From: Rhizophagus irregularis
Lineage: Eukaryota > Glomeromycota > Glomeromycetes > Glomerales > Glomeraceae
Assembly (NCBI RefSeq): GCF_026210795.1
Contig: NC_089454.1
Span: forward strand, 1,736,001 to 1,800,000
Reading direction: 5' to 3'
DNA length: 64,000 nt
Shown: positions 1 to 64,000 of the stretch, in pieces
Layout of the letters: every line of letters begins with the position of its first letter
Position numbering within the stretch: the stretch's first letter is position 1
The notes under the pieces: model-generated
Seen by the model: only the letters and a program-made list of their open reading frames with translations
Told to the model about the DNA's origin: nothing
Databases searched by the model: none
Program-made: the position numbers and the translations under genes

Positions 1-2205
1 ATACGGAAATCACAACTTCTTAAATGACCACAAAGGCCACATTTAACTTTTGGGGATGGCGGAGGTTCTTGATAACTATTTTGCCGTGTAATTGACGTAT
101 TGCTAATTTGACTGGACATTGGTGTAGAATTCGAAGAATTGAAATATATAGTTTGAATTTCGCATTGATTCTTCATAATGGCATCTAATAAGCGTCTCTT
201 GTAGAAAGGTGATTTCCAGCCACTGCTTCCTTCAAAAAGACAAGGTTGAATATCTTCAACCATACAACGTTTCATAAATGCATGAGTAGGCGTAGAATTT
301 GTAGGAACAGGAGAAGTTACAAATGATTTAACATATTCTTGGAATTCTTCAAACACAACTCCATCAATATATACGCGTCTACCCTTTTGCATGTATTCAT
401 CAACAGAAGCAGTAGAGAAAATACTAGGCGACATATGTCCAAAGTTTCCAAATATTCTGCTAGAACGAGGACTGTTTACAGGGGAATTTGACATTAAGCT
501 CCTCCTTATGACAGAATTTCTGTTTAATCCACTAGTTGGAGTTGGCGCTGTTTGTCGTTGTTTTGTTGTATCCAGATGAACCAATAATAATTTCAACTCT
601 CTTAAGCGGTCTTGTCTAGTTCCCGAAGATTTGATAGAGGCTTCTAATTTACCTTTAAATTCTCTATTTAACATTTCTAGTTCTTCATGGGTATTAGCTT
701 CATCAAATACCATTTGATTTACTTTATCAAACATTGCATTTATCCAATCATCGATTTCTTGTTCTAAACTCTCCTTACTAACTTGAAGTTGAGCACGAAG
801 AGTTTGTTCCTCCGAAAGAGATATAGCAAGAGCTGAAAGATCTCGTTTAAGATAAGCACGTTCTTCAATATGTTGATCAACTTGCGCAAGTAATGTATTA
901 CAATTTGGACAAAGATTTGCTGTTTGAGATAAATCAGGAACAGGTCCCTGTGGAGGAAGATGATCATGAATATGCGTGTCAAGCTCATCATCTGATTCCT
1001 CTTCTTCCTGATCTGTTTCTTCTTCTTCACGTTCTGTTCGATCGTCAATGTCTTCTGGTTCATCATGTACATAATTATTAATTAACGTTTTATTGTTAGA
1101 CATTGCAAAGTCTGCGCGTCGACGATGTTCCAATTCTTCTTCATCATCAATATTATCATAATTAATTGAAGTTTGGTAAGTATCATCAATTTCTTCAGGG
1201 TCATGAGGATCAGGATAATCTGCAATGTCTTCATCTCCATCTAAATCAACATCATCAAGACTGACAGAAAATTCGCTGCAGACAGACTCTCTTCTTGAGA
1301 TATTATTATCATCGTCTGGTTTCTGTTGAGAATTATTATTATTATTATCATTATTATCATTATCATTATCGTTTGCAGGATTTTGTTCATCATTTATTCT
1401 ATCAGATTCGTAATCGTCGTTAAATGGTTGAATTTTTGAATCACGCCTCATTGAGACGAATGAGTGCTGTTTTTTATATTCTTTAGAAGTAACTTTATTA
1501 TTATTTTGAGCGTTTTTTAAATAGTTTAGGCATAATTTAATACTATCTAAAAATTGTCCTTCTAAATCGTTCGATTCAACCGCAGTAGCATTATCATCAT
1601 CATCTTTGCTATTATCATCATCGTCATCAAGATTTTGAGCTCTAAATGTTTCTACAGTTCTTGCCAATACAATTATTGCCTCTCGAGCTCCAAATTCGAG
1701 TCTGCTAATCTTTGTTTTCAAATTATGAACATACTCATCTTTCTCACCAAGTTCTTGAAGCAATTGGTCACGTTCTTGTTCATGAGATTCGTTTATAACC
1801 TGGTTCAAAAATAAAAATAATGTTAACTAAAGATTTTATTATCAAATTTTAATTTATCAAATTATCATGCCCGATCATATTATCATCCGCTGGCGAAGTT
1901 TGTTGAACTTCTACAACCATCGTTGCAGCATAGATTGATATATTGATTCAACTGATACTCTATGCTAAAAAGATTGTTTCAAATAAAAAAACGCATATTC
2001 CCCGAGATTTACACAAACTTTATATATAATAACATCCGAGATTTACAATACACACCTCCAAATCATTTTCCAATTCAACAACCCTATTTTCCAATTTAGC
2101 TACAAGATCTTGTGCTTGAAGTATTAAAGGAATAAAATTTGTTTCGTTCATTTGTTGTAAACTTTCTTGCCCGTTCATTGTGAGTGAACTATCAAGTGCT
2201 GGCAT
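1..2205 (-). CDS. Sec2/Rabin-type Rab guanine nucleotide exchange factor, 3' part cut by window edge
   Basis: Two exons are visible. Exon 1 (2205-2056) begins MPALDSSLTMNG and predicts a short coiled coil. A 256-base intron (2055-1800) follows, then one long open exon runs to base 1 without a stop, giving about 650 residues so far. Around residues 340-435 there is a CxxC motif followed by a coiled coil containing MFDKVNQMVFDEAN, which resembles the LFEEANKMVA core of the Sec2p exchange domain. Near residues 555-600 the segment FMKRCMVEDIQPCLFEG and a following KCGLCG resemble the conserved C-terminal region of Rabin3/Rabin8. Family knowledge: these proteins activate Sec4/Rab8-type GTPases on secretory vesicles for polarised exocytosis. 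The central third is low-complexity, rich in Asp, Asn and Glu, and partly encoded by an (ATT/ATC)n microsatellite at about 1331-1370. Homology is clear for the coiled coil and the C-terminal block; the specific Rab partner is inference. Confidence 0.82.
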
Positions 2206-3185
2206 ACTATATTATAAGCAGACAGTGTCTAAAAGAAAAATTTCACGTTTTTAACATAACGTATTATTATAAGGTCATTAGAAAAAAAATAGTAAGATCA
2301 AAGTATACTTGAAATATATATGAGATGTACCGTAGTAAAATATTTTTTTAAAAAAAAGAGACAACGTAAAACGTCACAAGTTAATATATATATTATTTTT
2401 ATTTTTGTTTTTTTTTAAAAAAAAAAAAATGAATACTAAACCAATAAAAAAAAGGTTTAAAATAAAGAAAAATTTTTTTAAAGAACAATATAATATAAAC
2501 TTCTTAACAAAAAAGGGGAAAAGAAAAAAAAAAGAGGACTGAAAGAAAAAGAATAAGAAAAAGAAAGAAAAAGGGGAAGAAAGGGTGAAGGATTCACAAT
2601 ATTAGAGTTTTACAATAAGTATTTATAATGTGCGGCAGAAAAATTTTGGTAACTTAAAACGGTTATTTAATATGTAAATAATTTTCTTTCTCTTTCTTTC
2701 CTCTATAGCCTCATTTTTTTCTCTCTTGCAGTAGATACTACTAAAACTAAAGGTTGTGCAAATTACACTTAACCCGTACGGGGATTATAACGACTTTTTC
2801 ATCACTCATCAGTTATCCAAGTTATCCAGTTATCACCAGTTTTTTTTTTTTTTTTTTGAAAAAATCTGATAAATATAATACTGTCAATAAACAAAAATAC
2901 AAAATCGGTTAGAATACCCGCCAATTACAATATTTGTATACAAGTTGGGGACAGTTGGCTGAATTTCTACTTTATGTGTCATGTGAGATGTAAATCTTAA
3001 ATTTGTGAAAAGAAAAAAATCAAGTTTTGGTACAATGAAAAAATCCGATGCATTCAAAAACTAATTTGCAACACAAACCCCAACGATCTGACCAATGTCA
3101 AAAAAAAACACAATTGATCAAATAAGAATAAGAAATAACGTATAATAGTAATAATAACTTTAATTATTTCTAAACCCTAAAGCTT
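2206..3185. other. Intergenic, no gene seen
   Basis: AT-rich with many A and T homopolymers, including a T16 run near 2841. It lies upstream of the Sec2-like gene and downstream of the MYSM1-like gene, so it should hold the Sec2 promoter and the other gene's 3' end. I see no conserved reading frame, tRNA or repeat pair. Confidence 0.6.
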
Positions 3186-5648
3186 TTAACTTAATATTGA
3201 TTCTTTTGTTGCATCACTTCCGAGTTTGCTTGCTTCTTCATTCTTATTGGGACGGAAGTCATCACTCATTAATTCCCTTACTTGAGAAATAAAGGTTTCA
3301 GCTGCCTTTGAGGAAACATTTATATGTGATGACAATGACTCGATCAATTTATCAAGCCTTGAAACTTCTTCATCTTTCCGATAAGTTTCACTCATATTAA
3401 CGCGCCTGCATATGATGAACAATGATTGTTCCATTAATTCATTGTGTATTATTGTAACCATTGGCAAAATTTTATATATCATACTTACTGATCGTAATTA
3501 TGATATTCTTCGACTAAACTCGCCATTTGTGAAAATGTTTCTTCTTGCAAGTTTTCATTTTGTAAAAATGAATGCTGGCATGAATAAGGCGTTCCTGAAA
3601 AGGTAAAGCGCAATAAAGAATTACTAATCGCAAACAATAAACCCGAATAAAGAACTAAATTAAATAGAAATTAATACAGACTGAATTGTCCAGAAAGATC
3701 GTAATTTGTACCACTCATCCAAAATTGAAATCTTGATACATTAGAATCATGTTCAATATCATACGGTGTAACAATAACACCGATAAATGGTTCCACACCG
3801 TCTTCGCGTCGCCACATTTCCTATTAATAAGAAAGGAACATATTAACGATGAATATACCCCCTTATTCATTTTATAATTTTTTACCTGATATTGAGTCTG
3901 GTTTTCAATATCTCTAATAGAAGGTTGAGGATCAAATGTTGGGTGAGAATGATACCATCCAACAAATTCAAGACCTTTCTCAGCGAAAACTTCCCTAGCT
4001 GCAACTTCAGACGCAGGATCCATTTCACACTATAATAACGTAATATCTATCACTACAAAAAAAAATATTTTAATATTAAATAGTATTAAAATAAAATACC
4101 TGAAATCCAGTACTTGAACTTTTACAAGGATATACGTATATTACTTCCATGATTTCACGATCAGAAAAATAATGACCACCAAGTAAACCAATTATTTCCG
4201 TATGCGCCAAATGAGCGTGGAAATCCATCAAGAGCTATAATTTACAATCACATCAATTAAGGATTATTCGAAAAGATTTTTTTTCCAAATGCATATTACT
4301 CATACCATAACGTTCATCGAAACTGATACTCGAAACGGCGCAGGATTTCTCGATGTATAATGATGTGGTGGAACCAACCGAAAAGGATCATAAGAACCTA
4401 CCATATCATATGCTAGAGCATCGTAACGTTATTTGTTAAGGTATTACAATGTAATTACAAGTTGATTTATAAATTTCTTTTAATAGAAGGATATTTCGTT
4501 ATAATTGATTCGTCCCCCATTTTTATTGGTACGGGACCTTTTGCTTCGGCGTATGGGAACGTCATCTTAATTATTATCCAAGTACGATAACACTTCATTT
4601 ATCATTGATCGAATATGCTATTATTTTTTCAAAAAAAAAAAGAACAATTCGATAATATTTATACCTCCCGTCGGCTCCACACTATTTTCTTTAGATCCAT
4701 TTAGATTTTCCCTTGAACGTAAAAAAAAAAATGTATACATGTTTTTTAAGGTAAAAAAATGTATGAAATTTACATAATTAGCCTTAAAAAGAATTATTTG
4801 CTCTTACCATTCGCCATTATCGTTAAGAACTTTGATCCCACTTTATGATCGAAAAGGATTAAAGTTCAAAACGTTCCTATCAAATTAAGCAATTTGTCAA
4901 AATATGATTCATTGTTCTTACCGTCCTCGACGATAGTCACTATCTTCCAACTTCCCTTTACGTTTTATATTAGTATTTGATTTCTTTGTAGTCTCATCAA
5001 GTGATTTTCTCTTTACAGGACGCTTCTCTTTTTTTACGGAATCCTTGCCAATATTAATTGCTCCTATTGACTCCAGATATAAATGAACTCGTCCAATCGC
5101 ATTTACATCACCACAATCCTGGTCAAATCATCATTAATTATTAGTTTTTAAAAAAGAATAAGGTATGGATAATATATGAAAATACCTTAAGTCCTGGTCT
5201 GACGCTTGTTTTAGAAACGAATTTCGGTTGACTTTTTAACCAAGCATTTAAAATATAATTCCTAATTTTCATGTAACGTTCAGGCGTTTTCAATCCTCTT
5301 CCAACAAAAAATTCTATATTACTTTGTCTTTCTTCTTCACTGATAATTGATTGATCAATTATCTGAGCACAAAAAAATGAAAGTCAATGAACATCATCCA
5401 AATTCGATAAAATACAAATTGAATTTTAAAAGAACAAAGAATCCACTTCATATATTCACCATCTCCTTAATCGAGCTTTTTTCAGCTAAATTCGAACTCG
5501 TACCTTCACCCAATTCTCTCGATTTGTCGATAGAATCGGAAAACTCTGCAGGGGGTGAAGAAGTCGCGTCTTTTTCCGATTGATACGCGTCACGAGTCGA
5601 TGTTGAAGCTTTTTCCACAGCCTCCTCGGAACTAAATGAACTAGTCAT
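3186..5648 (-). CDS. SWIRM-MPN+ (JAMM) histone H2A deubiquitinase, MYSM1-like
   Basis: This is a multi-exon minus-strand gene from ATG at 5648 to TAA at 3186-3188. The N-terminal exon is Ser/Glu-rich. Exon 2 (to about 5197) and the next one encode a SWIRM domain, seen as [19 protein letters not shown] and then [20 protein letters not shown] basic linker ([18 protein letters not shown]) suits nuclear entry. The MPN+ domain lies at about 4380-3715. It has the upstream Glu in [12 protein letters not shown] and the complete zinc motif H-x-H-x7-S-x2-D in [16 protein letters not shown], so it should be an active metalloprotease. The C-terminal exon (from about 3407) is predicted coiled coil. Family knowledge: MYSM1 removes ubiquitin from histone H2A and binds chromatin through SWIRM. 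No Myb/SANT domain of animal MYSM1 is visible. Small middle exons near 4500-4860 are uncertain. Confidence 0.85.
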
Positions 5649-6508
5649 TTCAACAAGAGAAAAAAAAATAAATTCAGTATTTTAGACGTATAATTTATCC
5701 CGATAAATGTGATAATTTATTATCATCAAAAGAAGGAAAGAAGGTGTGAGAAAATCATTGAAATAACGGATAAAATAACGAGTTTAATTTGTCACACATT
5801 CAAATTACAGTAAAAAAGTTCGTGTTTCGTTATCACTTTTTTACATCACTGGCTATGATCACCCATAAATTCACACTTAATCTGTTATCATCAGCTGATA
5901 AACTGAAAAAAAATTTTTTTCTTCAAGGTAAGCGAAAAGTTTTTTTTTTTAAATGTATATATGTGATGATATAAAAGTTTCAGACTAACATGAAGACTAT
6001 TAAATTTAACCTCTAAGAAGTTCTGATATATAAATTTCATTTACATTTGCAAATTTTTTTGTTGTTAAATATTTATTAATTTTATTTTATAATAATTTTT
6101 ATTACATAGGTAAATTCGAATGTTTCTTTTTGTATCTTCACTTCGATATGATTAAACCTAAATTAATCTGTCAATCCACTGAAATAAAAGTGTTGATAAA
6201 GGATATCACGCAAAAAAAAAATGATCTTATATTAACATATTAATTGATTTAGATAAAAATAAATTTTTTTTTAACCGTAATTCTTTTTTATTCTTGAAAA
6301 TAGGAACGTCAAAAAAGAAATCTTGGAAACTTTAGAAGACTTGTACATGGGTTTAATTAGATATTTAGGAAATATGAAAAATTTAATTAATTTATTAATT
6401 ATAATATATAAAATATAAACTTTCTTTCGTTGAATTTTTTCAATGTTTATTTTAATAAATTAAAATAACATATATTTGAAAAAAAGAAAAATGCTCAAAA
6501 CTAAAAAT
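5649..6508. other. Intergenic, no gene seen
   Basis: Upstream region of the MYSM1-like gene and 3' side of the small inhibitor gene. The open frame at 5789-5974 has no family resemblance and is built partly from Lys/Phe homopolymer codons, so I do not treat it as a gene. Confidence 0.55.
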
Positions 6509-6978
6509 CTACTGAGTTGTAACTACTGCATCGTCTTCAATCCCATCAACGTGACTATCAGCATCAAAAGTAGCTGCAATAGTGAAAATATATTAAATAT
6601 ATTTTATGCATATTAAATTAAAAAGAAAAAAATAGTTTATAATTTAATATGCTTACTAATGGTGCCAGCTGGTAGGGTAACCATGAGAGTTTTTCCTGTT
6701 ATTGTAGTTTTGCCTGTGATCTTACCTCCTATTTTAGATTATTAGATCGATCATATTAATAGATGGATCTTTAATAAAGTATTACAAACGATTTTACAAA
6801 ATATTTGTACCAAGTTCTGTAATTTTTTTCTCAGTTTTTTCGATGTCCTCATCTTTTGCATCTGATTTGAAACGAATGATTTTCTTGACTAAATTTGAAA
6901 TAATAATGAGCTATAAAGCAACATAAAAATATAAACGAAAAGAAATTAAAATATTATTTGACATGAACCCTCGCTCAT
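6509..6978 (-). CDS. Small proteinase B inhibitor, Pbi2/inhibitor I9-like
   Basis: The gene is too short and too split to show as one frame. I join four exons: 6978-6969 (ATGAGCGAGG, only ten bases), 6888-6811, 6725-6657 and about 6570-6509, ending in TAG. The product is about 73 residues. It starts MSEVKKIIRFKSDA and ends DGIEDDAVVTTQ. Length, the N-terminal beta strand, the helix ending ITELG, and the terminal acidic segment followed by VVTTQ match yeast Pbi2 (75 residues) and the inhibitor I9 propeptide fold. Family knowledge: such proteins inhibit subtilisin-type vacuolar proteinase B in the cytosol, and Pbi2 also supports vacuole fusion. The first donor (GTTCAT) is weak, so the start exon is the least certain part. 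All other joins keep frame. Confidence 0.72.
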
Positions 6979-7499
6979 TCTTGATAAATTTATTATATAC
7001 AGAAAAAAAGTTGAAAAGTCTTTGAACACGAAAAAAAGTAATATTTTCTTTGATATATATTTCAGTTTATTGTTATTTTGATAAACTTTAAAGTTATCAA
7101 TACGACTTTAAATGGCCTTTATATATATGAATAAAAATATACCCAATAAATTTTTATATAGGCGTATATCGGGCGTATGAACATCGTTCACATGTAAAAA
7201 CTTTTTAATTTATTCATTTAAAGATACTGGTCATGACGCTAAATGGTCGTATCAGCCCTAAAATATATGTACTTTGAGACGAAATAATACATGAAAGTCT
7301 GTCATATTGTATAAGTGTGCGAAGATTTTAATTTAATGTTATACATATTGTCTTGTGATTAATAAACGCCCGATTTACATACACTATTCATATACGTAAT
7401 TATACAGCTGCTATACACAGTAATTGATCATCTCATTGACAAAAATAAAGTTAAAATTAATTATTTGTTATAGAATTTACAATAAACGTATCAAAGGTT
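6979..7499. other. Intergenic, no gene seen
   Basis: Between the inhibitor gene's start and the 3' end of the MCC beta gene. AT-rich; no repeat or reading frame of note. It should contain the inhibitor promoter. Confidence 0.55.
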
Positions 7500-10347
7500 C
7501 TACATCCTAAATATACCAAAACGTGTCTTCTCGATTGGTGCGTTAAGTGTAGCACTTAATGCTAATCCGAGAACTTTACGTGTGTCAGCAGGATTAATAA
7601 TTCCATCGTCCCAAAGACGCGCTGAGGAAAAATATGGATGACCTTCAACTTCAAATCTTTCACGAATAGGCTTCTTGAATTTTTCTTCTTCTTCCATTGA
7701 CCACTGTCGATGAATATTTAAATTAACATTTACATATATCAATCTTTATCATTGCTAATGAAAATTCACGTACCGTTTCACCTTTTTTTTTGGCTTCTGC
7801 TTCTTTTCTAATTTGAGCCAAAACACTTGCGGCTTGTTCACCTCCCATGACTGATATCCGCGCGTTCTATATATTAAACAAGTAAAGTTAATTATAAAGT
7901 TTCTTGACTAATGAAATCTTATTTTATGTTGGACTAACCGGCCACATCCATAAGAATCTGGGGCTATATGCTCTTCCACACATTCCATAATTTCCGGCAC
8001 CGAAACTACCACCAATAATAACCGTCAGTTTTGGAACTTTGGCACAAGATACTGCAGTCACCATCTTCGCGCCATTCTTGGCAATACCACCGGCTTCTGC
8101 GGATGAACCAACCATAAATCCTGTAATATTCTGAAGAAAGATTAGTGGTATACCACGTTGCGCACAAAGCTCAATAAAATGTGCTCCTTTAAGAGCTGAT
8201 TCGGAAAAAAGGATTCCATTGTTAGCAACAATTCCAACAGGGTAACCGTATAAATGCGCGAAACCTGTCAAATTATTTCATAATATATCAATAAATGAAT
8301 ACATTTTAGTTGTAAAGTTAAATAAAAATCTACCAGTAATTAATGTTGTTCCATATAATTCTTTAAATTCTTCAAATCGACTTCCATCTACGATACGCGC
8401 AATGACATTTTTGACATCAAAAGATTTGCGCAGATTATCACCCACAATACCACCGAGCTCTGATGCAGAATATAGAGGTTCTTCGGGCTTCTTAATTAAT
8501 AACTTAAAATAATAATGATAAGCTTTTTTTAACCTCCATGTTTTATGAAATATATATATATGCGTATACATTTATAATTTTGAACATTTACATCAGGTTT
8601 CTTTGACAAATTAAGCGTTTCAACAATTTTTCTTGCAGTTTGTAAGGCATGCTCATCGTTACTAGCGTAATGATCCGTTACCCCAGATATTCGACCTGAC
8701 ATATTAAAAGTTATCACTATATTTAATTTTTTCAATTTAATGATTATTTACTTACAATGCAAATCCGCTCCTCCTAGTTCCTCTGCCGAAATAACTTCTC
8801 CAGTGGCTGCTTTGACTAATGGAGGCCCGGCTAAGAAAATGGTACCTTGTTTTGCAACAATAATACTTTCATCCGCCATAGCAGGAACGTAAGCGCCACC
8901 TGCTGTACATGATCCCATCACAACGGCTATTTGTGATATACCTTCGGATGACATAGCAGCCTAAATTAAACATCAATCAATTAAATATATGTAATAAATT
9001 TTGATTATTTTATTTATAACTCTTACCTGATTAAAGAAAATGCGTCCAAAATGATCGCGGTCTGGAAAAACCTCTGCCTGCTGAGGAAGATTAGCACCTC
9101 CTGAATCTACTAAATATATACACGGTAACCGATTTTCTCGTGCAATCTCTTGTGCTCGTAAATGCTTTTTTACTATAAGGATTAAAAAATAAAAGTCAAT
9201 ATATCTACATACAAAAGTTTGTAAGTTATAACCGATTAAAAAGTTATACCTGTAATGGGATAATATGTTCCGCCTTTAACTGTTGAGTCATTAGCAACAA
9301 TCATACATTCCACCCTGCATCAGAACTTACAAAATAAATATTCAACTTTCATCAACTGTGTATTTTTTTTTTAATAGTAATCATTATATAGAATAAAGGC
9401 TAACCCTTTAACACATCCAATTCCAGTGATTATTCCACCTGCGGGTATTTCATCTGTATATAATTTATAACCAGCGAGTTGTGAAAGTTCTAGAAAGGGA
9501 GATCTTTAAATATAGTCCAAATCATTATCATTATTTTAAAATTAAAAAATCAGGAACTAAGGCCATACAAACTTGATTTTATGGTTTTCATAATATAAAA
9601 ATTTCATCAATAACCCGGCAACCCGGCTTTTAATTTTTTTTTTCAAAAATTTTATATGCGAAATTTTTTTTCAATTTTTAAAAAATTCTCACCCGGTATA
9701 GTAATAATATAAAAAATTTTTTTTTAAGACTTAACAAAACTGACCCGGCCGGACTATGAAAACCATTTTTACCACTTTGTGTCGCCTAATATAGAAGGAA
9801 TTATAAATAAACTTACCCATTATCAAGTAAACGACTTATCCTTTAGTGGAACGAATTCGAGTAGGGTTAGATATAAGATTATGTATAACAATACGAATCA
9901 GGATGTAAAGAAAAAGTTAGGGTCAACCTATTACGAGGTAATAACTTATCGCGTTCTAAATGACGTTTTCGAGCTGCTTCACCTCCACCTGATAGGAATT
10001 CAGAAGACAAATTATTTACAAATTTTGCAAAAATTAAATGGATAAACTGATTTTACCTAATACGATTTTATTTATTAAATTTTCCAAATTTTCGACCAAA
10101 ATGTTCATTTTGTCAGCATTTTCCTATTACAATAATTAAATTCAATATGAAAAAATTTTTATTAACATATTAACATACAGTAAAAAAAAGTACTTACCTT
10201 AAACACGTCACTATTATTGTCGACATTATTTGGTAAAACATTCGCAACTTTCTCATGCCAGGTATGATACGTTGGTTTCAATTTCGTGCGGCAATTAAAA
10301 ATAAACTCATTTCGAAGTGAAGGAAAAAAAAACCTTGTAAATTGCAT
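7500..10347 (-). CDS. MCCC2: Methylcrotonoyl-CoA carboxylase beta subunit, mitochondrial
   Basis: About ten exons encode a carboxyltransferase of the acetyl/propionyl-CoA carboxylase beta family. I choose ATG at 10347 because the product then begins [13 protein letters not shown], an Arg-containing amphipathic mitochondrial presequence; an in-frame ATG at 10443 would add 32 residues. Diagnostic blocks in order: [15 protein letters not shown], the [15 protein letters not shown] region, GGTYYPIT, the [18 protein letters not shown] motif, [47 protein letters not shown], and C-terminal [15 protein letters not shown]. The GANLPQQ and NITGFM motifs favour MCC over propionyl-CoA carboxylase. Family knowledge: with the biotinylated alpha subunit it carboxylates 3-methylcrotonyl-CoA in leucine catabolism in the mitochondrial matrix. 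No alpha subunit gene is in this window. The intron at about 9508-9817 carries a MITE-like insert. Confidence 0.95.
9577..9771. repeat. MITE-like inverted-repeat insert inside an MCCC2 intron
   Basis: The 12-base arm ATGGTTTTCATA (9581-9592) is mirrored by TATGAAAACCAT (9755-9766), and the similarity extends a few bases outward. The interior holds several CCCGG motifs (about 9613-9628, 9692-9696, 9744-9750) in otherwise AT-only DNA. The whole fits within one intron. Short arms and no clear target duplication make the class uncertain. Confidence 0.45.
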
Positions 10348-10522
10348 AATGAAGATAACAAAATAAACTAAAAGATTGGTTGATTCAGTTATATCGATTA
10401 TTTGTCGTACCGATCGTATAAAATTGTGATGAGGGATTTCCATTTTTGGAAGATCAGAATGTGAGATTAAATAATAAACTGAAACGCAAAATTCGATAAG
10501 TTTTTATATATGCACATAAACC
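10348..10522. promoter_or_regulatory. Putative bidirectional promoter, MCCC2 / SMU1
   Basis: Only 175 bases separate the two divergent start codons. Both promoters and both 5' UTRs must lie here or overlap the genes. I see no recognised motif. Confidence 0.5.
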
Positions 10523-12961
10523 ATGGAAATTGAGTCAACAGAGTAAAAAATACTAAATTTACAGTTATTATTTCTATATCTTATAAATTGAATATTTATC
10601 TTTCTTTTTTCATTTTATAGCGTAATTCGATTAATTTTACAATTTTTGAAAGAAAGTAACCTTCCAAATAGTTATGCCGCTTTACAGGTTTGTTCTTCAT
10701 TAACGCGGTATTACAATTTCTTGAATTCTCATACAAATTAATCGATTTTAGGAAGAATCTACCATAGCTCTTAATACTGTTGATTCAATTGAATCTTTTA
10801 CTAATGAAATTATAGAAGGACATTGGGAAGTTGTATTGCGCACTGTGTCTAATTTGAAAATACCCCAGAGAAAATTAATTGACCTCTATGAACAGGTTTT
10901 ATATTTATTAAATTTTCCCTTATAGTGTAGCAAGGTAAATGCAATGATGAAAATAATTCCATTTTTTTAGATTGTTTTAGAATTAATCGAAATGCGAGAA
11001 CTAGGTGCAGCCAGAACTTTATTAAGGCAAACTGATCCAATGCAACTTTTGAGAGATCATTATTCTGAGCGATATCTTCACCTTGAAAATTTACTTTCTC
11101 GAACATGGTTTGATCAAAAAGAGGTAAGTTATCATTATTCATATTACCAAAAAATTTTAATTGTCTAATTAATTAAAATATTGATGTTAAGGCATATCCA
11201 TCAGGAATGACAAAAGAAAAGAGGCGGCAGGTTATTGCACAAGGTTAAATACGTTTTAGTATAATCTAATGATTAATATTCTGTTATTTAATTAAATATT
11301 TATTTTTACAGAACTTTCTAGTGAAGTTACTGTGGTACCGTCTTCGAGACTTTTATCCCTCCTTGGACAAGCTTTAAAATGGCAACAGCATCAAGGATTA
11401 TTGCCACCAGATACTGCATTTGATCTTTTTAGAGGTTCGGCACCAACAACAAAAGCTGAGGACGATGCAGTTCCTACGAGATGCTATAATAAAATTAAGG
11501 TAAAATATATAATCGTTTATAATTTAAGAATCATATGGGGAATTAAGTGTAAAGTTCAATCGTTTTACATTCATCTATTATTAAGTTTCCAAAAAAACAT
11601 CACGCTGAAGCTGTCGCATTTTCACCTGACGGTCAATATTTAGCCACTGGTAGTTTGGATGGATTTATCGAAATATGGAATTACTTAACTGGAAAGCTTC
11701 GAAAAGATTTTAAATACCAAATAGAGGTTAGATTAAAAGTTTAATTTTCTAGGCAAGTATCGATTCAGAGACGATTCATTAATGTTATATGTTATTATAT
11801 ATATTAGGATAATTCAATGTTAATGGAAGATCCTGTACTATGTCTAAGTTTTAGCAGAGATAGTGAAATGCTTGTATCTGGTGCACAGGATGGAATTATC
11901 AAGGTAGTTAAATTTTAAAAAAAATTGGTTATTTACAGAATAATTTACAAGACGTAAAGTTTTAGGTCTGGAAAATTCAAACGGGCCAATGTACGAGACG
12001 GTTTTCTCCAGCTCATAGCCAAGGTGTAACTTCTGTGTGTTTTAATCGGGATGGAACTCAAATTTTAAGTTCTAGTTTTGACCATACTGTCAGGTCTGTG
12101 CGATGTTATGTTTATTTAATAATTTGTCATTTGAAAATAAAATATTTTATACTATCTTTTATGACAGACTTCATGGTTTGAAATCTGGTAAAACAATAAA
12201 AGAATTCAGAGGGCATACTTCATTTGTTAATAATGCAATATTCTCGCATGACATGTCAAGAATATTAAGTGCTAGTAGTGATGGTACAGTAAAAGTTAGT
12301 AATATTTAAGAAAAATTTAAATATCTTAAAAGAGGCAATTTAATTATAGATATTTCTAATTATTAGATTTGGGACAGTAAATCAACTGGTTGTCTACATA
12401 CAATTTTTCCACAAACTGGTGGTCGTAGTAATCGAGACAGTTCATTCATTGCTGGAGGAGTAACAGTCAATTGTGTTGTTCAAATGCCGAAAAATGCTGA
12501 TCAATTCGTAGTATGTAATAAAAGTTCGACAATTTATTTAATGACAATAAAGGGACAAGTAAGAAAGTTTAATGTAATTATTATTATTGGAAGCATACTT
12601 CGATCCTTTTTTAATCCCCTTCTTTTTTCAGATAACTAAATCATTTACTTCAGAAAAGAAGACCGATGGTGATTTTGTTAGTTGTACAGTGTCTCCTCAA
12701 GGAGATTTTATTTATTGTGTAGGTGAAGATTCTAGTTTGTATTGCTTTAATGTACAATCAGGAAAATTAACTACAACGTTAAAGGTACCTTTTTTTACGT
12801 GCAAATAATACTGTTTATTTTGGTATTCTTAAATTAAAAATATTTAATTTTTTCTTTAACAGTTATCTGATGCAGAAGTGATCGGCTTTGCACATCATCC
12901 ATTTTCAAATATTTTAGCTGCTTATTCCGATGATGGGATTATAACTTTGTGGAAACCATAA
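10523..12961 (+). CDS. SMU1: SMU1 spliceosomal WD40 protein
   Basis: Exon 1 is 20 bases (MEIESTD), then an intron leads into [11 protein letters not shown], matching the LisH N-terminus of SMU1. Next come the CTLH region ([22 protein letters not shown]) and the conserved [20 protein letters not shown]. The linker has [18 protein letters not shown] and [13 protein letters not shown]. Seven WD repeats follow, with [57 protein letters not shown] and [12 protein letters not shown]. The protein ends ITLWKP, as in the animal protein. Family knowledge: SMU1 pairs with RED/IK in the pre-catalytic spliceosome and influences splice-site choice; it is absent from budding yeast. About nine introns are present. 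AATAAA at 13077-13082 is a likely polyadenylation signal. Confidence 0.95.
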
Positions 12962-14793
12962 ATAAATTAAATTTTGTTTGATCTCGAAAAAAATTTAATA
13001 AGCTGTATTATGATTTAGATTAAAATATATCAATATCGTAAAATGAACTATAGACAAAGTCCTGGATTAATATATCAATAAAGTTTAACATACTATTAGT
13101 TATCACATGAAATTCAAAAAATAATTTGTTTTTAGGATTCCTTCGCATTCAGTAATTACAGAAGGGTGAAATGTAGCCGTCAGAATTGTTACAATTAAGA
13201 AAAGTCAAATGATGGTGGTTTCATGTTTCTAGGTGTAACAGATGTTGAGAAATTTAGCCAATTATTTGGATATATAATATTTACATTACTGTTTTAATAT
13301 TTTGTTGTTTTTGGCTACCATGTGATGAAATGATTTTACAATAATGAGCTGTGTTTCATTTCTTTATTCACTAAATACAAGAAATTCTGTAAAACATACA
13401 AATTAATTACTGTACTCCTGGATATTACATATTGCTAAAATTCGAATTACTAAAATCTAATCCTAAATTTCAAAACCAATTACAAATTATTACTAGGAAA
13501 CGGAACGGAAACCGTTATGGGTCCGGAGCGTGTATTGTAACATTTATTTATCTTGTTTATTACGTATCACAAATTTTAATATTTGCACAAATTTCAGTGA
13601 CGTGTACGTGCACTTCTCCACGTGATCCAATATGTCCGGCAATTCGCCAAAATTCATCTACATTTAGGCAGGACCGGGAAAACTTATAATAAATGTCACC
13701 GGACAATAGTAAAATGATGGTTTTGCCCAAATTAATAAAAATTTTTCTTAAGTAATTAAACTAAAAATCTAACAAATCATACAGAAATGTCTGAAAAATA
13801 AAATGAATCATAAATTATTCTTTTAATATCAATATTAACTGAGATCATTAAATTTTCCGAAAAAAATTTTATAATAACGCGAACCACTTTTTAAAAAATT
13901 TACTAATTATGCGAACCACCTTTTTGTGTTACACAGAATATATAAAAATCTAAATTGAGTGTATAAATCATGCATTTAACTCTAAACTTAAACAGATAAG
14001 TTTAATCCACACATTTTGGCTTCATTAAAAATTGTATATATAAAAAATTCAATGGATTTTACTAGTGTGCCGGGTACTACAGTGACCTCCATTATAGGTT
14101 TTCCCGGTCCTATTTAGGCATATAAAATAAAATAAATAAATAAATTCAAAATAAAAATAACGAAAATTCATAGCTATTAATATAATAATTATTTAATTCC
14201 GCAGCATATACTTCACATATAAGTTTTTCATTTTTTTTATTTTACGATATTTGCAATATAAAAAAAAAAAGGATTTAATATTTTTTCGCATACGCGATAT
14301 CAGTGCGATATCGCTCTAATTCTCAATTTTTCTTTTGATTTTTTTTTTACATTTTTGACGCAACTTTTATGTATCTATTGTAACACTTTTAAAAACCATA
14401 TAGTATGCCTGCTTTACAATTTTTATTTAGTATATCAAAGAATACTGTTTTCGACTTTATATGGGAATGCGATATTTCGCGGGTGCGATAAAAAACAAAA
14501 TTCATAAAAAAAATAGTACTAATTAAATCTTTTTTCCGGTTATTTTCGAGGGTACTGAGCAAGTTTGATTACCATAATTTTTGAGAAAACACACGCTAAG
14601 GGGGAATTATTATATAAGTAATAATAAATAAGGGGGAAGGGGGTCTAAAAAATTTCTGGCCCTCCCCTTAAATAAAAGGTAATTTATTTATTTACATTTT
14701 ACTATTTATTTCTATAATATTTATAATATTTCTATATAACTTTTGAAAATCATATAACTAAATACTATTATATTATTATTATATTATACTATA
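12962..14793. other. Intergenic with a MITE-like element
   Basis: 3' region between the convergent SMU1 and cystinosin genes. Besides the inverted-repeat element at 13669-14112 there is a small direct repeat of GCGAACCAC (about 13879 and 13913) and a cluster of GCGATAT words at 14285-14490. No gene is supported; the open frame at 13432-13689 overlaps the element's left end and looks accidental. Confidence 0.55.
13669..14112. repeat. Inverted-repeat (MITE-like) element, about 0.44 kb
   Basis: The left arm near 13669-13715 contains AGGACCGGGAAAACTTATAAT followed by GTCACCGG. The reverse complement of the right arm (about 14060-14112) contains AGGACCGGGAAAACCTATAAT followed by GGTCAC and then CCGG. 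The shared core is about 20 bases with one difference, and weaker similarity (TAGTAAAAT) extends inward. The interior is non-coding and AT-rich, consistent with a non-autonomous DNA transposon. Confidence 0.6.
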
Positions 14794-16229
14794 TTATACG
14801 TATCTGTTTAATTGTTTATCTGATTGTGGTGCTATTAAAAGAGTACTTTCCGAATTTTCATCTGGCAATATATCCAATATATCAGGATCTTCCCGATTAC
14901 GATAAAGTATATAGTGTTGTGTCATGAACAATAAATCAAATGATATGCTAAGAAATCCAAGACCACTATAAATTAAATAAAAAAAAAAGAAAAAGAATTT
15001 AGAATTAATTTTGAAAAAAGGAAACATTATATCAAAAATCAAAATAAAAAAACTTACAGTTTTACATAATCCTATTAGTAAATTAAAAGAATAAGTTGTG
15101 AATTAGTCTAAATATTTCACAAAACACGTGATAACAAAATAACTTTATTTAATAATAACTTACCCCTAATATGCCGTGCCAATTATCTTGTAAGTACGCA
15201 TCCAACACTAATTGGAAGATAGATAAAATACCACCGGTGAAATCCTAAATCAAAAAATTTAAATTAAATAAGAGAAATAATAAACAAGCAGAAAATAAAA
15301 TTTTAAATAATAATATGCTTACCAATAATATATTATAGATACTCCATCCGACAGTAGATCTTCTTTTGAAGTTTAAGTACGCCTAAAACGAAATATTTAA
15401 ATTAGATCACAAAGCGAGGCGTAATAAAGACTTGTTTATGAAAAATAACTTACTTGGGGAACATATTTGATGAAACTAAAACATAACTTGACGTAGCTCA
15501 AATAATATAACAGATCAATCCAATGACATAATCCAAAGATAGCTCCAAACAACAATGAAGATGAAAAGAACAATAATATAGACATTAATGAGAATGCAAC
15601 AGTTGATATTTGTTGAGATTGGTCTCTCTATAAAAATCAAATAAAAAATATATATAAATAAAATGCAAAATAATAAGAAAGAAAAGAAAATGACATGTGA
15701 CATACCTTATATATGAATGTTTGAACTAAAGTGATTGTACTTAATATTAATGCATGTAAAGAAAATGCTACGTCGTTAATTTGTACCAAGTTATCTTTGC
15801 CATTATTCCTATCTCGATATTCTTTACGTATTTGTTCGGATGAAAAAAAAGCTAAATTAAAGATTGTATAACATGCAAATCCAAAGACGTTATACCATAG
15901 AAAATCTATGGATAATCCATGTACTCTTTTTTTTTTTAAAAAAAAGTTGAGAGTTAATTTTTTGAAATGAATATTAACGATTTAACGATTAGAATAGATA
16001 ACAATAAGAATCAATTTAAATACCTTTTTCTTCGCCAATTTAATATCGCTTGTGGATAAAAACTTATTGACCATGCAAAGAAATATATCTATAATATGCG
16101 AGAAATAAAGGTTAACTGCGTCACACTTATATTTTCAAATAATATGATAAAATAAATATTTACCCATCCTATTGTTCTTGATAAAATTATTCCATAATTT
16201 GAAGCTGTTTCCATACTTATTGAGTCCAT
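14794..16229 (-). CDS. Cystinosin-like lysosomal/vacuolar PQ-loop transporter
   Basis: Multi-exon minus-strand gene, ATG at 16229 (MDSISMETASNYG) and TAA at 14794-14796, about 280 residues. Seven hydrophobic segments are evident. The two PQ-loops are complete: FFAWSISFYPQAILNWRRK near residues 25-45 and FIKYVPQAYLNFKRRSTVGW in the second half, followed by LLDFTGGILSIFQLVLDA, which is the cystinosin signature including the conserved Asp. After the first loop comes VHGLSIDFLWYNVFGF, also typical. Family knowledge: cystinosin exports cystine from lysosomes or vacuoles with protons; the yeast relative is Ers1. The C-terminal tail ends without an obvious GYDQL sorting motif. Substrate is inferred from similarity. 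Confidence 0.92.
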
Positions 16230-18277
16230 TTAATATATATTTAATTTGTTAAATGTTTTTTAAATGATGATCACGTGTATACGATAAAGATATCCTAAAA
16301 GAAGAATATGTGTTTGATATAAATTGATAAATTGAATTGGAATAGGTGATTAAAAAAAGTGGTTATTCTTTTTGTTATAAGGAAAAATTCGACCCATTTT
16401 ATATTTTTTCTGAATCATATAATCGGTATCCAAAATTCTTTGATTACAAATTATTGATTGACGAGACCAAAAAAAGACGGCATAAACAAACAAAATTTGA
16501 TTGGATATGAATGACGCAATTCCTGAGCAAATTTTGCCATTGTCATTTCGTGACGGAATTCGGTTAAATTGTTAAATCGGTACGGTTAAATTCACAATAT
16601 TTCATATTTCCGATTAGCAATCCATCAATTTCTTCTAGCAAAAGCAGAGAAATTTTACTACTAGAATACTAGATGAAGAAGAAAAAATTTATAAAGATGA
16701 AGAGTATATATTTAAATAAAGACGTGTCAGGATAGGGATCAAGGAGTTCAAATTTTGCTGTGCAATAAATTCATATGAACTTTATAGGAGGACAAGATCA
16801 AATGAATATGACGCCACAAAGAATAAAAATTGTGCAATAGTTATAATTATTAGACTCTACTTTGAAATATTTGCTATCTGATGACTATGACTATCAAATA
16901 AATAGATACTTATTTAGGAGTTAACATCACATGCCGCTAATGGGAGCTTCGTGTTCAAAATCGAATGTTTCACAGATTATACTAAATGATGATTATAAGT
17001 TGATTTAATGAGTTTATTTAAAGATTTTTATATGACTATGATATATTAACTTTTTCTTTTAAAGAAATAAAAAATCGGGGAAAAGATGTCACGTTGACTA
17101 ATTATAGTGTCATGCGGGGTTGTCGATCTATGATGATTTGCAAATATTTCATCATTTTTGTTTTGATATTCTTATTTTTAAAAGTTAATTCAAATTTTTC
17201 TTGTTTATCACGTGACAATAACAAGTTTTGTTATTTTGACGTATTCGCAGTAAATCTATACTGTAGATATAATAGATCGAAACCATTAAGTCTACTAGAT
17301 TAAATTGGATATTTTAATATTGGAATTGTTTCTTAATAAAGAAAGGTAATTCTAAATTAATTATTATTAGCATTAACCGGTTTGTGACGATGGTTAATTT
17401 TTATTCTATTTCATCCTTTGAAGAAAAAAAAAAACAGATAAGATCAATTCTTTATTAGTCATAAAACAGGTGATCGTAAAATTATATTATTATTTATCTT
17501 ATGAATTAACGAGTAGTAAATCTATACGTTAATATAGGAAGTTTTCCGAAACTGGGGTTGTTGAAATTTCGAAAATTTGAAGCGACTTTTCTCAACTTTT
17601 AATATATACATATATATTTTCAATTCTCATAATGTACCATTTTAATTTAATTTCTCACGATAAAAGTTCCCTGACCAGAATTATATTGATCGTGATTACA
17701 CATCCTACCAAAGTTTAGGAGTTAGTTATGCACTTGCACGTGGAAGGCCAGTTCGTACGTTAATATCATAACACCCACGTTTGTTACTTCTTTCGAAGGA
17801 ATATAAATATTAAAGTACAATTATAATATGGTTGTCTTCCAATATAATAATTTCTAGATTATTTAATTAATTAATGATAGTACAAAATTATGTTAATGTG
17901 GTATAAATAGGGGGTCTTCTCAGAGATAGTATTAAGATTGAATTGAATTTATTATTTAGTGATCTATTTTCCTGCGTATAATATATGAGGCGCATATGTA
18001 TTTAGGATTACAAGCGATAATTGGAACCGAAGTTTCGTATTAAAAATGTATGAAGATCATTCTTTACCACCATATATAGTAAAAATTTGCCAATACATAT
18101 TTTTGTGTACGACACTATTTTATTAAATGATCATTTGCATATTTTTCTATAGATTAAAAAGGTAAGATTTACGAGATAAAAAAATTAAAAAATCGAACAC
18201 ATTATTTTTGTACAATTTTAAATGAGAACAAATTAAAATATTAAAAAAAAAATTAGAAAAAAATGTAAAAATAAAAT
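16230..18277. other. Intergenic, only a doubtful small frame
   Basis: Two kilobases between the cystinosin start and the 3' end of the GPI protein gene. Apart from the small candidate frame at 17112-17303, listed separately, I see no coding or repeat structure. Confidence 0.5.
17112..17303 (+). CDS. Doubtful small secreted protein candidate
   Basis: From ATG at 17112 the frame gives 63 residues. A strong hydrophobic stretch (MICKYFIIFVLIFLFLKVNS) looks like a signal peptide, followed by a short mature part with three cysteines (CLSRDNNKFC, NLYCRY). No family is recognised. AT-rich DNA makes Phe/Ile/Leu runs by chance, so this may be random. Transcript evidence would decide. Confidence 0.2.
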   Translation: MRGCRSMMICKYFIIFVLIFLFLKVNSNFSCLSRDNNKFCYFDVFAVNLYCRYNRSKPLSLLD

Positions 18278-18985
18278 CTAAACGAATTGTCCAATTATAA
18301 GAGCAGCAACGGGTGGAACAGCAGCAATCATAACATTTATTTTATTGCTATCAGCAGAAGATTTGGCGTTGTTAGTTTTGGGTGTTTCAGATGGAGTTGA
18401 TGGACTCGATGATGAAACTGTTGGCGGAGGAGTTTGTGCTGGTGCGGGTTGTGTCGCTAAAGGAGTTGCAGCTACAGGAGTCGCTGCTGCTTTAGCCGAT
18501 GATTGACTTGCAGCTAATTGACAAGATTGTTGTACTGCTGGCTGAATTTATTTAAAAGAAAAAAAATTTATTACGTGTTACATTGAAATGAACAAAAAAA
18601 AAAATTGAGAATCTTACCTGATATGCTTTTCCTTCATTTTGTATATCAAGATCATCAGGACATTGAAGGTAGCAATTTTGAAGAGCTAAAAGTAAAGAGA
18701 TTTTTTGAAAATAAAAAAAAAAGAGAGAGAAGAAAAAAGAAGAAAAGGTTATTCGGGATATCATTATTATATTAAATAACTTTTTTTTCTTGTTTTTTTT
18801 TTGAACATACCATTATTGGCATTGCATTTACAATTCCAATCGTCGAATGCACAACCGTTTAATTGAGCAGTGCCTCTATTTTTACAATCGGTGTATACTG
18901 CCATATTAGCGCATACCGCTTCGCTTGTAGGGGCCAAAGCAGAGATGGCGACCAAAGCAACAAATAATAAACTTGTAGGTTTCAT
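18278..18985 (-). CDS. Secreted, CFEM-like eight-cysteine GPI-anchored protein
   Basis: Three exons: 18985-18811, then about 18686-18621, then about 18543-18278. Residues 1-23 (MKPTSLLFVALVAISALAPT) are a signal peptide. The mature N-terminal domain has eight cysteines with spacing C-x8-C-x10-C-x6-C-x-C-x8-C-x3-C-x20-C, including FDDWNCKC, which recalls the D-x2-C-x-C of fungal CFEM domains. The first spacing is longer than the CFEM consensus, so I call it CFEM-like only. Then comes an Ala/Pro/Thr/Ser-rich stalk (PAPAQTPPPTVSSSSPSTPS), likely O-glycosylated. The end is a small-residue site followed by a hydrophobic tail ending IIGQFV, as expected for GPI attachment. Likely a cell-wall or plasma-membrane surface protein; role unknown (CFEM proteins include haem-binding and host-interaction proteins). 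Confidence 0.8.
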
Positions 18986-21958
18986 TATTAATTATTAGAA
19001 TTAGAAAGACTAAAAAAAAAATGTATATATATATATATGTATATTTTGGATTTTTAAAAAAGTTTTTTTTTTAAAACTGAAAAAAAAAAGATATAAGAAA
19101 ATTTAACCCATTATATAGAAAATTTCGATTAACCGATTACAACATCTCTGCTTGGAGGTAAAAATTGATATACATAATAATCTTTAATATGATTTGATCT
19201 TTTATATTTGTGTAACGGAGTGCATAATTTATGGAAACTCTAAAGTGGCGTTATGATTTATTTTTATTATTAAAAACAATTTTTTCTTTTTTTGGAACAA
19301 TTCCTTATTAACTATTTTTATTAAATATAATGTTTAATACTAAATTGGGTAATGGAACGTAGTCGATACTAAATATAGAGACTAAACTGATCGTAATCTC
19401 TATGAAATTACTATTTTTTTTATTAAATTACTTTCTTAAGTAATCAGTCATACTTTATCGAAATTTTTTGGATCAAAAGAGATCTATTAATATATCCTTT
19501 AATAATACAGTAATGATTGTCATCCTTCGCAAAATAAGATGATTCTATTGCATTGTTCATATGATTATTATTTCCATCTACCCTTTCGATAATTTTTTAT
19601 CTGATAAAATTAATTTTTTTTACGTAATATAAATTATGTGAAAAAATTTTATCCATTCAAATTATGTAATTAATAAATCATTTTATTAAATTCAGGAGTT
19701 AAAATTTCAGCTCAACTATTTATAACTACAGTTTTTGCTTATAATTTTTATTTAAAAGAAAAAGTAATTTTTTTAAAGTTTCCTATTGGTATATAGTAAT
19801 GTTACTTATGAAGTACAACCAGAGGTTACACAGATAAATGAAAAACGTTGTTATGCCAATTATTTTGGGTAAATAAGTATCTATTATTATGTATCTCCAG
19901 GATAAATCGAATGGCTCTACGTCGATTAGTTCAGCTTTATTCTATAAACCGAAAGACAAAGATCTGCAATTGTGCATTCTTTAAGGTGAAGTACGATATT
20001 GACAGTTTGCAACTACTAAACTATTTCTGAACAAGAACAAAGTGCTCAGGAAGTTTAAAGTTACCCACCGCATCTTATGATAATAGAATGTCGTTACGAC
20101 AATTTATCATTAAATTCATGGCGGATCATAATCATTCAGTTGTTTTGCCTCAGATCAGCGAAATTTTCATTTTGTAAGAAATACTGGGAGATCCAAGGTA
20201 CTAAAAAAGAGAGAAATAACTTGGTTAACATATACAGAAAGTATCGTTTATGGGTTTTGTCAATATTTACTTGTCCGTTCTGAATTTTCTATTTGTCTAT
20301 TAGAGACTTAATAATTCATTTTAAGTTTCTCATTGTTTTTAAAAAGTTCGAAAAAGTTCGAAAAAAAAATTAAGTTTGCAAGTAGGAAATATGTTATGGA
20401 AAAATTTGAAGTATATTTTATTGATATCAAATTATTAATAGTCACCTTAAAATCACTTATAAGCTTAAACTAGTCTACAATTGTAATCAGGCGTTTACCG
20501 GAATAGCGAAACAATGATTTTCTAATTATAACTCGCTTGAATGATCACAACATATACGTGGCAATGCTGACTCTTTGAATTATGAGAGCGGCTAGGCTCC
20601 TTTCCGATTTAAAGCTAAGGAACTATGAAGAACGTGGAGAAATTTTACCTGTCACTTAAAATAATAACGAGGTTAAAATGGTAAAATTACGCCGAAATTC
20701 AGACACTATACGAGTAACTGATTTTTTTGCCGAATATTGTAATAATAAATCCCCGGCTATCCCTTTAGTTATTACTTTCTTTTAAATGAATGTGAAAGTA
20801 ATCATGATGTTTGTGATTTTTATAGTGATTTTTATAAAATATATCCAAGAATTATGAAGTTGTGGAGAAGAATAAGTATCAATATCATTATAGCATTTTT
20901 TTTTCATTTTCGTAATATTAAATTTTTAGGTTTGATTGCCTTGTGTGCCCCCTCCGTTTCACTGAATGAATATCCTTCTTTAGTGTCTCGGATGGTCCAG
21001 TTTAGTAGTCGTTATTCTTTGAATGGGTTAAGAATTTTCCCTCAAGAATGAGAATTCTAAAATATTCGTACAAATGTTTCTGTATTAACGAATCAGAGAA
21101 ATAATTTGTTTTGTAAAATGAATACAATAATAGATATCCGAGTAACGAACATTTAATGAGAATATCTCTAGCTCTAAACAATAAAATGAAAGTTCAATAC
21201 TATTTAATACTTACCTATGCGCTGATTCAAAAACAATTTTTCTCCACATATTCCGTAAAATTTTTCGCAGTCATCATATGTGCCTTCCACATAAAACGTA
21301 TAAAAATATTAATTCAGAGCAATAGTATACCTAATACTTTCAAATACTTGGCCACAAAAAATGTTACTACGCCAATTAGACAATAACTGCGGCGCTATTA
21401 ATAGTATACCTAATACTTTCAAATACTTGGCCACAAAAAATGTTACTACGCAGTTATATAGCATTTGTTAAATTTGAAAAGCTAATCTTTTTTGCAGTAA
21501 TACAAAATAAAAAAAACGCAACTAAGCCTCGACGTTGCCTTTACTACTTTTGATTTTTCAATTAGATCCTACTTCTATCCACTTGAAATTATAACAATTA
21601 TGATGTAATGCGGTCTTTTTTAGGTAAATAATTATTGCAAAACCTCCGAAAACGATACCGCAGCAACTAAATTGTTACCAAATTAAGTAATTTTATATGC
21701 CACACGCAAGGGTCCTACCGATGCCCCGATCCATAATAGTATATAAATTATTTTTTAATCCGAATTCTCGATCCATCTCAACATTCGAGAATTTGAAATA
21801 AGTTTTCTCGGGTAAGAAAACTAGTCGACATCTTCAGATCTATTCGTTCCGCTCGATCACATCTTGATTAGTAGACTTGGTGACTACTTTAAACTCTTAA
21901 CACATTCATTGGTCAAAAGAGTTTCCTTTTAATTACTTAAACCCACAAACAAAAAAAA
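18986..21958. other. Intergenic, 3 kb, with a 52-bp duplication
   Basis: Between the divergent GPI-protein and ARB1 genes. No frame longer than about 76 codons and none with family resemblance. An (AT)n stretch near 19022-19045 lies just upstream of the GPI-protein gene. The duplication at 21321-21451 is listed separately. The last 200 bases upstream of 21959 should hold the ARB1 promoter. Confidence 0.55.
21321..21451. repeat. Perfect 52-bp direct duplication
   Basis: The bases at 21321-21372, beginning AATAGTATACCTAATACTTT and ending GTTACTACGC, recur exactly at 21400-21451. A 27-base spacer gives a 79-base period. Only two copies are present, so this is a recent local duplication rather than an array. 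Confidence 0.9.
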
Positions 21959-24692
21959 ATGTCATCAGTCTCAAAACAAAAACGTTTGGCCAAAAAAGCC
22001 GCCAAAAATTCAAAGAAGCCAGAAGAAACACCCGATGTAAACGGCTCATCTACTAATAAAGAAACTATTGAGAATAGTACTGCAGCCGCTGCTAACGGCT
22101 TGTCTTTGGAAACATTAAAGATCTCTGGCGAAAGAACTGCTACTGGTGTATTGGCTTCACAGCCCAGATCAAGAGATATTAAGATTGAGCAATATAGTTT
22201 ATCTTTTTATGGGCGTGTGTTGGTCGATAATGCAACAATTGAACTTAATTTCGGTAGACGGTACGTTATTTGATCTACTCGTTTTTTTTTTTGACATTCT
22301 TTTCGAGTTGTTGAATACTTAGTAAAGTAATTTGACCGGTCTTTTTAAATTTAGATATGGTCTAATAGGTGCAAATGGTTCAGGAAAGAGCACTTTCTTG
22401 GCGTCTTTGGCCGCGAGAGAAGCTCCAATTCCGGAGCACATTGATGTATGTATAAATTAATATTTTTGCTTTCATTTATTACTTTTAATTCGACTGAAGA
22501 TTAATCAACATTTCATTGCATTTTATAGATATATTTATTAAATCAGGAAGCGGAACCTTGTGATCTTAATGCTATCGACTATGTCATATTGGCAGCAAAG
22601 AGTGAAATTACTCGGTAATTATCAAAGATCTTTTATAATGTATGCAATATTGGTTTAGAATTTATTAAGGTTTCTTCAATTTGTATTTAATTTTTAGTCT
22701 TGAAAAAGAAGTTGAGGATATACTGGCAGAGGCAGAAGGCGCGGAAGACCTAAGATTAGAAGATTTGTATGATCGTATTAATGCTCTCGATGAGTCGACA
22801 TTTAAATCTCGTGCTAGCACTCTCCTTCATGGATTAGGTTTCTCTCAAGAAATGATGGCCAAAAAAACTAGAGATATGTCTGGTGGTTGGAGAATGCGAG
22901 TAGCGCTCGCAAAAGCTTTATTCATTAAACCTACTTTATTGTTGTTAGATGAACCAAGTAAGCTTAAGAAAATTTATATAATCTTTTTTTTTTATTTAAA
23001 ATGTTTTCAATCTTTTTTTATTAATAATGATTTTTTTTTTTAGCAAATCATTTGGATTTGGAAGCTTGTGTTTGGCTCGAAGAGTATTTAAAGAATTATA
23101 ATCGGTAAGTTAGATCAAAAATAGTAGAAATTATTAAAGTTTATATTTTGAATGTTAATATCATTAATTTTTTTTTTATTTTAGTATTTTACTTTTGGTC
23201 AGTCATTCTCAAGATTTTCTTGATGGTGTATGCAATGAAACTATGCATTTAACGGAAAAGAAAAAATTAAATTATTACGGAGGTGGATACTCTTCTTTCG
23301 TAAAGACTAAAGCAGAAATGGAAGTAAACCAAATGAAGGCATATCATAAACAACAGGAAGAAATTGCACACATTAAAAAATTCATTGCTTCGGCTGGTAC
23401 ATACGCTAATCTTGTAAGTGAATAACGAATATTTTTTACAGAAATTGACGAATAATTTTATTATTAATATTATTCTAATTCGTATAAATTTAACCTCTAA
23501 TAGGTCAAGCAAGCCAAAAGTAAACAAAAAATCATTGACAAGATGGAAGCTGCCGGTTTAATTGAAAAAGTACGTGTATATTTATTTATGTTTATATCAT
23601 GATTTTGAATTTCTCTAACGGTTTAATATGACGTTATTATAGGTCGAACCACCCATCACATTCAAATTCAAATTTGAAAATGTTGAAAAACTTCCTCCAC
23701 CGGTATTACAATTCGATCAAGTATCTTTCTCTTATAGCGGAAGCAGTAAAACTGTAGATTTGTTATATAAAGATCTTGATCTAGCGGTGGATTTGGATTC
23801 TCGTGTAGCTCTTGTGGGACCTAATGGTGATTATCTTGATTGGTTTGAATTTTATTGTAAAATAATAAAAATATTTATACTTACATTATTATTTTTAAAA
23901 TTTAATTAGGCGTGGGGAAAAGTACTTTGTTAAAATTGATGATGGGCGAGATTCAACCTGTGAAAGGTAGAATCGCTCGCCATACTAATTTGAAATTGGC
24001 CAAATACAGCCAGCATAGGTCTGTATATAAACTTTTCAAACTTTTCAAAATTTAGTTCCTCATACATTAATTTTCTAACATTTTGATTTGATTACTTTTT
24101 AGCGCTGATCAACTTGATATGGATTTGAGTCCAATTAATTATATGAGAAAAAATTTTGCTCATCTGAATGGAGATATTGATGTGAGTTTATGCAAATATA
24201 AATACAGATGCTATTTGATCATTATCTCATGTATAACATTTTTATTTTTAATTTTTTTGGAATTAAAATAGTTTTGGCGAAGTCAAATCGGACGATATGG
24301 TCTTACAGGCATTCACCAAACGAATGCCATCAAGACTTTGAGTGATGGATTAAAATCTCGATTAGTTTTCGCCGAACTGGTATTATCGAAACCAGACATT
24401 GTTCTTATGGACGAACCTACAAATCATTTGGTAATTATTTCTTTTGTACTTTCTTTCATTGAAAAACTTTGAATTTAACGAAATTATCCATCTTTAGGAC
24501 ATGGAAAGTATTGACGGACTTGCAAAAGCTATAAAAGAATATTCGGGTGGCGTAGTGCTAGTATCCCACGATTTCCGATTAATTTCTCAGGTAGCAAACG
24601 ATATATGGTTATGTAAAGATAAAAAAGTAACCACATGGAAAGGTACTATTGAAGAATATAAGAAATATCTTGCTAAAGGGGTTAAAATTTAA
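21959..24692 (+). CDS. ARB1: ABC-F ATPase, ribosome biogenesis factor Arb1/ABCF2
   Basis: Start at 21959 opens with a Lys/Ala-rich extension ([15 protein letters not shown]) typical of Arb1/ABCF2. About eight introns interrupt two ABC domains and there are no membrane segments. Domain 1 has Walker [10 protein letters not shown], signature [16 protein letters not shown], and Walker B LLLLDEPTNHLDLEA split by an intron after EP. A coiled linker ([18 protein letters not shown]) joins the halves. Domain 2 has GPNGVGKST, signature [15 protein letters not shown] and [13 protein letters not shown], then [11 protein letters not shown]. Family knowledge: Arb1 is an essential cytoplasmic and nuclear ATPase for 40S and 60S biogenesis and 60S quality control. 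The second signature has Leu where LSDGQ is usual; I record this as an oddity. AAATTTAATTAG at 24686 closes the gene. Confidence 0.95.
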
Positions 24693-26065
24693 TTAGATAA
24701 TTTGTGCTAGTTAAAAAAAAACATTTAGTAATTTGATTTAATTTGATTAGTGCAATATATTTATTAAACAAATGGTTTTACGCTTTGTATATTTTGCAAA
24801 GGACCTTTTATTAATAAATTTTTTTTTTAAAAAAAAAAAATAATAAACTATGACAGAATAACTTATTGAGTGGTTTCGTGAGATGATTAGAGATGTTAAG
24901 AAATTTATCATAATTTCTGAAAGTGATAGTTTCCAAGTTCACGGCAGCACGATTGCGAAGCATACATAAAAGTTGTTGAGAAATACTAATTATATTTTTG
25001 AGGAGAGTGGTCCCTTCACCCTCTCTTTCCTTTCCCTTGTCCTTTATCTTCCCCACCCACACCACTCCTACTCCCTTTCTCTCGTTCTTTCTGTATTTGC
25101 GGGTGTGTGTGAAGAACCGAAATGATTTACAAATCAATCACAACTTAGGCGCAGTGCATAATTAGGAATACGTTAAAACTAAAAATTCAAGATCAAGAAT
25201 CAGAGACATGTCAATCAGACTAATGTATCGGAGACGCAAGTCATAGAATCAGAGCGCCTCTTTCAAGCGTTAAGGGATTATGCCATTATGGGAATCAGCT
25301 CTATTATGATCCTAAATTAGCGAAGTTGTTAACCCCAAGATAAGTTAGAATATTGTTTTAGTTGTTAACTCTTCAAGCAAGTTCGCGATCACAGTCATGT
25401 GATAGTTTATTTCTTTCATACATATTCACATAATTGTTTTTATTCTAAAATTCTTCCTACAGAAGCGTTATGTCATTTCTTCCGAAAATCTTATCTAAAT
25501 ATACAAACAATTAATACAATGGAAAGTATAAGAAAATGTGATTTATATATGACCATGTTTTAAGTAGGAATGATTTAAAATAATATAATATACGATGTAA
25601 TGAAGGAGTGCGTGGTGATGATGTGGTAAAATCAAAGATGAAGTATAGTATAATGTGATGATAGAAAATAATAGGTAGACTGAATGGATATGCGAACCAA
25701 TGGCTAGACCGCTTATGAAGAGGTAATTTTAAATATAAAAAATACAAATGAGCAATTAATAGCAAACAAGGAGAAAAAATCTTGTAGTATTACGAGAAAG
25801 AACAAGTATATCAGTATTTTGACCTAGAGAAAAATTATTCCAATTTACTTCGCAAAGCGTTTCTGCAGCAAGTAACTATCATATTTTGAATGTCATTGTA
25901 ATTCTACAGTAAATTACTGGGAATTAAACCTACATTTATAGAAAAAGATTCGATAAAGGAACGATCGTTTGCGAATTGTTAAATTCACTTGCTTCTAATA
26001 ATAAAAGATATTTAGTACGTTCCTATTTTTATACTGGAGATAAAATTATATTATTTATATATGTA
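24693..26065. other. Intergenic, no gene seen
   Basis: A pyrimidine-rich block at 25012-25090 is the only compositional feature. The short frames here (24811-25137, 25511-25765, both minus) show no family resemblance. Confidence 0.5.
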
Positions 26066-26242
26066 CAGTTCACCCTCGCTATAGTGAAGCTCATGGGCTG
26101 AAGGTTAAGATTCACTATAGTAAGGGATTCACTATAGCGAAGGTGAACTGTATTAAGAATTATTAAAAATCCGTACCTGAGCTTTTCTTTACTATAGCAA
26201 ATTATTCACTATATAAAAATTCACTATAGCGAGGGTGAACTG
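26066..26242. mobile_element. Tc1/mariner-type (pogo-like) MITE with perfect 23-bp terminal repeats
   Basis: The left end CAGTTCACCCTCGCTATAG (26066 onward, 23 bases to 26088) is the exact reverse complement of 26220-26242. Both ends are flanked by TA (26064-26065 and 26243-26244), the target duplication of Tc1/mariner elements. CAGT termini suggest the pogo/Tigger branch. A nearly identical third copy of the terminal repeat (one mismatch) ends at 26150, also followed by TA, so an 85-base element is nested within the 177-base one. There is no coding capacity. Confidence 0.85.
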
Positions 26243-26339
26243 TACAATTAACCAAATATCTACGTTTGTTGTTGCATTTGTTGCATGAAGATTAGTTACT
26301 GAAAGTTTGGTAAGTTACCCATCTCTATTGGAAAACATT

Positions 26340-26695
26340 GGAGACGTGTAGGCTAGCACGCATTATGATAATTTTAAGAAAATCCGTTGTCTTGTGAATG
26401 ATTGTCATTATAAGCTGGTTAAATGGCTTTGTGAGAATTATCATATTATATTACTACCTGAATTCCGCACTCAAGAAATGATCCGACGTGGGCAACGACG
26501 AATTGGATCCAAGACTGCTTCGAGCCATGTGTACATGGTCACATTTTCGCTTTCGATAGCATTTGATCCATAAGGCACGTGAATATCCATGGTGTAATTT
26601 GCACAGAAGATTAAACAAGCAAAACTTGTGGATTCTGTGGATATATCCATAAAAAACTAAGCGGATCTAAAGAATTTATAAATGGTGCTCTTACG
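26340..26695 (+). pseudogene. Decayed TnpB/Fanzor (IS605 OrfB-like) C-terminal fragment
   Basis: Conceptual reading across frames gives KLVKWLCENYHIILLPEF, then RTQEMIRRGQRRIGSKTA. After a frame change come MCTWSHFRFR-stop-HLIHKAREYPWC and, in another frame, TSKTCGFCGYIHKKLSG followed by SKEF and NGAL. This order (helical segment, LLPEF with the RuvC glutamate, QEM.RRG..R, WSH.RFR..L..KA, then the TSKTC..CG zinc-finger half) is the C-terminal signature of TnpB/Fanzor nucleases. At least two in-frame stops and two frame changes, loss of the second zinc-finger CxxC and of the terminal D-R-D-x-N-G-A-R block except NGA, and no N-terminal half show it is dead. Family knowledge: TnpB and Fanzor are RNA-guided DNA endonucleases carried by transposons. 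The neighbouring MITE at 26066-26242 may be unrelated. Confidence 0.75.
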
Positions 26696-27151
26696 ATGTC
26701 TCACAAAAAAGGAAAAAGAGTCAGCTTAGGCTGACCCTTACAGAACTTATTATTGCCTAAATTAAACTTGGTTTTGTTAGTAATGATAGGTTTTAATGTA
26801 GGCCGCCCATTTTATTTATCACTTGAGTACGGTGTCACATGGGGCGGCATACTCTTTGCTTACTCATTTATATTTGAAAATAAAAATTTTGTTATTTCTT
26901 ATAATATATATATATTGTCATATTTCAGTTATATCATATGAAAATATTGATATTAATATATTTCTTTATTGTTTATGTATAATATTAAATACTTAAATAC
27001 AAATTAAACATCAAAATAGAATGATTAATGAATAATAAATTTGATATACGTTTCCCTTATAATTAATATGATGTGAACTTAAAAATAATCCTATAAAAAA
27101 AAAAAATTTAAATTAATTTCTAAATTATAACATATTTTTAAAAAATATATA
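26696..27151. other. Intergenic, no gene seen
   Basis: 3' flank of the Serinc gene. The frame at 26753-26941 has no recognised similarity. A short imperfect hairpin (GGCCGCCCA at about 26801 against TGGGGCGGC at about 26841) is the only structure I see. Confidence 0.45.
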
Positions 27152-28799
27152 TCACAAACTTACTACAAATCTATCAGGTAAAAGAACTGGGCCAATAAGA
27201 GTCCAAGAATATAATAATATGCAAATCCAGCTAGAAATAACTTTTACCCAAACAGCAATATAAGTTTGCCCGATAACAACTAATTTTTCATCAGAATTAA
27301 TAGTAGTAACATTATTCCAATTAGTAAGCAGCATAGCAACATACATAGAAGCTATAGCAAAAATTAAGTGAAAGAATGCATAATTATAAGCAACCCCATT
27401 TTTTTCATCATCTTTAACATCATAATCATCGTCGTCATCATCATCTAAAGCTGAAGCAGGCATAGCACCACTTTCAACAGCGGCTGTTAATGCATCAGAT
27501 CTCATATTGCTTGGAAAACCTTCAGGTTGGCTTGTCACTAAAGGCACAGCCGAAGCTGTATTTAATGGATGGTAATCAGATTTCGTAATTAATGCTCTCC
27601 CTTGTGTAGCGGCTCTTGATGTTGAATAAGATATAGCTAAAAAGGTAAATAAAGCCCCAATAACAAGGGTGGTTGTTCTTGTTCCTCTACTTCTTGTTAA
27701 TGGATTACACATATTATCATCAGGTTCATTTGCAACTGCGCTCAATATAACATAAGTACAATAAATTATAACCATTGAAGCTTGTGGTAATCCTGATCTT
27801 GGATTCGCATCTTGTACTTTCGGTGAAATACTTATAGCAGTTACAATCAAACATAATATAAGATTAAATGTAATAAGGAATTGATTAAGTTTACATCCAG
27901 ATCCAGCAAAGTATCCATACATAATTCCTGTTAGTGCAATTGTTCCGATCAGCATTGCAATTGTTGATCCTATAAGGATATATTTCCATCGATTATCCTC
28001 CTCATATTCATATTTTTCTAAACATTTCTCGCTCCATGTATGCGCAAAATCTACTAATAATACCAATCCAACTAATATAAATATTGTTGCCCCAAATAAT
28101 GCAATATAATTTCCCCAGAACATGAAAAATCCATTAGGAATAAAGAAGGAAATTATTACAAATGTTATCCATAATAAAATTTTCGGTCCCCACCATCTAT
28201 AAAATCATAAAAAATTAGTAATATATAAAAAAATAAATTCGAAAATACAACAATTTTTTGTTAATTACCCATTTTGAATGGATGCTCGCTTATCATGGGT
28301 ATCATTGACTCCAATTACTAAAAGTCCCAAAAAGAAATGGAACAATGAAAGCGCAAAGCAAATACGATGTACTGCAAGCACTCCATAACAAGATCCATCG
28401 TCTTTACATTTCAGGTGTAGGTAATCGTAAGTCACTTTCTCTAGTTGTCTAATTGCCCAGTCGGATAACATTATCCATGAGAACTATGTATGTATATGTA
28501 CATGTTGAAATTAGAAGCACGAAGGAAAAATTAAAGAAAAAAGACTCGATAATTCTTACCATGGAATTCAAAAGAAATATTATCTATGAAAGTAGGTTGA
28601 AAGTTAGCTCAATCAAGATATACAACATAACTGAAACATTGTTTATTCTTACCGCAAACCCGACCCTTGTAGCAATAGAGTTATTGCAATTACATGATTT
28701 AAAAGCTAAAGTACAGGCTGCTGCAGAAAAACAAGAAGCAACAGTAGAAGCTATCCAAGACGCAGCACCAACTCCAAGGCAACTGAAAGGAATCCCCAT
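27152..28799 (-). CDS. TMS1: Serine incorporator (Serinc/TMS1) membrane protein
   Basis: Four exons join in frame to a 476-residue protein: 28799-28653, 28583-28560, 28483-28269 and 28196-27152. Exon 2 is a 24-base micro-exon (IIFLLNSM). The protein opens MGIPFSCLGVGAASW, followed by a Cys-rich segment (CFSAAACTLAFKSCNC) and the TRVGFA motif, as in yeast Tms1. About ten membrane segments follow. Conserved blocks include SVNDTH-like GVNDTHDKRASIQNG, WWGPKILLW, and ISPKVQDANPRSGLPQAS. A cytoplasmic loop carries a run of seven Asp residues (DDDDDDD). The end is WVKVISSWICILLYSWTLIGP. Family knowledge: TMS1/Serinc proteins sit in vacuolar or plasma membranes; a role in serine-lipid incorporation was proposed and lipid scramblase activity is reported for animal members. 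Length fits the family. Confidence 0.95.
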
Positions 28800-28971
28800 T
28801 TTTGTTAGTTTGTAATTATTATTATTATTTGATTATTAATGTAGAAAACTGTGACGGATTAAAGATCGGGTGATATTTTTATATGAAAAATTACATCACA
28901 TTTATTGTGTAACTGACTACTACAAGTAGTCTTATTCTACGCCATATCCCAAATTATAGATTTGTTCTATC
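28800..28971. promoter_or_regulatory. Putative bidirectional promoter, Serinc / CWF19L1
   Basis: 172 bases separate the divergent ATG codons at 28799 (minus) and 28972 (plus). No specific motif recognised. Confidence 0.5.
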
Positions 28972-31558
28972 ATGACCACAATCAAAGTGTAAGTAAAAGA
29001 AACAATCGATAGAATTATTGTTTCTTTTTGATCTAATTTTTATATATTTTTTTTCTTGTAGTTTAACTGTTGGTTCAGCAAATGGGAAACTCGCCGAACT
29101 TTTTGCAGGAGTTAATAAGATCAACAATAAATTCGGACCTTTCGATTTATTATTATGTGTTGGTGATTTTTTCGGAGAAGATAACACGGAGATAGAATCT
29201 TTAATTTCTGGTGAAATCAAAGGTACGCATTCAGTTTTAAAGTAAAATTTCATTTTTTGAATTTTTAAATTCATGATTCGTTTCAATTAATAGTGCCAAT
29301 CACGTCCTATTTCATGTATGGTGAACGTGAATTACCTGATATCGTAAAAGAGCGCATTGCAAGTAATAATGGTGAATTTTGCCCGAATCTGTTTTACCTT
29401 GGTAAGATACCAGTATATACGCGTAATCTTGAGTTATTTACTATTATCTTTGTATTTACGAGTCTCTCCTTAATAAAGGTCAAAAAGGTAGCATTAACAC
29501 AATACATGGTGTGAAAATCGCGTTCGTTAGTGGTATATTGGATTCACCGATAACCGATCTTCCTAATACGGTGGATATTCTTCTCACACATGAATGGCCA
29601 GAATCTGTGACTAACCTTTCTACACAGAATCTACCTACGAATGTCAAAGGATCAGAGCATGTTGCAAACGCAGCTTTAGCTGTGAAGCCAAGGTATCATT
29701 TTGCTTCTTCAGAAAAGATCTTCTATCAAAGAGAACCTTATCAGAATTCTCCTTCTCCACATTTAATAAATAATGATGATGATTCTCAAATGCAATTTGG
29801 ACATCCAACTTGGTTTATTGGTTTAGCAGAAGTGGGTAATTCTTCAAAGTCAAAGGTTAGTTATAAACAGGAAAATGTTATGTATGATTATCTTTCTTTT
29901 TAAAAAACACCTTTATTAACAGCAAATCTTATAAAAGTGGTACTATGGCTTCAATCTTGTTCCATTTGTACATTTATCTCCGTCGGCATTCGCAAGTCCC
30001 CCAGATAGGTTGACCGAATGTCCTTTTATTAAAAGAAAGAGAGGATTTGGAGATGATTCGTCTGCTGTAAGATTAATTTACGTTTATTTCATTTATATAT
30101 ATTTTTTTCTTTTCTTTTTTTTTAATTATAAAATTTCTCCTTTAGGGAAATAATTATTTTTGGAATACAGGTGATACATCAGAACCATCTACTAAACGTG
30201 GTAAACGAAATAATCACGGTAAAAAAAGAAAGAAAAAAAATAATAAAATGAATTTTTTTTTTCTAAATTTTCTATATTAGATTCTTATTTATAATAACTT
30301 TGCATTCTTTCTTCTTTCTGAATTTAGAGTATATATGCAATAAATGTAATAATCCTGGGCATCACATTAGAGAATGTCCTGAATTGAAAGATCCGAATAA
30401 AAAATTCGGTGCTAGAAAACCGCCCAAAAATTATGTCTGTAATAAATGTAAACAAGCGGGCGTTCACTATATCATAAATTGTCCTGAATACACGTGTAAT
30501 CTTTGTGGTGAAAATGGCCATTTGGTCAAAGATTGTCCTAACCCTTACAAGAGTAAGAAAAATCATAACAAAACAGGTATTTATAATAATATTTTTTTTT
30601 TTTGCTTTGTATCTATATTAATAATTTTTTTTTTCACTTAGCTACTCCTCCATGTTGGTTCTGTTTGTCAAATCCGAAAACAGTCAAACAGTATGTATTT
30701 TTCTTTTAATTAACCATGTTTGTAATGATTTATTAGTACTAATTTGCTAAGTAATTTATCATTATTATTTAAAAGTTTAATTGTTTCTCTTGGTGATGAA
30801 ATTTATTTGTCGGTAGGTATAAAATAGTTTACCTTGTAAAAGAATATCTATTTTCTTAATATTATTTTAACATTTTTTAAAGTTAGCTAAAGGTCCCTTG
30901 ACTGATAGCCAAGATAAAAATATTTCGCAAGTTCCTGGAGGTGGTCATGTATTATTAGTAACAATTCAACACCATCCAACTTTTCGAGACGTTCCAATTG
31001 AAGATCAAGTTAATATGATGAATGAACTTGAGAAATATAAAAGTTCATTGAAAACTTTATTTCGTAAATATGATGCAGATATGGTTATATATGAAGTATC
31101 TAGAGCTGGTGGGACACAACAACACTATCATCTACAGGTTGTTCCTGTACCCATTCGATTTAATTCAAATATGATAAGAGAAGCTTTTGTAAAAGAAGCT
31201 TCAGATTCTGGATTCGAATTACATCCAACATCAACATCGCTACCTTCACATTATTTTAAAGTTGATTTACCCGAGGGTACATCATTGGTTCATGAAATTA
31301 ATCCTGATGAAAAATTTGACGTTCAATTTGGAAGGTATGTAAAAATCAAAACTTGTGTGTTAAAAATTTTTAATATATTAATATATTTATTTTTTTTCAA
31401 TGAAAATATTTTGTAGGAAAGTTCTTGCAAATTTGCTGGGATGTAGTGAACGCACTGATTGGAGAGCATGCAAATTAGATGAAGAACAAGAACGATTGGA
31501 TGCAAATAAATTTAGAGAAGCATTTACACCTTACGATCCCATGATTGAAAGGAGTTAA
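28972..31558 (+). CDS. CWF19L1: CWF19-like protein 1 (Drn1/CwfJ family) with zinc knuckles
   Basis: Exon 1 is MTTIKV at 28972-28988, followed by about eight more exons to TAA at 31556-31558. The N-terminal half is the calcineurin-like (catalytically incomplete) domain seen in CWF19L1: LTVGSANGKLAELFAGV, FGPFDLLLCVGDFFGE, VDILLTHEWPESV and KPRYHFASSEKIFYQREPY. Then PFVHLSPSAFASPP and the basic FIKRKRGFG. The centre has three zinc knuckles: CNKCNNPGHHIREC, CNKCKQAGVHYIINC and CNLCGENGHLVKDC. The C-terminus carries the CwfJ_C_1 HIT-like domain (PPCWFCLSNP, ending in HYHLQVVPVP) and CwfJ_C_2 (FDVQFGRKVLANLLGCSERTDW). Family knowledge: Drn1/CWF19L1 acts with the debranching enzyme Dbr1 and late spliceosomes in lariat turnover. 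Knuckles are not part of the human protein as I recall it. Confidence 0.93.
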
Positions 31559-32153
31559 GATGATCATTTAGATTTTTATTAAAAAATAAAAAACCAATCA
31601 ATAATAAAATATATATTCATGCTGTCTATATTTGACGTTTTTAATTATAAGTAATTTTAAGGACACACAAACATTAATAACACCATTAATAAAGATAAAT
31701 AATGTAAAATTGGCTCAGACCCCCACATTCCTGATTATATAAAAACCCGGATCAGGATATTAAATTCAGGGAAAAGGTAAGGTCTTAAAGTTTGTAATCA
31801 TATTTTTCTTTAAGAAAAATCAAACCTTTTACTAAATCATCATTGCCAATTTAATTTTAATAAACTAATATCCTCAAAAGGAATTCCTTGTTAATTTTAT
31901 ATCATTGTTTTTATTATTTTAAAAAACTCAAAATTGGCTAAATTTCAGCATTTTTATCCTTTGAAAACGAAATTCCCTTAAAAAAAAAAAAAAAAAAAAA
32001 AAAGGGTTTATAAATAGTCACATATCTTATCTCATCTCATCTATTGTCACTATTATGTAAATCACATGACTTAAAATTTCATAAACGTACTAACTGCCAT
32101 AAAAATTTTATTATGCAAACAATTTAGATAATTTATCTAATCTAAATTACCAT
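31559..32153. other. Convergent intergenic region
   Basis: 3' ends of CWF19L1 (+) and SF3A2 (-) face each other here. It contains an uninterrupted A tract of about 24 bases (about 31979-32002). No gene seen. Confidence 0.6.
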
Positions 32154-33000
32154 TTAATTATGTACAAAAGTTGGCCCACGCATTGCTGGTGCATTATAGG
32201 GATTTAATGGATTAACCATAGGAGCTCTTTCTATTCCGGGTGGAATTCCCTCAGAATACATTCCAGGTCTATCATTTTTGAAAAAGAACTGCAAAGAAAA
32301 TTGTTTTGAATCCGGATCCCAATGAGTAAAAAATTTTCCTTCACCCTTATCAACTTCTTTACTTTGTACTTTAAAAGCAATAGTTTCATAAGGTTCAGCA
32401 GCAAATAATAAATATTGATGAGCTTTATTTGGAGGTTCAATTCTTTGCTCATAAGCAGACATAAACCGATGTCTTGGTATAACATCCAAACCAATTTCTG
32501 GATATTGAATTTGAAAAAATAAGCCAAGTTGTCTTGTAATTGGATCACGAACTTTTGTTACTTTATATCCCGGTCTACCAATTTTAACTAAATTCTTTTT
32601 AATTTGAACTTTAGTTTGTGCTTGTAGCGCCGGTTGAATGTTATTATTTTCTTTCGCTTCTCTTGCTGCTCTACGTGCAAGATTTGTTTGATGCTTTTTT
32701 CCTTGAGTATGCGCTAAATAACTTCCTTCATTTGTATGTAGTGTTAAACATAATTTACATTCATATGATCCAAGATGATTTTTCATAAAATATGGATCCT
32801 TATTTAAATCGATGGTTTCTAAAGCAAGTTTGCGAAGACGTTCACGTCTATCCACATTGGTTTCTGAGTAACCGGCTACACCACCGCTACCAACTTTCGA
32901 ACCTACAATGTTTCAAGAATCTGGTTAGATTGCTCATATTTAAACGTTAAGAATAAAAAAAATGTTTGTCTTTTTTACCTGGTCTATTTTGGAAATCCAT
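32154..33000 (-). CDS. SF3A2: Splicing factor 3A subunit 2 (SF3A2/Prp11)
   Basis: Two exons, 33000-32979 (MDFQNRPG) and 32902-32154, with a 76-base intron, give 256 residues. The first residues and DRRERLRKLALETIDLNKDP are nearly those of animal SF3A2. The matrin-type C2H2 zinc finger follows: YECKLCLTLHTNEGSYLAHT, then GKKHQTNLARRAA. The core region has KIGRPGYKVTKVRDPITRQL, YPEIGLDVIPRHRFMSAYEQ, RIEPPNKAHQYLLFAAEPYE, and THWDPDSKQFSLQFFFK. Family knowledge: part of the SF3a trimer of the U2 snRNP, needed for branch-site recognition in the nucleus. The long proline-rich heptad tail of mammalian SF3A2 is missing; a short Pro-containing tail ends in FVHN, as in other fungi. Confidence 0.97.
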
Positions 33001-33261
33001 TATGAAGAAAAAAAAATAGATATAAAAAAGAAACTTTGATACTTTTAGTAATATATAGTAATGTGTGATAGAGTTGATCCAAAAGAAAAAACGAAAAAAG
33101 TCGGATGGGAATAATCCGAGTCTCAAGAAATAGTTTTAAAAAATACGAATGTGACCATGCAGTAAATTTGTCACGTGATATTACAGATTTCTGTGGGGGC
33201 TACAGATTATATTCATCTTAGCGGTTTTCCAATTTCTTTCTCTTTAAGTCGCGTTTTCAAA
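33001..33261. promoter_or_regulatory. Putative bidirectional promoter, SF3A2 / PEX22
   Basis: 261 bases between divergent start codons at 33000 (minus) and 33262 (plus). A TCACGTGA palindrome (33172-33179) resembles an E-box-type CACGTG site; whether it is used is unknown. Confidence 0.5.
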
Positions 33262-34196
33262 ATGCCGCCAAAAACAGTTTCACAAAGACCAACATCCTCC
33301 GCTATTACTTATGCGGTTTTGGCAGCAGCAGCTGTTGGTTTTCTAGCGGTATTTGTATTTAGAAGAATATATCCACAACCGCGACGTGGAAGAGACCAAG
33401 ACGATGAGGTAGAGAATACTACCGGCTGTGATATTCTTGCAAGTTTTTTTTTTGCATAAAGAATTCAATTTAAGAAACAATTTACATAGGCTCCAACACG
33501 TCCTGAGACACGTCGAGTGACACGTACAGAAAGAGATCAAAGGAACCTTGCTTCTAGGTTATTTAGAAATGCATTGTTACCACCAAAAAAGAAAACTATC
33601 TCTATTTCAATGAAGAATGTAAGTGACTATCTATGTTGGATTTGAATTTTATATTCAAGTTAACGATTCATTTATTTATTTCTTCCTTTTTTTTAAATAA
33701 AATATAGACTTTGTTATGGAATCCATCGTCTGATCCTGATTCACCAAATCATGCATTTATTGAAAATATAGTTCCTTTCCTACATCAATTATCTAAAATA
33801 TATGTTATTCATCTCATTTGTCCGGTATCAAGTGAACAAGAGAAACAACAAATTCTTGGTCTTCTTCGTAATTCAAAATTATTTAGTTCAAAAGTTATTG
33901 ACGAAAGAAGAGTTTTGTTTTGTGAAAGTGATGAAGGAAAGATTCATATTATTCGTCATCTTGAAGCAAATGTACATGTTGAAGGTGGAATAAATGGCGA
34001 AGAAGTTGTTGAAATGATCAGAGGATTTGTTGGTAGTGTACTTTGGGCAATAAGAGGTGGTAATAGTGAACCGATAAATTGGGCAGAAACTGGTGAAGTT
34101 AAGGCAAACGTTGATAGAAGTCAATGGTCAAACGTTGAAATTTGTTCAAGTTTGTGGACAAGCAGTTTGAACTTTGAAGTTAGAGGGGGAAGTTAG
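33262..34196 (+). CDS. PEX22: Peroxin 22-like peroxisome assembly protein
   Basis: Three exons: from ATG 33262 (MPPKTVSQRPTSS) to about 33408, about 33490-33618 and about 33708-34196. The first exon gives a single membrane anchor (YAVLAAAAVGFLAVFVFRRI) after a short N-terminus. A basic linker follows (PETRRVTRTERDQRN). The soluble domain starts KKTISISMKNTLLWNPSSD and continues LSKIYVIHLICPVSSEQEKQ, VLFCESDEGKIHIIRHLEA. This short-anchor plus alpha/beta soluble domain layout matches fungal Pex22. Family knowledge: Pex22 anchors the ubiquitin-conjugating enzyme Pex4 to the peroxisomal membrane for receptor recycling. Pex22 diverges fast, so assignment rests on layout and the TISIS..N.LLW block rather than on catalytic residues. 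Confidence 0.75.
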
Positions 34197-34601
34197 AAAT
34201 TACTTGTAGATTAGTATCTTTAGTATCTGTAAATTATGTGAAATATAGTATGATAAATTAGCAATTTTTTATACATAAATAATATAAGTGCAAATATTGT
34301 AATAAAAAAACAAACAAACAAAATCAAAATCAAATATTTAAGTATTTTAATATCTTATCAGAGATCAATTTATTTGAAATTTTTTGTTTTAAAATAAAAT
34401 TTTTGCAATTAAATAATTTATTTGAAACAAAATTCGACTTAACGTGACCTTAAAATGATACGTACTGATGATTATCGCGGTCGACCTTCTACAATTCTGA
34501 TCCATTATATTTTAAGAAACATCAACTTTCTTTGATCTGAATTGTGTTGAATCTCGAATTAGATATTCGTGATAAAAAATTTGAAAGAAGTTTGTTATTC
34601 A
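34197..34601. other. Convergent intergenic region
   Basis: 3' flanks of PEX22 (+) and the PPR gene (-). AT-rich, no structure noticed. Confidence 0.5.
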
Positions 34602-37600
34602 CTATCCGCTATGACTTCTATCTTGATAACATTTGAGCTTTTTTAATTTACAGGATTTAGCAAATTCCCGAGTAATATAAAAAACTTCGGGAAATTCTTC
34701 TTTAAGTTCTTTTAAATATTGAGTAATCTTTTTATTATCTTTCCCTTGATTTATATAATTGGCCAATAAGAATAAAGTTTTTTTCTGAGGATAAAATTTT
34801 GCAGAATTTTTCAATAATTCTTGTCTATATTTTACACTTTGTGTAGAAAATTTTTCTTCATAAATATTTGAAAGAGCTAAACCCTTTTCCCAACCTTTAA
34901 CTAAATGTTCATTCAATAATTTACAGGCTAATCTAATTTTTTCTGATATTATTAAACTTTGTATATAGTCATTATAATTTAGACAATCAAATTCAAAATC
35001 TTCGTTATTTAGCTTATTCCATTCTAGTTCAATAAGTTTAAATTTTTTTGCTGCTGTTAATGCGTTTATCATTATTGATAATGCTTGATTTGGTGGTGAT
35101 TGTGTAATTGGTCTCAAACTATATAATAAACTAAATGATATCAATAATGAAGAGGACCATTTTGACTCCGCTAATGTCATGGTAGAAGAATTTTCTTTAT
35201 GTTCATTTTGTTGATTTTGTTGTAAATCTAATAATTGTTCGTATATTTTTGATTTTGATAAAGGAGTCACGAAAAATTTTTTCGTCAATTTCCACATCTG
35301 CCACACAGCTTCATAATTATGACCACGATAATATGCATCCATAAGTATAGTATATACATATAAATTATGCTTAGCTCCTACTGTTGTCATTTCTTCAAAT
35401 ATTGCCCGTGCAGGTTCAGTCAGTCCTTGTTTTGCATAAGCGTCCATCAAAGGAGTAAATATATCAGGACTTAATATTTTATTATAAGCTATTTGATTCA
35501 TAGTTCCATGAGAAATAAGCTCTGTTAAAAGTTTTCTAGAAAAATCCAATTCTCCAATTCTAGCATGGCCATCAATTAAAACGGCATATGTGACGAAAGT
35601 AGGATCTACTTTATCCTTGATCATGGTCTCATAAAGAGATTTTGCCTTTGAAAAATTTCCAATTTTCATATATGCTTTGATAAGAACTGTATATACGTGA
35701 GCATCAAGTTTTAGATTTCTATTTTGCATATCATTCAGAAGAGTGATGGCAGATCGGAAGTCATTATTAGAAACAAATCCATCCATAAGACAGCAATAAG
35801 TAAAATTATCAGGTTGAATGTTTCTTATTACTATTTCATTAAATATTTGTCTCAATTTTTTTATATCCTTTTTCTTTGCATAATAACTCATTAAAACATT
35901 ATATGTTGTAATTGATGGTTCAATTCCAGCTTTTTTCATTTCAGAGAAAATTTTTTCTGCTTTGTTTATATCTGAAGCTTTCACATAAGCGTTGATAAGT
36001 GAAGTATAAGTATATACGTCAGGAGATAATCCAAATCGTTGCATTTCACGAAACAACAAACGAGCACCTTTTTTGCCTCCTTTCTCAGCAAAAAGTGATA
36101 ATAATGCGTTATATGTGCGTACATTAGGTTCAATCCCTGATTTTATCATAAGTCGACAAGTTTGAAGTGCCTTGTTAAAATCTTGGACCCGAGTATAACC
36201 CAATAATAGATAATAATAAGCGACCCCTTTTGATTCTATTCCATTGTCGATCATGTGACGAAATACATTTTCCATTGATTGGATATCTGATAAATTTGAA
36301 AACATTTCGATCATTAAACAATAAATATATTCGTTAGGTTGAATGTTCATATCTGACATTTTCTTTATAATTTGAAGAGCCAGATCGGCATTACCCGCTT
36401 TGGCGTATGCATTGAAGAGTTGACTAAATGTACGCGTATTAGGTTCAGTGTTCTGTTTTAACATATCCCCAATAATTTGATCTGTTTGCTCATATTTTGA
36501 TGCCATAATATATACTTTAATAAAAACGTTGTAAGCTACAGTGTTTAGATGAACTTTTTGTTCTTTAACTTCTTCTATTAGCTTTAATGCTTCATCAACC
36601 CTTTCATGTTGTGCAAGTTGATGAATCAACGGAACATATGAATAAATATCTGGCTTCAAATTTCTTGCTTTCATATCCTCGAAAGAACGAAGGGCTTCTT
36701 TTAGATTATTATTTTTCAATAATATTAACAAAATTTCTTTCTCTAAACCTACATCAATAAAATTTTTCTCTCTTAACTCTCGAATCCAAGAAATTGCATC
36801 ATTATTTAAATGATAACGAAAAATATCCTTGAGAATTGTTTTAGTTGTTCCGTTAGGTGTTAAATTTTTTTCATGCATTAATGTAAATAACTTTGTTACT
36901 TCTTCAAGATTTGTTCCTGGCTTACTTCGCATCCCATAAGCAGCAATCATAATATTGAACGCATTACAAAAATCGAGTTTTTTGAGAGGACCATTTCCAA
37001 TATATTTCCACTCATTAATTTTGTTAAATACTTCACGCGCCTTATCTATCATATTGTTATCTATATATGCTTCTATCAAAGAAATTTGAACTCCTTGCGT
37101 TTCTTTCATCCCTACATTCTCTATGTCATTGTGAATTTTTTGGAGTTTCTCTAAACGACTAACGGAATCTTTATCAAATTCTTTGATTAAACGCATTAAT
37201 TTATTAATATGACGAGATTTTAAATATTTTAAATTACCATCTTCTACCAATGATTTATAAGTATCCCATATTTTTGTCAAACAATTAGTTTGAATAATCT
37301 TTCTGAATATAGTTGACGTAATCTTCTTTTTGGGTTCAATCAATTGTTGTGATTGAATTAAATTATTACTAATTTCTTTTTCATCTCTATATTCAATTAC
37401 ATCTAACTGATTTTGTTCTAACTTGTTCTTTAAATAAGTAACAGTGTCTTTTTTTTCTCTAATTGTTAGAGAACTACTTTTCCGTATTTTATTATGTTTA
37501 TTATGTAATGATAAAGGTATTATAAATTTACATGAAAAGTCAATTGAATATTTCGGTCTCCGATTGGAAAAAAAATTATTTAGTTTTATTTCTTTTGATT

Positions 37601-37775
37601 CTTGAACAATAATACATTTTGTTGGGCGTGTTGTTTTAATGACACTTGTACATGCGTTTGTTCGTGCAAAATTACTAAGTGGCAAGTAAAACAATGCTAT
37701 CGTTGCGAAATATCTTGTTCCTTTAAGTGTTACTTTGAATTTTCGAGGATTCAAAAATATTGAATTATAAAACAT
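34602..37775 (-). CDS. Large mitochondrial pentatricopeptide repeat (PPR) protein
   Basis: One uninterrupted reading frame of 1057 codons, unlike every neighbour of comparable size, which all have introns. The N-terminus (MFYNSIFLNPRKFKVTLKG) is basic and lacks acids, so mitochondrial import is likely. From about residue 270 to 830 the protein is a tandem array of about 17 PPR units of 35 residues with recurring V(T/A)YN.L...Y.K.G....A..... patterns, for example VRTYNALLSLFAEKGG, DVYTYTSLINAYVKAS and SITTYNVLMSYYAKKK. The order of units is regular, including EPNTRTFSQLFNAYAKAG. The last 230 residues are helical without clear repeats. Family knowledge: PPR arrays bind single-stranded organellar RNA with a two-residue-per-base code; fungal members control mitochondrial mRNA stability or translation. 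The RNA target and orthologue (for example ppr5-like) cannot be named from here. Confidence 0.92.
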   Translation of the reverse strand: MFYNSIFLNPRKFKVTLKGTRYFATIALFYLPLSNFARTNACTSVIKTTRPTKCIIVQESKEIKLNNFFSNRRPKYSIDFSCKFIIPLSLHNKHNKIRKSSSLTIREKKDTVTYLKNKLEQNQLDVIEYRDEKEISNNLIQSQQLIEPKKKITSTIFRKIIQTNCLTKIWDTYKSLVEDGNLKYLKSRHINKLMRLIKEFDKDSVSRLEKLQKIHNDIENVGMKETQGVQISLIEAYIDNNMIDKAREVFNKINEWKYIGNGPLKKLDFCNAFNIMIAAYGMRSKPGTNLEEVTKLFTLMHEKNLTPNGTTKTILKDIFRYHLNNDAISWIRELREKNFIDVGLEKEILLILLKNNNLKEALRSFEDMKARNLKPDIYSYVPLIHQLAQHERVDEALKLIEEVKEQKVHLNTVAYNVFIKVYIMASKYEQTDQIIGDMLKQNTEPNTRTFSQLFNAYAKAGNADLALQIIKKMSDMNIQPNEYIYCLMIEMFSNLSDIQSMENVFRHMIDNGIESKGVAYYYLLLGYTRVQDFNKALQTCRLMIKSGIEPNVRTYNALLSLFAEKGGKKGARLLFREMQRFGLSPDVYTYTSLINAYVKASDINKAEKIFSEMKKAGIEPSITTYNVLMSYYAKKKDIKKLRQIFNEIVIRNIQPDNFTYCCLMDGFVSNNDFRSAITLLNDMQNRNLKLDAHVYTVLIKAYMKIGNFSKAKSLYETMIKDKVDPTFVTYAVLIDGHARIGELDFSRKLLTELISHGTMNQIAYNKILSPDIFTPLMDAYAKQGLTEPARAIFEEMTTVGAKHNLYVYTILMDAYYRGHNYEAVWQMWKLTKKFFVTPLSKSKIYEQLLDLQQNQQNEHKENSSTMTLAESKWSSSLLISFSLLYSLRPITQSPPNQALSIMINALTAAKKFKLIELEWNKLNNEDFEFDCLNYNDYIQSLIISEKIRLACKLLNEHLVKGWEKGLALSNIYEEKFSTQSVKYRQELLKNSAKFYPQKKTLFLLANYINQGKDNKKITQYLKELKEEFPEVFYITREFAKSCKLKKLKCYQDRSHSG

Positions 37776-38421
37776 GCTATTTTTACTTAGATTTTCTTGT
37801 TCTAATATTAAACAATTAGTTTATATTAAATACGAGAAAACCCCTTAAAAATTTATATGTTAAAAATTGAGTATGGAAGGTGAGATTGCGAAAATAAAAA
37901 TAAATTTCTAGAGGGTTGTTCTTATTTTTAAAGATCATTTTTTTGTAGGGTCGAGGTTGATTTAAAGCTGAAATATATAAAAAAAATTGTGTAACCAAAT
38001 ATTTTATTAATTATGACTGCGGATCAGAAAATTTTTTCGATAATCTCTTACAAAAATTCCGTATCTATAAATTCAACCATTATTTTAAATAATTCTTTTG
38101 AATATGAACGGGTGTCATAGTTGATATTACTAGTAAGTTATTATATCGCCAACGCAATATAAAGAAGTGATTGTTATTTGAAAATATTAAAAAGTATAGG
38201 CCCTATCGAAGCTCGAAAGAATCTCTATTTAACATTCCAAGAGTCAAAATGTGGCCGATAATAAATTAAATCTCTTTTTTTGGTCGCTGTAGAATAAAAT
38301 AACAGAGTCTTCAAAAAGAGGGCCGTTGTTCTAACAGCATTACCCATAAGAGATACACAATTTTATAATAAACGAATTAAAAACAAGTTTTTTGTAATTT
38401 AAGGGATAGATCATTTAAACA
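37776..38421. other. Divergent intergenic region, PPR / lipoate ligase
   Basis: 646 bases between divergent start codons. No gene or repeat noticed. Confidence 0.5.
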
Positions 38422-40440
38422 ATGCGACCTTTATTCCCACCACTACTCGTTCGTAACATTATAATAAAATCACGTACGTCACAGCAGTTCTCGCGATTTT
38501 TTTCCAGTGACGAAATATCAAGTCGTGACCTTGTTGTAGGTGTATTCTTACTCATTATATCTTGCTCTTTAATCTCTTTAATTTAATTTATTTTTGTTAA
38601 ACATTAATAAATTAGTTCAAATGTTTTATATCAAAATCAATGGATCCTTGGACGAATATTGCATTCGAAGAGTGGTACAGTTAGTAATATTTAATTCGAA
38701 TCTTATTTTGCATATATTAACATATTTTAAAAATTTAAAATTTTTATTTTATTCTATTTGGAAATAAGAAAAGGCTATTTAAAGATACAAATCCACAAGA
38801 GATTATACTTTTTTTGTGGAGAAATAATTCTTGCGCTGTTATCGGGAGAAATCAGGTATTTTTTTTTATATATCTATTCATTCTTAGAATGTATTTAATT
38901 TAAATCTAATGGCTTAATAAGTGACCTAAATAATTTCATATCTTTCTCTTTTCTTGAAAAAATAAAAAAAATAAAAAAAATATTTTAATTTAGAACCCTT
39001 GGAAAGAATGTAATGTAAGATTACTTCAAAAGCACGATATTCCACTTATAAGAAGAAAAAGTGGCGGCGGCACAGTATTTCATGTAATTCTATTATTCAA
39101 CATTTTTCAAAGACGAATGTTAATTATTTCTAGCTAAAATAAACAATATATTTAAGGATATTGGAAATACAAATTATACACTTATAATGCCTAGAATCGA
39201 TTTTACTCGTAAACATACGGCTGAATTGGTTGTAAGGGCTCTAACAACAAGACTTGATATACCAGCATACGTAACTGAGAGACATGATATAGCAGTTAAT
39301 GGACTTAAAATATCCTTAATTTACCTTAGTTATAATTTAAATATTCTTAAAATAATTAATTTCTTTAACTTTTGATTAAAATACGTTTCTGGTTCTGCAT
39401 TTAAATTAGTTATGAGAAGAGCATATCATCATGGTACTATGCTTATTGATACAGATCTAGACAGGATAAAAAGATATCTTAACGTTGAGAGGGTACACAT
39501 TTTTAATTTATATATAACTTAATTTAATATTGCAAATATTGATAAAAAGATTTTTTTTTTCTTTTTAGCAAAACCTTATCACAAAGGGTGTTGAATCATT
39601 CCCATCACCTGTTACAAATCTTTGTAATTATTCTTCTACCGTGAGCCACGAATCCTTCTGTGAGGCAGTAAAAGACTACTTTACAGAATATTATCGTGAT
39701 TACGTGAATCATGGTTCTAACAAAAGCGTAAGTAACTAGACTATATACATTCTAAAATCTTTAGCTTATTATGTTTATGTAATCATTTTTTAGGCAACTA
39801 CTGTCGATGAAGAATTTATTTCTAACATTCCAAAAGTTGCCGAATATCGTGAAGAATTCAAGGCATTTTACATGCGTTTATCATTCCATATTTGAAAATT
39901 TTCAAATTTTATTTTGTAATTCTAAATTCCTTTCTTTATAGACTTGGGAATGGGTTTATGGACAAACGCCAGATTTTACTCACAAATTTGAAAAGGAATT
40001 TGAGTGGAGTCATGTGGTAAATTCTATATAATTGATACTGCTTTATTGAAAAATTACATTTTAAATATAATCTTTACAATGTGTACAGAAAGCGTTATTC
40101 GAGTCGAAGAATGGAATTATCACGGCTATTACTCTAACGCCTTCAAATATTAAATATCATAATCTAATTAATGCATTAGAAGACTCGTTTGAAGGTATTT
40201 TCTTCTTGATTCCTTTATATATGAATTTGTTTGTTGCTATCGATTTTATGTGAATTAACTTACTATCATCATTAAATAGGTCGTAAATATGGAGACGAAA
40301 AAGACATTGATAATGCATTAAATGATGTACGCGTCAGTGAGCAATTAAGTGGTAGCAACATAGGCGGCACTTCAATCTCAACTAGTGAAATGCAACGCGT
40401 GGTAAATGATATAGGCAAATGGATAAAAGAATCATCATGA
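38422..40440 (+). CDS. Lipoate-protein ligase A / lipoyltransferase, mitochondrial
   Basis: Start at 38422 gives [20 protein letters not shown], an Arg/Ser-rich mitochondrial presequence. Eight or so exons end with TGA at 40438-40440. The LplA/LIPT1 (BPL/LPL) catalytic domain is clear: [35 protein letters not shown], the substrate-binding [12 protein letters not shown]-type loop, [14 protein letters not shown], and [20 protein letters not shown], split by introns. The C-terminal part contains [12 protein letters not shown], the small domain of bacterial-type LplA. Family knowledge: attaches lipoate (or transfers lipoyl groups) to H protein and E2 subunits in mitochondria; the yeast relative is Aim22. 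Because a full C-terminal domain is present, ligase rather than pure transferase chemistry is possible, but this is inference. One intron near 39310-39405 is read from weak signals. Confidence 0.9.
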
Positions 40441-41196
40441 ATTAACTTATTACAACAATCTCTTGTGTAAGTATTTTATACACTTCTTTTTATTATATTT
40501 AATTCCAATGATGTTATTTTTTTAGAAATATGTTAGACTTCTGATAATCATTGAAGACGAAAATAATCTGAGAGAAAAAAAGAAATTACATTTAATTGCA
40601 AGTTTGATTTATATATTAACGTTGATTTAATTTGTAATCTTTTGTTTAGTTCACGTTGATGCAAGTTTCGTTATAATTCTCTATTTACTAGATAGATAAA
40701 TTTAAAGTTTTCTTTTATAAGAGTCATGTCAAAATCATATAAAAAAAGATAGCCATTTTTAGTAAAGTATATATGTCATCAGTATTCTATCAAAAAAATG
40801 ATGTTTGTTATTTTCTACATGTTTACCTTATTTATAATTTTACTGCGCATATAAATCTAACGTAATCACGTGAATGAATCTTCAATAGTACAAAAAAAAA
40901 ATTTGATCCACCAATTAGTAAACCTCCTCTTCCATATCCCAAAGATTTTTTTTATCTATTTGGGGTGAATTTTACCGGTGAGAGTTTTTTACAAAGATTA
41001 TTTTCTTTTTATCTTTTGTCATATACTTTCCAAGTATATATTATAAATAAAATCAAATTTTTCGATATGAAACGTTTGGATGGATGTTGTCTTGACAGAC
41101 TTAGCCATTCTGTGAAATTTTATTAAACATTTGAATAAAAATGTTCAATTATTAAGAAAATTATGGTAATTACAATTTAGATAATTAAACTTAAGG
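40441..41196. other. Intergenic, upstream of RPL8
   Basis: Spacer between two plus-strand genes; should contain the strong ribosomal protein promoter. No motif I can name. Confidence 0.5.
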
Positions 41197-42142
41197 ATGG
41201 GTCGTGTTATTCGTTCTCAAAGAAAAGGTCCCGGTGGAATTTTCAAATCCCACACTAGACTTCGCAAGGGAGCTGCCAAATTAAGACCTCTAGATTATGC
41301 AGAACGTCATGGATATATAAGAGGTATTGTTAAAGAAATTATCCACGACCCTGGCCGTGGTGCCCCTCTCGCTAAAGTTCAATTTCGTGATCCTTATCGG
41401 TATGTCGGAATTCAATATCAGATATTATATCAATTCAATTCAATTAGTTAATTTTAATTTAATTAATAATAATCTGAAATTAATATAATTTTGTAGATAT
41501 AAACTCCGTTTCCAGACATTTATTGCTACAGAAGGATTGCACACTGGCCAATTCATTTATTGCGGAAGAAAAGCCACTTTAACTGTTGGAAATGTGCTTC
41601 CTGTTGGTGCAATGCCTGAAGGTACAATCATTTGTAACGTTGAAGAAAAGATTGGTGACCGTGGTGCAATAGCTCGTGCTTCTGGCAACTATGCCACTAT
41701 TATTGGTCATAATCACGATGAAGGCAAGACTCGTATTAAACTTCCATCAGGTGCTAAAAAGGTTATCAACTCTAGTGCTCGCGCCACAGTAGGTATTGTA
41801 GCTGGCGGAGGTCGAATTGATAAACCTTTACTTAAGGCTGGACGTGCATATCACAAATATCGTGTAAAGAGGAATTGCTGGCCCAAGACTCGTGGTGTTG
41901 CTATGAATCCCGTGGACCATCCTCATGGTGGTGGTAACCATCAACACATTGGTCATGCATCTACAGTCTCCAGAGAAAGTGCACCTGGTCAAAAAGTATG
42001 TTTTCTTTATTTATTTTTCTTTTTAAATTTTACTTGGAATTTTTTTTTTGTAATCATTTATAAAATATCATCTTAGGTCGGTTTAATTGCGGCCAGAAGA
42101 AGTGGTTTGCTTCGTGGTACAAACAAGGTCAAGTCAGCATAG
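41197..42142 (+). CDS. RPL8: 60S ribosomal protein L8 (uL2)
   Basis: Three exons (41197-41399, 41497-41995, 42077-42142) give 255 residues, the normal eukaryotic length. The start [20 protein letters not shown] and [10 protein letters not shown] are diagnostic. Other landmarks are [33 protein letters not shown] and the peptidyl-transferase-centre loop [20 protein letters not shown], with the conserved His close to the catalytic centre. The protein ends [12 protein letters not shown]. Family knowledge: uL2 sits in the large subunit core and supports subunit joining and peptide transfer. Codon use here is richer in C-ending codons than in neighbours, as expected of a highly expressed gene. AAAATAAA at about 42248 may serve polyadenylation. 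Confidence 0.98.
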
Positions 42143-43027
42143 TTTGTACGATATTTGCAAAATTTGCAAAATGATCATAAATGATGTCTTTCAAATTAAA
42201 AATACCTTAATCATGTTTATTTTGATTTCAAATTTTTCTTTATTGTAAAATAAACCTAAAAGACTATTTTGCAGCGAATTGAACACAATATAATTGTATC
42301 TAATGAATTTCATTATTACATAAAGAGTGATCCGATCTGTTCCATTGTTATTTATTTCCTCGCGGAACTCGGTATAGTTATTATTAAATAATAGATTCGC
42401 TTACCAGTTTTTATCTAGATTACAAATTAAATTTTTCTAAAAACGGGAGAATTTCACCAATTTTTATTATGATTAGGATTTTGGACGAAACATCAGATGG
42501 TATCCAAAATTGTTAACTTCATTGTAAGTGAAATAACTAACTTTACATAACCTTATGCACAAATATTCACACAAATCACATATATATTAATTTAAAAGTT
42601 TCTCTCGTGAGGTTTTTTTCTCACGAAATTTCCCCACACACAAAACTTAAAGGAGAGAAAGAAATAAACATACAGATGCATGAACGTTTATTGGAATGAC
42701 GTAGCCAAATTTTTTGTGCCACTTATTGACTTATCAAATTTTCCGAAAATAGCCGAAGCCATCCAAATCTTCTCACGATTTTTTTTTTATATTGATTAAT
42801 AATTAAACTTTTTGGTAAAGAAAAGAAATTTTTCACATTGGTATCAATTCAAACCTTACCTAATAAGTAGTAAAATAATGCCTTTTTTCACAGACCCTTT
42901 TCCATATATCATTACAGTAAAAAAAATTTTAAACAATAAAAAAAATTTAATAATAAAAATTTATTTATAAATTGATCTCAGTTTCATTTCATTTTTTATC
43001 TTTTACTTTTTTCCCTTCAGAAACGCA
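42143..43027. other. Intergenic, no gene seen
   Basis: Ends with a pyrimidine tract and CAG (about 42995-43020) immediately before the small ORF's ATG, a likely splice acceptor, so an upstream non-coding exon could lie in this stretch. Nothing else recognised. Confidence 0.45.
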
Positions 43028-43240
43028 ATGTTAGAATTTTTAACGACCATAGCTTATATTTGTGCTTTTATACTCATAGCACCAGCTTTTCTTCTCATAT
43101 TATTTGATGTTTCGTTTCTGGCTGTAGTATCTGCTTATAATGTATTTAAAAAACTTGAATCGAAATATCGTTACGCTTCCTCCAAAACTTCATTAAGTGC
43201 TGCAAGTTTGACCAATACAAATGTTTCTCTAAATCAGTAA
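43028..43240 (+). CDS. Small single-pass membrane protein, unknown
   Basis: A 70-residue frame begins MLEFLTTIAYICAFILIAPA and continues with one long hydrophobic helix (residues about 5-37), then a short tail with basic and Ser/Thr residues (KKLESKYRYASSKTSL). A pyrimidine tract plus CAG just upstream of the ATG looks like an intron acceptor, which supports a transcribed gene. A GT at the very end of the frame and a CAG at about 43342 could also splice to further coding sequence, replacing the last residue and stop. No family recognised. Expression data would settle its reality and its 3' end. Confidence 0.4.
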   Translation: MLEFLTTIAYICAFILIAPAFLLILFDVSFLAVVSAYNVFKKLESKYRYASSKTSLSAASLTNTNVSLNQ

Positions 43241-43635
43241 TCAATTTTTAGAAGAAATATTCTTCAGTAAGATTGGGAATTTTTGTTTATTCAAAAGTAT
43301 GGTTCGCTGATTACATTGCTAACAATTCATTTATTTTACAGAAAAAAATTCTTACCAGCTTCTCGGCAGTTGCCAACACCCTTTCTAAAAAGTAATTTGT
43401 ATATACTGTATCACGAAAAATCAATTTACCACGAACTCATAATTCATGTATCTCTTTTTTGTAAATTTTTTTTTTCGAAATTTTGTTTCATTTTTCATGC
43501 TTGTTTCGTAGTTTATAAAAAAGAAAGATCTTCACGTCATCGAGTAAATTTTTTCGTCATTTAATAGTATCATATCAATAGACTGATTTATTTTCAACTT
43601 CGGGAAGATTTGACTAAATAAAATTACATTTAATT
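43241..43635. other. Intergenic or alternative 3' exon area
   Basis: A frame at about 43343-43564 would be reached only if the small upstream gene splices into it. No independent support. Confidence 0.35.
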
Positions 43636-44060
43636 TTAACCGAATGATAGATTATTAAAAGGCTGTTCTTTATGATCTACGAATATTGTCAAATTACTAT
43701 ATATAAAAATAGTGAGTTCATACAATCCCTCATCGGGTAAAATCGCAATGAGTATCCTACAACATATACTTTTATGTTCTACGACCTCCACAGTATCACC
43801 TTTTATCTTGAATCCAGACGTGCCTGAAACATGATTAATGCTGATCATCATCAGATTGTGTTCCAACTTTCGGAATAGACCAACCAAAAAAAAAAACTAA
43901 TAAATATATTTCTATATAATAAAATTTTTTTTTCTATATACCGTTCCATCTGATCATATTGATTAGGAATAGCTTCGGCATTCTGGATCACGTAATCTTT
44001 TAAAAAATGTGGTGCTCCGCACGTCCTTTTTATTATAACGTATTGATTTATATATACAAT
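43636..44060 (-). pseudogene. Possible remnant of a kyphoscoliosis/transglutaminase-like protein
   Basis: Two coding-looking segments lie in series on the minus strand. The upstream one (about 44010-43940) reads CGAPHFLKDYVIQNAEAIPN then QYDQMERY. The downstream one (about 43887-43636) contains GTSGFKIKGDTVEVVEHKS and RILIAILPDEGLYELTIF. The second part resembles the beta-sandwich segment (..P..G.Y.L.IFA) that follows the transglutaminase-like domain in KY/CYK3-type proteins. The catalytic Cys-His-Asp part cannot be read upstream, where stops are frequent (44060-44440), so I think a broken gene or an unresolved exon chain is present. The assignment is tentative. Confidence 0.3.
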
Positions 44061-45184
44061 ATATACAATGGAATAATTACAAGCGTGTTAAATTTCCACT
44101 GCCAAAAATTGTGTAGCATTTATACTAAGATATTTTGCCAGCATGAAGGCATTTCATCATAATTAAAAAGACGAAGCACCCTTGTCTCAAATCATCATTC
44201 TTGTTCCGGTCAAGTAAGGCTCAATTGTTAGGTCAATACACTAATTGTTTTACACGTTCAACTTATCGAAATCTGGGATACGACGTATACGTGTTTTCAT
44301 CTCCGTACCCTTGCTCTCAATTGCATTGATTCTTATAAACCTATTTATTTTCGTAGTGAATAACATTAAATCAGAAAATAAATAACCATCCGACGGATTC
44401 ACTGTCACAGGCAAAGTTTACTAGCCTACATACTCCGAATCCTAACTTGTACTTTGTATTGGCAATTCGCTCTTGTTATGAAACTTCAAATCTCTTGATA
44501 GCTTTAACGAATTGAACTGCCCAGTCTGCCCTATAATTAAAATGTTTAGTGGCTTTATCATAAAGTTTAAAAATGAAATAAGCAACCAATTCGTACATTT
44601 GTAAACTATCGAGACTAGGGTTATAGACATTTTTTACACCAAGGATAGTTACGTTTACGGCAAACGTCACAGCGAGATACAAATCATACAATATATAACA
44701 CATAAAAAATTAAATGCTAATCGAGACATTTTGATAGACGTAGTCCGGATTAGCCTAGGCCCTAGGATAAAATATGACGAAATCATTATTAAAAAATTTA
44801 AAATAGAGTAGTAAATTTAATATAAACTTTATTTTTGTACATATTGAAATACAAAAAATAATATCGTGATTATTCTAAATCTAGAGGATTATCCGTATAG
44901 GATTATCCATTAGGATAATCCAGATAAATCCTAGGGTATTATCCGTTCAAGGAAAGCTCTACATTTTGTATCGCCCCTTAGGTATAAATTTTAAAAATAT
45001 TTATATGCAATTATCTTGTGAGTTGTGACACATAGAAGTAAGTCCATTATCATACCAACGTACAGATTTAAATTGTGATCTCGATCATATCAAAATTTCC
45101 TATATAAAGTTTAAGGTTTCGACAGTTTTTTCTTTTTGAAACGTCTTATAGAGAAAAAAAAAAGGTTTTTTTTTTCTTCAGAAT
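44061..45184. other. Intergenic, one unexplained coding-like frame
   Basis: A 75-codon minus-strand frame at 44703-44476 (containing YELVAYFIFKLYDKATKHF) looks non-random but has no recognised family. At 44880-44945 the word GGATTATCC or its complement recurs about four times. A pyrimidine tract and CAG immediately precede the ERG25 ATG. Confidence 0.35.
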
Positions 45185-46244
45185 ATGAATAACAACACGT
45201 TGGAAAACTCGTTTAGTACGAGTTATGAAGAACTTAATTTTATAGAAAAAGCATGGACGGATTATTTTAATTTATTTGAAAAGGAAGCGATAGCGACAGC
45301 AATAATCGCTTTTGTTTTGCATGAAATTGTTTATTTTGGTCGTTGTGTTCCGTTTATTATCGCAGACTATATACCAAGTTTCGCCAAGTATAAATTGCAA
45401 CCAGTAAGTAAAGATATTTGCCGTTTTCTTTCTTTCTCCCTTTGTTTTAAAAAATTAAAAAAAGCTCACATTTTTGTAGGCCAAAGTTAATACGGCAAAA
45501 GAACAATGGATATGTTTAAAGTCAGTGTTAACTAGTCATTTTTTAATGGAATTACCATTAATTTTTGGATTTCATCCTATAGCAACATTCTTTGGTATGG
45601 ACATTACAACAGTACCATTTCCACATTGGCAAACTATATGTTATCAAGTAGCATTATTTTTTGTAATGGAAGATACTTTTCATTATTGGTTCCATAGACT
45701 GTTACATTATGGTCCTTTTTACAAATATATTCATAAACAACATCACGAATATTCTGCTCCATTTGGTTTGGTAAGTGTTAACCTTAGAAAATAAAAATAA
45801 AAATTTTACCTAATATTTCCTCAATTCGCCATGCTTTAGGCAGCAGAATATGCACATCCACTCGAAGTACTTATTTTAGGTACAGGCACAATAGGAGGAC
45901 CATTATTATGGGTATCAATTACGCATAATTTACATCTTATAACAGTATTTATTTGGATTAGCTTAAGATTATTTCAAGCTATTGATGCACATTCTGGTTA
46001 TGACTTTCCTTGGTCCTTAAGGCACTTTTTACCATTTTGGGCGGGAGCTGAACACCACGATTATCATCATATGGCTTTCGTTAATTGTTTCTCTACATCA
46101 TTTAGATGGTGGGATTATTTAATGGGTACTGATTTAAAATATAAAGCTTATAGACAAAAGAGACAAACGCAAGCTGATGAGTTAAAAGCTGCCGCTGCTA
46201 ACGGTAGTACGTCTGCTTCATCTGATATTAAGAAAACTAATTAA
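45185..46244 (+). CDS. ERG25: C-4 methylsterol oxidase (ERG25)
   Basis: Three exons, ATG at 45185 and TAA at 46242-46244, about 290 residues. The protein starts [20 protein letters not shown], with several membrane helices. All three di-iron histidine boxes of the fatty acid hydroxylase superfamily are present: [18 protein letters not shown] and the C-terminal GAEHHDYHH. Between them sits [14 protein letters not shown] (His of the additional box) and [12 protein letters not shown]. These match Erg25/MSMO1 rather than Erg3 or ceramide hydroxylases. Family knowledge: the ER enzyme oxidises the C-4 methyl groups of 4,4-dimethylsterols with O2 and electrons from cytochrome b5, within ergosterol-type sterol synthesis. 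The tail lacks a clear KKxx but ends in KKTN. Confidence 0.96.
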
Positions 46245-46578
46245 ATATTTATTTGTATTTGGATTAATTGTATTTTGTATATCATTTATTATCTAAAATG
46301 TAAACAATAATGATTTATTTTGTTTTAAACCATAAAAATTAAAAGAAAAAGATTAATTTCTAATGAATATGTTTATAATCTATTTTAAACTTATTTTACA
46401 AATGATATGTATATATATATATTAAAGATTTCTGGTTCTTGATTGCTTCCCGTATAGTAACCAAAATCACTCAACACAATCTACACAATAATCAAAAAAA
46501 AATTGATTACAAATATTACATTATTATAAGGATAAGAAACAAAAATTAATTTATATAAGAAAAAAAAATTAATTTAAA
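46245..46578. other. Convergent intergenic region
   Basis: 3' flanks of ERG25 (+) and the Ted1-like gene (-). Low complexity, including a short (AT)n stretch at about 46409-46421. Confidence 0.5.
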
Positions 46579-48197
46579 TTATTTTATATTATTCAAAATA
46601 TTATTACAACTATTTCTTCTAACAATTTTCTTTTTCTGTTTCTCTCGAGATAATAAAAGTTTTTTAAGATGATTTGGAAATGTTATATTAAGATCTGCTA
46701 ATGTATATCGAATTATCCATCCTAATATAACTATAATGTCCGTTATAAATACAACCCATGGTATATGATTTATCACAAAAGGACATGATGAATAATTGTA
46801 TTCGAATTCTGTTTCAAATAAAAATCAATATAAATAACAAGTTAACTCGCAAATAGAAAAAGAGGTAATAATTTTAAATTCTTTTCATACCTTCTGAACC
46901 ATCTTTATTTATCTGTCTGTTGATTTCAAATAAACCAGCATTGCCACTATACGCTCCCATAACAGATCTTACAGTAACTTCTCTTACAATCCAAATGTTT
47001 TCTTTTAACTTACCATTTTCAGTATAATCATTCTTTAAAATTATTTGATTTTTTTCATTTTCAAAATCTTGAGTTCTATAATGATTTATTAAATATTCAT
47101 TATTTTCTTTCATTCTTACTACGTGAGTAACATCACAACCTTCATGATCATGTCCTGCAAAAATAAATCTAGGTCTTAGTCTAGTAAGAATAAATTCTGA
47201 TGAATTTTGTAAAAGATGATTTTGTTCTCTTATAAAATTGCCAGTATCATCATAAATTGTCATTGGTCCATCTACACAAATTCCCTCCTCTTTATATATT
47301 GGTATATGTGTAAGGAAAATTAATGGTGTTTGGTAATTATCTTTCTCTCTCTCTTCTGCTAAATTATCTAATAATGACCATGTCTCAGAACGTGATATTT
47401 CATCTAATGCAGGTCCATCCACATTCATGGAGTTTATTACAGACATCCTATGTACTTTTTTCTTGTCTGAAGGAATCCAATCCAAAAAATTCATTTGCCC
47501 AAATTCATTCTTCCACCTATTTACTCTATATTGATTAATATCCCAATTATAACCTATGTCATGGTTTCCCGTTAGATTAATAAATTTGTGATTATATTCC
47601 TAAAGAATAATTTAGAAAAAAATCAGTTTATATACATCCAAAAAAATTTATTCGACCTTTAAAAGAAATTGAAATTAAACTAACCTTTCTTGTATCACCA
47701 AAAATCCATTTATATCTTTTTACACGTTCGTTAAATTCTCTTTGTCCTATCCATTGACTCGAGAATAAATCGCCAAGAACTATGGTATGTGTAGGTTTAC
47801 GGGTAAATAAAGAATAAGGTGATACGAATGAAGTGTATATATGTCGAAGATAGATGTCATTGGCCCAGACATCAATTTCGCCTAAATAACCCATTCATTC
47901 AGGGGAATTAGTCATCTTGTCTAAAGAAATGCCGTTTCTTTCATACTCACCTCTTTTTCCTTGTCTAAATATTTTCGCATCTCCTTCTATTTGTGGGTCG
48001 GCTAAGAACAATACTCTTGTTTCAGCGTCTATAAGGTAAACGAAATGTTAGTTTATTAACCTTAATAAAAGTTTTCTTGGTTTTTTACACTTGCCTTTCC
48101 ATTTCCATCCGCAAAAAGCCGTATAATAATATAAATACAATGTCGCTCCCAGAGCGGTTATTGTTAAAGATTGGTGAAGGATAGAAAGGAAATGCAT
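46579..48197 (-). CDS. Ted1/Cdc1/PGAP5-type metallophosphoesterase
   Basis: Multi-exon minus-strand gene, ATG at 48197 (MHFLSILHQSLTITALG, an N-terminal membrane anchor) and stop at 46579. Metal-binding motifs of the calcineurin-like fold appear in order: FLADPQIEGD (the D-P-Q variant typical of this family), VLGDLFSSQW, NLTGNHDIGYN, FLTHIPIY and FAGHDHEGCD. A second hydrophobic segment near the C-terminus (WVVFITDIIVILGWIIRYTL) would place the catalytic domain in the ER or Golgi lumen, and the tail is Lys/Arg-rich (KQKKKIVRR), which could retrieve it to the ER. Family knowledge: PGAP5/Ted1 removes ethanolamine phosphate from GPI glycans to allow ER export of GPI proteins; Cdc1 acts on the first mannose. 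Which of these it is cannot be told by eye. Confidence 0.9.
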
Positions 48198-48437
48198 ATT
48201 GTCGAAAGAAAGTAAGGGTTAAAAGAATTTTTCAAGTTATATATACTGTATATCTTACTTCTATGTAAGAGTCTTTAAATAGTTACATCTTACGGCTTTT
48301 ATTTTTTACATATAGATAATTTTTTGTGCAATACGAATTAAGGGATGCATTGTGGATCCGTTTTGAATATCTATTTTAAGTTTTTATTTTTATCACATCG
48401 CTATTTTTATTTCTATTACATATAATATTTATTTAAT
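48198..48437. promoter_or_regulatory. Putative bidirectional promoter, Ted1-like / DUF4112
   Basis: 240 bases between divergent start codons at 48197 and 48438. No motif recognised. Confidence 0.45.
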
Positions 48438-49075
48438 ATGAACGACAGTAATTTTCCTTTTCCACCAAGAAGTTCTCCTCAGAATGCGAGAGAAGCTCAA
48501 GCGTTATATGATCGTATAAGAAAAACAGCTTTACTGTATTTATGGTATTTAATTAATACAATATATCAAATTTGTATATTAAAGTATTGTGATCCTTTTT
48601 AGATTGGATTCACTCCCTTTAAATGGAATTAACTTGCCATTTGGTTTGGAGTCAATAATAGGTTTTATTATACCGACGATTGGTATAGTTCACAAATTAT
48701 TATCTTATTTCCTTCAATTAGCAAGATTTAATTTATTTAATTTGATACTGTTCTATAGGTGATTTTGTCGGATTAATTTTAGGACTATATCAAATTTATT
48801 TGATAAGTTTCTTCGATGTGCCGTTACCTCTTTTATTAAAAATGTTTATGCATGTTTTAATTGACTGCATTATCGGAATTATACCCGTCGTTGGTAAGAA
48901 AAACCATTCATCTTTTAACTCCTTTAACTTTAATATTATTTCTACATTATTAATCACTCTTTCGTTAGGCGATGTTATCGATGTCTTTTATAAAGCAAAT
49001 ATTTACAATTTGAATATTCTCGAGACTTGGTTAAGACAAAAATACGGAAGTAACATAAGGATTTATGATAAATAA
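48438..49075 (+). CDS. DUF4112 family membrane protein
   Basis: About four exons from ATG 48438 (MNDSNFPFPPRSSPQNAREA) to TAA 49073-49075, about 165 residues. The DUF4112 pattern is intact: LDSLPLNGINLPFGLESIIG, FIIPTIGDFVGLILGLYQIY, then MFMHVLIDCIIGIIPVVG and, after an intron, DVIDVFYKANIYNLNILE. Two membrane segments contain the repeated P..GD motif. The family is widespread in bacteria and fungi, and its biochemical role is unknown to me. It shares a short divergent promoter with the phosphoesterase gene. Confidence 0.88.
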
Positions 49076-49168
49076 CGGAACTAGTCACTCAGACCTGTCT
49101 CCTCTATTTACTTTTATTTTGAATAAAAAAATATATTCAAATTAATTATCAAAAATACCATAACATTT

Positions 49169-51451
49169 TCATATTCGCCATGCTTCGTCTTGATTCATCG
49201 CCTCCATCGCGCTTTTATAACCACCATTTTTTGCTAATGCCCTCTTCTTAAACCCCACAATTGCATTGTAATAATCATATTGATCGCTATCTTTTTTTGG
49301 TCGGCTTAATTTTTTCGCAGTCAATAATTTATCCGCGATATAATGAAGCCACTATGTATTAAATATAGTATGAGTTATTAAGACATAATACATAAAAAAT
49401 AAGACGGAAAATACTTACAAACACGTTAGTCTTTGGCCAAAAAGACTTCCAATCGCCCTTAGACTCCTCTCGCATCATACGGTATATATCAAATTGATAA
49501 TCGCCTGAAATTGTGTGAATAATTTAATTTGCTAAATAATCAGAGCATATTAACGACTTACCTTTTCCGGTAAAATATCCTTCATCTAATATATCTACGT
49601 AAATAACTTCGTCTCCTAAAATAATATTAACAGTGAAAAGAGGACCAAATACGATAATATAAATAGACAAGTACTCTGTTGTTAACAAACCACGTTCCAT
49701 CCGAGATAACGTATAATCTATAATACAAGCTCGCACTCCAAAAGTTTCGACTTCAACATTTATGTTAGCTAAAAGCAAGTTATATGATACAGACTTGCTT
49801 TTGGTTGGTTTTATCGTTATGTTTCCCCAATGTAAATCACGATGCTTAATAATAAAAGAAATTTTTCTAGATAATCATCGTATTTAATAATTGTAAAGAA
49901 GAAATATCTTACTTCGAATTTTAACGACTAAAAGAGAATAATATGTAAGTTAATAATTTTATGAAAAGCAAAAATTATTAATGGATGTCAACCTGTTCGG
50001 CTTGTGCTGTACTCCATCCGACTTGTGTAAGAACACTCCAAGCTTGCATCCAGTTTTTTAATTTAACATGTTCAAGATCCACACCCCCGTATTCAACAAT
50101 TAACACGGCATAAAGCTGTTTGTCATCAAAATAATCTTTACAAGATACATTTAATTAGCTTCAAATAATGTAATGCGTATAAAAAAAAGAAATCCATAAA
50201 CACCTGGACGATCATTCTCTGACTTATATTCTTTATCCCATCGATCCCACTCTTTTAATAAAACCTTTGGATAATTTCCACAACAAACACCAACACTTGA
50301 CAGATATATAATTAGTGATTAGTTTAGATTTTGGCGATCATGTAGAGTTTTAGCATTACCTATCCATGTTTACATATGTAAAGCAGTAAATAACTTACCC
50401 ATACAATTTCAAGAAACCAACTCGCAATTCCGGATCAAGACCAGTTCGTCCGCCCAGCTCTAACGTCGTTTTGATCTCTTGAGTTATATCTCTTATACTA
50501 CCCTGTTCCTCGCCGTTTACCAGTACTTCTTTTCCTCTTCCAAAAGGAACAACTTTGAAAACACATTTCACTCTTGTGGTAGTAAATTCAGGCGCGTACG
50601 CCGAATATACCTCGGAGAAGCTTGCCTCTCCAATTTTTATAGCATTGTTAAGGCAACTTAAACATTAATGCGAGACTTCAAGCATGAATACCTTGAAAAT
50701 ACAAAAAAATAAATATCTAAGTTAAAGGAGATTCCACCCACTCTATCCCAAGGAATTCTTCAAAGGTCCATAATTGTTTTTGATCACAAATTTTCAATAA
50801 TTCTGTCAATTCAACCGTGATATATTCACGTCCTTTAATCAATTTATCAATCTCTAAATGCTTGATATCGATAAAAGATGTCATTCTTTCATTTCGGTCA
50901 TCGAAGACATTCTCTTTTTCATCTTTTTTATTATATAAAATCTTAAAGGGACTTGAAGGCAGATGATCGTGATCTTCGGTTTGTGAATGATATTTGTTTT
51001 TAGGCTTCTTCGGTGTAAGCGGCATTCGATGTGACTTAATTGGAGATGGCGTTTTTTCTCGGACTATGGTCTTACTGGATATTGACAGTTTCGGTGAAAC
51101 ATTTTCCATATTACAAGAAGTTTCTTTGGTGTGTGTTGATTTTTGTGAAGGTTGAAGTGGAGAAACGTAATGTTTTGACTTAGTGAATCCTTTCGTAAAT
51201 GTCTTACGCTTGGTTGGTTTCTTTTCTGCGTTTTTACTAGTAACATCTTTAGTTGTTTGTTTGGGCGTTGTGCTTCTCTTCAAAGAATTTTTCTTTGCTG
51301 TATCATGAATTGGGTTGCTTTCCGATAAGTTAACGGTCTCCTCTAATTTTTCATCCACTTCATAATTCCAAGTGTTAATATTAACGACGCGTTCGACATT
51401 TTTTTTCCCATATGTTTTTATGGTTTTTGTTTTTGTACTGAAAAGGTTCAT
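49169..51451 (-). CDS. Haspin-type histone H3 Thr3 kinase
   Basis: Exon 1 (51451 to about 50737) starts MNLFSTKTKTIKTYGKKNVE and is basic, Ser/Thr/Pro-rich and disordered, with several SP/TP sites (REKTPSPIKSHRMPLTPKK). I splice GA|GTGGGT to AAG|TTGCC, which joins EEFLGI to DCLNNAIKIGEASFSEVY, the glycine-rich loop region of haspin. The catalytic domain has KVVPFG (Lys), GSIRDITQEIKTTLELG, the loop HRDLHWGNITI and the haspin-specific IIDYTLSRM in place of DFG. It ends through DYQFDIYRMMREE to AMNQDEAWRI. Family knowledge: haspin phosphorylates histone H3 at Thr3 in mitosis to recruit the chromosomal passenger complex. The frame at 49524-49778 includes a retained intron. About seven introns are present. 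Confidence 0.9.
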
Positions 51452-51749
51452 TTTATTATAACTGAAAAAAGAGTAAAAGACAAACCGTGAAATAGAAAAA
51501 ACTGGAAAACAATGGTTTATATATATGCATGTGGATGATTAAACTGTTTTGATACAACCAAATTAGGTCATGTGGCAACTGCCAGGAGTAATGCTCATAC
51601 CATGGCTTCGGGATAAAAAAAAGTATATTTGTAATTTATTCAAACTCTTAGACTCTTTTATTCTTTAATTTTCGTTAATTCGTTTTTATTAAAATATTTT
51701 AAGATAAGCTAAATCCACAAAATTAATCGGTTTTGACTTTATCGTTAAA
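51452..51749. promoter_or_regulatory. Putative bidirectional promoter, haspin / LRR protein
   Basis: 298 bases between divergent start codons. No motif recognised. Confidence 0.4.
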
Positions 51750-53898
51750 ATGAATATAACCGGAGAACAATATATTCGTACATTGGCTCAATATATTCGT
51801 TCCAATGAAAGGAGGTTAACGGCAACTAGTTCACCTCCACCTACCTCGGTAGGTCATTTATCTGGTCATAGAAGGTCTGATAGCGGAGGAAATAGTTTTT
51901 CAATGTCGAACTTGTGGTCTTTTTCTACTGCACTAACAAGTCTGAAGCCAACAATTTCAACAGCATCTACAACCCCGACTTCACCTCCGAGTTCAGTAAT
52001 TAATCCAAATAAAATTCTGGTAACTCTTGATCCTCATCATTTGTATTATTTATTGGCGAAGTTTAGTGATTTAGGGCTTGATATTGGAGTTTTCGAAGCT
52101 ATTGCTGATTTCAAGCAAGGTGATGGTGATATTCTTGATATTGATATTAAAGATCTTGAAACTTCATCAATTACATCCGCGAATTCTATTAGTTCTATGT
52201 CTTCCGCAATGTCCTCCCTTTCATTATTTTCGGGTTGGCAAGGATGGTATTCTGCCGCTTTAAAAAATGAGACTGTTCCAATAAATATGGAGATACAATA
52301 CATTTATCGTTCATTCACAAAGCTTACTGGTCTAAGGCTTGCAATTCTTACTCAAAAAAGAATAGACGGTTTCGAAAATTGGCCAATGGGTGCAATGTTA
52401 TCATTGACCTTTCTTAAGCATTTGACACATTTGGAAATTCATGGGTTATCACCAAAGATGTTTGATGGATGGGATATTTTACAAGAGAAATTAGAATATT
52501 TATCTTTACAGCAGGGTTCAATCGATGATATTTATGAATTATTTGTTGACGTAGTGGTTGATAGTATGAAAAAACGAAAATCAAAAGACAATGTAACCAA
52601 CGATCAAGTTACTGAAGAACCTCAAGATTTGGTTGAACAACGAAAATCTGGTGGTTATTTACCGGATAGTATTTTACCACATAGAATTTGGTCAAATCTT
52701 AAACAAGTTGATCTTTCCGATAATTCACTTACTTTTGTTGCTAATGAACCATTAGCGTACATTAATAAAGTCAATAATTTAGATTTATCACAAAATTTAC
52801 TTCTTGCCATTCCTTCCGGTTTATCTCAACTTTATAACTTACAAAATTTAAATCTTAGTAATAATATGATCGAATCTGTAACAGGAATCTATACAACACT
52901 TGGTAATATTACCAGATTGGATTTAAGGAATAACCGTATTGAGAATTTGTGTGGTCTTGAACGATTATGGTCGTTAGAATATATAGATATTAGGGAAAAT
53001 AGATTAACGGATTGGGCTGAAATTGGCCGTATGACAGAGCTTCAAGAAATAAGACAGATTTACGTTGAAGGAAATCCTTTTGTGAAACTTCAGGTTTGTT
53101 ATAAGGAGTCTATTAACAAATTAATATGGTAGCAAATGAAAATGTGCTAACCGATTATATGTTTTCATATTTTAACATATGTAATTTTAGCCTAATTATC
53201 GAGTGAGCATATTTTCTGTTTATCGTGAAAATAATAAGGATATTATCTTGGATGGTTCGGGTCCTAGTTTTAGTGAACGTCGCCAAATTGGGTCTCCAAA
53301 AGCTTCACCTTCAAATCAAAAAATTCCTGTAGCTATCTTAAGTAGTGATTCTCTCTTACCTAACCCTGTAATATCATCAAACGACCAAACAACAATAGTT
53401 CCAATATTAAAAACAAAAAAGAGTCGCAAATTTCACAAAAGAGTTGTTAATTTGGACGGAGGAAACAGTGACTCAGATATTGGATCCGACGTAGCAAGTG
53501 TTAAATCAAAATCTAGTAAAGACAAAAAGAAGAAGAAAGACAAAAAATCAGCCAAAAATGAACCTATCCCGATCAAACATCGTCTTGTTGAAGTTGAAAA
53601 AGCAGTCGCTGCTGAAAATGACGCAAATTCACGCCTTCGCAAAAAGAAGCCGGACGCAAATGAATCAGAATTTTCACCAAAACTTAGACCATCCACACCT
53701 TTATCTCCTTCCGTTGATGAGATGGTTTTGTCACCAGGGGAAGATTATAGACGCAAGATAGAAGAATTGCGAAATGAAGGTGGTTCAGCCTGGTTAAGGG
53801 TATTAAGTGAAATGGAATACTCCAAAGGTGGTACAGATAGGTTAAGAGAACCTCCGAAAATGAAAGCAATAGTAGATCAAGTTATAAATAATAGTTAA
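51750..53898 (+). CDS. STK11IP-like leucine-rich-repeat protein
   Basis: Two exons (51750-53093 and 53191-53898) give 683 residues. Residues about 1-100 hold a short helix (EQYIRTLAQYIRSNERRL) and a Ser/Thr/Pro-rich linker. Residues about 190-265 contain EIQYIYRSFTKLTGLRLAIL and LTHLEIHGLSP, the entry region seen in STK11IP/LIP1-type proteins. Five or six SDS22-like leucine-rich repeats follow (LKQVDLSDNSLTFV, VNNLDLSQNLLLAIP, LQNLNLSNNMIESV, ITRLDLRNNRIENL, LEYIDIRENRLTDW), capped by IRQIYVEGNPFVK and the YRVSIFSVYRE motif. The last 230 residues are charged with a poly-Lys stretch (KDKKKKKDKKSAK). STK11IP in animals binds LKB1; a function in fungi is not established. LRR identity is certain, orthology tentative. 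Confidence 0.85.
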
Positions 53899-56621
53899 AG
53901 CTAAATCCCTACAAAGAATAGAGAAGTAATGTTAATTCTATTGTTACTGTATATTATTACATGACTTGTACAAAATACTAAGTATTAACTTTTCAGTCAA
54001 ATTTTAGGAAGCTTTCCTTATTTATTATTTTGGATATGATGTATTTGTATTTTAGTTATGATTCATATTTGATTTTGTTAACCATAATTTTTATTGATCA
54101 TTATTTTTTATTAACATACAATATATTTTCAATTCAATTATTTTTTTTTTTATCTAGATAGTTGCATTTATAAATATCTTTTCATATTTAGGTACTTTAT
54201 ATGTTCATATCAGAACATATGAAATTTCATACTAAAAACATTTTTTATCTATTTATTACTCTAAAAACTATGCATACATTACATACATATATATATATAT
54301 ATATATTTATTTAAAAAAAAGAAAAAAATTTGCTATTTGTGCATAGAATTTTTCTAATTATAACTAATTATAGCTAGTAGTTATAATTATCAGTATGATT
54401 TTTTTACCAAAAAATTATGCCTTTCAGAACATTTAGTAAAAATGTAATAACTTTTTAACTTTTTATAGTATTATATATTTATATATATACCAGTAAAATT
54501 TATCAGTAAATAAATTATAATAAATTATATAAAATTTTAAGATTTTTTTATATATATAAGCAATATTAAAAATACAAATTATAATAATTATTATAATTTT
54601 TTTTTCATATTTATTAAAGCCAAAATTTTTTTAAAAAATAAAAAAGTATAATATAATAAGAGTATTTTAATGTTTGTTTCAGGTAAAAATTACCAAATTA
54701 TGCAACATCAAATTTACATTTCAAAAAAAAGTTTTTTTTTCATGTTTAATAAAAAATACATAAATTATTCATATAATAAATATATAAACAATAATTGATA
54801 AAGTAATTAATATATAAAAAAAAAAGATAAAGTAATTAATAAAGTAAACTGGTTTATTAGATAAAAACATGGTTGAATTACATTAAAATGTGTAATTATT
54901 TATAAAAACTGTGAATTACATTAAAATAAATGTGTAAAAACTTAAAATTATTCTACTATTCATTCCAATCACCTGTTCTTCTATTCTTCAATATTCACTT
55001 CTTTATTATTTGATTTTTTAAATTAAAGTTTGATATTATATGCACATAAGTAATCTTTAATATTGATTATAAAAAATTATATTTACAAATCAATTAGATT
55101 AACCATCAATACAGTAAAAATCAAATAAAAAAATTGCATTCTTATGGTATTTTAATAGTAAAAACAAATTGCAAAAGTATAATATATCTTTATATTAATC
55201 ATTTTCTTAAATATTTGAACATTTTTTTTTATACTGTATTACACTGCATATAATATCTTAAATATTATGCAAAATATTTGATTTAAAAATTATATAATAT
55301 CTGCAAGTACTTTATAAGATATTGGATATTATATAAAAGGAATATATAATAAATAGTTTTAATAGAATTAAATTAAAGTTACTAGAATTAAGGAAAGTAC
55401 TAATTGAAAGTAAAAATTTTATATCTAATAAAATATTTACTAATTTTAGCAGATATTATAGGCAGGTAATAATAATCAGGTTTTCCACATAATGAGTATT
55501 TATATTAACTTCTTATTTGATTATTAAATTTATTTAAGTTTTTTTGCATTAGAACTTTCTTTTTTGATAATTCTATAATATTTTTTAATCTTTTTTTTAA
55601 AGGTATTTCATGTATTTTAGTTACATTAAAATTAGTAAACTATCTAAATTTAATACTCTCTATAAATTATTTCTATATATTAAGCCAGTTAAGCCTTATT
55701 TAAAAATGCAAATCTTATCAAACTTTATTGATTAATTAATTAATCATAATCTTAACTAATAATGAGAATTTGATAAAAACTTGTAAAAGTTTGCCTTTTT
55801 GGATAAAGCTTATTTAGTTTAAATGGCTTATAGAGAGCACTATATTTAATTAAATATTATTACAAAAAAATAATTTATTGCCAATATTTTATTCTAACAG
55901 TTAACACTAATCAAAAACTAGCATATATATGGACTGATTTATTTTTTATTTTTTATTTTTTATTAGTGATAAATTGTAACGAACCATACAAATATACAAA
56001 AGTTTATAATAATAGTTGCATGTACCAGATTCTAAACTAACGAATACTAACCAACTAGTTTCTTTATAAGTTTTAACCTGAATTTGAGACCTATTATAGT
56101 AACATACACTTAAGACGTTCTATCAACCTTACTTTAAAAACCTGATTCCTAGGATAAAATTAATTTTTTATTTCATCTCCTTATAACTACTAACCACCAG
56201 TCAACTACATACCTTTCTAAAAAATAAAAAAGAGCAGAGCATAGTTAACTAAAACTATAAAACCCTGCATATTCGTTCCAAAATATAAATTCGATCGTAA
56301 ACTTTCTAAACCACTGAAAAGGTTAAGTTGATTAAGTTTCCTATTAGGATCAATATATCTATCTTCATTAAGATTTTCTTTAACTTTCTTAAGATTAATT
56401 TTTAATCTCCTTTCTTTTTCTTTTTATTTCAAACATCTATCAATCCAAAAGCTCCAACTTTTTTCAAAAATAAAATTCCTTAATAAAACTAAGAATTTTT
56501 TTTGTAAATTTTGATTTTCAAAAATTAAGGACATGTATGCTGATAACTCACAAGAGATTATACCTTTAATTAAATCTATAAAGGTAATTTTTGTTTCACT
56601 GTAGGTATAATCCCAAAAAGT
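53899..56621. other. Long AT-rich gene-free region
   Basis: 2.7 kb with no frame of note, dominated by A/T runs and a short (AT)n block at about 54288-54305. A degenerate TATAAT-rich character continues to the hAT element's left end. No transposase or RNA gene seen. Confidence 0.55.
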
Positions 56622-59600
56622 TAGTGATCCCGGGCGAAACTGAAATATTTAGTCATGTGACGAAACCGAAATTGTTTCGTCAATGCATTTCAAATTACGA
56701 AATTCTGAAATATTTCGTTACATGACTAAACCGAAATTATGACTAAACTGAAAAATATATTTTTAGTTTTTTTTTTTATTTTACAAATAAATCGACATGT
56801 TTTCAAACACAATTTAGTAAAATTTATTAAATATTATACATACAATATGATAAAATATTAACAAATAAACACAGCTTTATAACAATATTATTATATTATA
56901 CACCATAAAATAATTACCCGTTCAGTACAAGACATCTCTCACGATACCATAATCTTTCATCCCATATGAATAAAATTGTACCAATCCTTTTATAGATTTC
57001 TATATACTGACACGATGCATTCTATATCTAACTTACCAAACTTACCATCCCTCAGAAATCAACTAATCCATCAAATCTAACTATAATCTTTACAAGTCAC
57101 TCGGCGTACTTTAATGTCCTCGTAACTAAATCTATAATTACTCTAACTACAAAACCTTTCCGAGTCACAATTTCTGCCCTCAGCGTACTTTGAACGTCCT
57201 AAAGTTAAACTGTTGTTTAGTAACCGACTACTACTGCGAAATTGTCAGATTATTCTAACTTCCAAGTTAGATAGGTTTAAAAATAGACGAAGAGTTGAAA
57301 AAAATTGATCATCTGATATCATCTGATCAATATTATATTGGATTATCATGTAGCACAGTTTTGATACGGACTGTGAAACTTTAATTATGATCAAATCAAT
57401 GATAATCAATAACTGTTAAAATAGAAAAAAAAACCTACGAGCGCGACCGCACGAGATACCAAATGACTTTATATATTGCCAAAAGTCACGTCAATGTATT
57501 ACTTTCGCTGTTTTGCTATATTCATAAATGTTCAATATTCTATAAAAAATGGACACTCCAACTGAACAACAAAAGAAGAAAGGTGGTCGTCCTCAAAGTG
57601 AAGTATGGGAGACATTAGTAAGCCAAACCGCTCAAGTCTGTTGGTCATTTTTCGGCCAAATGTAATTATTGTAGGACATATTGGCCTCGTGGTCATCCAA
57701 ATGAGCTAGAAGATCACTTAGCAAACAACTGTAGAGAAGTTCCAGAACTTGTTCATTCGTTCTACTTAGGTGTAGTTTCTGCGCAGGATTTTGGAAGGGA
57801 AGATACCTTTTCTTCGCCAGAAAATAGTAAAAAAAGAAAAACTCAGGTGGACCAGCGGGAGTTGACTGATTGGTTTGAGTCAACTAACATAAATTCTCAA
57901 AAAAAGGCTTCTATTACTCGTGCTCTTGTGCGCGCATTTATATGTTGTGGTATTCCGTTCTCAATTATTGAGAATCCATTTTTTATTGAATTTCTCCACG
58001 AAATGAGACCAGGATATGAGCCTCCAACAAGCGAATTGCTGAGTGGTAAACTTTTAAATCAAGAAACAGCAAGAATTAATGACAAGATTAAGGAGATCAT
58101 TAAAAATTCTGAGAATTTAACACTTGGTAAGTTTTGTTATCAAATGAATTTTTAAAAATTTAAAAATTTTAAATTCTAATTGTTTAACTCTTTAAGCACT
58201 TGATGGCTGGACAAATCCGAATGGTGTTTCTGTTTATAACTATGTAATCCTAACTCCTGATCGAGAACAATACCTTTATGCTCTTCATGACTACTCAGGC
58301 GATCATCATACAGGAGATTTTCTTGCAAGCCAAATTACGGATATTATCAAAAAAATTGGCCCTGAAAAAGTTTCTGCATTAGTTACTGATAATGCTGCGA
58401 ATTGCGTTAAAGCAAGGGAAATTGTTACGAACCAATTTCCAAACATTATTGATCTTCAGTGCATTGCTCATTTCGTCAATTTAGTAACCAAACAGATTAT
58501 GGGTATGTTTCAAATTCTATAAAATAATTATGAATTATTGTTAAAAATTCATCTTTTTAACCTTTTTTTTTAATTTTAGAACATGATTTGGCTAAAATAA
58601 CGATCAGTGGCTGTAATCAGATTACATCATTCTTTAAACGTTCTCATATAGTAGGAAAATTATTGACCGATACTACTACTACATTACAAATCGTAGGAGG
58701 AAGGCTTAAAACATACTTTGAAACAAGATGGACTTCCATGTATGAAGCTGTAAGTTCCGTGTCTCGTTTACGAATGGCATTAGAACATGTGAGTTTATTT
58801 CAATATCTATAAATTCTTATTTTGTTATTGTAATATTACTGATTATTAATAATATTTCGTAAAATATTTATAGGTTTTGAAGAATAATCCTAATGAAATC
58901 ACAAATAAAAGTGTTAGACAAAATATTCAAAGCTCAGAATTTTTCTCAAACGTTGATAAATTAACCAAAGTTCTAAAGCCGATTAAAACTGCAATTACCT
59001 TACTTGAAAGTGCTAATGCAAACCTTGCTGATTGCTTTCTTCAATTGATTTTAATAGCAAATACTATTAAAAAAATTATCTTCTCGAGGAATGGTAGAAT
59101 TTCATCAACATTGTATCAAATCATTTAACAAATATTGGGACAAGTTTGATCCAAAAATCTATATTTTGGCATATTTTTTACATCCTGCCTATCGCGGTTA
59201 GTAAAATCCTAATTTTTTAATGAAATTATTTATTAAAAAAAAATAAATTGATTTTTTTATAAATATTTAATAGCACGTGGATTAAAAGCAGTATATTGGA
59301 AAACTATCACTACTACCGCGGCTCAGATTTGGCAAAACAATGGTGGTGACAGGAGGTCATGTAATCGTCTTTTGGCACAAATGCATAATTATGAATTGCG
59401 AAAGAGTCCATATAATCAAGAGTTTGATAGCCATCTTGAAACACCAATGAAAGTTGGTGACAATCAAAGACAAGTATGATTATCTTCCTGCATTGGCTAT
59501 AATGGTGTTTTCTATCACTCCACATAGTGCAGGATGCGAAAGAATTTTTTCCACTCTTGGCTGGTTATATGGTATACGATGGCAACGATTAGGACTTTTA

Positions 59601-60343
59601 AAGGTTGAGGCTATGGCAAAAATTTGGTCATTTTATGTATCTAATATTAAAAATGAGCTTGCTTATGTTAGTCAACAATATACAGAGAACGAAGTGCATG
59701 AAATGATTAATGATTCAACATTTTTACAATTTGAAGAGGAGGAAGATGAAATTGATAATAGAAGAAATATTCCTATTTCAGAAATTCCTAATCATGAAGT
59801 ACGGGTTTTGATTATTGAAGAAATGTTTAATTTAAAAAATGCAGTAAAATGTTTGAATAATGATGGTGAAAATTCGGATGATAGTGATATTAATGATGAT
59901 GTTAATGAAACTGATGGTGAAGATGAACTAGATGATAGTAAAATGTAGAAATGGAAAGTAATTATGATATTGAAGAATTAATTCAACAATATTTACTTGA
60001 TAATGAATTAGAAGGAGACACTTTATAATCAATTTTATATTAGAAATCGTATTTTTTTCACATGCTTATAACTTTTTTGATAATAATATGTTGAAAATTG
60101 TGTTACATTTTCTTTGAAATTTATTAAAATTATACATTTACTAAACGTAAAATAAATAATTATACTATAATTGGCTAGTTTACTAAACCTTAAATACTAT
60201 GTTGTACTATAAATACATATTTCATCATTTTGGATATACATTTAAGTTTCGGAATAAGTTTAGGTTTCAGAATAAATTTATCCTTCAAAAAAAAAAGACG
60301 AAATATTTCGGATTGAAAAAAATAGTTTCGCCCGGTATCACTA
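56622..60343. mobile_element. hAT-superfamily DNA transposon with both ends
   Basis: The left end TAGTGATCCCGGGCGAAACT (56622-56641) is mirrored at 60324-60343, whose reverse complement is TAGTGATACCGGGCGAAACT: 19 of 20 bases match. A TAG-N-G start fits hAT ends. Subterminal blocks with repeated GAAATATTTCG-type words (56641-56730, and at about 60297-60310) resemble hAT transposase-binding repeats. A perfect 8-base target duplication is not seen; the flanks AAAAAGTT and ACTGAGTT agree at five of eight positions if the termini are shifted by one base. Inside is a broken transposase gene. Length 3.7 kb is normal for an autonomous hAT element. Confidence 0.85.
57549..60028 (+). pseudogene. hAT transposase with BED zinc finger, frameshifted
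   Basis: Starts MDTPTEQQKKKGGRPQSEVW, then loses frame near 57622-57630; the next frame resumes as LKSVGHFSAKCNYCRTYW, a BED zinc finger with its His/Cys partners in LEDHLANNC. Catalytic parts follow: ALDGWTNPNG (first Asp), ALVTDNAANCV (second Asp) and LQCIAHFVNL, then KTYFETRWTSMYEAV. A second shift lies in an A7 run at about 59066, where the reading moves to RGMVEFHQHCIKSFNKYW and LAYFLHPAYRARGLKAVYW. A third lies near 59453, after which come PHSAGCERIFSTLGWLYG (the catalytic-Glu and dimerisation segment) and an acidic tail. A stop at 59946-59948 is followed in another frame by a plausible original C-terminus ending at 60028. Introns at about 58124-58197, 58503-58579 and 58788-58872 are ordinary GT-AG. 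At least three frame breaks make it non-functional. Confidence 0.85.
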
Positions 60344-60664
60344 CTGAGTTACGTAAAATATTAAATTTTTATAAAAATCTTAATTTAGACTAATTCCAAA
60401 AATCGGCACATATGAACTACTTGTTATACATAAAGTACTTTATGTATATACTATTAAATAATTATTTAATTCTATAGGTAGATTTTATTTGTAATGAATT
60501 TTCTTAGTCTTTTAATCCTATTTTTAATATCTGGTAATCATAAAACTAAAAAATTATATAATTTATTAATAATTAAGTAAAAAAATAAAAATTAAATAGG
60601 CTTATTTATATTTATTTATACAAATATAATTTAAGAGTTTAAAATAAAATTATAATAGAACTTT
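60344..60664. other. Spacer between two mobile elements
   Basis: AT-rich, no feature seen. The frame at 60199-60393 crosses the hAT right end and is accidental. Confidence 0.5.
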
Positions 60665-60943
60665 CACTGGTAAAAAAATGGTCTATCCTACACATATCCT
60701 ACACATATCTTACATATATCGGGTACTCAAAATGTAGAAAATCATACACAAATAATATACATATCATACACATATCGGGTACTTATATATATAGTATACC
60801 TATCAGGTACCAGATATATATATGATATATATATTAGTACCCGATATGTGTATGATATGTGTATTATTTGTGTATGATTTTCTACATTTTAAGTACCCAA
60901 TATGTGTAAGATATGTGTAGGATAAATCATTTTTTTACCAGTG
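60665..60943. mobile_element. CACTG-ended foldback MITE, 279 bp
   Basis: Starts CACTGGTAAAAAAATG and ends with its exact complement CATTTTTTTACCAGTG (allowing the final base step), with TTT directly on both outer sides (60662-60664, 60944-60946) as a 3-base target duplication. The two arms pair over about 115 bases (shared words TACACATATC, CGGGTAC, AAAATGTAGAAAATCATAC), differing mainly by a 13-base insertion in the left arm. The loop is at about 60790-60825. CACT ends plus a 3-base duplication indicate a non-autonomous EnSpm/CACTA element. Confidence 0.85.
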
Positions 60944-61859
60944 TTTGAACAATACTAATACAACTCACATTTGAGTTTACCTAAAGTTTATATTAAAAAT
61001 TTTTCAAAAATTGCAAGATACTGTATATTGTGGACTATAGTACCCTCCTATATATAATATTCCTCTTGAAAAATTTTATAGAATTGTATAATATCCAGGG
61101 GATATTTTACATTTATCTTGTGATCCAGTGATCAGATTTAAGCCATCTTTTTTTTTGTTTGATAACTCTCATTGAATTCTTCAAAATAAAAAAAAAATCA
61201 CTTAAATTGAACTAGTAGATTGTGAAATATTCACAAAAAACAGAATTTTTAAAATACCTGTGATACTGTAGCCCGTGATATATGGTATTTTTAAAATTTC
61301 ATTATACTATATATCTTATTTTTAATATAACTAGTGATTCAATTTTAATAAAATTTATATTATTAAATTTATCTTAATAAAAGGATTCTATTGGCAGTAA
61401 AATCACATTTTAAAATATATTTTTAAAGTTTATTTGTAAGTTGTATTAGTATTATTTGGAATTCTATTATAATAGGATTCTGCTTACTTATAAGATAAGT
61501 TACTAGAAATTTAAAGTAAAATTTATAATTCAGAATTTTTAAAGATTCTACTATATATAGATAAATTACACTTAAAAAGGAAATACTGATTACATTAAGT
61601 TATTATAATTTTTTTTTTTAGATCAATTAACCAATAGGATCATTAGTAAAATTACTAGTAAATTTGAAATTTTTCTAAAAATCTCTATTAGAAGTAAGCA
61701 GGATTCTAAAGTAATTTAATTTAATAATTTATATAATTTATTTAATGATATTACCTCATTCAAATTTTATTGGCTAATTAATGTGCTGATTATTTTTAAA
61801 CGTATTTAGATAAACTTTTTTTTCTTTAAATCTCTTCGCTCTTTTATATAGCATTTAAG
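60944..61859. other. AT-rich gene-free region
   Basis: No coding or repeat structure recognised. Confidence 0.5.
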
Positions 61860-62580
61860 GTACATTTTCTTTTTTTTTTATTTTGCTTCTTGCATTTTGT
61901 TTCTTACTAACTTTATTTTATTTTTTTAGATCCTTATTTTACAATTATTAAAGTATATATATTCAGAATTACATAATTGTTTTTTCTTATTTTTTATTTT
62001 ATATTTTATTTTTTATATTTTAATGATTTTATATTTTATTTTTTTTAGATTTTTCAGTTTTTCTTTATAACTATTAAGGTATATTTTTTATTTTTTTATT
62101 TTTATTTATTTTTATATATAATTTTTATTTTCTACTAACTTTATTTCTTCTTTTATTTTATAGGGTTGGTTTTATTTAATTTTCTGTTTATCATATTTTT
62201 ATTCTTTTCCCATTTTTGTTTTCTTTTTATCTCTTTATTTCTTTTGCTTTTTTTATTTTTCTCTTTCTTTATTTTTTCTATTGCTTTTTATTTTTTCTTT
62301 GTTTCTTTCACTTTTTTGTTCTTATTTTGTTTCTTTTGTTCCTTTACACTACCTTTCATTTCTTTTATTTTTTTACACTACCTTTCATTATTTTTATTTT
62401 TTTCTATTTCCATTTTATTATTTTTGTTCCTTTATACTATTCTTTATTATTTTCATTTTTTTTCCATTTCCACTTCATCTTTTTCATTTTTTTATATTAT
62501 TTTTATTTCTTTTATTTTTTTATTTTTCTTTTGCTCCATTTTATCTTTCTTTTATTCTTTTTTTTTCATTTCTTTCAACT
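61860..62580. repeat. Long polypyrimidine low-complexity tract
   Basis: For about 700 bases the plus strand is almost only T with some C and A, densest at 62160-62580. A unit like TTTTTACACTACCTTTCATT repeats about 62345 and 62375. Three overlapping plus-strand frames in this tract (Phe/Ser/Leu only) are composition artefacts, not genes. Confidence 0.8.
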
Positions 62581-62903
62581 AGTCGAAATAAGAAATTTTG
62601 GACATGTAACTTTCGGCTAAGTTTCGGAATAAATTTCAGCCAAAATTCGTCTGAATTTAATTTCGGCTTAATTTCAACTTACATGATTTCCAAAGTTCTT
62701 TTCTGAAGTTCTTCTGAAGTTCTTCTGATATTCTGATTTTCCGAAGTTCCGATCATTATATAAAACTCAGTTTCTGAAATTTATTATGAACAAGTGACAC
62801 TTATGTAAAACTCAAAAAAAAAGAATTTATGTAAAATCCAATAAAAAGCAACAACTTCCGTCAAATTTCGACTAACAAAAATGAAGATTTATTATTATTA
62901 TTT

Positions 62904-64000
62904 TTAACGAATGTTAAATTTTCTATTAACAGGATTTACGACCAAATATTCTCTCGCATTTTTCCTATCCGAAATTTTATATTTTATTGGCACAAATCTA
63001 CTGAGAATATTATGCACTGGAATTATGCAATCTCGACCTTCTGGGTAAAATTCAGTACCCTAAAGTTCGACATTGCAAATTTCATCGTCTTCAATACTGA
63101 AATAATAACGAGAATTCGCTGGTTGATACCATCGAATGAATGCCAAATTATGTTCCAATTCTCCATCCGGTAAGTCAACCTTGTGGGAAAAAAAAATTGA
63201 ACTTGTCCAGGATAACAATCGACACTACCGTCTTGTGTTATAAATTTGGCTAAAACATACGAGTTCCTTACGTGTCGAGCTGACATATTTGATCCAAATG
63301 TCTCTGAACCGATTCTACATCTACCGAACTGTTTCATTTTGACGGAAATAATCCTTGAATTCTCGTGGCCTTCTCCAAATGGCTTTCGAAACTCAAGTGT
63401 TTCATAAGTCACCAAATAGTATTCGACCAGTAAATCAAGCATTGAATTTGACATAACTACATTTTCAGAGGCAGAACCCAACATTTCACCTGGAAACGAC
63501 TCGCTTCCAGTGACTATTGATTGTTGAATATTCTGCGAATTCAACTAAAATCGTTCCATTTCATCAGCTGAAAATTCGTCAGCCTCTGCCAAGGATCCAA
63601 CAAAAGCTCGGTTATTGAGAAGTTCTAGTCATTTTACATTTTCTCCAGAATTTACAATACTATCAATGTGGATATTAGCCATCATTTGTCGCATAATTTC
63701 TGGTTCTATTTTCCTATGGCTGTTTGGTAAGGTGCCTAAAATTTAAAATTACAATTATGCATAAATTAAGAATAAGAATATTAAACCTAAATAAATAGTT
63801 ATAGTTTACCTAATACACCGTTCATGCATTCGAAGAAGAAACACCAGAATGCGTATAAAGGTCTAAAATCATACATACATTCACTCAAATGAAGTGAAAG
63901 ATGGAGATTAAGAGTAATTTTATCTCATTCATAATGTTCTTCAATCAACTTCACAATTTCAATCAATCTCTCATGCAATTCTCTCACAGCATCAAGTTCT
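62904..64000 (-). pseudogene. CACTA (Tnp2-like) transposase C-terminal part, broken, cut by window edge
   Basis: Reading the minus strand from 64000: LHERLIEIVKLIEEHYE, a TGA, then KITLNLHLSLHLSECMYDF, RPLYAFWCFFFECMNGVLG, an intron, and TLPNSHRKIEPEIMRQMM. This is the HL.LHL.EC....P.YAFWC..FE..NG.LG block of Tnp2/DUF4218-type CACTA transposases. After more stops (about 63629, 63550) come KQFGRCRIGSETFGSNMSAR and SYVLAKFITQDGSVDCYPGQ, then a frame break near 63190 and LEHNLAFIRWYQPANSRYYF. A TAG replaces the Trp expected in VELWGTEFYP, then RDCIIPVHNILSRFV and a terminal stop at 62904. At least four stops and one frameshift mean it is dead. The catalytic part lies beyond the window. Confidence 0.75.

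Follow-up and report, generated by a model that had tools for sequence, protein, structure and literature searches.

Does a short run of frame-shifted, stop-interrupted protein motifs in the genome of Rhizophagus irregularis represent the remains of a TnpB/Fanzor-type RNA-guided nuclease, a distant cousin of CRISPR-Cas12, and if so, of which lineage and in what condition? The window, by which we mean the whole 64,000-nucleotide stretch analyzed here, corresponds to C26:1736001-1800000, and the genome searched for relatives comprised 146.7 Mb in 32 contigs (29% GC). The reading we favor, with a probability of roughly 0.93, is that the locus is an IS607-type transposon copy, now dead and truncated at its 5' end, that once carried a Fanzor2 RNA-guided nuclease. 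Judged from its sequence, the interval 26370-26677 reads as a Fanzor2 fossil of the IS607 type, covering the RuvC/zinc-finger portion that makes up the C-terminal half of a TnpB/Fanzor protein (Table 1). The superfamily marks occur in the expected order, namely the RuvC-II region, a W-S-H-[FY]-R-F-R helix, and a TSKTCxxCG zinc finger. A preliminary description of this DNA had listed LLPEF, QEM, WSHFRFR and TSKTCGFCG, in that order and with stops and frame changes; all were found, distributed over three frames with two stops, and in the first coding piece NFKKIRCLV (from 26370), LLPEF (26451-26465) and QEMIRRGQRR (26472-26501) share a single frame. The coordinates given at that time, 26340-26695, enclose the coding motifs but end too early, as the element runs past 26695 to about 26803.

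Table 1. Features of the Fanzor2/IS607 remnant and neighboring genes, in window coordinates; L059 and L060 are related copies elsewhere in the genome
Feature	Coordinates	Strand	Evidence
Whole Fanzor2/IS607 remnant: decayed C-terminal coding region and right end, 5' truncated	26370-26803	+	L059 tblastn; L060 DNA match
Coding piece 1, NFKKIRCLV...LLPEFRTQEMIRRGQRRIGSKTA; RuvC-II region, Pro at canonical Glu position	26370-26519	+	
Coding piece 2 in a shifted frame, MCTWSHFRFR*HLIHKAREYPWC; interrupted by stop TAG at 26557	26527-26595	+	
Coding piece 3 in the third frame, CTED*TSKTCGFCGYIHKKLSGSKEF; includes the first zinc knuckle, Asp in place of the alternative Glu, and stop TAA at 26612	26600-26677	+	
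Rest of the C-terminus, from which deletions seen against L060 have removed the second zinc knuckle and the RuvC-III Asp	26678-26718	+	window vs L060 sequences
Candidate guide-RNA scaffold stem, 26744-26754 with 26779-26792	26744-26792	+	fold z = -2.8
Candidate pseudoknot arm 1, GCCTA (L060: GCTTA), start of stem loop	26755-26759	+	
Candidate pseudoknot arm 2, TAGGC (L060: TAAGC), at inferred right boundary	26799-26803	+	
ABC-type ATPase exons	21959-23043	+	
Serinc membrane protein	27152-28123	-	
CwfJ/HIT-domain protein	30898-31416	+	

The claim that this is a Fanzor/TnpB fossil was borne out by protein-level comparison. When the open 139-residue C-terminal frame of the paralogue L059 was compared with the window by tblastn, a protein search of the kind suggested at the outset, the match reached E = 1.6e-20 over the three frame-shifted pieces, whose segments scored 65.5, 48.9 and 41.6 bits. 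A read-through composite of the pieces is 45% identical to the TnpB of a Microcoleus phage, a cyanophage (E = 1e-21), and matches the solved structure 9b0l, annotated as 'TnpB-like protein L79', with E = 3e-5. By itself the composite scores marginally with the Pfam and NCBIfam models (E = 0.009 and 0.003, respectively), as is expected because it is a decayed fragment, and its paralogues clear Pfam PF07282 with E = 5e-18 and 3e-16. An Rfam search gave no match. The frames were picked by eye and single pieces fall below the Pfam cut-offs, features that would suit an accidental likeness arising in AT-rich non-coding sequence, or a zinc-finger protein of no relation; against this, the best match in 100 Markov-1 simulated 64-kb windows, built to match the dinucleotide composition of the real one, scored 25.4 bits compared with 65.5 for the fossil, and a second copy carrying the same motifs exists at 93% DNA identity. 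Paralogue and simulation together rule out chance or an unrelated zinc-finger protein, an explanation whose probability we regard as practically nil.

That second copy, L060 on contig C13, is the closest in the genome (93% identity over 259 aligned columns) and provides the reference against which the lesions of the window copy can be read. Its DNA matches the window at 93% over 26427-26677 and at 72% over 26688-26803, with 8 substitutions among 249 aligned sites (K2P 0.033) in addition to indels, and it is itself frame-shifted. Relative to L060, the window carries a 1-nt insertion before the second coding piece and an 8-nt deletion at the end of that piece. By these sequence criteria the window copy is dead, because its N-terminal half is lost, indels and two stops interrupt the frame, the alternative catalytic Glu is lost, and the RuvC-III Asp and second zinc knuckle are deleted. 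A search across the window for the N-terminal half, the transposase TnpA and the left end of the element returned nothing significant.

Which branch of the superfamily the fossil derives from can be approached through two fingerprints of Fanzors: a DPG motif in RuvC-I and a catalytic Glu that lies six residues ahead of the zinc finger and replaces the canonical Glu approximately 50 residues upstream (PMC10711439). The paralogues L059 and L061 carry both, as SLDPGVRTF and EEYTSKTC, and in these two copies the canonical Glu position aligns with the Pro of VLLPEF or ILLPEF. The alternative Glu without the canonical one is also present in L060, and DPG is found additionally in L065 and L066; the RuvC-I region is missing from the fossil and from L060, and the fossil shows Asp in place of the alternative Glu and, again, Pro at the canonical position. 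The Glu of LLPEF, a motif listed in the preliminary description, is therefore not catalytic, because Pro occupies the canonical position and the catalytic Glu of this lineage lies just before the zinc finger. Both fingerprints also occur in the closest relatives outside the genome.

Fanzor2 proteins of IS607-type elements (Bao and Jurka 2013, PMC3627910; Saito et al. 2023, PMC10432273; PMC10711439) display the same RuvC/zinc-finger order as the fossil, share DPG and the alternative Glu with its relatives, and likewise have a TnpA, here beside a sister copy, and a candidate pseudoknot at the right end; unlike them, the window copy is truncated and inactivated. The pro-Fanzors, cyanobacterial IS607 TnpBs from Okeania, Hydrocoleum, a Trichormus plasmid and a Microcoleus phage, are 41-53% identical to L059 in the C-terminal domain and resemble it in the fingerprints (DPG seen for Okeania and Hydrocoleum, the alternative Glu in all four), but they are prokaryotic and intact and fall outside the fungal clade of the fossil in our tree. 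At the sequence level, the best solved relative of both the L059 paralogue (3.9e-17) and the composite is the TnpB-like protein L79, which we take to be a mimivirus protein. Fanzor1 proteins such as SpuFz1 have the same RuvC and zinc-finger order but are larger and carried by ordinary DNA transposons, and no Fanzor1-labelled match appeared among solved structures at E <= 0.01 with the paralogue as query.

A Fanzor1 remnant in an ordinary eukaryotic DNA transposon, for example one of Tc1/mariner type, nevertheless deserves weighing, as mariner-type elements in fungi often carry Fanzor1 (PMC3627910) and a MITE lies approximately 128 bp upstream of the fossil. This MITE (26066-26242) is 177 bp long, Tc1/mariner-like and TA-flanked, with terminal inverted repeats CAGTTCACCCTCGC; at least 40 copies were scored genome-wide, most at 91-95% identity. 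It occurs at dozens of other sites without a Fanzor, and the fossil's own affinities point elsewhere: the closest solved structure is TnpB-like L79, the closest relatives are cyanobacterial, phage and IMG/VR proteins of TnpB/Fanzor2 type, and an IS607 TnpA accompanies the sister copy L067. We therefore set aside a Fanzor1 in a mariner element as very improbable, and regard the adjoining MITE as an unrelated high-copy repeat. The exclusion is indirect because the tree held no Fanzor1 sequence; on sequence affinities, the fossil appears to belong to the Fanzor2/pro-Fanzor lineage and not to Fanzor1.

Assignment to IS607 rests on the relatives because the window copy is without TnpA, the N-terminal half and the left end. 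Upstream of sister copy L067, in the same orientation, lies a fragment with a match to NF033518, the model for the IS607 transposase (E = 7.6e-18), and a second TnpA fragment occurs at L063 (E = 2.9e-12). The Pfam Resolvase model matched two loci only across the genome, and TnpA has therefore decayed as well. At L066, the Fanzor2 segment (2835-3626) seems to lie in the opposite orientation to the TnpA remnant and right end that flank it. An empty site, sought with the two flanks of L059 joined, was not found.

How widely has this family spread, and does any member survive? Searching the genome with the fossil composite yielded 31 matches at approximately 20 loci, representing several lineages on many contigs, and the Pfam zinc-ribbon model yielded 13 matches. 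The longest copy is L059, on contig C11, with a 347-residue open frame that includes a helix-turn-helix domain (PF12323, E = 9e-10) and the 139-residue frame, the two being parted by an insertion or frameshift and a stop. Among the candidate matches scored and the loci read, no intact Fanzor2 copy was found. The preliminary description had proposed that the genome carries or carried active Fanzors and that an intact relative might exist elsewhere: the past tense is supported, whereas the present tense is not, given the broken state of the best copy, and the intact relative did not materialize among the loci read.

In a maximum-likelihood tree of the C-terminal segment, the fossil, L060 and L067 form a clade (support 100), which joins L059, L061, L062, L069 and L030 (100) and, at the next node, a second in-genome group (97). 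L063 and L064/L065/L068 are two additional lineages, placed apart from these among viral and bacterial relatives. The tree leaves the deeper branching and the direction of transfer undecided, because it comprises at most 139 columns and its deep supports are low. Its topology also bears on the proposal that the fossil is a recent bacterial TnpB, from an endosymbiont or contaminant, and not a eukaryotic Fanzor. Cyanobacterial TnpBs and a cyanophage protein, 45-53% identical, are indeed among the closest outside relatives, but the copies within the genome group together as a clade (97), the approximately 20 decayed relatives are spread over many contigs, and the locus is flanked by fungal Serinc and ABC-ATPase genes in a contig of several megabases, such that a recent bacterial origin has a very small probability. 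As a separate observation, the closest outside relatives of the fossil clade in the tree are two near-alike sequences (100), L083 and L108: a contig from IMG/VR and one from a horse-faeces MAG, the latter labelled Paludibacteraceae. These are possibly mis-binned eukaryotic or viral DNA.

Beyond the coding remnant, the conserved 3' non-coding end that had been predicted to exist among relatives is present in the fossil itself and common to L060, finishing in GTTTTGTTAGTAATGATAGGTTTTAATGTA(G/A)GC. A genome-wide pattern search allowing up to 3 mismatches located the 30-base core of this right end in two places only, the window and L060. The interval 26700-26803 folds better than shuffles (z = -2.8), with a minimum-energy fold that pairs the terminal bases otherwise, in a competing, nested arrangement. 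The candidate pseudoknot is seen in two sequences: in each, the five terminal bases are complementary to bases in the loop of the stem that precedes them, and the arms of the two differ by one compensatory pair (C-G to T-A). When the columns of the alignment of these two sequences were shuffled, 11 of 20,000 trials reached paired and compensated arms. A pseudoknot of this type is reported to be needed for IS607 TnpB activity and is predicted for Fanzor2 (PMC10711439). We infer that 26744-26803 is the fossil guide-RNA scaffold end, with 26803 the putative right boundary. In other lineages, whose right ends differ in sequence, candidate arms can be drawn as CCCGC/GCGGG (L059, L061, L079) and GATGG/CCATC (L064, L065), and these count as consistent only, because on single sequences they are not significant (shuffle p about 0.22-0.26); the first arm is lost in L062, L069 and L030.

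Matches to the L059 right end cluster on C11:1526059-1712166 and also occur at C21:3508760-3508860 (L078, L079 and others), and some have no Fanzor2 coding match detected nearby. At C11:1532209-1532438, a piece of the L059 upstream region and the right end are separated by approximately 60 bp, an arrangement resembling a non-autonomous copy with an internal deletion, and C2:918226-921632 carries the upstream repeat and downstream flank of L059 (96% over 205 bp) but not the right end or Fanzor2. One could suppose that right-end-only copies (L078, L079 and the C11 cluster) retain a scaffold but no nuclease and have acted, or still act, as a source of trans-acting guides for a Fanzor2 encoded at another site, be it in this strain or a different one, while arms co-evolve in each lineage; we consider this unlikely.

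By analogy with its family, the living element would have been moved by a TnpA serine recombinase of IS607 type. A transcript running through the 3' end would have given rise to the guide RNA, with the scaffold ending at the right boundary of the element and the adjacent host sequence serving as the guide portion. Fanzor2 and this guide RNA may then have cut matching DNA, such as an empty donor site, favoring retention of the element. The activity, transcription, guide use and exact right boundary portrayed here are all presumed.

Fz2 proteins are found broadly in fungi (Saito et al., PMC10432273), and the fossil is a decayed member of this already known family. Full-text literature searches combining Rhizophagus with Fanzor, TnpB or IS607 yielded no publication dealing specifically with this fungus; an earlier listing in supplementary tables is possible. 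In a curated R. irregularis transposon survey, the search domains listed are reverse transcriptases, named transposase superfamilies and tyrosine recombinases, with neither TnpB/Fanzor nor serine recombinase among them (PMC11075540). The present analysis documents IS607-type Fanzor2 elements of several lineages, together with candidate guide-RNA ends, in an arbuscular mycorrhizal fungus. The fossil itself is of no use as a tool, and with its right end it tells somewhat more than its coding part would alone. Decayed copies of this kind indicate that a guide-RNA end can still be read from fossils, and they serve as markers when the movement of such elements between bacteria, viruses and fungi is traced.
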